Shown: piece after piece, positions 1 to 64,000 of the stretch | Position numbering within the stretch: position 1 is the first letter of the stretch | Layout of the letters: every line of letters begins with the position of its first letter | From: Neofusicoccum parvum | Lineage: Eukaryota > Ascomycota > Dothideomycetes > Botryosphaeriales > Botryosphaeriaceae | Assembly: GCA_020912385.1 (NCBI GenBank) | Contig: CP087206.1 | Coordinates: 558,001-622,000 of the forward strand | Direction of reading: 5' to 3' | DNA: 64,000 nucleotides | The notes under the pieces: model-generated | Told to the model about the DNA's origin: nothing | What the model saw: only the letters and a program-made list of their open reading frames with translations | Database searches by the model: none | Position numbers and translations under genes: made by a program

Positions 1-62
1 TGCCATTGTAAGTCTTGTTACCTCTTGTTTTGCCTTTCTCTAATCTTACTGACCCATTTCAG

Positions 63-1405
63 CTATATGAGTCGATTACCTGAGAAAGCTGCTGCCATCA
101 ACAAGAGACTTGGCGGGCCCAGCGCATCTCCGGCAAAACCTTCAGGCTCTGGATCAAGTAGCCACCGAAGCAAGCCAGGCGAAGCCGCCGTACGCAAAGA
201 TCCACGCTCCGCGCAGAAGAAGCGGCGGCCACTCTCTCGCGTGGCTACGGAGAACGCAGCCCACCAACCGCAGCGGCCCCCCTCGCTCACCCGCTCCTCC
301 ACAGATCCGCTACTCCCTCCCACCTTCAAACGCGAAGGCAGCGAAGCACCCTCCCTCTCCTCTATCCCCTCCCTCAAAGACTCCCAAACTTCATCCAGCC
401 GCAACTCGCTCTCCCAGTTCGAGCGCTTCTCGCGCCGCCAAATCGACCTCGAAGCCATGTCCAAGGCCAACGAAGCCAAGCTCAAGAAAAAGGCGCACAT
501 CGAGCAGGAGCTCGAAAAAGCAATCGGCACGCTCCGCAAGCCCAACCGCGGCGCCGCCCTCAAAGACGTCGCCGCCGACACGGACAACCGCCGCCTCTCC
601 CGCAAGCCGGCCACCACAACACGCAAGCCCGCCGCCGCCATCCTCGTCGGCGCCACCCCCAAGCGCGGCAGGAAGACCAAGGACATCGTCCAGCAGCAGG
701 CCACGCCGAACTACCGCTGGCCCCCGGGCATGGCGGCGCTCGACCCGGACGACGACGTCGCGCCGCCGCCGCCCAGCTCGGACGCGGTCGTGCCGTCGTC
801 GGCGATCCGGCCGACCAGCGCCGTCCCGGCCTCGGCCGCCAGGAGCGTGGCGCCGTCGTCGTCGACACTGCCGTCGCGCACCCAGCGCGGCGCCGGCCCG
901 GCCGTCGAGGATACCCCGTCGCGCGGCCCGGCCGGCAAGACCGTCCACTGGCTCTTCCCGCCCAGCAGCGGCGACAGGGGCGCCGGCGTGGCGGCCACGC
1001 CCGAGGCGGGAGTGTCGCGGCTGGCGGAGAAGCTGGCGGCTGGCGCCAAGGGGGCGTTGCTGCGGCCGCCGAAGCCGCCGCCGGCGTTTAGGTTGCCGGG
1101 GGAGGGGGTGGGGAGGGGTGGTGTGGAGGACGAGGGGGAGGAGAGCGAGGATGAGTTTAGGGGCGTGGCGGCGATGTTGAGGACGCCGACGAAGGTGGGG
1201 AGGAAGGCGTGGGAGGTGATGGAGACGCCGGTGAGGGGAGAGGGTGAGGGGGGGTGGGGAGGGGAAGGGGAAGGAGAAAGAGGGGGTGGAGGTGGAGGAG
1301 TCGAGGGAGGTGGAGAGGGGGGAGGGGAGTACGGGGGAGGGAAGTAAGGAGGTTTCGATTTACAGTGCTTTGGGATGGGATGACGATGTGGACGAGCTGG
1401 CGTAG
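63..1405 (+). CDS. Sld3-like DNA replication regulator, C-terminal part (5' end outside window)
   Basis: The first exon lies left of the window; bases 8-62 read as an intron (gtaagt...tttcag), and coding resumes at 63. The protein is basic and Ser/Pro-rich. It contains a segment like fungal Sld3: Ser-Leu-Thr-Arg-Ser-Ser-Thr-Asp, then a charged helix (RQIDLEAMSKANEAKLKKK) and a VGATPKRGRKTKD block. Sld3 is the CDK target that brings Cdc45 to origins; that role is family knowledge. The frame open from 63 runs on to a stop at 1345-1347 through an implausible Gly/Glu tail. The +1 frame instead ends at 1403-1405 with an acidic SIYSALGWDDDVDELA tail that looks like a genuine C-terminus. The shift would fall near a run of seven G (1248-1254), so either a homopolymer error, a real frameshift or a tiny intron is present. 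Family call is from memory of motifs. Confidence 0.6.
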
Positions 1406-2554
1406 AGAGGGTTAGGCGGCTTCTTCGCTCTTTCGGTCTTTGAGCATAATGCGAGGGGTGGGTAGCATATGGAGGAGTGCATTGCATGGTCGGGCATTGG
1501 TTGGAGTTCATGGTGTGTTGCACCGGTATAGAGACGCGCACGGCGCACGGAATATCGAAAGCATGCAAAGTAGACTAGCGTTATCATTGCCATTAACTCA
1601 CTCCAAATTCGTTGGTGTGGATCTGTAGCATTTACTTGGATGCCTTTGATATGTGGACTATGTGTTGAGTACTTGCAGGTTCGAACAGGGTGAGAAAGCA
1701 AGCTAAACAGTGGTGTTCTATCGAACTTGCAGTTTAGGTGACTAAGTGCTAGGCCCAAGCTACCTTCATCATCATGGGGCTTCTTGTCACAACACGGAGA
1801 GGTGAATGGGGTTGCATGATTGTAAGGAGTTCACAAAGCGAGTAAACACTTTGGATCTTCTTATTTCGTGATTCTGTATGTTGGGCCAGGACAGGAATGT
1901 GTGGATTTGGTTGTTCATCAATTGTGCGAAGTTCCTCACCCTCCCCTTTCACCAAATAAAAAAAAACATCTACGGTACATCTTCCCCACTCTCGTATCCT
2001 CATTTTTCGCTCTCGGTCTCGTCATCATCACTTTCAGAGGTTTCATGGTTGGTGGGCAGCGTACCTGTGAAGTGTTTGCAAGTTGTGAAAAGTTGTAGGT
2101 TGGAGTAATAAGCAGGTAATATGAGGAGTTTATGTGAGGTTTACCTGCGCCGTGGTGTACTTACCACAGCTGATTCGGAAAGAATCACTTTGATGATCAA
2201 TGTGAATTTCCTGTGCGATATACGTATCGCCTGAAAGCTATTTCATATAGTAGATTAATCAATAGTACCATCAATTCAGTTCTAACGGGTCTTGTTGGAA
2301 AGTTGGTGGTATCAGATTCTGTTTCCAGCCCCTATACTAGCGCGTCCTACGCATCAGGAATCGAGCTTACATCTACATACCAGAAAATTTGTTTCACTGT
2401 TATAGAAGCATTCACAGTATTACCATATTCTCGCCGTATTTCTCCTCGCGTTCCTCCTTCCGTTTCTTCATGACTATCTCCGTCCAATTTGGCTTCTCCC
2501 CGTCTTTGGTTGCGGCCACTCGAGGTTTATGGTGAATTTGAAGGGGAGGCTTCG
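1406..2554. other. AT-richer intergenic stretch, no gene recognised
   Basis: Only short overlapping frames are present. One 58-codon minus-strand frame (2412-2588) encodes a charged Lys/Arg/Glu-rich peptide. It could be a leftover exon of the decayed gene next to it, but I found no splice junction that joins them. Confidence 0.5.
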
Positions 2555-3255
2555 TCATTTGCCTCGGTGGTTTTTCCAAATGAGACATACTGGGCCGTCC
2601 GTCTGTGTCTCAAGTGTGTCTCTATCACCTGGCGGCAGAGTAATTGTAACTGTCGCATATGGTCTTGGAAATGTCTCCTGTAGTTTCTGCGGCTGTGATT
2701 CATGTAGTGATTGCTGGTCTCGTTGTTTCTCAACGCCTGTTACGAATTCGGGGTTGACCCAGCGACGCTTCGATGGCGGCTTAGCAGACTTTGAAATAAG
2801 AGGGGTAATGGGGTGGTGGCTAGCATGCCGTAAGGAGTACTGCGAAGGCCGGTACGAAGACGATGATGGCGAGTGCGCCCGAGCACGCGTATTCTCCTTC
2901 AACACCTCGGTGTCTCCTGTTTGAGAGGAGTCAAGCCACTGTGTCAGCTTCGAATTCCAATCTAAAACAGGAAAATTGGGTAGGTGATGGTGTGAGAACT
3001 ACCACATCTCACACATTTACCCTCGTTATCGTTCAAATCGTATCGCGCGATGCAGCGCGTACAAACTTCCCACTTCGAAGTTTTCTACTCCGGATAAAAT
3101 GCCTAGAAATCCGATGAGGCTCGCTTCTAAGGAGGTTCAGTGAGCTCGCCAATGAGAACCTCCCTAGCGGCAGGGATGTGGATGATGTTGAGGAGGACCC
3201 TTTGCAGGAATTCTTTGTTGGCGGTTTTGGTGTTTTTCTTAAGGACGGATTCCAT
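2555..3255 (-). pseudogene. Decayed, inverted relative of the CHORD-like array genes
   Basis: From ATG at 3255 the minus strand encodes MESVLKKNTKT followed by FLQRVLLNIIHIPAAREVL, which matches the N-terminal helical segment of the array genes at 5976-13218 (pattern RLQxxLLxLCxxxPSARxxIExxLL). In the same frame the finger half site follows as KWEVCTRCIARYDLND and GKCVRC, closest to the copy at 11983 (KWEVCGRC). Three in-frame TAG codons (3127-3129, 3103-3105, 3085-3087) separate the two parts. A 42-nt intron (gtagtt...ttttag, about 3002-2962) would then lead into a further open exon that ends at 2555. That exon does not show the CC...GC...H second half site. Alternative: an intron with a poor donor (gttctc) and a TAG acceptor just before the Lys-Thr-Ser-Lys-Trp part would skip the stops but delete part of the conserved helix. 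Confidence 0.5.
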
Positions 3256-3754
3256 GTTGGCTGGGCTGGTTGGATTGTCTTGTGTTGTGGAGTTGAGGAG
3301 TCGAGGTAATCAACTGCGGAAAGTCTAGAGGACGCGTAAATATCCCTGTACGCGACGTGCCAGGGAACACGCGACTTGTCGTGTCAACAGATAAAGAAGT
3401 TTTACCGGCAAATACCATATCAGGCGTGGAATAATGTGAGAAATTTTGACTGTGCTTTTGATTATGTCTACATTAAAAGCTATAAAATGATTTGTTCTAC
3501 CACCCACTGGACAATCCATAGCACTGTCCTACCCGACTTTCCTTATCGAGTAATTTTCGCTTCATCATGCCACCAATGATCAACGTTCTCTTGTGTTTAA
3601 ATCCTAGTAACTCTCACCCATAATGGAAGATTTCACCAAGTCAAAATGAATGCTTACGAGCCTCAAAAAAGCAAGAGAACAAGTCCCACTGTTTGTTTAG
3701 TTCTCTATACTCGTAACGTATAAGCAAAAGTAACATTGGTATCGTCACACCCGC
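3256..3754. other. Intergenic, nothing recognised
   Basis: AT-rich spacer between the decayed array relative and the 3' end of the dehydrogenase. No supported reading frame or RNA gene seen. Confidence 0.5.
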
Positions 3755-4960
3755 TCAAAGATACAACCCCAACACATCCAACAAGCCCTTCTCCTCCAAG
3801 CCCAGTTCATCATTCACCTTCCTCCACACCCTCAACCTACAATCCTGATCCCTCGCATGCGGCATGGCCTCCTCCTCCCACACGCGATTAAAATACCTCC
3901 CGCCGCCCCTCCCCCCCTCCACGCCCACACCCTGGACCTCCGGATCGGGCCCAGCCTCGACGCTCACGGCGCCATGCAGGATGGCCAAACTGCCCTGCTG
4001 GGGGGTGATGCCGAGCAGCCAGGCGGCGACCTTGACAATGACGATCTTGATCGAGGTCAGCCAGCCGCTCTGGTTCAGGTTCCAGATGCCGGTGTTGACG
4101 TAGCCGGGGTGCACGCCGTTGACGGTGATGTGGCGGTACTGCGGGGTGGCGAGAAGGCGGCGTTGCAGCTCGGCTAGCCAGATCTGGAAGTACAGCTTGT
4201 TGTTTTGGTAGTACTGGACGCCCGAGTCGCCGGCGAGGCCGAGCTCGCCGTTGAAGTCGGCGAGGGCGAACTTGCCTAGGTAGTGGAAGCAGGAGGTGGT
4301 GCAGACGATGCGGGGGGTTGGGGCGGCGGCGAGGGAGGGGAGGAGGCGGAGGGTGAGGAGGACGTGGGAGAGGAAGTTGACCTGCGGTGTGGATCAGCGA
4401 ATGGGGTTGGTTTGGGATTTCGAGGCGTCCAGAGGGAAGGAACGCACCTGGTGGATGATCTCGAAGCCGTCCTTGGTCCTGAAGACGGTGCGGCCGCCCG
4501 GGCTGCTGCCGATGCCGGCGTTGTTGCAGAGGATGTCGAGCGCGCGGCCGGTCTCGAGCCAGCGCGCGCAGAAGGCCTCGACGCTGGCCAGGCTGGCGCA
4601 GTCCAGCTCCCACCACTCCACCTGGGCCTTCTCGTGGCCGGCGACGCGGGCGGCGGCGCGGCACTCGGTGACGACGAGCGACGGGTGGGTTTCCTTGAGC
4701 GGCGGCTCGCGGCAGGCGAGGATCAGGTTGGCGCCCCAGGCGGCCATCTGCACGGCGGCTTCACGGCCGATGCCGTTGTTGGAGCCGCTGATGATGACCC
4801 ACTTGCCGCGAAGGTCGGCGGCTGGGACGGTGGCGTGGGTGCGCTTGGTGCCCTTGTGGTTTTGGGAGTGGATCCATTTGGCTGAGGGTTCCTTGAATGA
4901 CAGTGGTGCGGTGTAGGGGACGCTGTTGAGGTCGGCGTCGGTGGAGGGTTGGTCTGCCAT
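3755..4960 (-). CDS. Short-chain dehydrogenase/reductase (retinol-dehydrogenase-like)
   Basis: Two exons, 4960-4448 and 4381-3755, joined in phase 0 across a 66-nt intron (CAG^gtgcgt...accgcag), give 379 residues. It carries the classical SDR set: the nucleotide-binding GSNNGIG near residue 60, CNNAGIG near 145, a TTSC serine strand, and the catalytic YYQNNK (Tyr-x3-Lys). About 45 residues precede the Rossmann fold, and a hydrophobic stretch (IKIVIVKVAAWLLGI) near the C-terminus suggests membrane association, as in many fungal retinol/WW-oxidoreductase-type SDRs. I chose ATG 4960; an in-frame ATG at 5107 exists but its extension is low in coding character. The substrate cannot be told from sequence. 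Confidence 0.88.
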
Positions 4961-5975
4961 CTCTGGGTTGTCTTTCTTTTCTTTTGCTTCCAGGGACGTC
5001 TTCTCTGCGGAAATGATGCAGGAGCAAGCACAGATGGGTGATATCAAGAGGTGGTCACAGCCATTCTCGCCAAGCCGATTGATATAGGCTGTGGTCGACA
5101 GAGGCACGGAGTCATGCGGAAAGCATAGCGGATGGTATACGTCCGTATAGAGGAGGAGCTGCGAACGGATGCGGGCCGAGGCATCTCCTGAAACGGAGAT
5201 GCATGCGCGGTCAGCGCAGGCAGCAGAACTAGGAGCACGACCAATTGCGCGCCACGTCGATCACGATCACCGCCGTCCTCAGAGAGGCTCGCGGCTGGCG
5301 ACGCATTGCGGCCGTAAGCGGCCAAGCTCTTTCTGGTGGTGTGGCGGCGGAAGGGAGGGCGGGAGGGCGAGGGTGGAATGTGGGGTGCTGGGGTGTGGAC
5401 GGAGGACGGCGACGGCGACGGTGACGGTGACGGTGGATGGCTCGAGCGGCGCGGTAAGGCAGACAGGCGCAGGCAGCAGGCCTGAGGCCGATAGCCGAGC
5501 ACGTGCGGTGCAGCGATCCCCGGGGCCCTCCAGACGGCGGCGATCAAGACGGCGCTGGCGCTCTGGGGCCAGGGCCATTGATTGATGCGCGCGCCTTTGT
5601 CGCAGCGCGCGCACGTGAAGAGCGTCGCCGGCCGCCCAGCGCGCTAGAAACACAAAGCGATTCTGCGCCTGCAGCCTCCGCGCGTCGCGACGCCCGCCGC
5701 CGCCGTGTCCGACACCACGCACCCCTGCACCACGCCCGCCGGCGACGTGGCCGCTGTCGCTGAGGCCACCTCTTGTCGCGCTCCACGCCCTCATTGCGTC
5801 TAAGGGGGCAGCAGCCGCCCGGTCAGGGGTTTCAGGAAAAGCAAAATCACGCGCCTGCCCGGCCATTGTCTGCGCCAGACGCCCAACTCCCATTCCTCGG
5901 CCCAGCAACCCCACCACCAGCGTGCCCTGCACCACCGATCCCGCCGCCCGGAATCCCAGGTCGCCGCCCCAGACC
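4961..5975. other. GC-rich intergenic region upstream of two divergent genes
   Basis: Shared upstream region of the dehydrogenase (left) and the first array gene (right). Several long overlapping frames here are GC-driven and resemble no protein. It contains a short GACGGY tandem repeat (see separate entry). Confidence 0.5.
5405..5434 (+). repeat. Short tandem repeat, five units of GACGGY
   Basis: Five consecutive six-base units, GACGGC twice then GACGGT three times, in the non-coding region upstream of the first array gene. Confidence 0.8.
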
Positions 5976-6558
5976 ATGACGTCCCGAGCCCTGCTCGAGG
6001 CCATTGACTACGCCAGCCATGAGCGTCTGAAGGCCACCATCAAGGCCATCTGCGAGAAGTCGGCCATGGCCCGCGACCTCGTCGGCCACGAGCTGATGGT
6101 CGACTCCCGGAGCAGCAGCGAGGAGCCCTTCCACTTCCCGTCGGTTCTGCCCATGGCCGCCGTGCTGCCCGCCAGCGGCATCGCCCCCAGCAGGAAGCGC
6201 CCCAGCATCCAGTTCATTGAGTGCACCCGCTGCAGCAGGAAATTCGAGACCGTCCAGGAGAACGTCGGCGAGTGCGCCTGGCACGACGGTGCGTATGAGT
6301 TGGGCGTGGAATGTTTGTGATGGATCAGCTGATTCGCCACCAGGGACGCTCGCCGTCGACTTCCACCACGAGGTCTGGATGGACTGGTGTGAGAGCACGT
6401 GCGGCCCGCTCAACTGCGAGGAGAACATGAGGGCCAATCTTCGCGAATTCCCCGAGGGCTTCGTGTGGAGCTGCTGCGCCGCCCGCGGCGACGCGCTCGG
6501 CTGTCGGAGAGGCCCGCACCAGGCACGCGAGGTGTCCATCAAAAGAGTGAGGATTTGA
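5976..6558 (+). CDS. CHORD-like small zinc protein, array copy 1
   Basis: Exons 5976-6288 and 6344-6558 (55-nt intron, phase 1) give 175 residues. Residues 1-45 form a helical segment (LLEAIDYASHERLKATIKAICEKS then ARDLVGHEL). A basic linker precedes the first half site, CTRC (83,86), C100 and WHDG (H103). The intron interrupts the Gly codon of WHDG. The second exon carries a Trp-rich acidic stretch and then FVWSCCAARGDALGC with H163. The eight potential ligands follow the CHORD order C-C-C-H-C-C-C-H, but the spacing is looser than in true CHORD domains, so this is a family inference. ATG 5976 starts the helical segment that the paralogues share; an upstream in-frame start at 5922 adds only Pro-rich sequence. 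Function unknown. Confidence 0.8.
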
Positions 6559-7178
6559 CCGACTGCGGGCCTGTTGAACGGCTGTTCGGCACACGAAGAA
6601 TTAAGAAAAAAAATGAGCCCGATGAAAGACCTACGACGCTACCCCGCCTCCGGAGTCTCCACCAGCCCCGGCCGGGGCCCGTCCAGGCACAGCAACCAGC
6701 TCTCACCATGTTGAAAAGTTGTATAGAGACAGCGAGCCCAGACGGCGAGCTATTGTATTATCTACTGGCACAAGAGATGGATCTAAAAGCCGAGGTACGC
6801 GACAACTGGACCATGCGGCCAGGCGTTACTCATTTTCACAAGCATGCGGGGGATGGCATTTGGCGCGGCGTTCCATTGACTGGCGTTATCTCTTCCACGA
6901 CTGTACAGTAGCTGACAGCTAACTGTCCAGGCAATTGACACAATATTGGCAGCTCTTTACTGGGCGGCTATCGTGTAGCTCCCATGGTGCCCATCCCTTG
7001 AGAGGATGGCAGGCCCACCCCCGATCAGGAAAAGCAGGAGTCGAGGCCGGCGAACAGAACCGTGGAACGCACTCGCCGACGCCCGGCCGCCGCGCAGCTC
7101 GACGGCTACTTAGTGTAGCGGCACGGCCTGCGAGAATGAAGAATTGCTCGACCCGGCCCAGCTCAATTGCTCTCCGCC
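6559..7178. other. Intergenic, nothing recognised
   Basis: Spacer between array copies 1 and 2. A 67-codon frame from 6708 shows no resemblance to the array proteins. Confidence 0.5.
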
Positions 7179-7744
7179 ATGGAAGCTCGCGTACTCCAAC
7201 AAGCGATCTACGCATCAAACCCCTCGCACGCCAAACTGGTGCTGATGAAACTCTGCCGCGACAACCCCAGCGCCCGGCGGTACATCGAGTCGGAGATGCT
7301 GATCGAAGAGCTCGACGGCGGGCAGGTGCGGGCGGTGGCAGCGCCGGCGGAGCAGCCCAGCAAGAAGCGCGCCCGCTACGCCGTGTGCGCGCAGTGCGAG
7401 CAGCCCTTCGACGAGACGCGCAACGAGGACCTCACGTGCTGCCAGCCGCACCACCCCGGTACGTCATCGTCACCGCACGACTCAGGCAGCCCCGCTGACG
7501 CGACAGGGCGCGGGCAGGCATGATGGTCGAGAACTTCGCGCACAGCGGGTGGGACGACATGCGCGAGGACATGGAGCTGTGCAGCCCGGCGCAGTACCGC
7601 GACCCGGAGAGCTTCGACTGGACGTGCTGCGGGCGGCCCGGCAACGCTGAGGGCTGCCAGGTCAAGCGCCGGCACGTCGCCTCGACGGCCTGGCTGCCCG
7701 ACGCGTCGACGATCCCGCCGGCCAAGAAGACGCGACGCGCATGA
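7179..7744 (+). CDS. CHORD-like small zinc protein, array copy 2
   Basis: Exons 7179-7458 and 7518-7744 (59-nt intron, phase 1) give 168 residues. ATG 7179 sits in a good context (gccgccATGG). The N-terminal segment reads VLQQAIYASNPSHAKLVLMK and then SARRYIESEMLIEE. The first half site is CAQC (70,73), with CC at 87-88 and HHPG at 91-94, so the Cys is doubled and the WH of the other copies becomes HH. Exon 2 encodes an acidic Trp-containing linker, then FDWTCCGRPGNAEGC (130,131,140) and H146, followed by a basic Lys/Arg tail. The first AG after the donor (at 7506) would give an immediate stop; the second (7516-7517) restores the family frame, so I used it. Function unknown. Confidence 0.8.
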
Positions 7745-7900
7745 GTCGCGCCCCGCCGTCGGCCTGACCTGCGCCCATCCCAGCCTTCCCCAGTCGTCTA
7801 TTAGAAAGCGTTTCGTTCTGCCTGTGCGCCCAATTAGAACGGCTCATCCGCCGCCAGCATACCTACATCAATCAATTGTTTCCCTTCTCCCGCTGCAGCC

Positions 7901-8560
7901 ATGGCCTCCCCAGCCCTCCACCACGCAATCCAGCACGCCCACCTCGAGCGTCTCCAAACCGTCCTCCTCGCCCTCTGCAACGAGTCGCCCTCCGCGCGCC
8001 AGACCATTGAGCAGCACCTCCTCGTCCCCGCCGAACACGACGATGACCACCCCGCGGCCGGCGACGAGCCCGACAGCGCCCCGTCCCAGCCCAACGCCGC
8101 AGCGCGGCCGAAGCGGCAGCGCGCCCGGTACGCGACGTGCAAGGCGTGCCACCAGGAGTTCGACGTGACGAAGAACGCGGAGGGGGCGTGCAGGTCGCAT
8201 GACGGTATTTGCTCCCACCACGCAGTTTTTTTTCTTCCTGTTTTATCCCCCCACCCCCACCCCCACCCCCTTCGTCCCTTCCCCCCTCCCGCGGACGACT
8301 TGGGTTGACGCGCTGCCTTTCTTCTTCGTCCCCGCACAGGCGCCCTGGAACCCCGGGACGACGACTGGCCGGACCACGACGAGGACTGCCACGGCCCGAT
8401 CGACACGCAGGAGAACATCGACGAGCACCCGGAGCGGTTCGAGTGGGACTGCTGCGAGAGGCCGGCGGATGGCGAGGGGTGCGTGGGCGGGAGGCACGTG
8501 GTCGATGAGGAGTTCAGGCCGGTGACGAAGAAGAGGAAGATGTGGCCGAGCTGGGAGTGA
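7901..8560 (+). CDS. CHORD-like small zinc protein, array copy 3
   Basis: Exons 7901-8204 and 8340-8560 give 174 residues; the 135-nt intron is the longest in the family and holds a C-rich tract. The helical segment (LERLQTVLLALCNESPSARQ) is the clearest consensus version. An acidic/Pro linker and a KRQRARYAT basic patch precede CKAC (80,83), C97 and SHDG (H100). Exon 2 has PIDTQENIDEHPERF, then EWDCC (139,140), GC149 and H154, and a KKRKMW basic tail that could be a nuclear localisation signal. The PIDTxEN motif also occurs in the copy at 12686, so these two are probably close paralogues. Role unknown. Confidence 0.82.
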
Positions 8561-9293
8561 GCGGGGGTGAGGCGGGCGGCTGGGTGCGTCGCGCACCGCC
8601 GACCGCCTTTGGAAAGGCCTGGCGAGCAGCGGGTTCGAGATGGGGGCGGGAAGGGTGCTGACGTTGAGGAGCTGCTCGCAGTAGGTAGCAGGCTTGTGGG
8701 GAAGAATAGACCCTGATCGGGGTTTGTTTAGTGCAGTCAACTTCACCATATTCGTCTTTTGTTCGACAGGTTCAGCTCCGTATGGGAAACATTTCCTTTC
8801 TCTGCTGACTGTGGATGGAAGAGGAGACGTTCGCTTTGTTTTCTTTATCTTTTTTTTTTTTTTTTTGAAAAATAACAAGACTTTTCTGGCTACAAGCCTT
8901 TTCTGGCTCAGGGTTCAGTCAGGACTTGGGTAGCGAACGTCAGCAGCGGAGCTGAAAGCCTTGCTCTTTTTGCTCTGAACAAATCAATATTCTAACTTTT
9001 CAGCAACGCACGGAGATCAACATGTCGCTGCTTCTTTTCAATGTATCACTTGGATCAAATGGTAGCCCTGTTCAAGCGATAATAGTATTGAACGCTACTT
9101 CGGTTCAATCTAGCTTTACAGTGAAGATCAGATAGCATGCTATGGTTTTGAAGGTGGCCTCCGCTCTCTTCGAGCATGTGGGGTATTCGTACGGTATTAT
9201 ATTCCGGACAATTCCAACTGGGTGGATTGCATAGCATTTCAAGCCCCTACTATCTGAGATACAGCTGTAACGAGGACACATGCATCAACCCGT
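8561..9293. other. Intergenic, nothing recognised
   Basis: Region between array copy 3 and the 3' end of the NmrA-like gene. It has a long T run near 8850-8867. No coding or RNA feature seen. Confidence 0.5.
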
Positions 9294-10226
9294 TCAGTTC
9301 AACAGCGCCTGTTTATTCTCCAGCAGCCACTCCCTCACCGTCGTCGGCTTCCTCCCCAGCGTGATCTCCACAAACTTATTCGGCGCCCACACCACCTCGT
9401 TCTGCTCCTCGTACCGGAAGAACTCCCACAGTGCGTTCGCCCGCCCCTCGCCCATATGCGGCGCATACTCCGCGAAGAAGGCCTCCTTGCTCGACTCATA
9501 CGCAATCTTCTCGCCCCACACCTCGCTCATCAGCTCGGCCACGTCCTTGAACCGCAGCAGGTCATGCCCGTTGTTCAGCGTGTGGAACTGGCCGATATGG
9601 CGCTGATTCGGGCTCAGCAGCAGGCGGGCCGCGACCTCGCCGACGTCGCGCGGGTCGACGAAGGGGATCAGGCGCTCCGGCCAGATGAGCGTGCGCTCCT
9701 CCTTCAGCCCGCGCTTCATCCAGAAGAAGTTGTCGATGAAGGTGGCGCCGCAGTTGAGGTACGTCACCGGCAGCCCGCTCGCGTCCAGCAGCTGCTTCGC
9801 CAGCGCGTGCTGCACCGGCAGGCTGCGCTGGTGGCGCAGCACCTCCGGGATGCGGCGCGGGTTGGCTTCCGGCTGCAGCCCGACCAGCTTGAGCACGTGG
9901 ACGGCGGTGTCGGCGGTCCTGAGCGCGGTGATGATGTTGCTGGTCGCGGCGCCTTCGTCGGTACCGCCGGGCGTGATGATGAAGACGCCTTCGATGCCGG
10001 CGACGGCGGCTTCGAGGGTTGGGGTGTCGTAGAAGTCGGCGACTACGACTTCGGCTGACGGGAAGGCGGTTTGGAGCCCGGGGATCTTGGAGGGGCTGCT
10101 GGTTGCGAGGCGCAGCTTGATGGAGGGGGCTTCGCGCTGTAGGAACTCGGCCAGGGGACGGCCAATGTGGGCTGCGGCGCCGAAGATGAGGACGCTCTTG
10201 GGGATGGGCTTGGTGTCCGGAGGCAT
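9294..10226 (-). CDS. NmrA-like NAD(P)-binding protein
   Basis: Single open frame of 310 residues from ATG 10226. A Rossmann start SVLIFGAAAHIGRP lies near residue 12, followed by LRLATSS, VVVADFYD and GVFIITPGG, the order seen in NmrA/isoflavone-reductase-like atypical SDRs. The C-terminal half (FIDNFFWMKR, FVDPRDVGEVAARLLL) matches the typical NmrA-like substrate domain. The frame stays open upstream to an ATG at 10325, but that extension has no strand-helix character and would precede the nucleotide-binding strand by about 45 residues. NmrA-like proteins may be redox sensors or reductases; the sequence does not decide. It lies on the opposite strand inside the CHORD-like array. Confidence 0.8.
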   Translation of the reverse strand: MPPDTKPIPKSVLIFGAAAHIGRPLAEFLQREAPSIKLRLATSSPSKIPGLQTAFPSAEVVVADFYDTPTLEAAVAGIEGVFIITPGGTDEGAATSNIITALRTADTAVHVLKLVGLQPEANPRRIPEVLRHQRSLPVQHALAKQLLDASGLPVTYLNCGATFIDNFFWMKRGLKEERTLIWPERLIPFVDPRDVGEVAARLLLSPNQRHIGQFHTLNNGHDLLRFKDVAELMSEVWGEKIAYESSKEAFFAEYAPHMGEGRANALWEFFRYEEQNEVVWAPNKFVEITLGRKPTTVREWLLENKQALLN

Positions 10227-10718
10227 GGCTGTGGTGTTGTGGAGGGTTGGTATGGAATCTGCGTGTAGTAGTTTAAATTCAGTGAGAGGTGCTGTTGTGT
10301 CGTAGAGCAGCTTGAGTACTCTCACTACTGAACACCATCTCTCTTTATAGATAAATGTCTACAAGACGTGCGTTGATCTAAGCATTAGGGCGGGCGACCA
10401 ATGCTCCGGATACCGGCGGTTCTCACCGGATCGTCGTCAACACTTACACGAGGTCCGAGGCGCACCCTGAGACACTGTACATGTACAAATACAAATGTGG
10501 GTATCTGCATGGTGATCATCCACTCAGACCGCATGAGTACGGTATTCCACGGATGATATCTCTTACGTGCTGACTTTGAGGTGGGTTAAATGCCGTTGTT
10601 GACGAGCCCATTACTCAAGTCCACCATAAAGGGGTTTATTCGACTATGGTTTAGGCAACTGAGGGAACTCCGAGTCAATCTGCTCGATGGGTTGTTCGCA
10701 TCAACAGACCAGAACGGC
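10227..10718. other. Intergenic, nothing recognised
   Basis: Upstream region of the NmrA-like gene and downstream flank of the broken gene at 10719-11429. No supported feature. Confidence 0.5.
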
Positions 10719-11429
10719 CTAAGCCATGCGTGTTGCGATCCTGTTGTCCTTCACCAAGACCGCGACTCCATTCGGAAGTGAGAACTCGTAGCATAGGCCT
10801 GGAACGCAATATGCTGCTGCACCCTGCAACTTTCCCCTCCAACTATCCATGCGAAAACTTTCGATGAAGAACGATGTTTTTTGGCAGAAAGGGCATGTGA
10901 TGCCGGCAACGACTGGCTTTCCAAATCCCCAGTGAAGGCTGCGGCCGCGAGCATCGAGGAAGAAGGTGGGGCGCACTTTGTCATTGCATGACAGGCCCAC
11001 CAGGTCCTTGTTTTAGAATGTTATGAGATGAATAGCCTCGTCAGCAAGTCCGTCTGGCAGGGTTTTTTGCCTTAGTTTGCTTGCTCTCATCGTCGGTTGG
11101 CCACGGGAAGAAAGTCTGTAATCTTCTCGGCATTCACGGCGTACATTCTTGGACCCATAGCGAAAACGAGGTCCTTCACGTTGGCCCTCGTGAAATTTAG
11201 GGTCGTCTGGGCGACGTCTCCGAGCCTATTATTTCAGTTTCGGCGGTTTTAGTCTTTGGTATTGGCTTCCCGTCCTTCAAGATGAGCTTATCGGGTATTG
11301 TTGCTTTGGAAGACGTCATCCCGAGCCAGAATCGACTGGTAGCTCTACTTTCTCTTTTTCGTCTGCAGCGTCTGAGTCTTCGAGCGGCCGGCAGATCACC
11401 TCTTCGCGTTCGTCGGACGCTTCGTTTCA
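10719..11429 (-). pseudogene. Broken gene of unknown family, several frameshifts and a stop
   Basis: Four protein-like segments follow one another on the minus strand in alternating frames. First comes an acidic piece (EVICRPLEDSDAADEKEKVE), then KATIPDKLILKDGKPIPKT, then LGDVAQTTLNFTRANVKDL with FAMGPRMYAVNAEK. Last is a segment from 11090 to the stop at 10719, which includes TFFLDARGRSLHWGFGKP, ITCPFCQKTSFFI and a C-terminal Val/Leu strand. The last segment also has an in-frame TAA at 11013-11015. No GT-AG intron accounts for the frame changes. The CPFC pair suggests a zinc or disulfide site. I do not recognise the family. An upstream piece (MAKKDGGEAGDKLLDYCGCC, near 11525-11436) may be its original N-terminus. 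Confidence 0.5.
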
Positions 11430-11982
11430 TGCCCACCTAACGTGCAGCCACCCTCAACTCATCCGTATCGCAGCAGCCACAGTAATCGAGCAACTTGTCC
11501 CCAGCCTCGCCGCCATCCTTCTTAGCCATTCCATGGTCTCACTCCCACCACACATTGGCCCACCGTGCCTGTAGACTCCTCGAAACAGGAGCATGTTGCA
11601 TACCTGATTGATGCTGACAGCTCCACCCATCGTTCTTCTCCACCTCGAACTCTTGTCTGCAAAGCTCGCACGCCTACCATCGCCACCGGCACCTGCGCAG
11701 ACACGCCCTTCCAGCTGCTAGGCTCACAATCTGGTGGGAATGGAAACGGGGGTGCGCTTTTTGGTGCGCCGACGCAGAGGTATGTCGGAGCGGTATTTGT
11801 GTCGCGGGAGTCTGAAATGTGGTCGACCATTGTTCTCTCTCCTCCTGGCGCACAGATGGAAAACACGGCGGGTTGACCGGGCAACACGTCTGGTCAGGCC
11901 AGCACTCCCTAAAACCGCTCCTGGAACATCACGTCAAACTTCATAACCCTTTCCCTCGCCAACAAAGCCATTGTGCAGTACT
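11430..11982. other. Intergenic, possible remnant sequence
   Basis: Between the broken gene and array copy 4. Frames on both strands (for example + strand 11565-11876) are open for about 100 codons but resemble nothing I know. The short Cys-containing minus-strand piece near 11436-11525 may belong to the broken gene. Confidence 0.4.
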
Positions 11983-12511
11983 ATGTCCTCATCAGACCAG
12001 AATATGACCCTCGTTCACGCGATTATGGATGCAAGCCCTGAGCTCGTCAAGTCAGCATTGCTCAGGATGATTTTTGACGAGCACTGCAAGAAGGTGGCGG
12101 AGCGTGAGTTCCTGGTGGAGTCGGGTTGCGGAACGTTTATGGCCAGTGCGAAGCGGAGGAAATGGGAGGTTTGCGGCAGATGCAGCCAGGAGTTCAATGT
12201 TACAATGAACTCCCCCGATGACTGCCGGTGGCATCGCGGTGAGTGCCATCCCTCTGCTGTTTCCGCCCGTCCCGCTGACAGAAGACGCTCGCGAAGGGAG
12301 CCTGGACGTTGACCTGGAGAGTGGCTCCTGGAAGTACCATGAAGAGGATCGTGACGGGAAAATCGACACGGCGGAGATGAGGAGAAAGTTTCCCGAGAGG
12401 TTTGTCTGGAGCTGCTGCGGGGCGCGGGGAGACGTCAAGGCTTCCGGATGCCAATGGGACTATCACGCCGAGGAGGGGCACTGTGCCAAAAGGACCCGGC
12501 AATGCGTGTAG
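11983..12511 (+). CDS. CHORD-like small zinc protein, array copy 4
   Basis: Exons 11983-12238 and 12282-12511 give 161 residues; the 43-nt intron is very short but keeps the family's position and phase. The helical segment is divergent (LVHAIMDASPELVKSALLRM). The linker is short, and the first half site is CGRC (64,67), C81 and WHR (H84); the Gly that closes this half site in other copies is Glu here. Exon 2 has a Trp-Lys-Tyr acidic stretch, KIDTAEM, then RFVWSCC (130,131), SGC142 and H147. KWEVCGRC matches the decayed copy at 2555-3255 best. It is separated from copies 1-3 by the NmrA-like gene and a broken gene. Function unknown. Confidence 0.78.
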
Positions 12512-12685
12512 GGGTTTATATGTGCTTTTGCCGTCCCGTAGATTTTATTGCCTAAAGCGGGTAGTTGGACAACATCATCGAGAAACGCGCGTCGGCCCGA
12601 CAACAAGCGAGACACGGCCGCTTTCCATCGCGTCCCCGACATCGCATCTGCTGCATCCCCTTTCCCTCGCCGCGTGCAGCCCAGC

Positions 12686-13218
12686 ATGGAAGACGCCGAT
12701 GATGCCCGGAGGAATGCAGCCCTCGCCGCCAGTCTGGACCGGCTGCAGTTCGTGTTGCTGAATGCCCTCGACAGCGAATACGGCCGGCAGATTGTCGAGG
12801 ACGAGCTGCTGCTGCCCGGAGACAGCGCGAAACCCGGAATAAAACCCAGCAAGAACGAGAGCGCGCCCTCAGCGAAGCGGAAACGGCTCGAGCACTGTGC
12901 CCAGTGCAAGCTGGAATTCGATGTGGCCACGAACGGCATGGACGAATGTGTCTGGCACAGCGGTATGTGCTTATTCAGCAGAGCCCCCCTCTGAAGCTGA
13001 CACCCTACCAAGGAGATGTGGAAGTCGACTGGGCTGGAGGCCGCTGGCGTGATGCCAATGGGCATGTCCACGGACCAATCGACACCAAAGAGAACAGAGA
13101 AAAACATCCGGAAGGCTTCCTCTGGAGCTGCTGCGGTGGCCAGTGGGGCACCGAAGGCTGCAACACCGGCTTCCACAAAGCCTGCGGTGCATCTACCAAA
13201 AAGAAAGCTCGAGTCTGA
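12686..13218 (+). CDS. CHORD-like small zinc protein, array copy 5
   Basis: Exons 12686-12962 and 13013-13218 (50-nt intron, phase 1) give 160 residues. The helical segment is SLDRLQFVLLNALDSEYGRQ followed by IVEDELLL. A Lys-rich linker leads to CAQC (71,74), C88 and WHSG (H91). Exon 2 reads WRDANGHVHGPIDTKEN, then GFLWSCC (132,133), EGC142 and H147, ending in KKKARV. The PIDTxEN motif is shared with copy 3. The start is 174 bases beyond the stop of copy 4, so the copies are closely packed. The basic tail could be a nuclear signal; nothing else indicates location. Confidence 0.8.
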
Positions 13219-13691
13219 ATGGCGCTGCATCCCTCCCCTTTCCCCTCCTAAAGCCATCGTCCAGTGCTGGATGGGCAGCCGTCGTTATCATCCGCCTACC
13301 CTGCAGGTCGGAGCGATTATCCTAGCTCTTGAGCATCATGGTACGCCCTTCTGTTTCAGTCCAAGGAACGAACAAGAGACTCCAGAGATGTGTTGGCTGG
13401 GCAGAGAGGAGCTCCAGGACCAAGGCACCTCACCGCAACTGAGTCTGTGCAATCCCTGCACGGCCAGGACTTTCGGGCAGCCTGCAGCTGTGGAGGCCTC
13501 TTGCTGCTGGCAGAGTAGTTTCGAAATAGTCCCGAGCGCTAAGCACTGGCCCAACGACATCCACCATCCTCTCAGGGGTATTTAAGACCGCCACGCCGCG
13601 CCTCCCGTCAACGCTCCCGTCCCAAGCTCTCCCTTCTGCCACGTCGCAATCATCCCATCCGCTCGCCAAGCAACGCGCACTCTCTCTGAAG
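13219..13691. other. Intergenic, nothing recognised
   Basis: Spacer between array copies 5 and 6. I looked here for the N-terminal helical segment missing from copy 6 and did not find it. Confidence 0.5.
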
Positions 13692-14088
13692 ATGACAGAA
13701 AACGACACTGGCAAGAAGCTGGCCGAGAAGGACCTCTCCGCCCCCAAGTTTCGGACCTGTGGCCAGTGCACCCAGGAGTTCGACGTCACCAAGAACCGCA
13801 ATGGCAGCTGCTTTTGGCATGATGGTACTCCATTATACCTGAAACGGGCTCCATCTGGGTGCTAATATGTCGCCGCCAGGAGCGCTGGACGTTATCGATG
13901 CAGACGAGAGCAAGGCGAAGTCGCCCGACGCTTTCCAGTGGAGTTGCTGCCAGAAGCCCGGTGGCGCCACCGGATGCAAGGTCACTCGCCACAACACAAA
14001 AGTTCCGTCGGGGAAGAGGCTGGTCAGCTGGAACCATCCTCACGCCCTACCGGCTGGAGCTGGCCTCGCTTTCGCAACATTGGACTAA
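13692..14088 (+). CDS. CHORD-like small zinc protein, short array copy 6
   Basis: Exons 13692-13824 and 13880-14088 (55-nt intron, phase 1) give 113 residues. It begins about 20 residues before the first half site and lacks the N-terminal helical segment of the other copies. CGQC (23,26), C40 and WHDG (H43) are intact, as are FQWSCC (67,68), TGC77 and H82. Relative to copies 1-5 the linker between half sites is shortened by about 18-20 residues. It may be a 5'-truncated duplicate that acquired a new start, or a genuine domain-only form; the intact frame and splice sites favour a functional product. Confidence 0.75.
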
Positions 14089-14521
14089 GGGAGCAATGCA
14101 AGATTTAATTGTTACGAATTTTAATGTACCTCTGGACATGGCTACGGCATCCAGGCTCTGCACTATATCTCATCAAGCCTATTCCCACGTTTCTGATGCC
14201 ATGGCAAACCTCAATGTTTACCTCTGAAGCCTCCCCCGGAGGGCCGTCAGTGCAAATACGAAGCGCCCCCATCCAAGCCAACCTAAAAGCACAGCCAGAA
14301 TGACTCCGCCAGCACCTTCTCGGATTCACCAGACATGACACTGGCAATAAGCTCGTGGCTAACGGGGTTCCTCCGGCGACTAACGGCCTGGCAAGTAGAG
14401 CGGTGCGGTATCTGGTGGTGCTGCGGCTAGTAAACCCCCGAATGCTTGATTCGCTCGGGACGCGAAGGCCGCCTGCGTTCTGTGGTGTACCCTCCACCTG
14501 TGCCGACTCCTTCAGCCCAGT
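14089..14521. other. Intergenic, nothing recognised
   Basis: Convergent 3' flanks of array copy 6 (left) and the flavoprotein (right). No feature seen. Confidence 0.5.
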
Positions 14522-16151
14522 TTAGAGTCGCGCCACGCTCTTCGCTCCTTGGCCCCTCTTTGCCGCATCTCTCCCAGCTCTCCTTCCCCAAACAGTCCCA
14601 GCAGTCAGCCCACTCCCTCCGGGATAGTTTCCGTAGTAGAGGCCTCCAAGCATCTCGCCTACGGCATACAGTCCCTCAACTGGCTTCCCGCTGACTTCTG
14701 ACACCACAGAAGCTGTCTCCGGATCCACGGCCAGGCCTCCAAAGGTGAACGTGATGCCGCATCCCACCTTGACAGCCAGGAATGGCGGCTTCTCTATCGG
14801 CAGTGCCCAGTTCGACTTCGGCAGATCCAGAACCCCCGGCTCAGTTGCCACACCGTCCTTGACGGCTGGATTGAAAGTCTTTTCCGGGTGGGCTTTCCGG
14901 TGCGCATGCGCAGCTTCATTGTACTTCTTCACCGTCCGCACAAACTTCTCCGGATTCTGCAGCCCCACCTCCGCACACTTGCTCGCCAACTCCTCCAGCG
15001 AGTCCGCCGTGATCCTCTTCACAATCTCCTCCCTGTACTCCTCCTCCCTCAACATCGCACTGCCCTCTCGATCCCACACCTGAAACGCCACCCCGTCCGG
15101 CTGCCCCAGCACCGCCCTCCCAAACTTCGCATACGTGTAATTCCTAAAATCCACCCCCTCGTCCACAAACCTCTCCCCCTCCACATTCACCATCACCCCC
15201 AACGGATACCCACTCTTCGTAAACTCATTCGTCACCACCCGATCGCCCCCCTCCCGCGGCGCATCCGCATCCCACGCCACCGAATGACACCCGCTCCAAT
15301 TCCCCGCCCTCGCCGCCCCCGCATCCCGCACCGCCACGCCCAGCACCTCCCCAGTATTATATGGCGTGCCGCGCACATGCGCGAGGTCCCACCCCGGCCC
15401 AAGAAACTGCGCGCGCAGCGCCGGGCTCGCCTCAAAGCCGCCAGCCGCCAGCACGACGCCGCCATCCACCCTTACCTCGACGTCGCGGCCGGCGTGCCGC
15501 ACGACGGCGGCCACGACGCGGCCCCCGCGCACCACCAGCCGCACCAGCGGCGTCTCCCACGCGACGCGCACGCCGCGCGCCCGCGCCGCGCCCAGCAGGG
15601 CCGCGACGAGCCCCTTGCCGCCGTCGGCGGCGCGCAGCGCCAGGCCGCCCCAGAAGCGCCAGCGGCCGGAGGGGCCGTCGCGGTAGGCCTGGCGGTTGAA
15701 GGCGAGCTCGAAGCGCACGCCGCGGGCGCGCAGCCAGGTGACGGCGGGGAGGGAGTCGGCGACGAGGGTGGCGGCGAGGGCGGGGGAGGCGCGGCGCTGC
15801 GTCACGCGCGCCAGGTCGGCGGCGAAGGCGGCGGGCGGGTAGGGCGCGAGGTCGATGGTGGCGGCGAGGGCGGGGGGTGCGTTGGTGACGAGGGGGAGGA
15901 GGGTGGGGAGCCCGGCGTGGGTGGTGCGGTAGGCGCCTGCGGTGAAGTAGGTGTTGCCGCCGGCCCAGGTGGAGGGGCCTGGTGCGTGGGGGGTTAGGGG
16001 GGTGGGGTGGAGGGGTGGGGTGCGGGGCGGACGGACATTTGTCTATGAGGAGGACGGAGGAGGCGCCGTGCTCGGCGGCGGAGATGGCGGCGGAGAGGCC
16101 GGCGTTGCCGCTGCCGACGACGAGGACGGTGCAGGATTCGGGGAGAGGCAT
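14522..16151 (-). CDS. FAD-dependent dehydrogenase of the fumarate reductase/TcuA type
   Basis: Exons 16151-16037 and 15978-14522 (58-nt intron, phase 1) give 523 residues. The N-terminus has the FAD dinucleotide motif VVGSGNAGLSAAISAAEHG and LLIDKC. The splice joins it to PSTWAGGNTYFTAGAYRT, the flavin-contact region of FAD_binding_2 enzymes. Later blocks include VLAAGGFEASPALR, FVDEGVDFRNYTYAKFG and the C-terminal GLYAVGEMLGGLYYGNYPGG. Fungal relatives are usually named tricarballylate dehydrogenase after bacterial TcuA. Whether this enzyme oxidises tricarballylate, or reduces fumarate or another enoate, cannot be told. The donor (AAAT^gtccgt) is weak, but the joined frame restores the family sequence exactly. 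Confidence 0.82.
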
Positions 16152-16682
16152 GGGGGTTGAGGCTCAGTTGCAGGTGTGGAAGGGGAGGTTGGAAGGTGGA
16201 GATTGAGCGGATGTGGGGTCGGGGTAGGCATATTTATTTGTGGTTGCAGGAAGAAAAGGTGTGATGTGTGGAGAGATTATGCGGGAGTGTCGATCGCCGT
16301 ACCTCGGGTTGCCGAACCGGTTCTGGGGCCCCGCACGACGTTGGACAGACTACGGCAGGGTTGGGAGGATATTTTGGGTAGTTCCGCTCGCTGCATTTAA
16401 CTCCGATGGCCGAACCGGGACCCCGAGCTTCACAGTCGAGATATTTGAAGGTGTTGGATTGCCTTGTGGATCATCGGAAGGCAATAGAAGTAGGCTTTGA
16501 AGAGGCCGAGTTGTTCAATGAGTTGTGGCAACCGGGTTGAGATATCTGAATTTTCAAACAATGTTTTGCGCAAATTTAGAGGAGTGTTTTAACATAAGGC
16601 TGAGCGTCTTCTACTCATGAAGAAAAATAATCACCTAAATCCTACCAATCTGGGACGCACTAGCTGTACTATGAGACCACAT
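16152..16682. other. Intergenic, nothing recognised
   Basis: Upstream region of the flavoprotein gene and 3' flank of the AAA ATPase gene. No supported feature. Confidence 0.5.
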
Positions 16683-19600
16683 TCATTCTCTTCCCGAGCC
16701 AGATTCTTGTTCAGTGTCTGTTTCCTGGTCAGACGCGCTCGTGTCATCTCGGTCCTCGCTTTCACGCTCTGACAGCACTTCCTCCCTCCTTGCCTTCTTC
16801 TTGCCTCTGGATGGCTCTTTCTCCTTCTTGGCTATGGAAGCCTTCGAGATTCTTTGCCCGAACGAGGCGTTGTTTGCCTTGGCCACCTTTTCAAAGTGTC
16901 GTCTGCGCAGGGTGACTGTCAGGGGCTTCTTGTTGCTACCCTCTGTCTCGAACTTGGGCTGTTCCTCATCTTTTCCCTCGTTGTACGCATCATTCTCAGC
17001 GAGCGCTATGGCAATCTGAAAGGCGTTGCGGATCTGACGTCCGTTCCACCGGCAATTTTCGGCAACATTGTAGTGTTCCACCGCAAACTCCAGGATTTCT
17101 TCTTCCTTGACGCGGATGCTGCGTTCACGTTTCCTGGTTTGCGACATCGCCACCTTCCATACCTTGATGCTTAGCGCTTCACTAAGCGGGGGGTAGTACA
17201 GGCTGAGATGGATACGAGACCGAAAAGCTTCGTCAAAGGCACCGACGCGGTTGGTAGTAAGAAAAAGAACCCCGGTGTGACGATCAAGAACGCGCAAGAA
17301 CACTAAACAACTTTTGTTTTAGCAAGATGTCACAATTTCAAGTTGACTGGGCGTCTAGAAGTACCGGAAGCAATGCTGTTGCGTGTCAAGTCTTCCCTTG
17401 TACGCTCTGCTAAAAGGACGTTCGCGTTATCAAGGAGCAGAATACAATCCCACCTGTGGGCTAAAGTGAAACTAGTCTCTAAACGTTGTTCTACGTCTGT
17501 CAATGTGACACCAAGGTCCCCTGGATGGTTTGTTAGAAGCGTAGTTCAAGAGTCTACTATGAGAATGCATGTATTACTCACCACAAGTTATGGGGAGAAG
17601 AGGCTTTTCAAAGCAATCGGCAATAGATTCTTGGGTCAAAGTGTCAGATTTGGTAACGTCAAGTCACCTTGCAGAACACGTACCCGCAGTAGATGTCTTG
17701 CCTACACCAGGTACTCCGTGGAGCAGAATAGTCAAGCCCGATCCTTAACTGAGTGAGCTACTATTCGCCTTGCGCTGCGGAATCTTACTTACCCTTTCCT
17801 CGAACAATGTCTACTTGCTCGAAACCCTCGAAATTTCCTTTTCGTCTGCGAAGGTGGTGTCTCACAAGAGACTCCAGCATTTTCTTGTGACCGTCTGGTA
17901 GAACAAGCTGTTCAAGTCCCTCGCTTCCTGAGCTTCTCTGGACTTCACTGATGTCGTTGATATCGAAAATCCCTTCGACTACATTAAGAACAACTCAAAA
18001 TCATCGTCGGGGAGAAATACATACCCCATTTTCAGGTCTTCAAAATGAACCCAAAAACTCGTCCAGTGAGAAGCATCAGTTCGTCGTCCTCTGGAGTTGA
18101 TTCTTCGCCAACAATTCGTCTCGATCGGAGGTAAGGGGCCGGAATCCCATTTTGTTGGAGCAATTTCCACGAAGCAGCTTGTTCAACAGCAAGATCATAC
18201 AGTATAGCATCCGCGCCGCAGCATTCGGGTCTACCGCATTGGCCGTCACCGTCAACTGACTCTGTAATTACCCACAAATTGGTTCCAGGTTCAAGAATAT
18301 GGGGGGCCCAACGAGGGTTTTCCGCAAGCGCCTGCTCAAAGTCGATCATGACCTGTCCATCGATTTGCTCTTGATTACTGGAGTTAGTGCCCTTGCAATA
18401 CATGTGCCTGCCATTTGCTACTCTCATGGATTCCTTTCCCCGGGCCAGAAGCGTTTTGTAGATGTCGGCGGAGTTCTCCTCAAAGCGAAGAGGATAAATG
18501 ATCAGAGACTTGATATCTCCCATTCCTCGGTATCTCTGGATCTTGAATATCGTGATGACGGGGCCAAAAGTGTTGCCATCGTAGTCCATGTGCACGCATC
18601 TGATTTTGTACGGCTCGAATTGAGATGTTGCGTCCATTGGGTGGTGCGGACGAATCACCTGGATTACCCTGTAGGCCTGTGACTTGTCGCGTGATATGAC
18701 CACCTCGCCCAGTTTGAACAGAAAACAGAGATCAACGAATTGAATTTTCTGATTGTCCAAGTGGGTGATTCGTGCAACGTGTGGTTTGAGACAGCTCTCA
18801 ATGAAGTCTACTACCAGCCTCGTCTCGTTAAGAGCTCGGATACTCTTGCAGTACACAGGCAACTCCCTTTGATCATCTTCATATGGTTCTTGGACCGGTG
18901 TTGCTGCTTCTGTGTCTGTCTGAGCGGTCTGTTGGCTTTGAGGTTGCGCGATATTGCCTTCAGGGCTCCATCGGCACTCTAAGATCTTGAGCCACTGCCT
19001 GATCTCTTTCTCGTGACTGAGCAGCGAAAGGTAGGGTCGGAATAGCACGATATTTGTGTCATAATCCGCATTTTCCGGGTTGATCAGGTGGAAAAATAGC
19101 GACATGAGGCATGGTGAGTTGAGTCTAAGTCGATCAGGAGGTGGACCGTCGTAGTCAGAAGGCCAGTCCTGGAATGTTCCTGCTTGCAGTGACATTAAAC
19201 TGCCCTGTGAATTGCGTTCTGTGCACATCGAATCTCCATGTTCCGGGTATGGTGACGATGGAAACGGATCCTCCTCGACGAGAATATCAATCGCGCATGT
19301 CGAATCAGGAAGGCAGTAATTTTGGTAGCTCTCTCGCATTGAATCCCGGAATGGTTGCCAACGCATAGCATTGAATTGTGGAACCATATGAATTGTTGTC
19401 CGGCTCCCGCAAGAATGCTGGGTTGGTAGCGGTGGCGGCGCATTGTCTCCGTCTTCTTGCAGCGATGGAGGACTCTTTCTCGATTGTTCGCTCATGAGTT
19501 GGCAGACCAGGCTCTCCAAAACCGATATACGGTCTTCAAGAATCGATTTATCCTGTGTCTGATTTTGCACGTATCCGGGTTTCTCGTCAACCTCTCCTTT

Positions 19601-19813
19601 CAGGACTGCATCCGAAACCAAGCTGTAAGACCAGCTCTCTGACAATACGGCCGCATTACCGTCCGGTGGAGGCTGGGGTTCCGCTTCCAGACTAGTCAAA
19701 GGTAATTTTGCCGGATCCGGGCGACTCTCATCGTGTGTGCTTGACGTGTTTGGAATCGTGCTGCTTGGTTCCAAGTTGTTACCATCCGATTCTGGACCGA
19801 GTTCGGATGTCAT
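16683..19813 (-). pseudogene. AAA ATPase with N-terminal regulatory domain, interrupted by one in-frame TGA
   Basis: Six exons on the minus strand: 19813-18025, 17978-17793, 17743-17684, 17629-17582, 17520-17365, 17302-16683. All junctions are GT-AG and all close in phase 1, giving 952 codons. The first 590 residues match the large N-terminal region of fungal AAA ATPases often labelled DUF7025 (YCKGTNSS, VMIDFEQALAENPRW). The ATPase core has Walker A HGVPGVGKTST, then LPITCGDLG, LLLDNANVLLAER and the sensor FLTTNRVGAFDEAF, then a lid helix and a Lys/Glu-rich tail. Two oddities: codon 594 is TGA (18032-18034) where homologues have Arg in a RKW motif, and Walker B reads D-N-A-N instead of the usual D-E-A-D, so the catalytic Glu is missing. 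With everything else intact it may be a recent pseudogene, a sequencing error or a non-catalytic protein. Confidence 0.75.
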
Positions 19814-20902
19814 GGGCAGAGTTTCTTGCGGATTCTGCTCATAATTGTCAGACGAGATCTTGCGACCAACTTGACTTCATTACCATTTTGGCAATCCTCT
19901 GCGGGGAACATTCCAAGAAAAAGAGTCACTAGAGCTTTTCCATTCGGGTCCCGTTAGGGTTTGAGGTCGGTGTATAGAGGTGATTCGGCTGGATGCGACG
20001 TAGAGCGCTGACGGCGGCGAGGAGTGAGAAAGCTGGAATTTTGTTATGGGCTGTCCGATATCATCCAAACACGACTCATGGCTACTAACGCGGGATATAT
20101 ATGGGCGGACCATAATACGTAGATCAATCACAAATTACTCTATGTCTACGTAGACAAGCGTGCTGCCACTCCACTGACGCTTGATACGTTGGCATGCGAT
20201 TCTGTTCAAAACGAGCTATTGCAAGCGAAGCTTATGCCTAGAAATATCGGTCATCCGATTACCAAGGCTACCATTAGACGCCTTGACGCTATTGGTTGTG
20301 CTGAGACCCACATTTAGTTCCACATACCGGAGAAGCATCTCAGATGGGGTTTTAGGATTTTGATCGAGCCACTGACATGCAAGTAAGGTGTCACACAAGT
20401 GTAATACGACATTCGACCAGGGTGCTCAGCCGACATGGAATCCTCTTCGTTGCTAGGGTTGAATCCTGCAGAACCCAAAGCTCGCGTTGACACATGTCGG
20501 AAAGCTGCAAGGCTCGCGGTGCCGTTGACTCATAGATTTGCTGTTCTCGTCTTCTCAACGAAGGTCCACGCAAAAAATCGGAACGTCCATGCAAAAACGA
20601 TGCACTGTCGACCATGCCGGATAGCGAGTGAATCATAACGCAGTGACGCCGAGAAGCCTACTAGTACTTCTTCACGAAGCTGCCATCTGCTTCACGAACA
20701 ACAGATTATGATAGGGCGGAGGCCTCCTTGCAGACCTAAGCTTCTCCTTGAAATATCTTCCCGAGAAGCTCCTTAACTGACACCGCCCAACTCCGGTGCA
20801 CGGAACTCCAGTCAATTACTCCAAATTTCATATGGCATCTGGTTAGGAGGCGAAGAAAAACGCGATCATGGATTCCAGGTTATTAAAGAGACGAGTTGAG
20901 CG
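19814..20902. other. Intergenic, nothing recognised
   Basis: Over 1 kb upstream of the AAA gene and downstream of the membrane-protein gene. Frames are short and lack protein character. Confidence 0.5.
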
Positions 20903-22563
20903 TTAGCGGAATGATGATGCCAGAAATCCCTTTAGCTGATAAGTCTGATCATCTTCTTGCTCACGTATAACTCCAGTTTCAACATTGTCTGCAGTTGAAA
21001 AGGACTTCTTTGGTGGGTTCTGGAGCTCTTGAATCAGCAATGCTCGACCTATAGAGACCTGCTCATTGACTTACTCTTTGGTGATTGAACCAAGATAAAA
21101 CTATGACTTCAATGAATGTTCTGACACTTGATACCACGCCAATAATGAAAGGAATAAGCTGTCCTGTGGATTTGATAGTATAAACGCCTGTGATGTTGGC
21201 CACGATCACCGTCTTCTCGATGAATGCTATGAAGCAGCTCATGGTGATAAGAATGAAGACATGGAAGGATACGCAAAAATGAGTAGCATATGGCCTACTT
21301 TAGCATTAGCAAGTAGAAAATTTCAAAAGTAAATGAGGCATACATGAGATTTTCCCCGTTGTCGATGATGGTTGCAATCCGTTCAGAGTCCTCGTCACGT
21401 CCCATAAAGGACCTGAGCATAGCTTTGATGTCGGGCCGGTCTTTTGGGTCGGCTACCAGTGCGGCAATAATTACTGAATACTGCCTGAAAGCGTCCCCGA
21501 GCTGATCGATGAAGTTCTTCAGCTGCAGCAAAGGCATTCGGTATTTTTCAGCAATGGTACGATCTCCCAATCCTAGAACGACGATCGTGTTGTACATAAG
21601 CTCGTCCAGGACAATGGTTACCCGTGGGAGAATGAAAACTGCCATGTATAAAACGAAAACCCCTACGATAGTTGTTGTGACTTTGTAGAAGTTGATAAGT
21701 CCAGAGCTCAAGGTTCGTGGTCCGAAGAAGTATACCGAGGATACGCAAAGTTCCGCACCGTCCACGTCGTGTCCTGGAATCCAAGAGGACCACCATAACC
21801 ACATGCTGAAACCAGTGAGATAGCTGAGAGTCGCGGTCCTCCAAACAACACCTGACCAAGAGAGGGATGGGTGTCGTAAAAAATCCAGCTCCTTCAGCCT
21901 TATCGGTAGGGTATGTCGATAGGAAGCCACGGAAACTGTCCTAATCATCGACCACAAAACACCGCTATATTTGTGCCGCTTGGAGGATGTCCGCTGTGCA
22001 TTTGAGGGTTCAGTGAGAGCGGTCTGCCGAAACAAGCCCCTCCAGGCGTCCAACAAGCCGTCCACTTTTCGAGAAATGCTCTCTACGACAAGTTTTTTGC
22101 CTTCGACTTGGAGCGATCTCATGAAAAGCGTAAGCGATGCTGGGCTCAAGAGAAATATCCGAATTCCGAAAACAGACAGGACGGTCAGGACGAACCCGAA
22201 ACAGATCATGACCATGATATATGCCTCTACGGGTTGGATTGCATTAGCTGACACTGCAACTGTGACAGCTATTAGTATAGCCAGGAGGAAGATCGAGTTT
22301 GCGCTGTGATTTGCCCCGGCAGCAGCTGGATGAACAGTATTCGCGAACCAGGCTGAGATCCATTGCAGATAGACACCGAGACGGATACCGAGGCCATAGA
22401 GATCCGAATTACCATCGAAGCCAGGGCAAGTTGCGTTCCTTTTCTGGGCCGGCGACTCGCTGTTGGTGAAAGCCTGCGAGAGCGGAAGGTATATTGAGAC
22501 CAAAACCAAGGGAAGGATGATGAGAATCTTCGATGGCGGTAACATATTTTGGATGAAACCCAA
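20903..22563 (-). CDS. Fungal multi-pass membrane protein of unknown function
   Basis: Exons 22563-21299, 21237-21075 and 21025-20903 (introns 61 and 49 nt) give 516 residues and close in frame. The N-terminus has a hydrophobic segment (ILIILPLVLVSIYLPL), compatible with a signal anchor. About seven further hydrophobic stretches follow, for example IFLLAILIAVTVAVSANAI, IMVMICFGFVLTVLSVFGI and FYKVTTTIVGVFVLYMAVFI. A motif YGLGIRLGVYLQW occurs after a Cys-Pro-Gly-Phe-Asp start, as in a family of uncharacterised ascomycete membrane proteins. The last exon encodes a hydrophilic cytosolic-type tail. I know no function for the family. The frame without splicing would stop at 21295 and lose the last two helices. 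Confidence 0.78.
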
Positions 22564-23539
22564 AGCAACAACTCATTCTGTGTTTGGGGCTGGAGACAGT
22601 GCTGCGAGAAATGAGTGTCTGGAGGCTGAAGCTGGTGTTTTATTCAGCTGACAAGCCTTTTCAGCCCCCAACGCTCAAAGATATGCCAACGGATCGCGAG
22701 GCGGGGTCAACGGGCGTAACACCGTTAGATCGAAAGCTAACCACATATCCGGTCCACAGTACTGATGAAATGCGCTCCCGATACCTGCAGTGAATTTAGT
22801 TTCCTCCGTGAAGCGTTTCGATGCTGATTATGGTGAGTGTTGGGACCTTGACTATTTCGGAAGGGCGAGCGAAATTTCTACTTGTATCCTCCATATGGGA
22901 CGGCTCATGATACCATACCAGCGCTTGCAAGACAACTTTCGTGTGAAGCGGCAATTCTTTTCTCAATGAGGTGTTTTTGCGTATGTGTTCACTGAATGGA
23001 TGCAAATAACGGGTGGACGGAGAGGCTGTGTAGAGTCTGGGCCAAGATGTTGTTCAGGGCTGTCAGCGGTGAACGGGAGAGGTTTAAAGATGAGACGAGG
23101 CGTCCTCCGCTCAGACAGCGGTGACGACGTGCGGAATTGCGATCTCCCCGCAGCCCCAGGCCTTATCGATACGCGCGGCCATCGAAGCAGTCGCCGTCCG
23201 GGGCCTCAACGCCGTCGTGAACGCGACTCATCACGTTGATAGTTGATATCGGCGGTCGGTCCTGAAGCGCCGATGCGGAATGTCTCCTTCCGTTGCGGGA
23301 AGGTTGTAGAGGAGAGAGGTGTTGAGAGGGCCGTCACTTCAGGAAGGCGAGGGTGTTTCAGCCCTACGGACAGCGCGCCGCGCCGGCCACGCGTTGAGCG
23401 GGAGGGGCAACGTCAACCGCTAATCAAAAACTCCCCCCAGGACCCTCTTCTCCATCCCTCCATCCTCTCCTCTCTCCTGAGCCCCAGACTATCCTTCACA
23501 TCCCTCCTAGATACCCATTGAACCTCTCCGTCCCACACA
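22564..23539. other. Divergent upstream region, no gene recognised
   Basis: Lies between the 5' ends of the membrane-protein gene (minus) and APS kinase (plus). No supported coding frame. A pyrimidine-rich stretch around 23435-23540 immediately precedes the APS kinase start. Confidence 0.5.
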
Positions 23540-24539
23540 ATGGCAACGTAGGTGCTTCCTCGCTCTGCTGCGAATATTTCCTCTGCTAGTCTGCCCCGCT
23601 TTCGGACCTTCTGGCGCTGTGTTTGCACCTTCACACGACACCCGCCCGCCAGACGCCAGACGGCATCACAATAGTCCAGATGAGCTGACGGTCGCCTCTC
23701 AAACAGCAACATCACCTGGCACCCTGGTCTCACGCGCAAGGAGCGCAGCGAGTACCGCAAGCAGAAGGGCTTCACGCTCTGGTTCACCGGCCTCTCCGCC
23801 TCGGGCAAGTCGACCATCGCGACCGCCCTCGAGCAGCACCTGCTGCACCTTGGCTACGCCTCCTACCGCCTCGACGGCGACAACGTGCGCTTCGGCCTGA
23901 ACAAGGATCTCGGCTTCTCCGAGAAGGACCGCAACGAGAACATCCGCCGGATAGGAGAGGTATGAGAGAAATGCACACCGCACGCCCAATACCCATCACT
24001 GCGGGGCCAGCGAGTGGCTCAGCTGCCCTCACAACCTGCCTAGCGCGGTGTGGGTGGAGGCAAGGCAAAATGACACCACCGCACGCCTCAAGCCACCTCG
24101 TCGCCAACCCAACCACGCCCCGCCAAGCCCTTCCGCCCAGCATGACACCACCGCTAACAGCTCTCGCACCACGCAGGTCGCCAAGCTCTTCGCCGACAGC
24201 TCGACCATCGCCATCACGTCCTTCATCTCGCCCTACAAGGCCGACCGCGAGTCTGCGCGCGCGCTGCACGCCGCGCTCCCCGACGGCAGCGCCGACGAGC
24301 CCCTCCCCTTCATCGAGGTCTACGTGCAGATCAGCGTCGAGGACGCCGAGAAGCGCGATCCCAAGGGCCTGTACAAGAAGGCGCGCGCGGGCATCATCCC
24401 CGAGTTCACCGGCGTGTCGGCGCCCTACGAGGAGCCCGAGAACCCCGAGATCCTGATCAAGAGCGCCGAGACGCCTGTCGAGGAGGCTGTCGCGCAGATC
24501 GTTAAGTACCTGCAGGAGAAGGACCTGCTGAAGGCTTAG
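23540..24539 (+). CDS. MET14: Adenylylsulfate (APS) kinase
   Basis: Exons 23540-23547, 23707-23959 and 24177-24539 give 207 residues, the normal length for fungal APS kinases. The enzyme phosphorylates APS to PAPS in sulfate assimilation, in the cytosol. Visible motifs: P-loop [13 protein letters not shown] near residue 35, [19 protein letters not shown], the [16 protein letters not shown] helix, [10 protein letters not shown], and the substrate-lid [12 protein letters not shown]. The first coding exon is only eight bases (Met-Ala-Thr'), followed by a 159-nt intron. This is supported because the joined sequence [16 protein letters not shown] matches the family start. The second intron (217 nt) falls after IGE. 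Confidence 0.95.
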
Positions 24540-25578
24540 ATTTAGAGTGAAAGGTTGTTAGAGTAAAATGATCTGTATAGACGCGGCGTTTAGTCGATGC
24601 TGCGCACGCAAAATACGAGACATGCATGGATTTGATGTACATCTTCCCTTCGTGTGCCCGATTGAATGTTTTACAAGTGGTCTCATGGCGAGATCTTTCC
24701 CCTCTGACCTCAAAAATACAGTAGCCGCAAGGTGACAACCAACGATCGTGGTTCCGCAGAAACTACTTAAGCGAACCAAGATTGTGCAACACCAATGAAC
24801 CACTAGTGAGTGTAGGTAGTAGAGAACCATCCAATTCTATAAACGCTAAGACGCAAGACACAAACAAAGACGAGAGGGTATACGCCCTCCATAGGAAACA
24901 CCAAGACGGAAAACCCTAGTACAAAATCCTAGAAGGCCGTCCAAGCAAATCTCCTGAGCCTACGTTTCTGCAGACCCAAGGACATACTTGTAGACACAAC
25001 CAATGAAAAACGAATAAAATGACGACAAGAAGCACAATCTTCTCCACCATCCGACTAAATTTTCTTTTTGTCCCCTTGCCCTAGCTGGCCTCAGGCTTCC
25101 CTTCCCCGCGCCCTCTCCGACACTGACAGAGCAGAAGTAAAGGGAACGGGGTGGTACTACAGCCCAGACAGAAGCGTATCCACACCCCAAGAATAAAGGA
25201 AATCGACACGAGTCCCGGCAAACCTCTTTCTTCAAGATGGAAGAAGGAATTTGCCGTGCCAAAGCAGACTCTCGAACGAGAAGATGCTTTGGGAGAGGCT
25301 TCTTGCAGCCTTACAAACACCGTGCGATCCACACATCCAAATCAGCGATGAGAAGCATCCCCCGGCCCGCACACGCACATGCATCCAAAAAGCAAGACGA
25401 GACCGTTTCGCAGCGTCTGAAGAAAGTACTCGTTTTGACACGCAGACAAGATCAGCCGTTGCAGAATGAGATGCTTCGGGTAGAGACAGTGTGTCGCGCA
25501 ACGAACTGTCGTCAGCGACAACCATGCCACACGACGTCATGCTCGCAGGGGCTTAAGGGGGTGTTCGCGGCCTTAATT
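24540..25578. other. Convergent 3' region, nothing recognised
   Basis: Lies between the 3' ends of APS kinase and the Zn2Cys6 regulator. It probably holds both 3' UTRs. No independent feature seen. Confidence 0.5.
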
Positions 25579-28366
25579 CTAAGGGAACGCGACACCCGCT
25601 GGGCCAATGGAGCACAGCTGGGCGAGGATGTCCTCGCCCAGGCTGTCCGGGCTGTTGTGCCCGTCCCGCGCGGCGCCGAAGCCGCTCCAATCAATGTCGA
25701 ATTCACCACCCGCGCCCGCTGCACCGGGGCCCATGCCACCCGTGTGGTGCTGCTGCCCCGCATTCGACGAAGCTTGAGCGCTCCCCGCATCACCACCCGC
25801 ACCTGCGCCGCCGTTCGGCCCCGCGGGGCCGCCCAGCGAGCTGGCGCCGTACGTGCTTCCGCGGGGCCGTTTTGTCTCGTGCGGCTGGGTTGCGGGTTGG
25901 GGCCGGTCCTTTAGGTGCCGCTTCGAGCCTCCGGAGTGGTTGTGGTTCCAGCGTTGGCCTTGCTGCTGCCAGCGCTGCTGCAGGGCGACTAGGAATTCGC
26001 GGGTGCGCCGTGCGGAGTCGTAGGACTGGGTGAGATCCTCCAGAGCGCGGAAGCAGACGCTCAGTTGGGCGATGGCATTCTCAGCGGGACTACCGGATAG
26101 GCTTTTATTGTTGGAGCTAGAGCCGAGGGGTGGGGGTGTAGTGCCTCGCTGCTTGGAGCAGATAATGAAAATGAGGATTAGAGAGGTGGTGAAAATGACG
26201 GACACGGCGTGGATATTCATGCGGCGGAACGTGTAGCGCTGCTCGTAAAGACGAAGTAGATCAACAATGGCAGTGGAGGACTCAATGCACATCTGTTGAG
26301 CATGCATGTGGCCAGGACCTTGGGGTGGCATTGGCTGGATGTACGTCTTGGAAACGTACGGTCGGTGGATGTAGATCATCATCTGGTGATAAAGCATATG
26401 AAGCATCAAAACGTGAGGTAGGTAGACGGTCGTAGTATCGTGGTAGTTGACTTGCAGGAGAGGTGGGAGGTTCGCCTTCCACTGAAGCATCTGTCCTGTA
26501 ACCCTATAGGATAGAATGTGAAGATCCTGCCGAGAGATGTTCGATACTCCGTAAAGAACGTGGCCGAGAGGCTCCATGATTTCGCAGAGTTCTACCGATG
26601 CTCTGGTGACCAGTTCCAGGGGAACCTGGAAGCATAAGGTAGGATCCGATGCCATTGGTGTGTGGGATCCGTAGGGCACCCATGAGCTCATGATTCCTGC
26701 GGATGACTCCATAGTGGGCTTTATAACGGAGATGTCGCCGTTATTGATCCTGACCGGTCTGCCATAGTAGAAGCCCGAGAGATGGTCCACAACGTAGGTG
26801 CCCCAGAACGTAGTGCGCCGGATGTCCGCCTCTGCCGCAGAAATCTTCCCTTTCTTGACATAGTCCGTCATGTCCAGATGAAGACCGAGATCAAATGCAA
26901 GCCGCATAGCCATTCCACTGTACAGCCAACCCCGCGCATCTCTCTTGCAGGCCATTTCGTGGCCTCCTAAAATGACCAAAGCCTGCACCGTTGCCAAACA
27001 AGGGCTGTCCATTTCGAGTTCGAGCAGAGCCTTAGCCCTATCTGCGAAGTAATCGGCAAGAGACTTGGGCCATGTTACGAAATTCGGGTGGTAGCGAGCG
27101 TCGAAAGCAGCCCCAGCGGCGCACATTGCGTTGGTGAGGACCTCCGAGTAGTATCCAACATCCCTACTCTGCATGCGCCATTCTTCCCTGCCAATGCGGT
27201 ACATCTTCTCGTCGACAACATGGAAGAACGGATCCTGCCAAGCAAAGTATAGATTAATAAGATGTTCCTCGATGGCAGGATCCACGGCCTTGTCCAGGTT
27301 GGCAGCCTCCAGTACTTCCCGGCCTTCTTTACGAACGGACCGTCTGGTCTGGTGGTGGTCTGTGTCCGGGAAATCGCAGAGAATATTAGAAGTGGCTCCA
27401 TAGTAACGCAGATGGCCGTCCGGGGCGAGCTGCAGAGAGCCCATCCGGGTAGAAATCTGCTTGATAAGTTCGTCTTCGCTCTCATCGTCAGCATCATCGG
27501 CAGAACTATCCGTCAGGCCTGGATGAGGCTCGATGGTGGGGACAGGCTGGGTTTGAGAGGGAGAAGCATATGCCTGAGTCGTGGGCGGAGAAGTGAGCGG
27601 CTGGGCTGTTGGCGGCGACGTGGTGTATGCTTGATTAGTTGGAGGCGACGCGAACGGCTGACTCGTAGGAGGAGAAGTGAATGATTGACTCGGGTTGGCC
27701 GAGTCCGAGACGGGCGGCCTGGAGACCGAGGAAGGATCCACGCCAGCGTTGAAACCTTGGCTAACGTTGCCGGGAGCAGCAAAGGGCGAGTTCCACGACT
27801 GTCCGTCGAGAAAGTTCCAGTCGAAGCCAGCGGGGGCGAAGTCCAGCGCAGTCGGTCCCTGATCCGAGGACTGATTTGCGGCGGCGAAGGTGGCGGGTTT
27901 GATAGCCGAAGAAGTCGCAGCCGGGAGGCGCAGGACATCTAGGATGCGACCGAGGCTAGCAGCGGCTTCCGGCTCCATGGGCGGCAGCTGAAGGCCATTG
28001 TTGATGATGTGCTGGCTCAGATGATCCACTCTTGCAGAGAGAATCTCTATGGCGTTGCGCAGCGAAACTCTGACGATGATCAGTCAACAAGCCGGCACTT
28101 GAGCGGGCGACGGGGCAGTGGATGCGTACCTCCTCTTGTCCTCATCCTGTGAGTACTTGCACTCCCGGCCCTTTGCTTTGCATTTTTCACAGCTTGGCTG
28201 GCCGCCGTCGCACTGGGACCGGTTAGCGATTGTCTCGGCGGCAAGGCTCTGTGAGGCAAGCCTTGATCTTGGATTCACGGCATGCGAGACACGCAGTGGT
28301 AACGTGTCTCCGGGGCGCTTTCCGCTGCTGCGACTGCTGCTTGGTGGTTGTGGCGGCGGTGGGCAT
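25579..28366 (-). CDS. Zn(II)2Cys6 transcription factor with fungal-specific middle homology region
   Basis: Exons 28366-28262, 28212-28130 and 28069-25579 give 892 residues. The DNA-binding cluster starts TACLACRESKIK in exon 1 and continues CDGGQPSCEKCKAKGREC in exon 2: six Cys with normal binuclear spacing. A leucine-rich dimerisation helix (LRNAIEILSARVDHLSQHI) follows. The fungal_trans region is clear (INLYFAWQDPFFHVVDEK, GMAMRLAFDLGLHLDM, RRTTFWGTYVVDHLSGFYYG), and the overall look is like nirA-type regulators, though I cannot assign the target. The N-terminal third has Pro/Thr/Gln repeats, and the C-terminus is Gly/Ala/Gln-rich, both typical activation regions. Intron 1 (49 nt) appears to be GC-AG (AAG^gcttgc...cccag). 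The frame is open upstream of ATG 28366 to about 28498 without another ATG, so an upstream exon is possible. Confidence 0.88.
28213..28261 (-). other. Apparent non-canonical GC-AG intron inside the zinc-cluster coding region
   Basis: No GT donor is available between the two halves of the Zn2Cys6 motif. Splicing at gcttgc...gtcccag (49 nt, branch-like gctaac) joins Lys to Cys exactly as the cluster requires, in phase 0. Reading through gives a stop within 13 codons. Confidence 0.65.
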
Positions 28367-29352
28367 GCTGAGCCGCGAGGAGTCGTCGGAGGCCGCGCTG
28401 GACGGGGGTGTCGGAGCCGAGAGCGGGCGCCTGCTGGTCGGTTGAGGGCCGCAGCTCGCCTGCGGGATGAGGCAGCTCGATAGGCTGGCTGGAGACAAGA
28501 CGGCGGTGATTAGCCAGGCGACGAGCGATCCATGAGCGACTTCAACACGGAGAATGCGAGCGACGGGCGACGATGCAGCTCGGATTCCCGCCAGGCCAGA
28601 GAAAAGAAGCGGAGCCCCAAGCCCAAATTAGCGTCAACCTGTTTGTGCTGACGCCCCCCAGACACGCTCCCCGCGTTCGTGTGGCAACGCCGCAGAGCCT
28701 TTTCCTTCAAAAGCCGACGCCCAGTCGTCCGTCTCCAATCGCAGCCATCGTGGGTCCGGCCCGACTTCGCACGCTCCGCCTGCTCCAGGCCTGTGGCCCG
28801 GCTGCTACTCGTACGCCCCAGGGGGATGCGCACCCGCGACGCATCTCGAGACTCAGTGCGCCCGTCAGCTGGCTGCCCCCGCCCGCGCCCCAGACCCTGA
28901 TTGTCGCCCGCAAGGAAGCTTCGTTTGGGCGACTCTGGGCGTCTGACGGGCCAGCGGCGAATAGGAACCGCTGGAAGCCGCATTACCGCTGCGACGCGCG
29001 AGTTGCTTGGCGCGCGGCCGCCGGCCCAGCCTTTCAGTCCCCGACCCCACATGACGGCTCAAGTCTGCACGTCCGGCGTCCAACTAGATCATCAATGAGC
29101 TGCATTGCACCGTTATGTACTTACACCGAGCCAGTACACCATATACACGTAGTCGTACATGAAGCAGAGAGCCACCAGAACGCCTGCAATGCCATCCACC
29201 TCCAGGCGCAGCTCGCATCCGAGAGCCGCAACAGGCCAACGTTTCCCGCGCCACCCACCTGTCAGTATTGAAGAACGTGCGCCAAAAATCCATCCACCCA
29301 CATGACCCATCCACCAACCCCATTACGATCCATGCAACGCCTGTTTTCGATT
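28367..29352. other. Promoter side of the regulator and 3' flank of HSP78
   Basis: Contains the regulator's upstream region, including an open but ATG-less frame to about 28498. No other supported feature. Confidence 0.5.
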
Positions 29353-31740
29353 TCACGATGTCTCCGCCGACACCTGGAGACCAGTCTGGCCCTCATTGAT
29401 GCCCACCACCGCCGCGGTGCCGTTCCTCAGCTCGCCCCTAATGATCTTGTCCGCGAGCTTGTTCCCAATCTCTTTCGCAATCAATCTGTTCAGAGGCCTG
29501 GCACCGAACTTCGGGTCGTAGCCCCTCTCGGTGAGCCACTGCTTGACTTCATCCGGCACCTTGAGCGTGATTCTCCGGTCGTCTAGCCTCTGCTGGAGCT
29601 CCTTGAGCCGGATGTCGACAATGTCCCTGAGCGCCTCCTTCGACAACCGCTTGAAGATGATGAACTCGTCAATGCGGTTGAGAAATTCGGGCGGATAGTT
29701 AGAAGCCACAATGTCCATGACAGACTTCTTGACAGCTGGTGAGATTTCACCCGTTTCGGTGTCGACCTGGTGCCTGTGGATCATGTCATCTCCAACGATG
29801 ACTTCGGCGCCAAGGTTTGAGGTAAGAACGATGATCGTGTTGCGGAAGTCGATCTTGTGGCCTTGCGAATCGGTCAGGAAACCCTCATCAAGCACCTGCA
29901 AGAGGAGAGCGGATATGTCGCGGTGCGCCTTTTCAAACTCATCGAAGAGGAGCACTGCGTAAGGTTTCCGCCTGACCGCTTCTGTGAGCTGGCCCGCGTC
30001 TTCGTACCCGACATAGCCAGCTGGACTACCGATCAGTCGGCTGACGGTATGCTTCTCTTGGAATTCGCTCATGTCGAAGCGAAGAACAGCGGTTTCGGTG
30101 GAGAAGAGGAATCCAGCCATTTTCTTGCACAGCTCCGTCTTACCAACACCGGTAGGACCGAGGAACATGAAGCTAGCAAGAGGGCGGTTCTCACCGCTAA
30201 GACCTGCACGCTGCATGCGCACGGCATTGGCCACTGCCGTCAGAGCCTCGTCCTGCCCCTTCACAGACTGGCGCAGGATGTCTTCCATGTGGATAAGCTT
30301 CTCAATCTCACCAGACATCAACTTCGTGACAGGAATGCCAGTAGTCCGGCTGACAACGTTGGCGATGTCATCTGCCGTGACGGAGTCGTGCAGAAGACTA
30401 CCTGGAGACTTGCCCGCGCCCTCAGCACCATCCTTGGGAAGCTTCTGCTCGAGTGCCGGAATGGTCGCATAACGGAGTTCGCTGGCTTTTGCAAAGTTTC
30501 CCTCCCGTTGACTTTGCTCGAGCTCCAGTCGAGCTTTTTCCAAGCTTTCCTTGATGTTCTTTATTTCCTCGATTTCGCGGCGCTCGCTCTCCCACTTCTC
30601 ATTGAGCTTTGTGAGCTCCTCGTTCTTGGCCTTCAGCTGTTGTTCTAGCTTTTCTCGGCGCTCTTTACTTGCGATGTCCTCCTCTTTCCGCAAGGATTCC
30701 AGCTCGATCTGGATTGTCATAATTTGTCTGTCCAACTCTTGTATTGCGTCAGGTTTGCTCTCCTGCTGAAGTCGTAGAGCACTTGCAGCTTCATCTACAA
30801 GATCGATTGCTTTGTCCGGGAGGAAGCGGTCAGTGATGTAGCGGTTGCTGTAAGTGGCAGCTGCCACAATAGCACCGTCGGTGATGCGAACTCCATGGTG
30901 GACTTCGTAACGCTCTTTGATGCCGCGCAAGATCGATATAGTATCCGGTACTGTGGGCTCTCCCACAACAATGGGTTGGAATCGCCGGGCGAGGGCCACG
31001 TCCTTTTCGATCTGCCGATATTCGTTCAGGGTTGTAGCTCCGCAGCACTGCAATTCGCCACGGGACAGTGCCGGCTTCAGCAAGTTGCTCGCGTCGATAC
31101 TACCTTCAGCCTTACCAAGGCCCAACAGGGTGTGCAGCTCATCGATGAAGAGAATGACACCTCCTTCTGCTTTCTCGACCTCTTCCAAAACCTTCTTCAA
31201 TCGCTCTTCAAAATCGCCTCTGAACTTTGCCCCAGCAATGAGTGAACCAAGATCAAGGGAAATGACGCGTTTGTTCTTGATTGACTCTGGAACATCTCCT
31301 CTTACAATCCGTTGTGCCAATCCCTCTAGTATTGCCGTCTTGCCGGTACCCGCGGAGCCGATGAGGACGGGGTTGTTCTTCGTTCTTCTCGACAGAATCT
31401 GGATCGTGCGATGGATTTCGGCGTCTCTGCCGATGACCGGATCGAGCTTCCCATCCTTGGCCTTCGCAGTAAGGTCAACGCCATATTGTTCGAGAGCGGG
31501 CTTCTCTTCCTCGCCACCACCCATATTCATGCGATGCGTGCCGCCGGGAGGGTGTGGTCGACCGTTTGCATAGTGTCTGATAGCAGTGATGGGTCGGATA
31601 GTGTTCGCGGAAATACGGGGCTGAGCAGTGATCGGTCGGGATAGCGAGGATAGCGGTCGAACAGCGGCGGGCTGGATCGAGACATCGTGGATGGACGTAG
31701 AGATTCGCCTTGCGGCGAGTCTAGCTCGTGATGGTAGCAT
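29353..31740 (-). CDS. HSP78: Mitochondrial ClpB-type disaggregase Hsp78
   Basis: Uninterrupted frame of 795 residues, near the usual 800-810 for fungal Hsp78. The first ~60 residues are Arg/Ser/Ala-rich with few acidic residues, a typical mitochondrial presequence. The ClpB N-domain is absent, as in Hsp78. Domain 1 follows [20 protein letters not shown] with Walker A GSAGTGKT and Walker [14 protein letters not shown]. The coiled-coil M domain ([20 protein letters not shown] onward) comes next. Domain 2 has [28 protein letters not shown], the sensor TSNLG and the C-terminal [10 protein letters not shown]. It unfolds and rescues aggregated matrix proteins with mtHsp70. It is divergently arranged with the eEF1B-beta gene; a heat-shock-like element lies upstream. 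Confidence 0.96.
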
Positions 31741-32156
31741 GATCAGAGTGGCAGATGCGGAAAGGAATTCAATTGACTATGCAGGCCGGAACACGGTATA
31801 ATATAGCATGACCGCCGCGAACAACACGCGAGAGCAGAAGCGCGCCGCAGCGGGTCGATGCTTCGAGGAGCTTCGGCGATGACGATCTCTGCATGCGCCG
31901 GGAAGCTTGACGGCGGGCACCACAGCCGCCTCATCGCGCTCGGACCACCAACTTTTTTTGCCAGGGTGCAAGGGCGAGTCACCACGCGGGCCGACCGGGC
32001 TCCGAGATAGGGTGGGAAACGAGAGCGACAAAACCCAGTGGGGTTCCTGGTCTGGCTTTTTCCCTCACTTCTGCCCAACTTCAAAACAACCACCCCCTCT
32101 TCTTCTGCACCTTTTTGATACCCATAAAAACACCACATCTCCTCACACAAGTCACC
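31741..32156. promoter_or_regulatory. Shared divergent promoter region of HSP78 and eEF1B-beta
   Basis: 416 bases separate the two start codons. The right end is strongly pyrimidine-rich just before the eEF1B-beta start, as is common for highly expressed translation genes. The left part carries the candidate heat-shock element listed separately. Confidence 0.6.
31862..31874 (+). promoter_or_regulatory. Candidate heat-shock element
   Basis: TTC-ga-GGA-gc-TTC: three alternating pentamer cores with correct 2-base spacing and one mismatch (GGA for GAA), about 120 bases upstream of the HSP78 start codon. Confidence 0.45.
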
Positions 32157-33189
32157 ATGGGCTTCACCGACTTCGTCTCCGACGCTGGCCTTACCCGTAC
32201 GTCTGCCCGCTCGACGCTGTCGAGGCAGTGATGAGGCGCGGAAAATTTGACTAACTCATCCGCCACCAGTCCTTAACAACTGGGTCTCGAGCCGCAGCTA
32301 CATCGTCGGGTGAGTACCCTCCAGCTCTTCAGCTCCTTCCCGCGCCCGTATTCCTATCACCAGCTTCATGATGAGAAAAATTGGTCCGTGTTTATGAGCG
32401 GCTTAAGACCCCGCAAATGAGTCGACAACAAGCGCTTTGCGCACCTCTGATACAGCTTCCGCATTCTTCCACTTTGCAACCAGACACATCTCTGCATTGC
32501 AGTGGACGCCGTGCTGACAGCGACACAGCTATGCTCCTTCCCAGGCCGATGTCGCCGTCTTCAAGGGTGTGAGCAGCGCCCCCGCCGCCGACAAGTTCCC
32601 CCACGCCGCCCGCTGGTACAAGCACATCTCCTCCTTCGAGGCCGAGTTCGCCACGCTGCCCGGTGACGCTTCGAAGCCCGTCACTGAGTACGGCCCCGAG
32701 GCCAACGAGCTCGCCATCAACCCCGCTAAGGCGCCCGCGGCCGAAGACGACGACGAGGATGTCGACCTCTTCGGCTCTGACGACGAGGAGGAGGATGCTG
32801 AGGCTGTCAGGATCAGGGAGGAGCGCCTGGCTGAGTACAAGAAGAAGAAGGAGGGCAAGACCAAGCCTGCCGCCAAGTCCATCGTCACTCTCGACGTCAA
32901 GCCCTGGGGTAAGCTCTGACTCACAAACTGTACTGTAGACAGTATCCTAACGTGTACAGATGACGAGACCAACATTGAGGAGATGGCTGCGAACGTCAAG
33001 GCCATCGAGCAGGACGGCCTGGTCTGGGGTGCTTCTCAGTTCGTGGCCGTCGGCTTCGGTATCAAGAAGCTCCAGATCAACTTGGTCATTGAGGACGACA
33101 AGGTCTCTCTTGATGACCTCCAGCAGAAGATCGAGGAGGACGAGGACCACGTCCAGTCCACCGACGTCGTTGCCATGCAGAAGCTGTAG
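32157..33189 (+). CDS. EFB1: Translation elongation factor eEF1B beta subunit
   Basis: Four exons (32157-32196, 32270-32309, 32529-32908, 32960-33189) give 229 residues. This is the guanine-nucleotide exchange factor for eEF1A. The N-terminal GST-like part is short ([44 protein letters not shown]). A highly acidic linker contains [15 protein letters not shown], and the C-terminal exchange domain ends in [19 protein letters not shown], essentially the universal EF1B-beta terminus. The junctions at phases 1, 2 and 1 all close. A Kozak-like caccATGG marks the start. The 219-nt third intron is larger than the others. Confidence 0.96.
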
Positions 33190-33876
33190 AGCGTTTTCCT
33201 CCTTCACATTCAAAATTTTCGAGCCTCTACGACATGAGCATTTCTCTTACGCATTCGCTGGCATCAACTATATGATACGCTCACGATAGGATACTGGAGG
33301 TTCATGGTTATGATGTCTTACGAGCGCTTTGCGTATAGAAAAGCCAATGAAAAAAAAAGATGAACATGGCACAACCCTTGACTCATCCATACATCCTTTG
33401 TGACTCTACAGAGTAGTGCAACACCCGACGTCCGACGTGAAGAATACACTGCCTTTTGCAGGACTGTTCATATTATAACATACCGGGCTCCATCGTGTTG
33501 ATGCATTTGTCCGGATACGAAAGGGTGTTACGGTTTATAACAAAGCTATCTAGAGGAATGCTTCGACTGCGCCCGCATGTGGTGCGTAGTAAAAATACGT
33601 GCGGCATTTCGAGTTAGCTGTTGGTTGTACCAGCCCTCTGTTAATTGAATTCTGTGTCTGACATGCGAAATCGACTGAATGAATGCGCTTTGCTATTCCA
33701 AGCTGCAGCCGCAAAAATGGTCGGCGTTCGGGGTAGTGTACAGTACGACCCCGCGGTGTCGAGCTGTCTTCTGCGCGTCACCACGCTGTCTTGGCATCGC
33801 GAATCTGTGGGAAACCCATCGCGCCAGCTTCTCCGACCATCATCTTCCACCTCCACCGCCAGCGACCCACACAGTC
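33190..33876. other. Intergenic, nothing recognised
   Basis: 3' flank of eEF1B-beta and promoter of EMC5. A partly AT-rich spacer with no supported frame. Confidence 0.5.
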
Positions 33877-34451
33877 ATGACTTTTCTTTCGAATCTCCTC
33901 GTGGCCGTGGGCCTCCTCTTCCTCTCGCACGCGTATGTCTATTCTTCCAATCCTTCTTCTGCGACACTTGCGGGCCAGCCCACAACTGTGTCCAAACTCA
34001 CCAGCTAACCACCTCATCCGCACAGCGTCTACTCCGCCCACGAGCACTCCGCGCTGCACTCGACGCCATCGCATGCCTCCTCCCCGTCTATTCCGTCGCT
34101 CCCGCCCGACATCGTCGCCGAAACGCTGCTCTCAGTCTTGGCCGTCGCAGCGGGCATCGTGTTATCATCGCCGCCGCTTAAGCCCATCCAGTGGAGCAGG
34201 TGGGCCGGCGAGGCCGAGCGCGAGGAGGCCCGCCGCCGCATCGGCCGCGGTAAGAAGGTCCCGGCTGGCGAGGCGCCTGGTGGAAATCCGTTTGCTTGGA
34301 TCACCGAGGATAGGGTTGGGTTCTGGGACGGCAGGGTGAGTTGTTCGCTGTTGTCGTTGTGTGGAGGTCTATCTGAGTGCTGATCATATTGGGTCTCCAG
34401 GGCAAGAGACAAGACTTCGCAAACTGGGTCCGGGAAGGTGCGACAAATTAG
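33877..34451 (+). CDS. EMC5: ER membrane protein complex subunit 5 (EMC5/MMgT family)
   Basis: Exons 33877-33932, 34026-34335 and 34401-34451 give 138 residues. The first membrane segment (FLSNLLVAVGLLFLSHAVYSAHEH) opens the protein with the family's AxxSAxEH-like signature, and a second (VAETLLSVLAVAAGIVLSSPP) leads into PIQWSRWAGEAE. The C-terminal NPFAWITEDRVGFWD and ANWVREG match fungal EMC5. EMC inserts tail-anchored and multi-pass proteins in the ER membrane. The last exon is only 51 bases; without it the conserved C-terminal FANWV would be lost. Confidence 0.85.
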
Positions 34452-34800
34452 ATAGTGGTGTTGATGGGTTAAGGTAAGCCTCCAGGATCTCTCCGTCTTG
34501 AGGTCTGTAAGTGCTAATGATTGCTTAGGTTATTGACACCTTCTACACGGCTTGGATACGACTAGACAGATGCGGGCTGCAAAAAGTTCATTCCATTGTA
34601 TTAATTTTAGGGCTAATGCCATTCCCATCGCCACCAACAACTCCGAACGTCCAAACAATCTTTGTGAACTTGACCTTACTTGACCGCTACCAATTTTGTG
34701 TCCCCCCGCTAATAGCTCATTGAATCATAACGCCTCGATCATGCTTACCAGTCTAGGATGCCACAAACCGAGACGACAGACGCGTCGTCGGCTCATTGCC
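34452..34800. other. Convergent 3' region, nothing recognised
   Basis: Between the 3' ends of EMC5 and the luciferase-fold gene. Likely UTRs. Confidence 0.5.
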
Positions 34801-35682
34801 TCACGAGCAAGCCTGCATCCTGCCATACTGCTTCTGCCGACAACCTAGACAGAACCTCTCCGGCATAGGCTTCCCTGCCCACTCCGGCTCGCCATCCGTC
34901 TCCCTCACAGTCTCTACCACCCTCTCGTCGCTCTCCGACCTCGCCCGGTCGTCCCGCACGCCCTCCTTCCCAACACACACGCCGCTCACCCACCACACCG
35001 CCGCGCCCACAATCCTCGCCACAACCTCGACCTCTTCCTCGTCCCGCGGTGCGTACACCATGACGAAGTGCTTGGGCACGAACCGGGAGAAGAAGCCACC
35101 GCGCGCGATCGGGTGCCTCTCGCCCCAGCCCTTCTCGATGACGAGCTTCGCGTCGGCCGGGTACAGCGTCATGTGCAGGCTGCCGTCGCTGCCGTGCACG
35201 TGGCACACCTCGCCGCGGCAGGTGCGCGTCAGCGGGCTCAGCGAGAACAGGCCGGTGCCGTGCTTCTCGAAGCACGATGTGCCCTCGACCAGCGCGTTGC
35301 GCGGGTCCCGCGCCATGTCGCGCAGGCGCGCCGCCAGCGCCTCGAAGATCCAGGCCGGGCTGCGCTGCGTCGTCTGCCGGTGCGGCGCGATGCCGACGAC
35401 GTCGGGGCGCGGGCCGGTGCGCGGCGGCAGCGAGGCGAGGTAGCCGTTTTGGCGCAGGTCGGCCGGGATGGGGGCGGGCGAGCGGGTGTTGGGGAGGGCG
35501 AAGAGGCTGAGGAGCTTGATGCGGAGGTAGCCGGCGAGCGTCTGTGGCGTGCCGCCCGCGCCGAGGGAGAGGAAGGCGTGGTAGTCGCGGTGGATGAGGT
35601 AGATGGCGGGTGGGAGGAGGAGGATGGCGGCGAGGAGGGGTGCCGCGGAGATGGTGGGCGGGAGGGCGGTGGGGAGAGTCAT
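34801..35682 (-). CDS. Membrane-anchored protein with a DUF5519/'Luciferase' domain
   Basis: Single exon of 293 residues. A hydrophobic segment (AAPLLAAILLLPPAIYLI) near residues 13-30 should anchor it. After a linker, the conserved domain shows EVCHVHGSDGSLHMTLYPAD, VIEKGWGERHP and FVMVYAPRDEEEVEVVARIV. This is the pattern of the family placed in Pfam as 'Luciferase' (DUF5519), whose members occur in bacteria and fungi without demonstrated light emission. A Cys-rich end (RFCLGCRQKQYGRMQACS) is unusual. Its biochemical role is unknown. The start at 35682 places the membrane segment at the N-terminus, so I kept it. Confidence 0.75.
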   Translation of the reverse strand: MTLPTALPPTISAAPLLAAILLLPPAIYLIHRDYHAFLSLGAGGTPQTLAGYLRIKLLSLFALPNTRSPAPIPADLRQNGYLASLPPRTGPRPDVVGIAPHRQTTQRSPAWIFEALAARLRDMARDPRNALVEGTSCFEKHGTGLFSLSPLTRTCRGEVCHVHGSDGSLHMTLYPADAKLVIEKGWGERHPIARGGFFSRFVPKHFVMVYAPRDEEEVEVVARIVGAAVWWVSGVCVGKEGVRDDRARSESDERVVETVRETDGEPEWAGKPMPERFCLGCRQKQYGRMQACS

Positions 35683-36869
35683 GGTTGGTCGTGGATGGGA
35701 TCGCCGATGTTGGGTGGTGGTTGGGAAGAGCTCTTGGGAGATTTTGGGTTTGGATGAGGAGCGAGGGACACTACGGTGCTCGTGGGCTTTTTGTAGCTGG
35801 CTGATTTAAGGGGACGATGCAGCCAACAGCCTTTTTCCTGGTGGTTCGATCTGATCGAGGCATGCGAAAAGAACGCAGCGAGGCGTGCGTGGCTACGGTG
35901 CGGTCAGGGCAATGACGGAGTGCCCGAGCTATGAGTGCAGTTGCTTGCTGCTGCTGCTGCCGTTGCTGCCTCCAGCCCGGCCACAAGAGCGAGCTCTTTG
36001 CTCCAGCTACTGCCCGCCAGCAACCGGTGGCTGCACAGCTTATGCTAGCTGTGCTTCTCGTCGTGCTGCGTCTCTTATCGTGTGGCTGCGTGATTGGCTG
36101 GCTGGTCGCCCACCGTCTGAGCACTTGCACGCTACTGAGTCGGAGAATTCGTGGCGGTGACTGCTGGTAAGGACGTGGGAATCGAGACGTTTGGACATGC
36201 ACTGCAGGGTCTTTGTTGATTCAGAAACCCGCTGCCTGGAAGTAAAATCGAAAGAGGTCAGAGGTGGTGTGTTTGGACTTGCAAGTCAGGAGAGACATTT
36301 TTGGTCATTTGGCTTTGAGGGGGAGTGCCGCTCCAAGCCGCAACCTGCAAGCACCTGGCATGGATGCTGGTGCTTGGGGGATTTTCGGCGGGATGTGACG
36401 TTGCGGTGATGCATGGTCCAGAAAGCTCTGCGGGCACTGCTAAACGAAGGCAATCTTAGAGCAACCACTGACGGCCGGACAGTGAATAATGCAGGAACAC
36501 ACGGGTCCTGTGATCGTCTCTGGCGGAGGCAGGTTGATCAGCAACGCATGCGACCAAGTTTTCGAGTCGGTCAGCCTCCCGCCGCCGCGGATCAAGGGGG
36601 GAGCTGGACTGCTGGGGCGAGGGGGTTGGTGCGCTGCGCGCTCCGGTTGCCTTGCGCGCGATTCGTTCGCTGTGGAGAAGTAGAATGGCGTCGAAGGGAA
36701 CGTCCTCACACATGCGCAACACACCGCAATATGCTTCAATGGTCTGACGAGAACCTGGAATTTTTGTACAAACGCAGCGAACGCCTTGGCGCCAAGCGTG
36801 TGCAACGGCTTCCACTTGGCCATGCAAGAACAGTATTACTCCTAGGTAGCTGGCATGAGATACCGCCCT
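35683..36869. other. Intergenic, nothing recognised
   Basis: Almost 1.2 kb between the luciferase-fold gene's start and the 3' end of SAS10. A short CTG-rich run occurs near 35945-35975. No supported gene. Confidence 0.5.
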
Positions 36870-38904
36870 CTAAAACTTGACACTCTTCACCAAACCCTTC
36901 TTGATACCGGTCAATTCTCCCTTGTACCCACCACGGCCCTCGCCGCCCTTATACACCTGCCTCATGCTAGCCAGCTTCTTCTTCTTCTCCTCGTACTTCT
37001 TCTTCTTCTTGACACGCGGGTTGCGCACGTCCTTCTTGCGGTGCGGCGTCAGACCCTTGTTCTTTGCGATAGCGTAGCTGATCTTGCGCTTCCCGTCCGG
37101 TCCAACTTCCTCCGTCTCGACCACCTGCGCGCCCTCCCGCGCGGCTTGCGCGTAAGCCGCCGCTGCCGCCGCCTTGTCGGCCTTCTTCTGCTTCGAGCGC
37201 GCGGCCACCATGTCGTAGTATTCGTCGTCATCGCTAGCGGCTTCGTCCCTAAGCTGCTGTGCCTGCCGTCTGTCTTCCTCATCGCTGTCGCCTCCGAGTT
37301 CTTCCTCGGGCGCCAGTGCCTTCTTACCACGCTTCTCGGCTTCAGCATTGAGTCTGGCCTGACGATCCTTAAGCCGCTCGCGATAAGGAATATCAGCGTC
37401 TCCACCGACGTCCTTGCCCGCTGCACCGCGCTTGTTGACCTTCTGCGCGATCTGCGAAGTGTAGAAGCGCAAGCTCTTCTTCTTACGGATCTTCTCGTCC
37501 AACTCGTGCTTAGTGAGCTCGGTCTCGTCGCCAAAGTCTGAGTCCTCGTCGTTTGCGAAAGTGGCCGCTGCGGACTTAGTAGGCTTCTTTGCCTTTGCAG
37601 CCTTGCGTAGAGCATCTTTATCGGTGAGAGATGATAGAGCGGCAAGGTCCTCCTCCGTCTTACGCAAACGCTCGGCTCGCTTAGCTTCGGCTGCAGATTT
37701 GGCGGCTTCCGCGGCACGCTGTGCTTTAGTCTTCTTCTTGGTCTTCGGCGGCGCCATGATTCCTTCAGAAGTGCGGGGTTCGATGTCCATCGGCGAGACA
37801 TCAGAGTCCGGCTCTTCCTCAATGGCCTCCAGCTCATTGCTGGTATCACTGTCTGCAATCTTGTTCGCGATTGAAAGGCCCTTCACCTTGGTCCAGAGCT
37901 CGCGGCATTGGATTAACCCCTCCATGACTGGGTGGTCCCGCATCTCCGCAGGAGATAACGCCACAACATTATCGTCACACGACGACGTTGACGTGAGAAG
38001 CGCGAAATACATAGTCAGTGCCGCGAGATATGCAGCAAGTGCTCTGTACTTGATGACTGCAGCCGGCGTCTTGAAAATTTTGCTCTGTCCCGTGATCCTC
38101 GATGCTCGTTGCTGCTGCATTTTCTGGGCGGCTGCAGCTGCAAGCGCAAGCTCGTTGTGAAGAGGCTGTAGATCCAGAAATTCTTTGGAAAGAGGCTCGA
38201 ACTCGGGATATCTTGTCTTGAGAATCTTGAGTCGGTCCGCAGGGCCCATATCGTCCGTGATTTGCACCTGTGGTAGAACCTCTGTGACCACCTCGCCGTC
38301 AGCTTCCTGAGCCTCCTCTTCTTTATCCGCATCCAACCATTCCGACTCGTCGAAGCCAAAGTCAGCTTCGCTCATGCGCTCCAAGTGCTGTTTCTGGAGA
38401 CGAAGAGCCTCTTTCTCCTCATCGAGCGCATCCTGTTCCGTCTCTATAGCATCGGCATCGTAGTAGTCTTTTTTCGATGTACCCCAGGCCTCATCGTCCT
38501 CCTCTTCCTCTTCTCCTGCGGGAGCTTCTGAGTCGGAGTCGTCAGAGCCCGCTCTTCGTCTACCAGTAGACTGGTCGTAGTCATCCTCTTCGTCATCGTC
38601 GTCATCGGATTGCTCGGAATAGGCGAGGACTTCTTCGTCGGACGGTTCGAGGAGCTGGTCTGCTCAGAGTGTTAGAAACCACTCATGGAGGACACTGAAA
38701 TTATGTTTGATGCATACCTTGCTCCTTCCACTTCCGCCGCCTCTTTGCTTCGGGGCCTTCGTCCAGCAATATCTTATCGCGATTGATGTGGAATTCGTCC
38801 TCGGAATCGGCGACGTCCTCGTAGGTGCTGATGGCGAGCTTGGAGCTCTGTGCGTCGGTCTTGCCCGGCTTGGACTGGCCAGAGGCCTTTCTCTTCTTCG
38901 CCAT
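36870..38904 (-). CDS. SAS10: Sas10/Utp3 small-subunit processome protein
   Basis: Exons 38904-38718 and 38659-36870 give 658 residues. It acts in 18S rRNA maturation in the nucleolus. The N-terminus is acidic (SEQSDDDDDEEDDYDQSTG, EEEEEDDEAWGTSKKDYYD). A Sas10/C1D helical domain spans roughly 200-330 (EFLDLQPLHNEL, KYRALAAYLAALTMYF, HPVMEGLIQCRELW). Long Lys/Ala-rich coiled-coil regions follow, and the Sas10 C-terminal domain is diagnostic (GPDGKRKISYAIAKNKGLTP, KKDVRNPRVKKKKKYEEKKK, VYKGGEGRGGYKGELTGIK). I chose ATG 38904 because it starts MAKKRKAS with a nuclear signal; an in-frame ATG is also possible further upstream near 39000. Confidence 0.93.
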
Positions 38905-39123
38905 GGTTGCGGTGGAAAGGCGGGCTGATGGCGGGTGTGCAGCGTGAGTTCGCCGCCGCGCGCCGAGAGATTGGATTTGCGCACTTTTTCTGCCGTTGTC
39001 CATCGTGGGCGGTGAACTAGCGCAAGTTCGAGCTGCCCCGAGCTTCCGCAACGCCAAAGCGAGCAGAGCTGTCTGACGCTCATCTTCCTCTCTCACGATG
39101 TGACATCGCCTCTAGTGTCAGAG

Positions 39124-40321
39124 ATGGCGCTTGGTCTGCAAACAGCATCTGCTCTTTTACTAGTGTTTTTCGTCATCCTCGCCGCGGACATCATGGGTCT
39201 CTTCAGCAGGAAGAACCATTTTCAGGTCGATGGAAGGGTATTACGCCTCTTCCTGCGTGTCCTGGCCGAACGCTGACCAACCAACAGACCGTGGTAGTCA
39301 CCGGTGGCTCACAAGGCATGGGAAGAGGTCTTGCCAAGCTTCTTGCCCAGAAGGGCGCCAACGTTGTCATTGTTGCACGCGACACGAAGAAGCTGGAATC
39401 AGCCATTGAGTACATATCTGTATGCCTACTCTTCCCGCATTCATGTCTTCAGTCCCAGCATGTTACTGACCGAACTAGGGCGCGAAAACCAAATCATCGC
39501 AGCGATTCCACTACATCAGCGCGGATTTAACGAAGCCCGAGGAGAACAATCGCGTGCTAGCAGAAGTGGCGGCTTGGAACAACAACCAGCCTGCAGATAT
39601 CGTATGGGCAAACGCGGGAATGTCTATTCCTCGGCTATTCCTTGACGCACCTGTCGAGGAATTGCGGCAGCAAATGGACATCAACTATTTCAGCGCAGCT
39701 TATCTGGCGCAGTCGACGTTGAGGGCATGGACGACGCCTGCTACGCCTGCGGACTCCTCTACCGAGCGTTCAATGCTGCCTCGCCACTTCATCATAACAT
39801 CCTCCAGTGCCGCCTTTGTTGGCGTGGCCGGTTACGCCCCGTACAGCCCTGCCAAGGCTGCTCTTCGCAATCTTGCCGATGCGCTGCGCCAGGAAGTCCA
39901 AATTTACAATGGTGGCCGCCACCACAGTTCGGGCTCTCCGAATCCTGAGATCAAGATCCACATCGTCTGCCCCGGCACCATTCTCAGCCCTGGACATACA
40001 AATGAGCAAACCACAAAGCATCCAGTGACGACGCTTCTGGAAGATGGCGATCCGGAACAAAATGAGGATGAGGTCGCGGTTGCAGCTGTGAAGGAGCTCG
40101 AAAAGGGCTACTACCTGATTGCCACGAATCTCCTTGCCAAAGCCATGAGAGCAAGTGCTTTGTGTGGCAGTCCAAGGAACAACTGGTTCATAGATACGGT
40201 ATTTAGCTGGGTGACGAGCGTTGCATGGTTGTTTATTCAGCCCGACCTAGAAGGGAAGGCGTGGAAATGGGGCAAGCAGAATGGTGCGCCTAGCCACGGC
40301 AAAGCCATTGGCGCTCAGTAA
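39124..40321 (+). CDS. TSC10: 3-ketodihydrosphingosine reductase (Tsc10)
   Basis: Exons 39124-39237, 39288-39419 and 39479-40321, all phase 0, give 362 residues. It is an SDR that reduces 3-ketosphinganine in sphingolipid synthesis at the ER. An N-terminal membrane segment ([17 protein letters not shown]) precedes [20 protein letters not shown]. The NAG element is [10 protein letters not shown], the catalytic serines lie in [12 protein letters not shown], and YSPAK gives Tyr-x3-Lys. A C-terminal hydrophobic stretch ([18 protein letters not shown]) matches Tsc10. The intron before GAKTKSS sits in a variable loop. It is divergent from SAS10 with about 220 bases between starts. Confidence 0.9.
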
Positions 40322-40623
40322 ATCTCGAGATCACCGAAAGCCGTTGGGCTGAACAGTGCAGTAGGGAACCCCACCAGCACAAGTTACCAAATAATTAATG
40401 AAAATGCGCACGAGGAAGTAAGGCGAGTATCACTCTTGTCAGTGTTGGAATCAGGTTGCTAGTTGTCATTTATCAGCCCTCTTGTCGGCGATGCGAGGGT
40501 AGCGTTGGTGCCTACACGATCATGTCAGGGTCCATTGTTATCGACTAGAAGCTCACCTAGACCTCAATCAGCACATCACTCTCACCCGTCTCGATTCGCA
40601 ATACACACCTCACTACGCATCTC
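40322..40623. other. Short intergenic spacer
   Basis: Between TSC10 and MSH5 in tandem orientation; nothing recognised. Confidence 0.5.
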
Positions 40624-43600
40624 ATGGATTTCAGAGTTCCCCGAAAGCGTCAGAGAACAGAGTCCGCCACTTCCAATGCGTCAAACCGGACCAAACACAG
40701 CAATGCCTCAGTTGCACTCCCGTCAGCTTCCAGATCCTCACAGCCGCTCTTTGTCACACCGCAGCGGCTTGCCTCACAGCGAGACGTGCAGTGGCGATCT
40801 CCTCAGATCCCATCGACAGACGCGGCATCGGTAGCCGAGTCGGCCTCGATCCATCGCCCCAGCAATGCAACGGACGCTGACCTTGACGCTCTGGATGAAA
40901 TCATCATGGCCATTGACCTCAAACAACGAGGCACGGTAGGCTGCGCATACTATGTCGCGCGTGAGGAGAAACTCTACTTCATGGAAGATATGGTATTGGG
41001 AGGTTTAGAAGCCATCGACGCTCGTGAGTAGCTGCCTCCAGCCACCTGAGTTCGACTCACTAACAGCTCCGTAGTCAAGCTCTATATTAACCCCACAGTC
41101 GTCCTCGTCTCAACAAAAGTTGATGACGCAGTCCTCGATAGGCTCGACCCTGAAAGGAGGAGCGTCGGCTCTATAGATGGCTCACGTACGCAGTTCCGGT
41201 CCATAGGCTTGACGCTGCACCTCCGCTAACTTTTATGTTCCAGACGATCAATTCGCCCTTCCTTACCTTCTCGAAGTCCGCCCACAGGCAGAATTCTACT
41301 ACGAGCCGGGCAGGAACAAACTTGGCAACTTGAAAATTGGTACTGAAACTGGACCAAATGTCACTTTCACTGTTCCTGGCGATGTTCAGACAGGCGGCTA
41401 TGGTGGCAACGAGGACGTCGGACGCCAAGAGCATTTTCTCAGACTCTGTGGATGGGTCGACTTGGAGAGCAGAATTACTGTTGGTTGCGCAGGTGCTGTG
41501 CTAGCCTATGTTCAGAGACGGAGAGCTGTATCCTTTCTTCCTGGTGACGAAGCTGCCAACGACATGTTCCGTATCTCTACCATTGAGATGTTCACACTGA
41601 GGGGCAACATGTAGGTAATTGATACTCATATAGGCCGGTCTCATGCTGACCGATGGCAGGTTCATCAACATGGATACCTTACTGTCGCTTCAGATCATCC
41701 AATCGGAATCTCATCCTCACTCACACAATCAAGGACCGACAAAATCAAACTCCGGATCGAAGGAGGGTCTGTCTGTGTACGGACTGTTTCACCATCTTGC
41801 CAGAACTCCACAGGGCAAGATTCTGCTTCGGCAGTACTTCCTCCGACCAACCGTTCAGCTTGATGTCATTGACAAGCGCCTGGATGCAATCTCGACCTTT
41901 CTCCGTCCTGATAATGCCGTCGCCATGGACAACCTGGCAAAGAGCCTGAAGAAGATCAAGAATATGAGGGCGGTTATGATCAACCTCCGGAAGGGCGTGA
42001 ATGCTGGTCCGGGTCAAAAGCGAGGTGTCACCAGCGGTGTATGGGCAACGATTCGCCTGTTCGCTTATCACGTCTTGAAAATCAAAGATGCGCTTCAAGA
42101 GATGAATGCTGCTGACAGGCTCCACATAAGAAACCAGGTTTTTGAGACCGTAACCTTCCAGACTCTTGCGCAGATCGGAAAGAAGATCAGCGATATTATC
42201 GACTTCGAGGAATCAGAACAACAGCATCGCACCGTTGTCCAAATGGGGGTCAATGAAGAGCTTGACAATATGAAGCGGACATACGCCGCAATGGATGATC
42301 TGCTATCCGAGGTTGCCCATCACACTGCTGATCAGATTCCCGCCGTGCTTGGTGCCAGCATCAACGTCATCTTCTTCCCTCAGATTGGATTCCTGGTTGC
42401 TGTGCCAATGGATCCCGAAACTGGTCATGGCATCTGGGAAGGCTCGGAACAAGATGTTTGGGAGCGCATGTTCACAACTGAGGACCATATTTACTACAAG
42501 AACGACAATATGCGTGAGATGGATCAGCATTTCGGAGACATCCACGGTTCGATTTGCGATAAAGAAATTGACATCACACACGAGCTGGCACAGTCAATCC
42601 TGGAGCATGAAGACCTCCTCATCACAACGTCTGACATATGCGCGGAACTGGACGCTCTGTTGGCTCTTTCTCAGGGTGCGAAAGATCACAAACTAGCGAG
42701 ACCCAAGGTTGTCGCAGATAATGTCGTCCAGATAAGAGGTGGGCGGCATCCACTACAAGAGCTCACTGTTCCATCTTATGTCGCCAACGATACGCTGCTC
42801 GTCGGTTCTCCTGATCCTGAACTTCAGGTTGAGCGGATATCTTCAGAAATTCCAACCACTGAGCGTTCGAACGCACCTACCAGCTCCACCGCCATGGATG
42901 GTCCGAAAATGCTCGTCCTGACCGGACCGAACTACTCCGGCAAGAGCATATACATGAAGCAAGTAGCTTTGATTGTCTATATGGCGCACATTGGGAGTTT
43001 CGTCCCAGCAGAAAGTGCCAGAATTGGCTTGACCGACAAGATCCTCACTCGTATTACGGCGCATGAGTCTGTCTCCAAAATTCAAAGCACGTTCATGATC
43101 GACCTCCAGCAGATGTCGATGGCCCTCAATGCTGCTACTCCTCGCAGTCTCCTCGTCATTGATGAGTTTGGCAAAGGAACAGACTCAAATGATGGCGCTG
43201 GCCTTGTCTGCGGCATCTTTGATTATCTTCTCAATCTAGGCAACGACTGCCCCAAGGTACTCGGAGCCACTCATTTCCACGAGATCTTTGAGGAAGGCTA
43301 CCTACTCTATCATCCGGCGCTACAGTTTGGTCACATGGAGGTTCGCGTTGACGGTACCAAGAATGGCGTCGAGGATCAGATCACATACCTGTATAACTTC
43401 CGGCTCGGCCGTAGCGTGTCGAGCTTTGGGACCATGTGCGCGGCAATGAACGGAATAAGCAAAGAGGTTGTATCACGCGCCGAGCAGCTGATACTTGTGT
43501 CCGTGAAAGGCGAAGATCTTGTTGCAGCATGTGCGGTCATGCCGTCTGGTGAAAGGGCTGAACTGGAAGAGGCTGAGAGCATCGCGAGGGCTTTCTTGGC

Positions 43601-43736
43601 CGCTGATGTGGGATCGCACGTTCACGGGGACCCGCGGAGATTGTTGGACGATGTGCTGACGACGACGGCTTCGACCTCCTACGACTCGATGACGGTGGAT
43701 ACGGATACGATGAGTACTTCAGAGACTAGCTCGTGA
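40624..43736 (+). CDS. MSH5: Meiotic MutS homologue MSH5
   Basis: Exons 40624-41023, 41075-41185, 41244-41610 and 41660-43736 give 984 residues. MSH5 pairs with MSH4 to stabilise meiotic crossover intermediates rather than to repair mismatches. There is no MutS domain I Phe-x-Glu, and the connector begins DEIIMAIDLKQRGTVGCAYY, the fungal MSH5 signature. The clamp/lever core has FINMDTLLSLQIIQ and GLFHHLARTPQGKILLRQYF. The ATPase has Walker A LTGPNYSGKSIYMKQ (about 712-726), the MSH5-typical IGSFVPAESARIGLTDKILT, and Walker B LLVIDEFGKGTDS (about 790-802) with ATHFHE. It carries a Ser/Thr-rich tail. All four exons close in frame, so it looks functional and implies a sexual cycle or recent ancestry with one. 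Confidence 0.95.
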
Positions 43737-45423
43737 GATTTCGTGGCAGCTGAGCTTGTGGATGGCGGTGTCTTGCTAAATGCTGAGCGTGTTCGGCTAT
43801 TGAACGCTGTACTGCTGGCTTATGAAAAGTGGCTTGCACGGAACATGCTGGAAGTGAAGCTAAGAGAATGGGAAGATACCTATTGCTTGCTCCATAGTCA
43901 GAGCTACCAATCTAACTTTATTTTCTGTGGGTACTTGAGGGCCCGAGTAATGAAACCGCCACAGCGGTGCAGGTATGGGGGTTGGAAGAGCCCAGCATGA
44001 CGAACGCTAAGCCCTCCCAGCATCGCTTCAGCTCCCCACTTCTGCTGCTATTCTTTCCCAAAAGCATCGATTGTGGAGACTTTGGATGGCGTACATGAAA
44101 GAATGCCCCTGGCCTATAGTTATGCTTAACGCAATTGAGCCCTGTTGCGGCTCCAATTACCTTTCCGATCGATTCCGGGACGGGCCGCAAAGACCAGGCT
44201 TGACTGGCTCGACGACCGCTTCGTGAATCAGGTGAGGTTTGCGATCGACACGTCACTGGCGAGATCGCTGAGCCAGAGATTTGGGGCCTCTGCGGCGGTC
44301 AGGCAGGCCAAACGTGGCCGGAGCAAGGGAAACAAGTTTCGCTAGTGGCGGAGGCCGAGAGCGTCGTGCGAACGTGCTAAATCCGCGGACACAGATCATC
44401 CGGCGGGCTGCACCACGTACGAATCACAGCACAGCGCGCAGCGCAGCAATGGCGTGTTGCTGTGACACCATCCGCCAAGGTGTAGACAGAAGTCCGACAG
44501 CGCGAGCGGCGCGGCAGGGCAGGCTGCTTACCAAGACGGCGCGACTTGGCCCCTATTAGAGCGTCATCAAGCCGCCGCACCAGCTGCGCCAATCAGCAGC
44601 ATCGGGGCAGCAGGGAGCCAGGGTCATTCCTGGCTGACGGTGAGGGGCGAGTGCTTGGGGACGATAGCGCGGTCGCAGGAATGCGGGCGGCTAGCCGCCA
44701 GCCGCGCGCTGGAGTCGATATAAGGGCGCGGTGGCAGCATGCGGACGGGAGGCGAAGAGGTCTGATCGGATCTGCCGTTGGGCTGGGTGGCCACGGTCTT
44801 CCAGATTTTCTGCCGATAAACCCGACGCCAACGCCTCAGCCTTTCCCTCGCTTCAGCAGCCACAGCCGCCGACTCCCTCGGCCCCCGGGACAGCTGCAGC
44901 TGCGTGGAAACGCTCCAGCCGGCTTGGTCTGGCGTCATCCCGCCGCGAGGGCGTGACATTTTTCGGCGGCGATTCAGACGAGGACCAGACGAGCAAATCG
45001 CGAGCGCGAACCTCCTGGCAACACCGCTACTTGCCGGCGTCTGATCAGCATTCGGCACGTCTTTTTTTTTGGGCCGCTTCGGCTCAGACCCACAGCTGCA
45101 CGGCCGGGCTCTGCCTGACGGAAGTCGGGACAGGCCTTCTGGAGCGCGCCCTACTGCTTTGCCATCTCCAAGTGCCGAGGGGCACGTTTCTGATTGCCGC
45201 TGCCAGCCGCGCAACGCCCTTCCTGCGCCAATCCTATAATACGAGCGCTGCGGCCATTTTCCTTGCACTTTTTTCCCTTGGTCTTCTTTTGTTCTTGCCT
45301 TATATACGCCTCCGCCGTTCGCCATTGACCGCCAATTCCTGAGGGATTCGGCGTGCCGCCTGTTCTATCGATAAAGGGCCCGCAAGCATTCGCCCCTGGA
45401 AAGCCGGGAACAACACCGTCGGA
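43737..45423. other. Long upstream region of the MFS gene, nothing recognised
   Basis: About 1.7 kb with AT-richer left and GC-rich right halves. Open frames on both strands in the GC-rich part (for example 44731-45342 +) lack protein features. It includes a T10 run near 45061. Confidence 0.5.
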
Positions 45424-47359
45424 ATGGACAACGTCGACAACTTCCTCGAGAAGGCCGAGAGGGATGCCAGCCCAGAACGCTTTCCCAAAGTCCCCGAGCA
45501 GCATGAGACTCTGGAGCGCACCCACACGGCTTCGACGAGCTCCACCGGCTCTTCTGACTCGACGGCTTCTATAGAACGCCGCGAGATTGGCATTTCCAGA
45601 GTATCCACGGCTCGGGACAATGACCTGGAACGCAATCCCACCGTCCTCAGCAGAATCCAAACAGCACGGAGTCAGCACAGCGGAACCGTCGGCGCCAGCC
45701 TCAAGTCCCGAAAGTCGAACAGGCCGCTGCCCAGCTTCGGCGCTGGGAAGCCTTTCCCGCCGCCTCTGCCGGACCGGGAGGAATATGTCGTGGAGTTTGA
45801 TGGCCCGGAAGACCCAATGCATGCCCAGAACTGGCCATTGAAGAAGAAGCTCCTGACGGCGGTGATGTTGGGATACACTACCTTGACTGCCGCCTTCGGC
45901 AGCTCCATTTTCTCCTCAGCCACTCGGGTTGTGGCACAGAAGTTCGAAGTCAGCACAGAAGTTGGTATTCTGGGTGTGTCTCTGTACGTCCTGGGATTCG
46001 CGACGGGTCCCATCCTCTGGGCACCAGCATCCGAGTTGTACGGGCGTAGGAAGCCTCTCGTCATCGCTTCCTTTGGTTTCTCCATTTTCTTCATCGCCTG
46101 CGCTACGGCAAAAGACCTGCAAACGGTGCTGCTCTGCCGTTTCTGGAGTGGCTTCTTCGGCGCCTGCCCCCTGACCATTGTCGCCGCCGTCTTCTCGGAC
46201 ATGTTCGACAACAGGACTCGTGGTATCGCCATTACCGTGTTTTCCATGACCGTCTTCACCGGCCCGCTGCTCGCCCCCTTTATCGGCGGTTTCATTACCA
46301 TGTCACATCTCGGTTGGCGCTGGACTCAGTACATCGTGTCGTTCATGGGCTTCTTCGCTTTCGCCATGAATCTGCTCTTCCTTGAGGAGACATACCCGCC
46401 CGTCATTCTCGTCCAGAAGGCCGAGGAGCTCCGCCGCAGGACCAAGAACTGGGGCATCCACGCCAAGCAGGAGGAGATTGAAATCGACTTCAAGGAGCTC
46501 GTCGAGAAGAACTTCAGCCGCCCGCTCCGCATGCTAATTTCCGAGCCCATCGTCCTGCTGCTCTCCATCTACATGGTAAACCCACCCCCTTTCCAACCCG
46601 GACATATCCGCAGATATCCGTACCCACTCCACCACGTTCACCATCCCCACTAACACGACCAAACACAGGCCTTCGTCTACGGCATCCTCTACCTCTTCCT
46701 CACCGCCTACCCCATCGTCTTCCAGCAGATCCACGGCATGAACCTCGGCGTCGGCGGCCTCCCCTACTTCGGCATGATCCTGGGCCAGCTGCTCGCCGGC
46801 ACCTTCATCGTGCTGCGCCAGCCCGGCTACCAGCGCAAGCTCGCCGCCAACAACGACTGGCCCGTGCCCGAGTGGCGCCTGCCGGAGGTCATCATCGGCG
46901 GCGTGGCCTTTGCGATCGGCCTCTTCTGGTTCGCCTGGACCGGCTACACCAAGGACATCCACTGGATCGTGCCGACGCTGAGCGGCCTGTGCTCCGGCTT
47001 CGGCCTGATGGCCATCTTCTTGCAGAGCTTGAACTACCTGGTGGACGCGTATCTGATGGTGAGCCACTGCTTCCCCCCGTCCTTCACTCATGCATAATCG
47101 GGCCACTGACTTTTTTCCCCCCCGACAGTTCGCCGCTTCCGCCATCGCTGCAAACACCTTCCTCCGCTCCCTCTGCGGTGCCGGCTTCCCGCTTTTCGCC
47201 ACTTACATGTTCAACGGCATGGGCGTGCAGTGGGCCGGCACGCTGCTCGGCTGCGTCGCGGCGGTTCTGGTGCCCGTGCCCATCCTGTTCTACCTCAAGG
47301 GCGCGAAGATTAGAGAGAGGAGCGCGTTTGCGCCGACGAAGCCTTTTGGCGTTGAGTAA
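45424..47359 (+). CDS. MFS transporter, DHA1 (Tpo1/Flu1-like drug or polyamine efflux)
   Basis: Exons 45424-46575, 46669-47058 and 47129-47359, all phase 0, give 590 residues. A long Ser/Thr/Arg-rich N-terminal tail (about 135 residues) precedes the conserved [15 protein letters not shown] entry to helix 1. Twelve hydrophobic segments follow, with the loop 2-3 motif [16 protein letters not shown] and the helix-5 antiporter-like stretch [20 protein letters not shown]. The [10 protein letters not shown] element after helix 6 and the central cytosolic loop with [12 protein letters not shown] are typical of this family. The substrate is unknown. Basal regulation may come from phosphorylation of the tail; that is inference. 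Confidence 0.9.
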
Positions 47360-48029
47360 ACGATACAGAAAACTAATAGGAAGAAAAGAAAAGAGATGTA
47401 GCAAGAGGCGGAGATGTGGGCGCTAGCTATTGTTGATGTTGTTGAGCACAGTTTCATACCCCGATGTTTTGTTGAACGTTATAGATTAGTCGGTTGACTA
47501 CGGCGGATGGACAAAACGCCTGAAAGGCGCACATGCACGGTGCTTGGGAGTTTGATGACTTGATGCTTTCTTCTTTCCAGTCTTCTTCGTTATTCATCTC
47601 TGGCATTCCCGTGGCATTCTTTGAGGGATGCTGTTTGTAGACACGGGTTTGCCGCTGGTTACGGAAACGAGTTATGCCTCGTCAGTTACGACGTAAATAT
47701 ATAATGCACCCCAGACTACTCCAATTGCCTTGCGTTGATTGATGTTTGATCCGGAATGCGTCTAATTTGTTCTAATAATTTTCTTTGAAGTCTTGCTTCT
47801 TGTTTCTCGTCGCCATGCTCGTTCCAAAAGCTTCCCCGCCTCAACGCCATCATTGATGCATGCAGTTTACATACTTTTTCATTCATCGCCATCCCCTTTT
47901 TACCTCAACGCCCTCAACACCAATTGCCCTCGCTTCCACAATGCCAGCATGCCGTAGCTGTCTCAGACCTTCTCCCGCCCACGTGGGCCGTTTTTGCTCC
48001 GATATACGCCTCAACCCACTTTTTATCCT
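47360..48029. other. Convergent 3' region, nothing recognised
   Basis: Between the 3' ends of the MFS and CHORD-CS genes; likely UTRs. Confidence 0.5.
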
Positions 48030-49093
48030 CTACACCCGTCCAGCCCTGCCTGTCTGAATGATCTCACCCGTGCGCGGATCATCAGCGCGCAGCACCGGCC
48101 AGCTCGAGCCATCAGCTTTCTGCAGCTCGAGCTCGAGCTTGGTCCCCATAACCTTGAACGAGCTGGCGGCCGGGTCGATCGGCGCAAACAGCTGCATATC
48201 GGTGGTATAGCGTTTCTTATCCAAGGTGTGCAAATCGAGCTTGATACTCGTCGCGCCGAGCTCAATCGTCGAGGTCGCCTTGTCGATTTTCTTCAGGAAG
48301 AGTGACGCAATGACCGTAGTCGTAGTCTGGTAGAAATCGGACCTGCCAAACACGCCTTGTCAGCCCTCACCGATGCCTCCAGCCCAGACGGCGCGATGAG
48401 AACCCCAAACTCACCTCACGCTCTCCACCACGTCCTCGGCCGCCTCGTCCTTCTTCCTGCCGACGAACAGGTGCCGGTCCTTGGTCGCGCAGCCCTCGAT
48501 GCGCATGAACTCGTCGAACTCCAGCACCCGCCGCTTGCAGCAGCTGTACCCCTTGCTGCCCTCGTGGAAGATGGGGAACCCCGGGTGGTGCACGCACGCC
48601 TCGTCGCCGTCGCGGCTGCCCGAGTACGTCGCCCCGCACGCCTTGCGCTTGCACGTCGCGCCCGCCGGCACCGGCACCGCCGGATCGTCCTCCTCGTCCT
48701 CCTGCGGCGCGGGGCTCTTGGCTGGTGGCGGCACCGCGGCGGCCGCCTGCGCCTGCTGCGTCGGCAGCCGCGGGGGCTCGGGCAACGCGGGCTCGGGCGC
48801 GTCGGCGGCGGCGGCTTTGGGGGGCTCGGCGGGGGTGTCGTCGACGTCGGAGTGCGCGCCGGTGGTGCAGGGCGGGATGGCGAGGAATTCGTCGAAGGTG
48901 AGGACGCGGGGCTTGCAGCATTTCCAGCCTGGTGGGGTTAGTGGGGGAACGCGGTTGCGGCGGGCGGGAGGGGGGTCGTGGGTGTACCTTTCTGGCCTTC
49001 GTGGAAGACGGGGGGCCCGGGGTGGTAGACGCAGGGCTCGGAGTCGTCTTCGTAGACTTTGCCGCAGCCCTTGTGGACGCACTTCTTGGCCAT
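48030..49093 (-). CDS. CHORD-CS domain protein (Chp1/CHORDC1/RAR1-like co-chaperone)
   Basis: Exons 49093-48988, 48928-48415 and 48342-48030 give 310 residues. CHORD 1 (5-61) runs from CVHKGCGKVY through [20 protein letters not shown] to FDEFLAIPPCTTGAH. A Pro/Ala linker (62-127) with an acidic EDEEDD patch follows. CHORD 2 (128-187) has CKRKACGATY, CVHHPGFPIFHEGSKGYSCC and FDEFMRIEGCATKDRH. The CS domain (about 208-300) contains TTVIASLFLKKIDK, SIKLDLHT and KLELELQKADG. Such proteins bind Hsp90; plant RAR1 with SGT1 stabilises NLR receptors, and animal CHORDC1 and melusin carry the same fusion. All ligands are present. It lies 2.4 kb from a HeLo/NLR pair. Confidence 0.93.
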
Positions 49094-49431
49094 GGTGGAG
49101 GGAGTTGTGCTCGGCGGGTGGGCGGTGGTGTGCGGTGCAGTTCTCGGGCGAATTGGTGGGGAGGAGGGAGAGAGACGGCGGGTGGAGGCTGAGGGCAGCG
49201 CTGGCGGTGAGGTTCTGGAGGAGTTCCTGGGGGCGCGCGCACAACTGGCAGCGCAGTGGGATGTGCAGCCAGTGACGTGAGAAAGTTCGAGAACGCGGGT
49301 GGGTAGGGCTGCGCCCGCCCTCACCGCCCGCGGGCCCTCGGCGTCTGCCCCGGTCCGGAAGGTTGACGCGTGAGACTCAAACGCCTTTTCCGCCGCCGCG
49401 TCTCCGCCCTGCCCCCAGCCAGCCTGCCGCC
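49094..49431. other. Divergent promoter region
   Basis: Between the starts of the CHORD-CS and glutaredoxin-like genes. GC-rich, no discrete element identified. Confidence 0.5.
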
Positions 49432-49821
49432 ATGTTTCTCCCAACGGCCCGCCTGCTGCAGCGCGTCTGTCGCATCACTCTCTTCACGCGCCAGGGCTGC
49501 TCGCTCTGCGACAATGCCAAGGGCGTGCTGTCAAACGTCTGGGACAAGCGGCCGTTCGAGTACACCGAAATCGACGTCATGGTCGCCGGCCAGCAGAAGT
49601 GGAAGGACGTCTACGAATTCGACACGCCCGTAGTAAGATGGCTTTGCGCACCGTCGAGTTGGTGAGCGCGACAGCTCACGGCCATGCAGATCCACGTGGA
49701 GAAGAAGCCGGCCAAGGACAGCCAGGAGACGACAACCGCGGCGCGGAAGCTGATGCATCGCTTCAAGGAGGAGCAGGTCGAGGCGCTGATGGACGAGGCG
49801 GAAAAAGACACGACCGAGTAA
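49432..49821 (+). CDS. Glutaredoxin-like (DUF836) protein
   Basis: Exons 49432-49632 and 49690-49821 (57-nt intron, phase 0) give 110 residues. A thioredoxin-fold start RITLFTRQGCSLCDNAKGVL has a CxxC pair (CSLC), followed by FEYTEIDVMVAG and the cis-Pro-type YEFDTPVIHV. This is the short fungal family that includes yeast YDR286C, of unknown substrate. The basic hydrophobic N-terminus (FLPTARLLQRVC) could be a mitochondrial signal, but it is short. The intron falls exactly between the Val and Ile of the conserved TPVIHV strand, which supports the model. Confidence 0.85.
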
Positions 49822-50031
49822 CGGCGTTTGAAAGTGCCCAATGCGTCTCCCACCCGGCTCGTCGGCAGGATGCTGAGGCGAACGACGTGGGGTTGCCGAT
49901 CTAGTGCGGGGTGACTTCTTACACGATGCTCTCCGGCAGCAGTCGTCCCATCTTCAATCCCTCTCTGCTATCATCCAATCTGTCGCCCAGCTGTGCTCAA
50001 TCGATCTCCGCTCAAAGAGACCCTATTCAAG

Positions 50032-51117
50032 ATGCAAGCTGCGAACCGCTTCCAGAAGGCCCTCAAGAAGGGCGGGGCTTCCTTCGGAGCATGGCAGGTG
50101 AATAGTCAATGACTCGCCTCGACGGCACATCAGCGTAGTAATTCAGGTTCCAGATGCTGCCCGGGTCCAATCACTCCCGTACTATTGCCAGTGCCAACAT
50201 GGACTGGATCTGCGTAGACATGGAGCATGGGAACATCGACGGTACGAAGTACCCGGTTGCTCTGATGCATTCGATCTGCTCCTCTGATTGATCTACAGAT
50301 GGCCAAATGCATGAGTGTGTGGCGGCAATTGCTAGCTGCGGAGTGAGCCCTCTTGTCCGCATCCCGGCCAACGAAGCTTGGATGGTAAAGCGTTAGTCTC
50401 CCACTCGATGGAACATTAAGCCTGCCGTCTGATTTAACCTGCAGGCGCCCTTGACGCTGGAGCACACGGAATCTGTGTGCCTCTCCTTTACACCGCAGAT
50501 GATGCTCGCAAACTCGTTTCGGCATCCAAGTTCCCTCCTCAGGGTACACGTGGCTTCGGGTCACCTTTTCCGATGGGCAAGTTCTCGAATCAGAGTACCG
50601 CGGAGTACCTCTTGGAGGCGAATGATGCCTTGGTCACTATCGCACAGATCGAGACAAAAGAGGCGTTGGAGAACGTATGTATCAAGTCCTACTCAGGTCT
50701 TTGCAACTCGGTCTAACAGTCTTGGTAGGTCAATGAGATTGCTGCGGTTCCAGGGATTGATGTCCTGCTCATCGGCCCCTTCGATCTCGGCAACAACATC
50801 GGCCATCCGATTCTCGATGGCACAATGCACGATAACCTGAAGTCTGCCATTGACCGCATCCACAAGGCCGCCGTTGACAACGGCAAGCGGACTGGTATCT
50901 ATTGCACCAGCGGCGAGCAAAGCCACGAGTACGCGCAGAAGGGTTTCCACATGGTGAGTTCCGGAATTGGCATTTCATGTAACCGTGTCTGAATTGTTTG
51001 CAGATCTCCGTCGCCGCGGATATGCTTGCCATTCCGAACTATTTCAACAGCGTCCTGGACGTTGCAAGAGGTGGTAGTGTCACGGCGTCGAAGGTGACAG
51101 GACCATACGGACGTTAG
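50032..51117 (+). CDS. HpcH/HpaI-family aldolase
   Basis: Six exons (50032-50097, 50154-50241, 50299-50391, 50445-50674, 50729-50953, 51004-51117) give 271 residues, the family's size. These class II pyruvate aldolases cleave 2-keto-4-hydroxy acids (HpaI type) or act on citramalyl-CoA-like esters. Visible: GAWQMLPGSNHSRTIA, the metal/active-site DWICVDMEHGNID, SPLVRIPANE with the catalytic Arg, DAGAHGICVPLLYT, and the metal ligand region TIAQIETKEALENVNEIAAV with DVLLIGPFDLGNNIG. For the first intron the acceptor at 50153 (ttccag) is preferred over an earlier one, because it restores WQMLPG. The physiological substrate is not evident. Confidence 0.92.
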
Positions 51118-51491
51118 TCAAGAGATATTGATGAGAGTTACGGGCTGTTTCAGATCAGTGACGTCCAGTTCAGGACAATGTCCAAACTTGAGAAAGATGT
51201 TTTGGAATAACCTTAGGCACTTGTTACTTTCTCTCCGCTCAACCTTTGGTTCAATATGCTCATATCTCGTCGTGCGTGCTTCTATCCTCACTCTTTGATC
51301 CCCAGCAGAAAGAATCACATTGATCCAGCGTGTCCCCTCGATTAGACCTTAAAACGTGAACATAATTGCAAGAGTCTCTTGAACATGTGGGTAACATATT
51401 GTTTTGGAAAAACTTTGCATAAATATTAAGGGTCGGAAGAGATATTGAAAGAGCAAATGAGATATGCCAAAGTAGGTAGTAGAGTCTGCGC
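51118..51491. other. Convergent 3' region, nothing recognised
   Basis: Between the aldolase and HeLo-gene 3' ends. AT-rich, likely UTRs. Confidence 0.5.
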
Positions 51492-52262
51492 TCAATCTTT
51501 CCCTCCGAATGAGAATCCACTAATCGTCCCCGTGTTATTACCCAGCTGGAACCCTCGGTTGTTGGCTCCCGAGAACACAACACGAGGCAGCCTCCCCTGT
51601 TCCGCCAACACCTTCCTGATTGCATCTACTAAGGACGGATCCTGCTCCACAGCCACCTCCTCAAGAAGCGGGAGGTCGGCCTGAGCGCCGATGGTTGAGA
51701 TCTCCTCTTCGCAGAGCCTACTCTGCGTTGCCTGCGGCGCAGGTAGTATCTTTTCCAGGCCGTCGACGAGGTCCGTGATATTCTCGATCAGCTCCTCGAA
51801 GTGCTTCTTCTGGTAAAGAGCCCATTTCGTCTTCTGCGTCAGTCCGGCGTGCCTCTGACGATTGACGGCGAGGTTCCGCATCCGCTCGTGGAGCGCAAGC
51901 GCTTTCTCATTCATATCGGCATGTGGATCGTAGACCGCAAGATCGGTATTCGCAGTAGCGGTGCCTCGAAAGGTCTTCGAAATCCCTTCCGCATCGGCGA
52001 AGAGCTCCAGGATGTGGCCGATGTTCCTCCCGGCCTGCCTAGTCTCTCGAGGTGGGAGGGATTCGGCATCGTGGATTTGGATGGCCTCCCCCCAGCGTGA
52101 GAGACGAAGCCTTGCGTTGTCGAGTTTCAGTTGGCTGGTTCCGAAGTCCTTCCCGAAGTTGCGACCGAGCTGGATGTATTCAAAGCATTCGACGGCGTTA
52201 TTGAAAAGGGCCGCGATGCCGACGACTCCGACTGCGAGACCGGCGGGTTCCATTCCAGACAT
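51492..52262 (-). CDS. HeLo-domain cell-death effector with C-terminal amyloid-type motif (HET-S-like)
   Basis: Single exon, 256 residues. The N-terminal ~200 residues match the HeLo (prion-inhibition/propagation) domain: a hydrophobic start MEPAGLAVGVVGIAALFNN, then VECFEYIQLGRNFGKDF, LKLDNARLRLSRWGEAI and a later LTQKTKWALYQKKHFEELIE. In HET-S the hydrophobic N-terminal helix drives membrane damage once the C-terminal motif adopts an amyloid fold. Here the last ~29 residues are Gly/Asn-rich and contain F-S-G-A-N-N-R-G-F-Q-L-G-N-N-T-G-T-I. The same pattern opens the receptor encoded divergently at 52972. The motif resembles the sigma-type fungal amyloid motif (N-x-G-x-Q-x-G-x-N-x-G-x-I) rather than the HET-s repeats. 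The activity is inferred from family, not seen. Confidence 0.85.
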   Translation of the reverse strand: MSGMEPAGLAVGVVGIAALFNNAVECFEYIQLGRNFGKDFGTSQLKLDNARLRLSRWGEAIQIHDAESLPPRETRQAGRNIGHILELFADAEGISKTFRGTATANTDLAVYDPHADMNEKALALHERMRNLAVNRQRHAGLTQKTKWALYQKKHFEELIENITDLVDGLEKILPAPQATQSRLCEEEISTIGAQADLPLLEEVAVEQDPSLVDAIRKVLAEQGRLPRVVFSGANNRGFQLGNNTGTISGFSFGGKD

Positions 52263-52971
52263 TCTAGAGCAGCATGGCAGTTTCTTGTCATTTCAGTACT
52301 AACAAGGCCATCACAGGCCATTCAAAATCTCGTTTCTTCTCAGCCTTGCCGGTCAGCATAATGTGGAAACAGGTTTTTGACGTGAGGCGGACCAAGGCGG
52401 GGCTGTGTCCTTGTGTGGCATCATTTTCAGCCTCGCCGGCAACGTGTCATGCTTCCTACCATTCGATTATCGCCAAGATTCCAGAGCAATGGGAGGGGGA
52501 GTTCCAGGATGGCTGCTGCAGGAAATGAGCAGCGCAAGGAAGACGCTTCCACGGCAGCAACAAGCACAAAAGCTATCCTGAGAGGTGCTTCAACTTCCCG
52601 TGAACGTCAGTCGTCTGGAAATATTGGAACTGGGGCCACTGTTGGAAAAGCCTGCGGCATCATTCGTCAGGCCTGACCGTCCTCATATGATTGTGGCTGC
52701 ATTGAGGCGTGCTGAGTGATCACATCCACCCTGGCGGGTCAAGCTGTGCAAGGGGGGTTGGCCGGCGAGGCTCCCATAACACTTGAAAGCCTTATCATGC
52801 AGCTGGACCGCTCGGGTGCATAGTCAACAAGACACAAGCTTGCTACTCTCTTGAGATTCTGTCTACAATCATTCCGCGCTTTTTTTTTTTTTACTTATTC
52901 AACTTGTCCATTTTCCACGGCTCATTGCCATGTATCTGTAACTTCTGCTCTTCAAAGCAGAAACTTGCGTC
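52263..52971. promoter_or_regulatory. Shared divergent region of the HeLo effector and NLR receptor genes
   Basis: 709 bases between the two start codons, compatible with joint regulation. A T12 run occurs near 52880, about 90 bases before the receptor start. No specific factor site is claimed. Confidence 0.5.
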
Positions 52972-55599
52972 ATGTCCGCACCCGGCCCATCCTCACTCCC
53001 GAGTTCAAGCGCCCTCTTCCCCGGCCCTGAAAATCAAGGAGCCCAGCTCGGATATAATACTGGCACAGTGAACAACATCTTCAACGGACAGCATCGTGAG
53101 ACACCCACTGCTGATTATGAGACCTTCTACTGATGTTCTAGCACGCAGAAGCGCCTACAGTAGCTAAGCCAAAGCCATTCTCCAGCATACCCTACAGGCG
53201 CAACCCGAATTTCGTCGATCGTGGCAGTGTCTTATCTCAGGTTGAACAGAAGCTTCTGGATCCTGCTGCTCGTGTTGCGCTCACAGGCCTTGGAGGTATA
53301 GGGTAAGATGGATCCTATCCCACTACAGGAGAACAAAACTCATTATAATTTGATTAGAAAATCCCAGTTGGCAATAGAGTACTGCTATCGCACTCGAGAC
53401 GCCTCCCCCGAGACGTATGTATTCTGGGTGCATGCCAGTAACGAGGCGCGGTTCGCAGAATCTTACAAGGAAATCGCTATGCGGCTCAAGTTGCCTGTCC
53501 GGCAGGACAATTCTGGAGATGAGATCCTGAAAATGGTAAAGAACTGGCTTGTTGACGAAGAGAATGGCCGTTGGGTCCTTGTTGTGGATAATGCCGACGA
53601 TCCAAACGTGTTTTTCTATCCGAACACAGCGGCCAGTATGGAAAGCGACAATGTTCAGAAGGCCAGAAAGAGCCTCGCATACTTTCTACCTCAATCCATG
53701 AATGGAAAGATTGTTCTTACTTCTAGGTACAAGGAAGTTGCACTCCGTCTCATCGATGGCCCCAAGGATATTCTGGAGGTGAAGCCAATGCTTCAACAAG
53801 AAGCACTGGTTCTATTTCGGAAAAAACTGGACGTCAGCCAGGAGGATGAATCTACCGCTCTGGAGATTATTGAGGCTCTGGATTACATCCCTCTTGCAAT
53901 CGATCAGGCATCAGCGTTTATCGCCCAAAGAACACCTCAAATGTCAATGTCAAAGTATCTTCAGGACTTTCGCAGCAGTGAAGCAGCAGCTTCAGCTCTA
54001 CTCAGCCACGACGTGGGCAATATTTACCGCGACGATGCTGCTTCAAACTCCATTATTTCCACTTGGAAGCTCTCCTGGAATTACCTGGTCTCTCGTCGAC
54101 CAAGCGCCGTATGGCTGTTGTCATTGATGAGTTTCTTCAATTGTCAAGGCATCCCAGATTTTCTCCTCTGCAACTACCGGGATTGGTATGTGGGTGTAAA
54201 TGATACAAATGGCATACCCTGGTGTCTGTTTGACTTCGTTGAAGTTCAGGCCAACCATTCACAACATCCTTCCGGTGAGAGGCTCTCCAAAGCCAGACGC
54301 ATAGTGAGGAAACTATTTTCGCGTCGTCACAAGATTCAAATTCACCCGACGGCAGGAACACACTTGCATGGTCCAGCGTTGGCTGAAAATGATCATTCCA
54401 GATGCAGACACACTGAGCTGAACAACCCACAGGAGTTCCAAGAGGATACCATCATCTTGCGGAACTTCTCAATGATCACAGTCAATATAGATGGATCTAC
54501 ATTTCAAATGCATCCATTAGTCCAGATGGCGACTCGGAACTGGCTGAAAGATTCTGACGAGACGGACACCTGGACATATATGAGTTGGGAAATACTTGCC
54601 AGGGAGTTTCCAATGGCGCCAAGTTACAAACTTTGGGACAGATGCAAGATGCTACTTCCGCACATCGACGTCAACGCGGATGCTCCCTCTGATGGACCTC
54701 CCCTTCACCACTGGGCTCTGCTTCTCACTTCGGTAGCATATTACGAACTCGAACATGGTAATACAGTTCTTACCAAGATGTTGGCCAAGCCCTTGCTACA
54801 CACGGTCAACCAACACGGATTCGATCTTTTTAGCAGCGAAGTTGTTTTCATTGCTACACGAAACTTGTCGGCGGTTTTGATAGTCTCCGGCGAATCATCT
54901 GAAGCAGCGAGGCTACGGCGCGATCTGTTACAGAAAGAATTGATGGCCCTAGGCGCAGAGCAACCTCGCACAACCTATATTCTGGCAATAGCACTTAAAG
55001 AGCTGGGAGAGCTAGATGAAGCAGAAGAAATTTTACGGAAAGCATTGGCGAAAGTCGAGCCTGGATCTTGGAAAAACGAATGCCAAGCTTGTACGATAAG
55101 ATGCAACCTTGGGAATCTCTTGCTACGGAAAGAAAGATGTGAGGAAGCGAGAGACATTCTAAGCCCAGCAACGGAGAACTTGAGAACCTTGATAGGAGCT
55201 AAACACCCCGATACACTGCTTGCTATATATTACCTAGCAGTGGCTTTAAGAAGCTGCGGAGAATTGGATGAAGCGGAGGTCATGTTTCGGGAACAAGCGG
55301 CGGCCCTTGAAGAAGTCTACGGAAAGGGTCATGTTCTGGCATTGGGCACTGCAGTCAATCTAAGCCGTCTATATGTGCACCAGGAAAAATTCGAGCTTGC
55401 AGAGACTATTCTTTATAAAGCGATAGAAGAATTTGTCAGTACTCATGGAGAAGAGCACGAATCCACAGTCGAGTTGAGGTGGAGGTTGGTTCAGTGCCTG
55501 AGGATGCAAAAAAAGTGGGATGCAATCTTGGAATTGGACCCGTCTTCGAAGGATCAGGAGTGGTTTGGAATGGATTTCAAAGTTCAAGAGGAGGGCTAG
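52972..55599 (+). CDS. NB-ARC/TPR NOD-like receptor with N-terminal amyloid-type motif
   Basis: Exons 52972-53095, 53149-53302 and 53358-55599 give 839 residues. Residues 16-37 (F-P-G-P-E-N-Q-G-A-Q-L-G-Y-N-T-G-T-V then NNIF) repeat the motif at the C-terminus of the adjacent HeLo protein. After a short linker, VDRGSVLSQVEQKL leads into NB-ARC. The P-loop GLGGIGKSQ (88-96) is created by the second splice. Walker B is WVLVVDNADDP, RNBS-like GKIVLTSRYKEVAL and the GLPLA-like IPLAIDQASAFI follow. Residues ~600-820 hold TPR repeats (GELDEAEEILRKALA, GELDEAEVMFREQAAALEEV, LAETILYKAIEEF), the ligand-sensing part in this class. Established NLR/effector pairs in fungi transmit the amyloid fold from the receptor N-terminus to the effector. 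All junctions close in frame, so it appears intact. Confidence 0.88.
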
Positions 55600-56811
55600 T
55601 CAAACCAAATTAGCACCATTTTGAACTATCTCGATGAAATGTTTTGGACTATCTTTTGGGCGCGATAAACTAGAACAAATATCATAACGCAAGAGATCTC
55701 TTTCTGAACCTTTCACTGATCAAAACCTCTTGTAAATATTTGGCCGTATGGAATTCGTGGCCTCTGGGAATCTCGACAGTTGTAGCGCTTCTTCCCATGC
55801 AGCTTTCCTACTCCTGGGGTTATAACTCATAAAACACCCAATGGTCTCTCGCCTGCCCCACTAGTCGACGTGACATTAGTGAGATCCTCAGAGGGGAGTG
55901 TTCTTACGGGGTTCTCTGGCTGTAGCTCAGTTAGATCTCGTTAGATTTGATATGAAGTTATGTTGAGTCATACTAGCTGAGATCACCATTGCTCGAGCAA
56001 GGTCCATCGGCCTCTTTCGTCCGGATGACGTGCAGGAGTTGGCTGCAAGAGAAGAAGTTTGGTGCAACGAGGCTTTATATAGTCTAGCTTCCTACGCCCT
56101 GTGCTCACTCAGCGAGACGGCGAATGTGCGGTGGTGCGCAGAGCCCACGTGCAAGGCGGTTCTATAGAACCTCGAAGGGCATCTACTGCCGCTCCAGGAT
56201 GAACCTCCAAAAATATCACTCTAGCGTAGTCCTGAACCAGTCTCAACTGTAGAGACTGAACCCTCAATTTGAAATCAAAAAGTTACATCTTAGAGTTGCC
56301 AGGTCACTTTTGAGAGTTTTTCTTTGTCTCACCTGTGGAAATCCTAAGTATTTGCCAGAAACCAACCACCTAACTCTTTCATTTGTGGGTATTGGATTTG
56401 TCCTAGTAGTCTGGTGGCTTCACCAAGCTACCTTGTGCCTGGAGAAATGTTTCAAAGCTCCGTCGCTATGCTAACCGTTAATCCAATGAAACAGAAGGTC
56501 CAAAAGACCCATCAAACCGTCTGTCGTCTCCTGTCCAGCCGCTAACCATCAATAATTATTAAGTCCTCTCAGGGCTTGTTTCCATTGCCGACCGTGCCAT
56601 CCTGATGCCTTTATGAACCCAGACTAGACAGTCATCCGTATCTGCAGGCCGACCACCTTGTCCGCCCATCGGTTACCAAAAAGCCGTTTACCAGTCACTA
56701 TCAGTCCTTCACGAACCCCATAAAAACCCCAGAACCAAACTCAGCATCCAACCCCCCAATATTTCTGGATCCTTAGCTTGACGCCGTCCTCAGTTCCTTC
56801 TCTCCAAATCC
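55600..56811. other. AT-rich convergent region, nothing recognised
   Basis: 1.2 kb between the receptor's 3' end and the BTB-WW gene's 3' end. No supported frame or tRNA. Confidence 0.5.
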
Positions 56812-59102
56812 TCACTCCGCATCCACCATCTTCTCATCACCGTCGTTCTCTCCAATCTCCGCACCACCCTCAAGCACCTCATCACCTCCACCCTCCCCCT
56901 CGCTCTCCTCCCCACCGCCCCCAAACCGATCACTATCCGTATCCGGAACACTCTCCTCATCCCTCTCCGTCTCGCTCCCCTCCTCAAACCCAAACCCCCC
57001 CACCTCATCGCTCCGCCTCCACACCACCCCCTCCCTCGGATCCACCCACGTCGCCCTCCTCTCCCCGCCCGGCACGAACCGCACGAAGTACGCCCGCCCG
57101 TCCACGCACCGCCGCTGCTGCCACCCGCCCGCCAGCCGCAGCGCGTTGAACGCGCCCGCCGTCTCCCCCGCCACCGCCGGCTCGGCGCGCCTGCCCGGCA
57201 GGGGCGCCGGGAACGCGCGCGCGAAGCGCGGCTCCGTCGGCGAGACGTACGGCGTGCTGGCCGCGGTGGCGGCCTGCTCGACCAGCGCGGCGACGGCCGG
57301 GGCGGCGGCGTGCGGGTACCTGGCCGGGTCGAGCATCGGGATGGCGGGGTGGGGAGGGCTGTGGGGCGAGACGGGCGTCGGCGTCGCCGCCGCGGGAACG
57401 TAGCCCAGGATGACGGTGCCGTAGCAGTTGCGCCTGCGGAGCAGGGCGTGGCAGGGGTTGCGGGCGACGCCGCAGCCGACGTCGCTGGCGGGGTTGGCGA
57501 AGCCGGCGGCGGCGCTGCTGGTCGCGGGGTCGCTGCGGGCGCGGGTGCTGAAGCCGAGCAGCTGGGCGGCGGTGTCGGTGGGCGGGACGGTCAGGCGCGC
57601 GATGCCGCCGTTGATGTCGGCGTCCGCGTTGGCCAGCGGCGTGGTGTAGCCGGCGTACGGGTGCGCGACGTGGAAGCGGCAGAGGTCGTCGCCGTAGTAG
57701 GGGGCTGAGCTGGCGCTGCCGCCCAGCGCGCCGTCGCCGGCGAACATCTCGTCGGCGTAGAGGCGGGGGTGCGTGTAGCTGTAGGAGAAGTGCGTGGCGG
57801 ACTCGGCCATGTCGGCGTTCACGGCGGCGGTGCGGGCCGCGGCTTCGGAGGCGAGGTCGGCGGCGAAGGTTGAGCGGAGAGAGGGAGGCAGGAAGAGGGA
57901 GTTAGGGTCAATGGGGTTGGCGTGGTGGTGGGTCAGCGTCCAGGACACCATGAAGGAGCGGAGGGGTGAGCCGGTGGATGTGGTTTCGTAGGTGAGGGCG
58001 ATTTCCAAGGCGGAGGGAAGGAGGCGGTAGCGCGTGCAGTAGCTGATGATGCCGGTGAGGAGGTCGTCGAGGAACTGCGGGTTGTGGAAGGTCTCGCCGA
58101 TGCTGTAGGCGCGGATGAAGTCTTCCAGAGAGTGGCACCTGAAGTAGCTGGTTTTAGAGTCACTGGCTTCTTTCGCTGTTTTTACACACTAATGGGGGAG
58201 CAGAAAGGGAGGGAATGGTGGAAGACCTACTCCTGGGAGACACCGCCAAAGTAGAGCCACTTCATGAACATGACGAGGGCGTCGCGCCAGCCGTCGGCGA
58301 AGTGGATCTCGCGCGGCGGACGCTTGAGCAAGATGTCCTGGCGCAGCTCACACAGCTCGCGGTGGATGAACACGGAGTGCTGGCCGTCCTGGACGACAAC
58401 CTCGTTGACGCCATCGTAGTGGCAGAGGTAGGCCTTGGTGCCAGCGCGGGTGACGGGGATGGGCTCGGGAGTGGCGAGCCTGGGGTCGTCGATGAAGTAG
58501 GCGTTCGGGTCGAAGAGGCGCAGCTGGTCGCCGAGCTTGCGCGCCAGGTCGTCGTGCTCGTCCTTGTCGCGCGAGCGGTTGCAGTAGTCGAACCAGAAGC
58601 TGCGGAGGTTGCAGGGGCCGGCGAGCAGCTCGTTCAGGTTGCCGGGGGTGCCGAAGTGGATGTACAGGTCGACGAAGAGGCGGCGGATCGGGGCGTCCTT
58701 CTCGGTGGTGTCGGGGTCGTAGGCATGGGCGATGCACGCGTTGTCGGGCAAGATCTTGCGCGGGCCCGGACGCGTCGCGTTGGTGGCGATGGTGCGGATG
58801 ATGGTGTTGGTGAACCTGGTCGCGCCCACCATGTCGCCGAGGACCCAGGCGTCGACCAGCTGCTTGCGGTCCTGGCTGTTGGCCCAGCTGAGCGTCATTG
58901 GGCCGCCGTAGATGTAGTCCAGGAGCAGGTGGAAGGCGCGCGGCTGGATGGTGGGCAGGCTCCAAGTGCCGACGGTCGGCGTCGTCTGGAGGATGCGGGC
59001 GAAGTAGAACATGTGCGTGGCCATCAGGTGGGCGTGGACCGAGAAGGCCTCCTCCTCGGGCCCGACCTTGACGAGGACAACGTGCTCGAATTCCTGCGAC
59101 AT
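56812..59102 (-). CDS. Tandem-BTB protein with a WW domain
   Basis: Exons 59102-58231 and 58138-56812 (92-nt intron, phase 2) give 732 residues. BTB 1 (about 1-130) starts HVVLVKVGPEEEAFSVHAHL and has RAFHLLLDYIYGGPM. A second BTB-like unit starts AYLCHYDGVNEVVVQDGQH and FIHRELCELRQ, with VMFMKWLYFGG before the splice and HSLEDFIRAYSIGETFHNPQ after it. The intron splits the second BTB, so both exons belong to one gene. A Thr/Ala/Pro-rich region with a possible zinc-like CYG/C spacing follows. The WW domain reads LAGGWQQRRCVDGRAYFVRF and ends TWVDPRE. The C-terminus is acidic. Upstream in-frame ATG 59216 adds a hydrophobic, Pro-rich leader that I judged non-coding. Confidence 0.75.
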
Positions 59103-59588
59103 GCTGGCGGCGTTGTAGGGAGCAGCGCCGGTCGCGCGAGGGCGAGAGAAAATCTGGGAGTGCGGGTGGAGGAAGAAGAGAGTCGGAGGAGGGACTGAGC
59201 CAGCAGACAGTGGCACATGGCTCCCATCTTCTGGTTAAGCGAGATGTTGCCAGTGACTGCGTGGACTTTGGACCAGCTGGCCAGGTGTGCCTCACTTTCA
59301 CTTCTTCACCCGGCGCCCGGTGCCGTCACTTCGCCTTACTTCTCACTGGAGTCAGCTTCAGGGTTTCCAAAGAACGGAGATTATATTTATGTTTATGCCA
59401 TTGGACTGATGAGGTGTTTACATTGTCGGTTGGTTGCAAGACTATGCTCCGAAAACCAGTAAATGCGGGCAGTATTAGGAATGCTGAGAGAACGACTAGA
59501 ATACAACATAGTGATCCATTTTACAATATTGCTGTTGTGTGCGTGTAGCTTTTCCCTCCCCATTAGCTTTTCGAGTGATTGGTGTTTC
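59103..59588. other. Intergenic, nothing recognised
   Basis: Upstream region of the BTB-WW gene and 3' flank of the wall-protein gene. No supported feature. Confidence 0.5.
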
Positions 59589-61452
59589 TTAGAACAGAGC
59601 CAGGACCAGGCCAAGAGCAGCAACGAGCGGGCCAGAGAAGGTCATTTTGTCAGCCGCGCCTTGGAATTGGACGGGCGTAGGCGTGGGGGTAGCAGAAGGA
59701 GCGGGGGTAGCGTAGGGAGTGCCGACAGCGCCGTAAGCAGGGACGTTGGCCTTCTGCGAACCGTAGCCAGGTCCAGAAGACTCGCCGCTGGCCTCTCCAG
59801 TGGGGACAGGTGTGCCCGCGCTCACGTAGATCGTAGAGCTCGTAGTGTAGGTTGATTCGCAGCTGGTGGAGGCAGAACCGCTCGAGCCGTCCGCCTCACC
59901 GCTCGCACCGTCATCCGAGCCGTCCGATCCATCATCGCCACCCGCTGAATTAAGCTGTCAGCAAATTGTCAGAGCCTGCTTGTACAATTCTAGGGGTTAC
60001 TCACAAGGGGGAGCGGAGCCGTCGTAGCTCGAATCGCCGCCGTCAGAGCCGGAGTCGTCACCACTGTCAGATCCGGAGTCGTCGCCACTGCCTGATCCTT
60101 CACCGCCAGCTCCCGCGGAACCACCAGCTCCCGCATCACCGCCCGCAGAACCGCCAGCTTGAAGCTCGTTAGCAAAAGACCATCAACAGGTATCAGGAGG
60201 AGACATACCAGACGCGCCCCCTGAGGCACCGCCACCGACCGAGCCGCCTGCAGATGCGCCACCTCCAACACCTCCTCCGACTGAGCCTCCGGCAGATGCG
60301 CCGCCTAAGGGGAAATGGTCAGAAAGAGTCCTCTCATGGAAAGCCCATCGACCTGGTACATACCGTCAGCTCCTCCTCCAACCGAGCCTCCTGCACCAGC
60401 GCCACCGTCAATTCCTCCTCCAACTGAGCCTCCCGCACCAGCGCCACCGTCAACTCCTCCTCCAACTGAGCCTCCCGCTCCAGCGCCACCGTGAACTCCG
60501 CCACCAATCGAGCCGCCGACAGATGCACCACCTGATGAGAAATGGTTAGAATGGATCTCTCATAAAAAGCCCGTTGACTTGATACATACCGTCAGCTCCG
60601 CCTCCTACTCCAGCGCCAGCGCCTGCGTCACCAGAGCCCGATGCGCCGCCTAGTAAGAGATGGTCAGAATCATATCATCTTGAATGATAAAAGCTCATTG
60701 GGCTGGTACTCACCATCAACGCCACCTCCAACCGAGCCACCCGCAGATGCGCCACCTAATGAAGAGCAGTCAGAACGAATTCTCTCCTGAAAGCGCCATG
60801 ACTGAACACATACCGTCAACGCCGCCACCCACAGACCCCCCAGCACCCGCGCCAGCGCCCGCATCGCCAGAGCCATGGCCATCAGCGCCGCCTGAACGAA
60901 GAGCCCCCAGTCAGCCAAACACCCACACCAGACGCGCGCAGACACCAAACACTTACAGTCCTTATCATCATCACCGCACGACCCCTCCGCCCCGCCACTG
61001 CCATGCGCACCGCCATGCACACCACCGTGCGCGCCGCCTCCAAGCAGCCCGCCCAGGCCCGCACCGAGCGAGCCAGCGAGCCCAGCACCAGCACCCAGGC
61101 CAGCGCCCAGGCCGGCGCCCAAGCCGGCACCGAGGCCAGCGTGGCCGCCCAGACCGGCGCCGACGTTCGCGCCGCCTCCGACGTTCGCGCCGCCTGGAGA
61201 GAGAGGAGAGAGTCAGCAACGTGGTTTTTAGTTGTGGGGGAGGATTGCTGGCTAGGGGGTAGTCGTACCGTCGACTCCGCCGCCGACATGCGCGCCGCCG
61301 TCGACGTTGGCGCCGCCGCCGATGTTCGCGCCGCCGCCGACGTTCGCGCTTGCGCCTGCGCCTGCGCCGGCCTCGCCGGGGCCGAAGGTCGGCATGGCGG
61401 CGGCGGTGGTGGCGAGGAGGCCGAGGGCGAGGAGCTTGCTGGAGAAGACCAT
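59589..61452 (-). CDS. Gly-rich, Ser/Asp-rich GPI-type cell-wall protein, nine exons
   Basis: Exons 61452-61269, 61193-60957, 60891-60814, 60755-60714, 60649-60590, 60531-60364, 60304-60209, 60157-60005 and 59944-59589 give 457 residues. Every intron is phase 1, and all seven internal exons are multiples of three. The signal peptide is FSSKLLALGLLATTAAA. Repeats of about 14 residues (GGAGAGGSVGGGVD and variants) fill exons 3-7. Exon 2 has Gly-Leu and Gly-His repeats with a CGDDDKDC loop, and exons 8-9 are Ser/Asp/Gly-rich. A Thr/Ser stretch with CESTYTTSSTIYVSAG, a Pro/Thr spacer, and a hydrophobic end (FSGPLVAALGLVLALF) preceded by GAADK suggest GPI addition. Likely a structural wall or surface protein. 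Confidence 0.85.
60209..60891 (-). repeat. Duplicated exon-intron units in the wall-protein gene
   Basis: Exons 3-7 encode variants of one Gly-Ala/Ser-Gly-Val repeat, and the introns between them share similar sequence: start gtatgta(t/c)caagtc, a central gggcttt(t/c)..atgagag, a branch-like ttctgacc or ttctaacc, and a pyrimidine-rich end. The introns at 60532-60589 and 60305-60363 are the most alike. Confidence 0.75.
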
Positions 61453-64000
61453 TTTGGGTGGTTGGTGGTGAAGTGTTTGTGAAAGTAAAGTAAGGAGATG
61501 TGAATGAGAGCGAACAGCTAAGCCTGGCTGTTGTAGTAACGATAGTAGAAAATAGCGAACAAGGGTGTAAGTACCAGTACTGAGGAGAGACGAGCGAGCG
61601 AGTGGTGGATGAGGAAAAAAGGGTCATCGGAGCGAGGTTGTGGTGCCTGATATAGGAAGTTTGGCAGCTGCCATCGCGAGCTACCGCAGCGCTGGTCGCG
61701 CCAGGGCCAGCTGGCCGTCACGGGCGACGGGCGATGGCGACGACAGTGGTGTTGTGTTTGTCGTTTCACGTTGGGTGGTGGTGGGCAGTCCGCTGCGCGC
61801 CGGGCTCGCCGCCCTCCCCACACCCGGGGGCGATCGCGTTGCCTCTTGCGGCAAGGCGCGCGGCTTGGCCAACCTTATCCCTGTTTCACGCACCTCGCCC
61901 TCATCAAACTCGCTTCCCTTCTTGCCCGATCGGGCGTTTCCGTCGACCAGAATAGGTGCACAGCTGGCCGCCGCACTCGTGATCGCCAGCATGTGGCGCC
62001 TCGTCCCGGCTGCCGAGCACGGCCGCGCGCGAGGACAGCGCTTGTCGAGACGCGCGACGGCGGCCTCAGATGAGCAAGGTCGCTCCGCTCGGCTTGAGCT
62101 TGGCCTCTGGCCGCCAGAATGAGGCATGTGAATTGCCTCATGCGGTGTGAAGTCGGCTGCCGCGTGCCGAGACGGCCCTTCTTGCACTCGACGGCGGCGA
62201 AAAGCTGTGACGCCAGGAGCATCTCGAACACCAGGTGGCTGCCGCGAACGTCGGCGGCGGGTTTCTATCTGTCACGTCAATACGAGCAGCTCTGGACAGC
62301 GCCAGGTGCACAGTCGAAGTGCGCATGGGGTTCACGGCGGGCGCTGCTGCAACCCCACGGGCTCAATTGCATTCACTGACGAGGATGTTCCTCTCTGTCG
62401 CGTCAAGAGCTACGTGAAGATCTACTGTACTGACCTGTTTCAAGGCCGCACGCGCTTTCTGCTTCTCTAAGCCTTCTCTGCACTGGCCTCCCGATTAGGT
62501 AGCGGAAACTACTCAACAGCACAGAGTCTAGGTACAGTACGGGGCGCGGGAGGTCTATTTCTGTTTCTAAACGTCTAGCCTCAACTAGCTACTTCACCAC
62601 CGCCGCCCTCAAACCTAATTCTCAGGTACCCGCCTAGCGTCCACACTTTTCCATGCAACCCTCGAAAGGGGAAAGCCAATGCACATTATTTCCGCAACAA
62701 GATCCCGCAAGCTCCTGGGCACATATTCCAATCCTAACGTCCAATATCGCCATACCGCCTGATCTGAACTAATCCCAGCACCAGGAACGAGCTCAGTTGT
62801 GATTTCCCCACGACACTGCCTCTTCACACAATATGAGGACTTTCAAAAATTTCACTCGTCCAAACATCAATGACCTCACCCCGACGTTCTGAATCACCGA
62901 CCTGCCAGACTACTGCCTGATCCGGCCATGGCCCGCATCAGAAACCCCATGCAGCCGGCGGTCTCTAGCATAGCCTCGAGTTGCCCCTCGGCCCGCTGTT
63001 TCAGAACGTGACATCCCCTTCTGTCCTAATCCCGGCTGGTGTTACTCGTACCTCCTGTTCCTGGCTTTGTCGCTGTCAATGCGTTGGAAACCTCGGCAGC
63101 GGTGTCCCTACTTACAGCGCCTGCGGTCTCTCTCCCACTCCAAAACACTCCGTGTGCTTGGCATTCGTCGATCGAGGGGAGAACATGTTTTCGATGACAC
63201 CCTGTCGGGGGAAACGCAGGTCAGATTACGAGATTCGTGCCGTCTGCCGCGTCGGGACAATTGCTCTATTCCGCGGTCGTTCGCAGTTATGCTCAACAGT
63301 TCTTCTCTTGAGCCATGTCAGTCCAGGCATCAAGATCTTGGCTCCACAGCTATTTACACCCTTGAATATTTTGGGTAAAATTCTGTGCTAAGGCTGAGGA
63401 TTATGACTGAGCTGCTGCACGGTTGGGTAGGCAAGCGCCTCGGATTGGGGAAATGTCGACCACACGATTGCGCACTAGTACTAGAGGTTAGCCAATATTG
63501 GCACATCTGCTTGTACAAGGGTTTTCTGTTAGCAATTTCTGTGAGCCCCTTTAACATGCAGGATCTATATTTGTGACTTGAAAGTGCTACGAGCCGCTCC
63601 ACGCCCTGTCATCGGGTCGACAGCAAAGAACTGCGGGATGTCCTGAAGGGTAGGTAAGTTGGTCGAGATTGAGTACGAGAGTAAGAATAATCAGGCAGAA
63701 TGATCCATGTGATAAGGACAGCTCATCTGAAGAGTACCTTCGTGCCTTGAATCAAGGCCCTTGCTATCAAATTGACGGAAAGAAGGGGGGACCAGGGGGT
63801 GTTTGTTCTCAGCCTCATATAACACCTCAGACGATCTACCACCTTTCACGAAAGGAACCTTGCTGAGACAACTTATATACTCACTGAAGATCTTCGAAGC
63901 AAGGTACTCCGTTCTATAGCCCGGGGTTAACTTATGAAAGCTGTGTTAGTGTGGTAGTGGACCCAAAAGAGCCGCCACCGGGCGGAGACACGCCTGCCTT
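61453..64000. other. Right end of window, nothing recognised
   Basis: 2.5 kb. The part near 61453-62300 is the upstream region of the wall-protein gene and is GC-rich with open frames on both strands. The rest has frames of 60-140 codons (for example 62981-63391 +) without protein features. No terminal repeat or RNA gene seen. Confidence 0.5.

Follow-up and report, generated by a model that had tools for sequence, protein, structure and literature searches.

Pairs of adjacent fungal genes in which a HeLo effector and an NB-ARC-TPR receptor share a PP (pseudopalindromic) motif were described in 2012 (PMC3321046, section 8) from Arthroderma otae and A. gypseum, and PP matches have been counted in 98 of 579 HeLo-related proteins (PMC4518210). 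The hellp-pnt1 pair of Podospora works by prion-like templating, and PNT1(1-31) forms prions when tested in cells (PMC7885112). The pair analyzed here lies in a window of 64,000 nucleotides, the whole stretch of Neofusicoccum DNA under study, and is a further example of this pair type. A sequence-only reading of the window had supposed the combination to be little described, which the two Arthroderma pairs contradict. A literature search combining Botryosphaeriaceae or Neofusicoccum with NOD-like receptor, amyloid or HeLo matched 5,452 entries, and none of the 12 listed concerned this locus.

Gene layout and domains

The HeLo and NB-ARC-TPR genes are divergent neighbours, as the sequence-only reading had placed them, and both were recovered at the following positions:

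51492-52253, minus strand: gene of the HeLo effector (253 aa, one exon)
51666-52241, minus strand: HeLo domain of the effector, aa 5-196 (PF14479, E 2e-51)
52254-52971, no strand: region between the divergent start codons, 718 bases
52972-55599, plus strand: NB-ARC/TPR receptor (NLR) gene, 839 aa, spliced, three exons
52972-53095, 53149-53302 and 53358-55599, plus strand: receptor exons (splice model)
53232-53988, plus strand: NB-ARC domain of the receptor, aa 70-303 (PF00931, 40.1 bits, cut-off 23.5)
54964-55428, plus strand: TPR region of the receptor, about aa 629-783 (TPR_12, 70.8 bits; TPR_10, TPR_4 and others also above their cut-offs)

Translation of the effector from an alternative ATG at 52262 gives 256 aa. 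Both promoters may lie inside the intergenic region. The two receptor introns, of 53 and 55 bases, are both GT..AG and the spliced frame is free of internal stops. The acceptor of the first intron was chosen among alternatives by eye, and exon 1 found no backing from a close orthologue among the receptor relatives listed (best 120 of 595). The second intron (53303-53357) interrupts the P-loop GLGGIGKSQLA. Receptor domains follow the order PP motif, NB-ARC, TPR, as in PNT1-type receptors, and the motif is followed by a stretch, PF..IP..R.P.FV.RG, that recurs behind the motif in many of the listed relatives.

Both sequence comparison and structure prediction indicate that the effector HeLo domain has the HET-S fold. 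The domain matched the solved HET-S HeLo domain 2wvo with an E of 1.9e-43 on sequence, and the predicted fold of the effector (mean pLDDT of the model 71) matched 2wvo/2wvn/2wvq in Foldseek (E 1.9e-11, TM 0.73/0.83), with 37-38% identity to the solved HET-S/HET-s domains in these alignments. At the site of H33 in solved HET-S and P33 in HET-s the effector carries Asn, and thus matches neither known allele there. In the C-terminal motif region, pLDDT was mostly under 50, in keeping with a segment that would take up its fold only when templated.

The shared motif and its class

Each protein carries one copy of the motif, at the C end of the effector and at the N end of the receptor:

51522-51575, minus strand: effector C-terminal PP motif FSGANNRGFQLGNNTGTI (PF17046 Ses_B, 39.7 bits, cut-off 23.2)
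53017-53070, plus strand: receptor N-terminal PP motif FPGPENQGAQLGYNTGTV, residues 16-33 (PF17046 Ses_B, 23.9 bits, cut-off 23.2)

In the effector, FSGANNRGFQLGNNTGTI is followed by 11 residues. The profile HMM search placed both copies above the Pfam Ses_B cut-off, the receptor copy barely so when the whole protein was scored (23.9 vs 23.2). The shared pattern proposed by the sequence-only reading is real. Its wording F-x-G-x-N-x-G-x-Q-L-G-x-N-T-G-T-(I/V) lacks one residue, and what the two copies have in common is F-x-G-x-x-N-x-G-x-Q-L-G-x-N-T-G-T-(I/V).

When the C-terminal 60 aa of the effector were compared with the N-terminal 60 aa of the receptor, the best ungapped 17-mer had 11/17 identities, against a mean of 5.1 and a maximum of 8 in 1000 shuffles. 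With none of the shuffles reaching 11 and the motif strongly conserved in homologues, the two copies align clearly better than random. At the DNA level, 33/54 bases are identical and the same codon is used at only 2 of the 11 identical residues. This indicates that the likeness is kept at the protein level, and on the same counts a recent duplication of motif DNA was ruled out.

By its sequence the shared motif is of the PP class, not sigma. The PP core is NxGxQxGxN (PMC9815663), and it occurs in both proteins (effector NRGFQLGNN, receptor NQGAQLGYN). Both FSGANNRGFQLGNNTGTI and FPGPENQGAQLGYNTGTV also follow the longer consensus, which PMC3321046 gives as FxGx(x)NxGLQLxGxNxGxL, except in small points: instead of L, the effector has F and the receptor A before Q, and the last residue is I or V. 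The printed consensus also sets QL and G one residue further apart than either motif does. Most published receptor PP motifs lie at positions 5-9 (PMC9815663), compared with residues 16-33 here.

The sequence-only reading had called the motif sigma-like, which the termini do not bear out. As described in PMC3321046, the sigma motif is built from two submotifs, GxGxQFNxx (A) and GGTQNINT (B), with three repeats altogether; neither the C-terminal 60 aa of the effector nor the N-terminal 77 aa of the receptor contained GxGxQF, QFN or GGTQN. The HET-s or HRAM class has two 21-residue repeats in the effector and is represented by the profile HET-s_218-289. PF11558 was not among the domain matches at E up to 1 (25 of 26 families for the receptor), which is weak evidence since the profile matches only about 25% of HRAM proteins (PMC4518210). 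A genome-wide search for the HET-s class gave no match, though its controls gave none either. The HET-s class was rejected on the missing PF11558 match and, more strongly, on the single PP-type copy.

Relatives, genome scan and alternative readings

Conservation of the motif was examined in the best 120 of 427 HeLo relatives and the best 120 of 595 receptor relatives. Among those listed, 97/120 HeLo relatives carried the strict pattern N.G.Q.G.N.G within their C-terminal 50 aa (shuffle mean 0.005) and 34/120 receptor relatives within their N-terminal 60 aa (shuffle mean 0), while at the opposite ends (effector N, receptor C) it was found in 0/120 of each. Precomputed domains assigned PF17046 to 113 of the 120 HeLo relatives. 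When the effector was aligned with 41 proteins picked from these relatives, the motif columns F, S, G, N, G, Q, N and G were invariant across all 42.

Co-variation between the two motifs was less clear. Against the receptor motif, 18/115 HeLo-side motifs scored at least as high as the effector's own; against the HeLo motif, this was the case for 2/92 receptor-side motifs. The scoring dropped rows without a GxQx(G/A) window (5/120 effectors, 105/197 receptors). Among these 115 and 92 motifs, the two motifs of the pair do not clearly stand out as the best match for one another, and tight co-variation was not clearly seen. Linkage in other genomes was judged indirectly, from effector and receptor relatives of one species on assemblies with a longest contig of equal size. 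There were two such cases, Lophium mytilinum (P0026 and P0219, 783,962) and Curvularia clavata (P0025 and P0177, 2,896,455), both listed with no distances.

Among the matches listed, Botryosphaeriaceae effector relatives reach 55-95% identity, and all receptor relatives stay at or below 52% across the nucleotide-binding region. One tentative reading, which we consider possible but rather unlikely, is that the effector is stable across the Botryosphaeriaceae and the adjacent receptor has been replaced or diverges very fast, the PP motif serving as an adaptor for new receptors on an old cell-death protein. In a NOD tree of 198 rows, the receptor sits on a branch of 0.83, which is long, next to a group rich in PP (65/89 rows). 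The two are joined with an SH-aLRT of 86%, short of the 95% mark, and the receptor falls in no starred set. Starred branches of this tree account for no fewer than 18 switches of the PP label, which was assigned by a loose pattern applied to annotated N-termini.

Scanning the 44-Mb genome with the Ses_B profile gave four matches above the cut-off, in two HeLo/receptor loci. Two are the window pair (effector motif 42.9 bits, receptor motif 29.2 bits); the others belong to a second locus, which looks broken. Apart from this locus, no further PP receptor scored above the cut-off, and PP copies that have diverged could be missed because the 28-position motif was scanned exon by exon. On C7, one weak Ses_B match stayed under the cut-off with 15.3 bits, in an open frame of 75 aa, and was dropped, as it has flanking stops and no PP core in frame.

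Both termini are short and Gly/Asn-rich, and might thus be alike by low complexity with no function in common. This is scarcely credible, as none of the 1000 shuffles reached the observed identity, eight motif columns are invariant among the 42 HeLo proteins, and the strict pattern is confined to the effector C and receptor N ends of the relatives listed. A low-complexity coincidence was rejected on the shuffles and on this end-specific pattern. The Gly/Asn-rich character is also found in sigma, and the matching Pfam family is named Ses_B; both speak for a sigma-type amyloid pair, as in Nectria sesA/sesB/het-eN. Such a pair is highly improbable, being already contradicted by the PP core in both termini and the sigma submotifs in neither. 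Moreover, PP is found on sesB homologues beside HeLo-Goodbye genes (PMC3321046, section 8), which could account for the name of the family.

The long branch of the receptor, the absence of a close orthologue among the matches listed and the apparently broken second locus could also point to a relic: the effector would be served in trans by another receptor, with the adjacent one divergent or decaying and its motif still PP-like. Yet the receptor frame runs uninterrupted through its three exons and encodes a P-loop, NB-ARC and TPR, its motif residues are retained despite changed codons, and the genome scan, which could miss diverged copies, offers no other PP receptor above the cut-off, the broken locus aside. 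We thus consider a relic pair very unlikely.

Proposed mechanism and comparison with known systems

Altogether, the two genes very probably make up a PP-motif amyloid signalosome of the kind that drives cell death in fungi. Counting against this reading are the score of the receptor motif, barely above the cut-off, its place deeper in the protein than most published PP motifs, the alternative partners that score as high, and the thin backing for receptor exon 1. That they are a cognate pair sharing one amyloid-signalling motif, as the sequence-only reading had held, is supported, and by analogy templating is the likely mechanism. From homologues we infer oligomerisation, templating, membrane damage and a biological role, as follows. 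The NB-ARC/TPR receptor would stay inactive until a ligand reaches its TPR region; it would then oligomerise via NB-ARC, gathering several N-terminal PP motifs. These clustered motifs may fold into an amyloid seed able to convert the matching C-terminal motif of the HeLo protein, and the converted motif would activate the HeLo domain, leading to cell membrane damage and fungal cell death. The role of the pair is probably non-self or pathogen recognition.

The locus adds a PP-motif pair in Neofusicoccum (Botryosphaeriaceae), a clean HeLo, PP and NB-ARC-TPR combination whose reading frames are open, while the second PP locus of the genome is apparently broken. Strain comparison at the locus could bear on whether receptor turnover outpaces that of the effector, and on cross-talk between PP motifs of different pairs.

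The sigma system of Nectria haematococca (sesA/sesB/het-eN), as described in PMC3321046, likewise has a short Gly/Asn/Gln-rich motif common to effectors and receptor, but differs in motif class and effector domains. HET-S/NWD2 of Podospora anserina shares with the present pair a HeLo effector and an adjacent receptor (PMC3321046, PMC5485727 and PMC9815663). In that system the N-terminal motif of the receptor templates the C-terminal motif of the effector, and the same placement here suggests analogous templating. However, HET-S has two HET-s-type repeats and NWD2 is a NACHT-WD protein, as opposed to a single PP motif and an NB-ARC-TPR receptor.

PP motif, NB-ARC-TPR receptor and adjacent genes are all found in HELLP/PNT1 of Podospora anserina and HELLP/SBP/PNT1 of Chaetomium globosum, as given in PMC7885112 and PMC5485727. 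The same source reports a 54-base intron just behind the motif of pnt1, compared with 53 bases in the window receptor, which has a second intron where one is reported for pnt1. The effector domain is HeLo-like (HELL) in the HELLP systems and HET-S-type HeLo here. In contrast to the Chaetomium system as described there, the four genome profile matches include no PP-bearing SBP lipase. Finally, the Arthroderma pairs have, like the pair studied here, a HeLo effector and an adjacent NB-ARC-TPR receptor with the same PP motif at C end and N end; the present pair differs from those of A. otae and A. gypseum in species, and its genes are divergent with 718 bases between their starts.

Gene structure and domains of the pair

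The window, at C1:558001-622000, belongs to a fungal genome of 44 Mb in 18 contigs. The pair and its neighbouring frames occupy the following window positions:

51492-52253, minus strand: HeLo effector gene, single exon
52972-53095, 53149-53302 and 53358-55599, plus strand: exons of the NB-ARC/TPR receptor gene
50438-50716: neighbouring frame, HpcH/HpaI aldolase match
58227-59234: neighbouring frame, BTB domain match

The two genes had been described from the sequence alone as adjacent and divergent, and this arrangement was confirmed: 718 bases separate the minus-strand HeLo gene from the plus-strand receptor. The acceptor of the first receptor intron was picked by eye. For the second intron, which splits the P-loop, each of five alternative acceptor positions tried gave 27 to 34 stops. 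Given the HpcH/HpaI aldolase and BTB matches of the flanking frames, Pfam recognised no further effector (e.g. an SBP lipase) next to the two genes; the frame at 56812-58188 gave no Pfam match.

The effector matched the Pfam families HeLo (E 2e-51) and Ses_B (PF17046; 39.7 bits). The receptor matched NB-ARC (40.1 bits) and several TPR families, and its Ses_B match (23.9 bits) lay just above the cut-off of 23.2. By sequence, the effector also matched the solved N-terminal domains of HET-S and HET-s (E 1.9e-43), and its AlphaFold2 model, built from 42 sequences (mean pLDDT 71, pTM 0.71), gave four structure matches with E under 0.001, all of them HET-S or HET-s entries. The motif region of this model was mostly below pLDDT 50, which is consistent with a segment that would stay unfolded until templated.

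Class, matching and conservation of the shared motif

The pattern common to effector and receptor is FxGxxNxGxQLGxNTGT[IV]. The sequence-only reading had correctly placed a shared pattern at the effector's C end and the receptor's N end, but the true pattern contains one more residue. The best 17-mer alignment displayed 11 identities, whereas 1000 shuffles averaged 5.1 and never exceeded 8. Because 2 of the 11 identical residues share a codon, we infer that the likeness was kept by protein-level selection and not by recent copying.

In the published definitions (PMC3321046, PMC9815663 and PMC5485727), the HET-s/HRAM class corresponds to two 21-residue repeats in the effector, the sigma class to three repeats taken from GxGxQFNxx and GGTQNINT, and the pseudopalindromic (PP) class to one pseudopalindrome with the core NxGxQxGxN. 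Both window motifs contain the PP core and neither contains a sigma submotif; the motif had been called sigma-like, and this assignment is not retained. The Pfam label Ses_B can mislead on class, since sesB homologues adjoining HeLo-Goodbye genes are reported to carry the PP motif (PMC3321046, section 8), presumably the origin of the name.

The window receptor and HeLo motifs scored 56 against each other (BLOSUM62). Against the receptor motif, 18 of 115 other HeLo-side motifs equalled or beat its own partner; against the HeLo motif, 2 of 92 receptor-side motifs did so. The two motifs are compatible, but not clearly co-tuned.

Among the best 120 of 427 HeLo relatives, PF17046 was present in 113 (precomputed domains), and the strict form N.G.Q.G.N.G was found within the last 50 residues in 97 (shuffle mean 0.005) and within the first 60 in none. 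When the window protein was aligned with 41 relatives hand-picked from these 120, F227, S228, G229, N232, G234, Q236, N240 and G242 were invariant, although at least one listed relative outside the 41 (P0007) breaks the G234 column. Among the best 120 of 595 receptor relatives, the strict motif occurred in the first 60 residues of 34 and the last 60 of none; Pfam detected PF17046 in 10.

Relatives of the two genes

Among the matches listed, the HeLo relatives closest to the effector are found at 95% identity in Neofusicoccum ribis and at 87% in N. parvum, which makes a Neofusicoccum species the probable source of the genome. Effector relatives at 55-95% identity occur in the Botryosphaeriaceae genera Neofusicoccum, Lasiodiplodia and Diplodia (P0001, P0002, P0004, P0006, P0008); another Lasiodiplodia HeLo match, P0071 (54%), lacks PF17046. 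By nucleotide-binding region, the best receptor relatives among the matches listed showed 45-52% identity over 75-87% of residues 1-330, with variable N-termini (SesA, HET, others, also PP). Two sets of the best 120, which include unnamed rows, named no receptor relative from these three genera; each set was drawn from 7994 scored candidates, chosen within a length range for the most shared words. Two readings fit: a receptor that turns over more quickly than the effector, or one that was overlooked or mis-annotated in those genomes.

In a tree of 198 nucleotide-binding regions, the window receptor formed a long branch (0.83) and fell in no starred set; the group beside it, joined at 86% SH-aLRT, is PP-rich (PP in 65 of 89 rows). 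Starred branches carry at least 18 switches of the PP label. This count is inflated, since the label is a loose pattern applied to annotated N-termini, where first exons may be missed.

The same genome contains seven HeLo places and nine NB-ARC places. A genome scan with the Ses_B profile gave four places over the cut-off: this pair, and on contig C3 two more that are separated by about 0.55 kb; diverged copies may be missed because the 28-position profile was scanned exon by exon. The C3 matches belong to a second locus (L013, C3:3269500-3279000; local coordinates):

4257-6544, minus strand: second HeLo/PP locus
442-3270, plus strand: Copia-like reading frames, named from reading of the frames and not by profile

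The HeLo gene there has its own PP-like end and is interrupted by one in-frame TAG. After it comes a short open piece that carries a PP motif; farther along, an open piece of 146 aa matches NPHP3_N (E 6.5e-8), which we take to be a P-loop NTPase family. On this evidence the second pair looks broken, and its receptor apparently had a different nucleotide-binding type from the window receptor. At a further distance of about 1 kb are the Copia-like frames.

Elsewhere in the genome, the best match to the window receptor reaches 36% identity. NB-ARC/TPR-type matches at C18:610835-716413 include the nearest other receptors; the genome scan reported no Ses_B match on this contig. At C16:155940-157442 (minus strand), a weak HeLo match lies directly upstream of a same-strand NB-ARC match, possibly an all-in-one form with effector and receptor in one protein.

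Comparison with described pairs

Among 579 HeLo-related proteins, PMC4518210 counts 98 PP and 76 sigma matches. PMC9815663 gives 296 receptors with the PP motif, and for 37 of them a neighbouring protein has a similar stretch. By analogy with relatives in published work, the receptor motif would template the effector motif and lead to HeLo membrane damage. The combination had been thought possibly little described; in fact, in two Arthroderma species, HeLo proteins adjoin NB-ARC-TPR receptors with the same shared motif (PMC3321046, section 8). Like these, the window pair joins a HeLo gene to an adjacent NB-ARC-TPR receptor through a PP motif, and it is one more example of an already described pair type.
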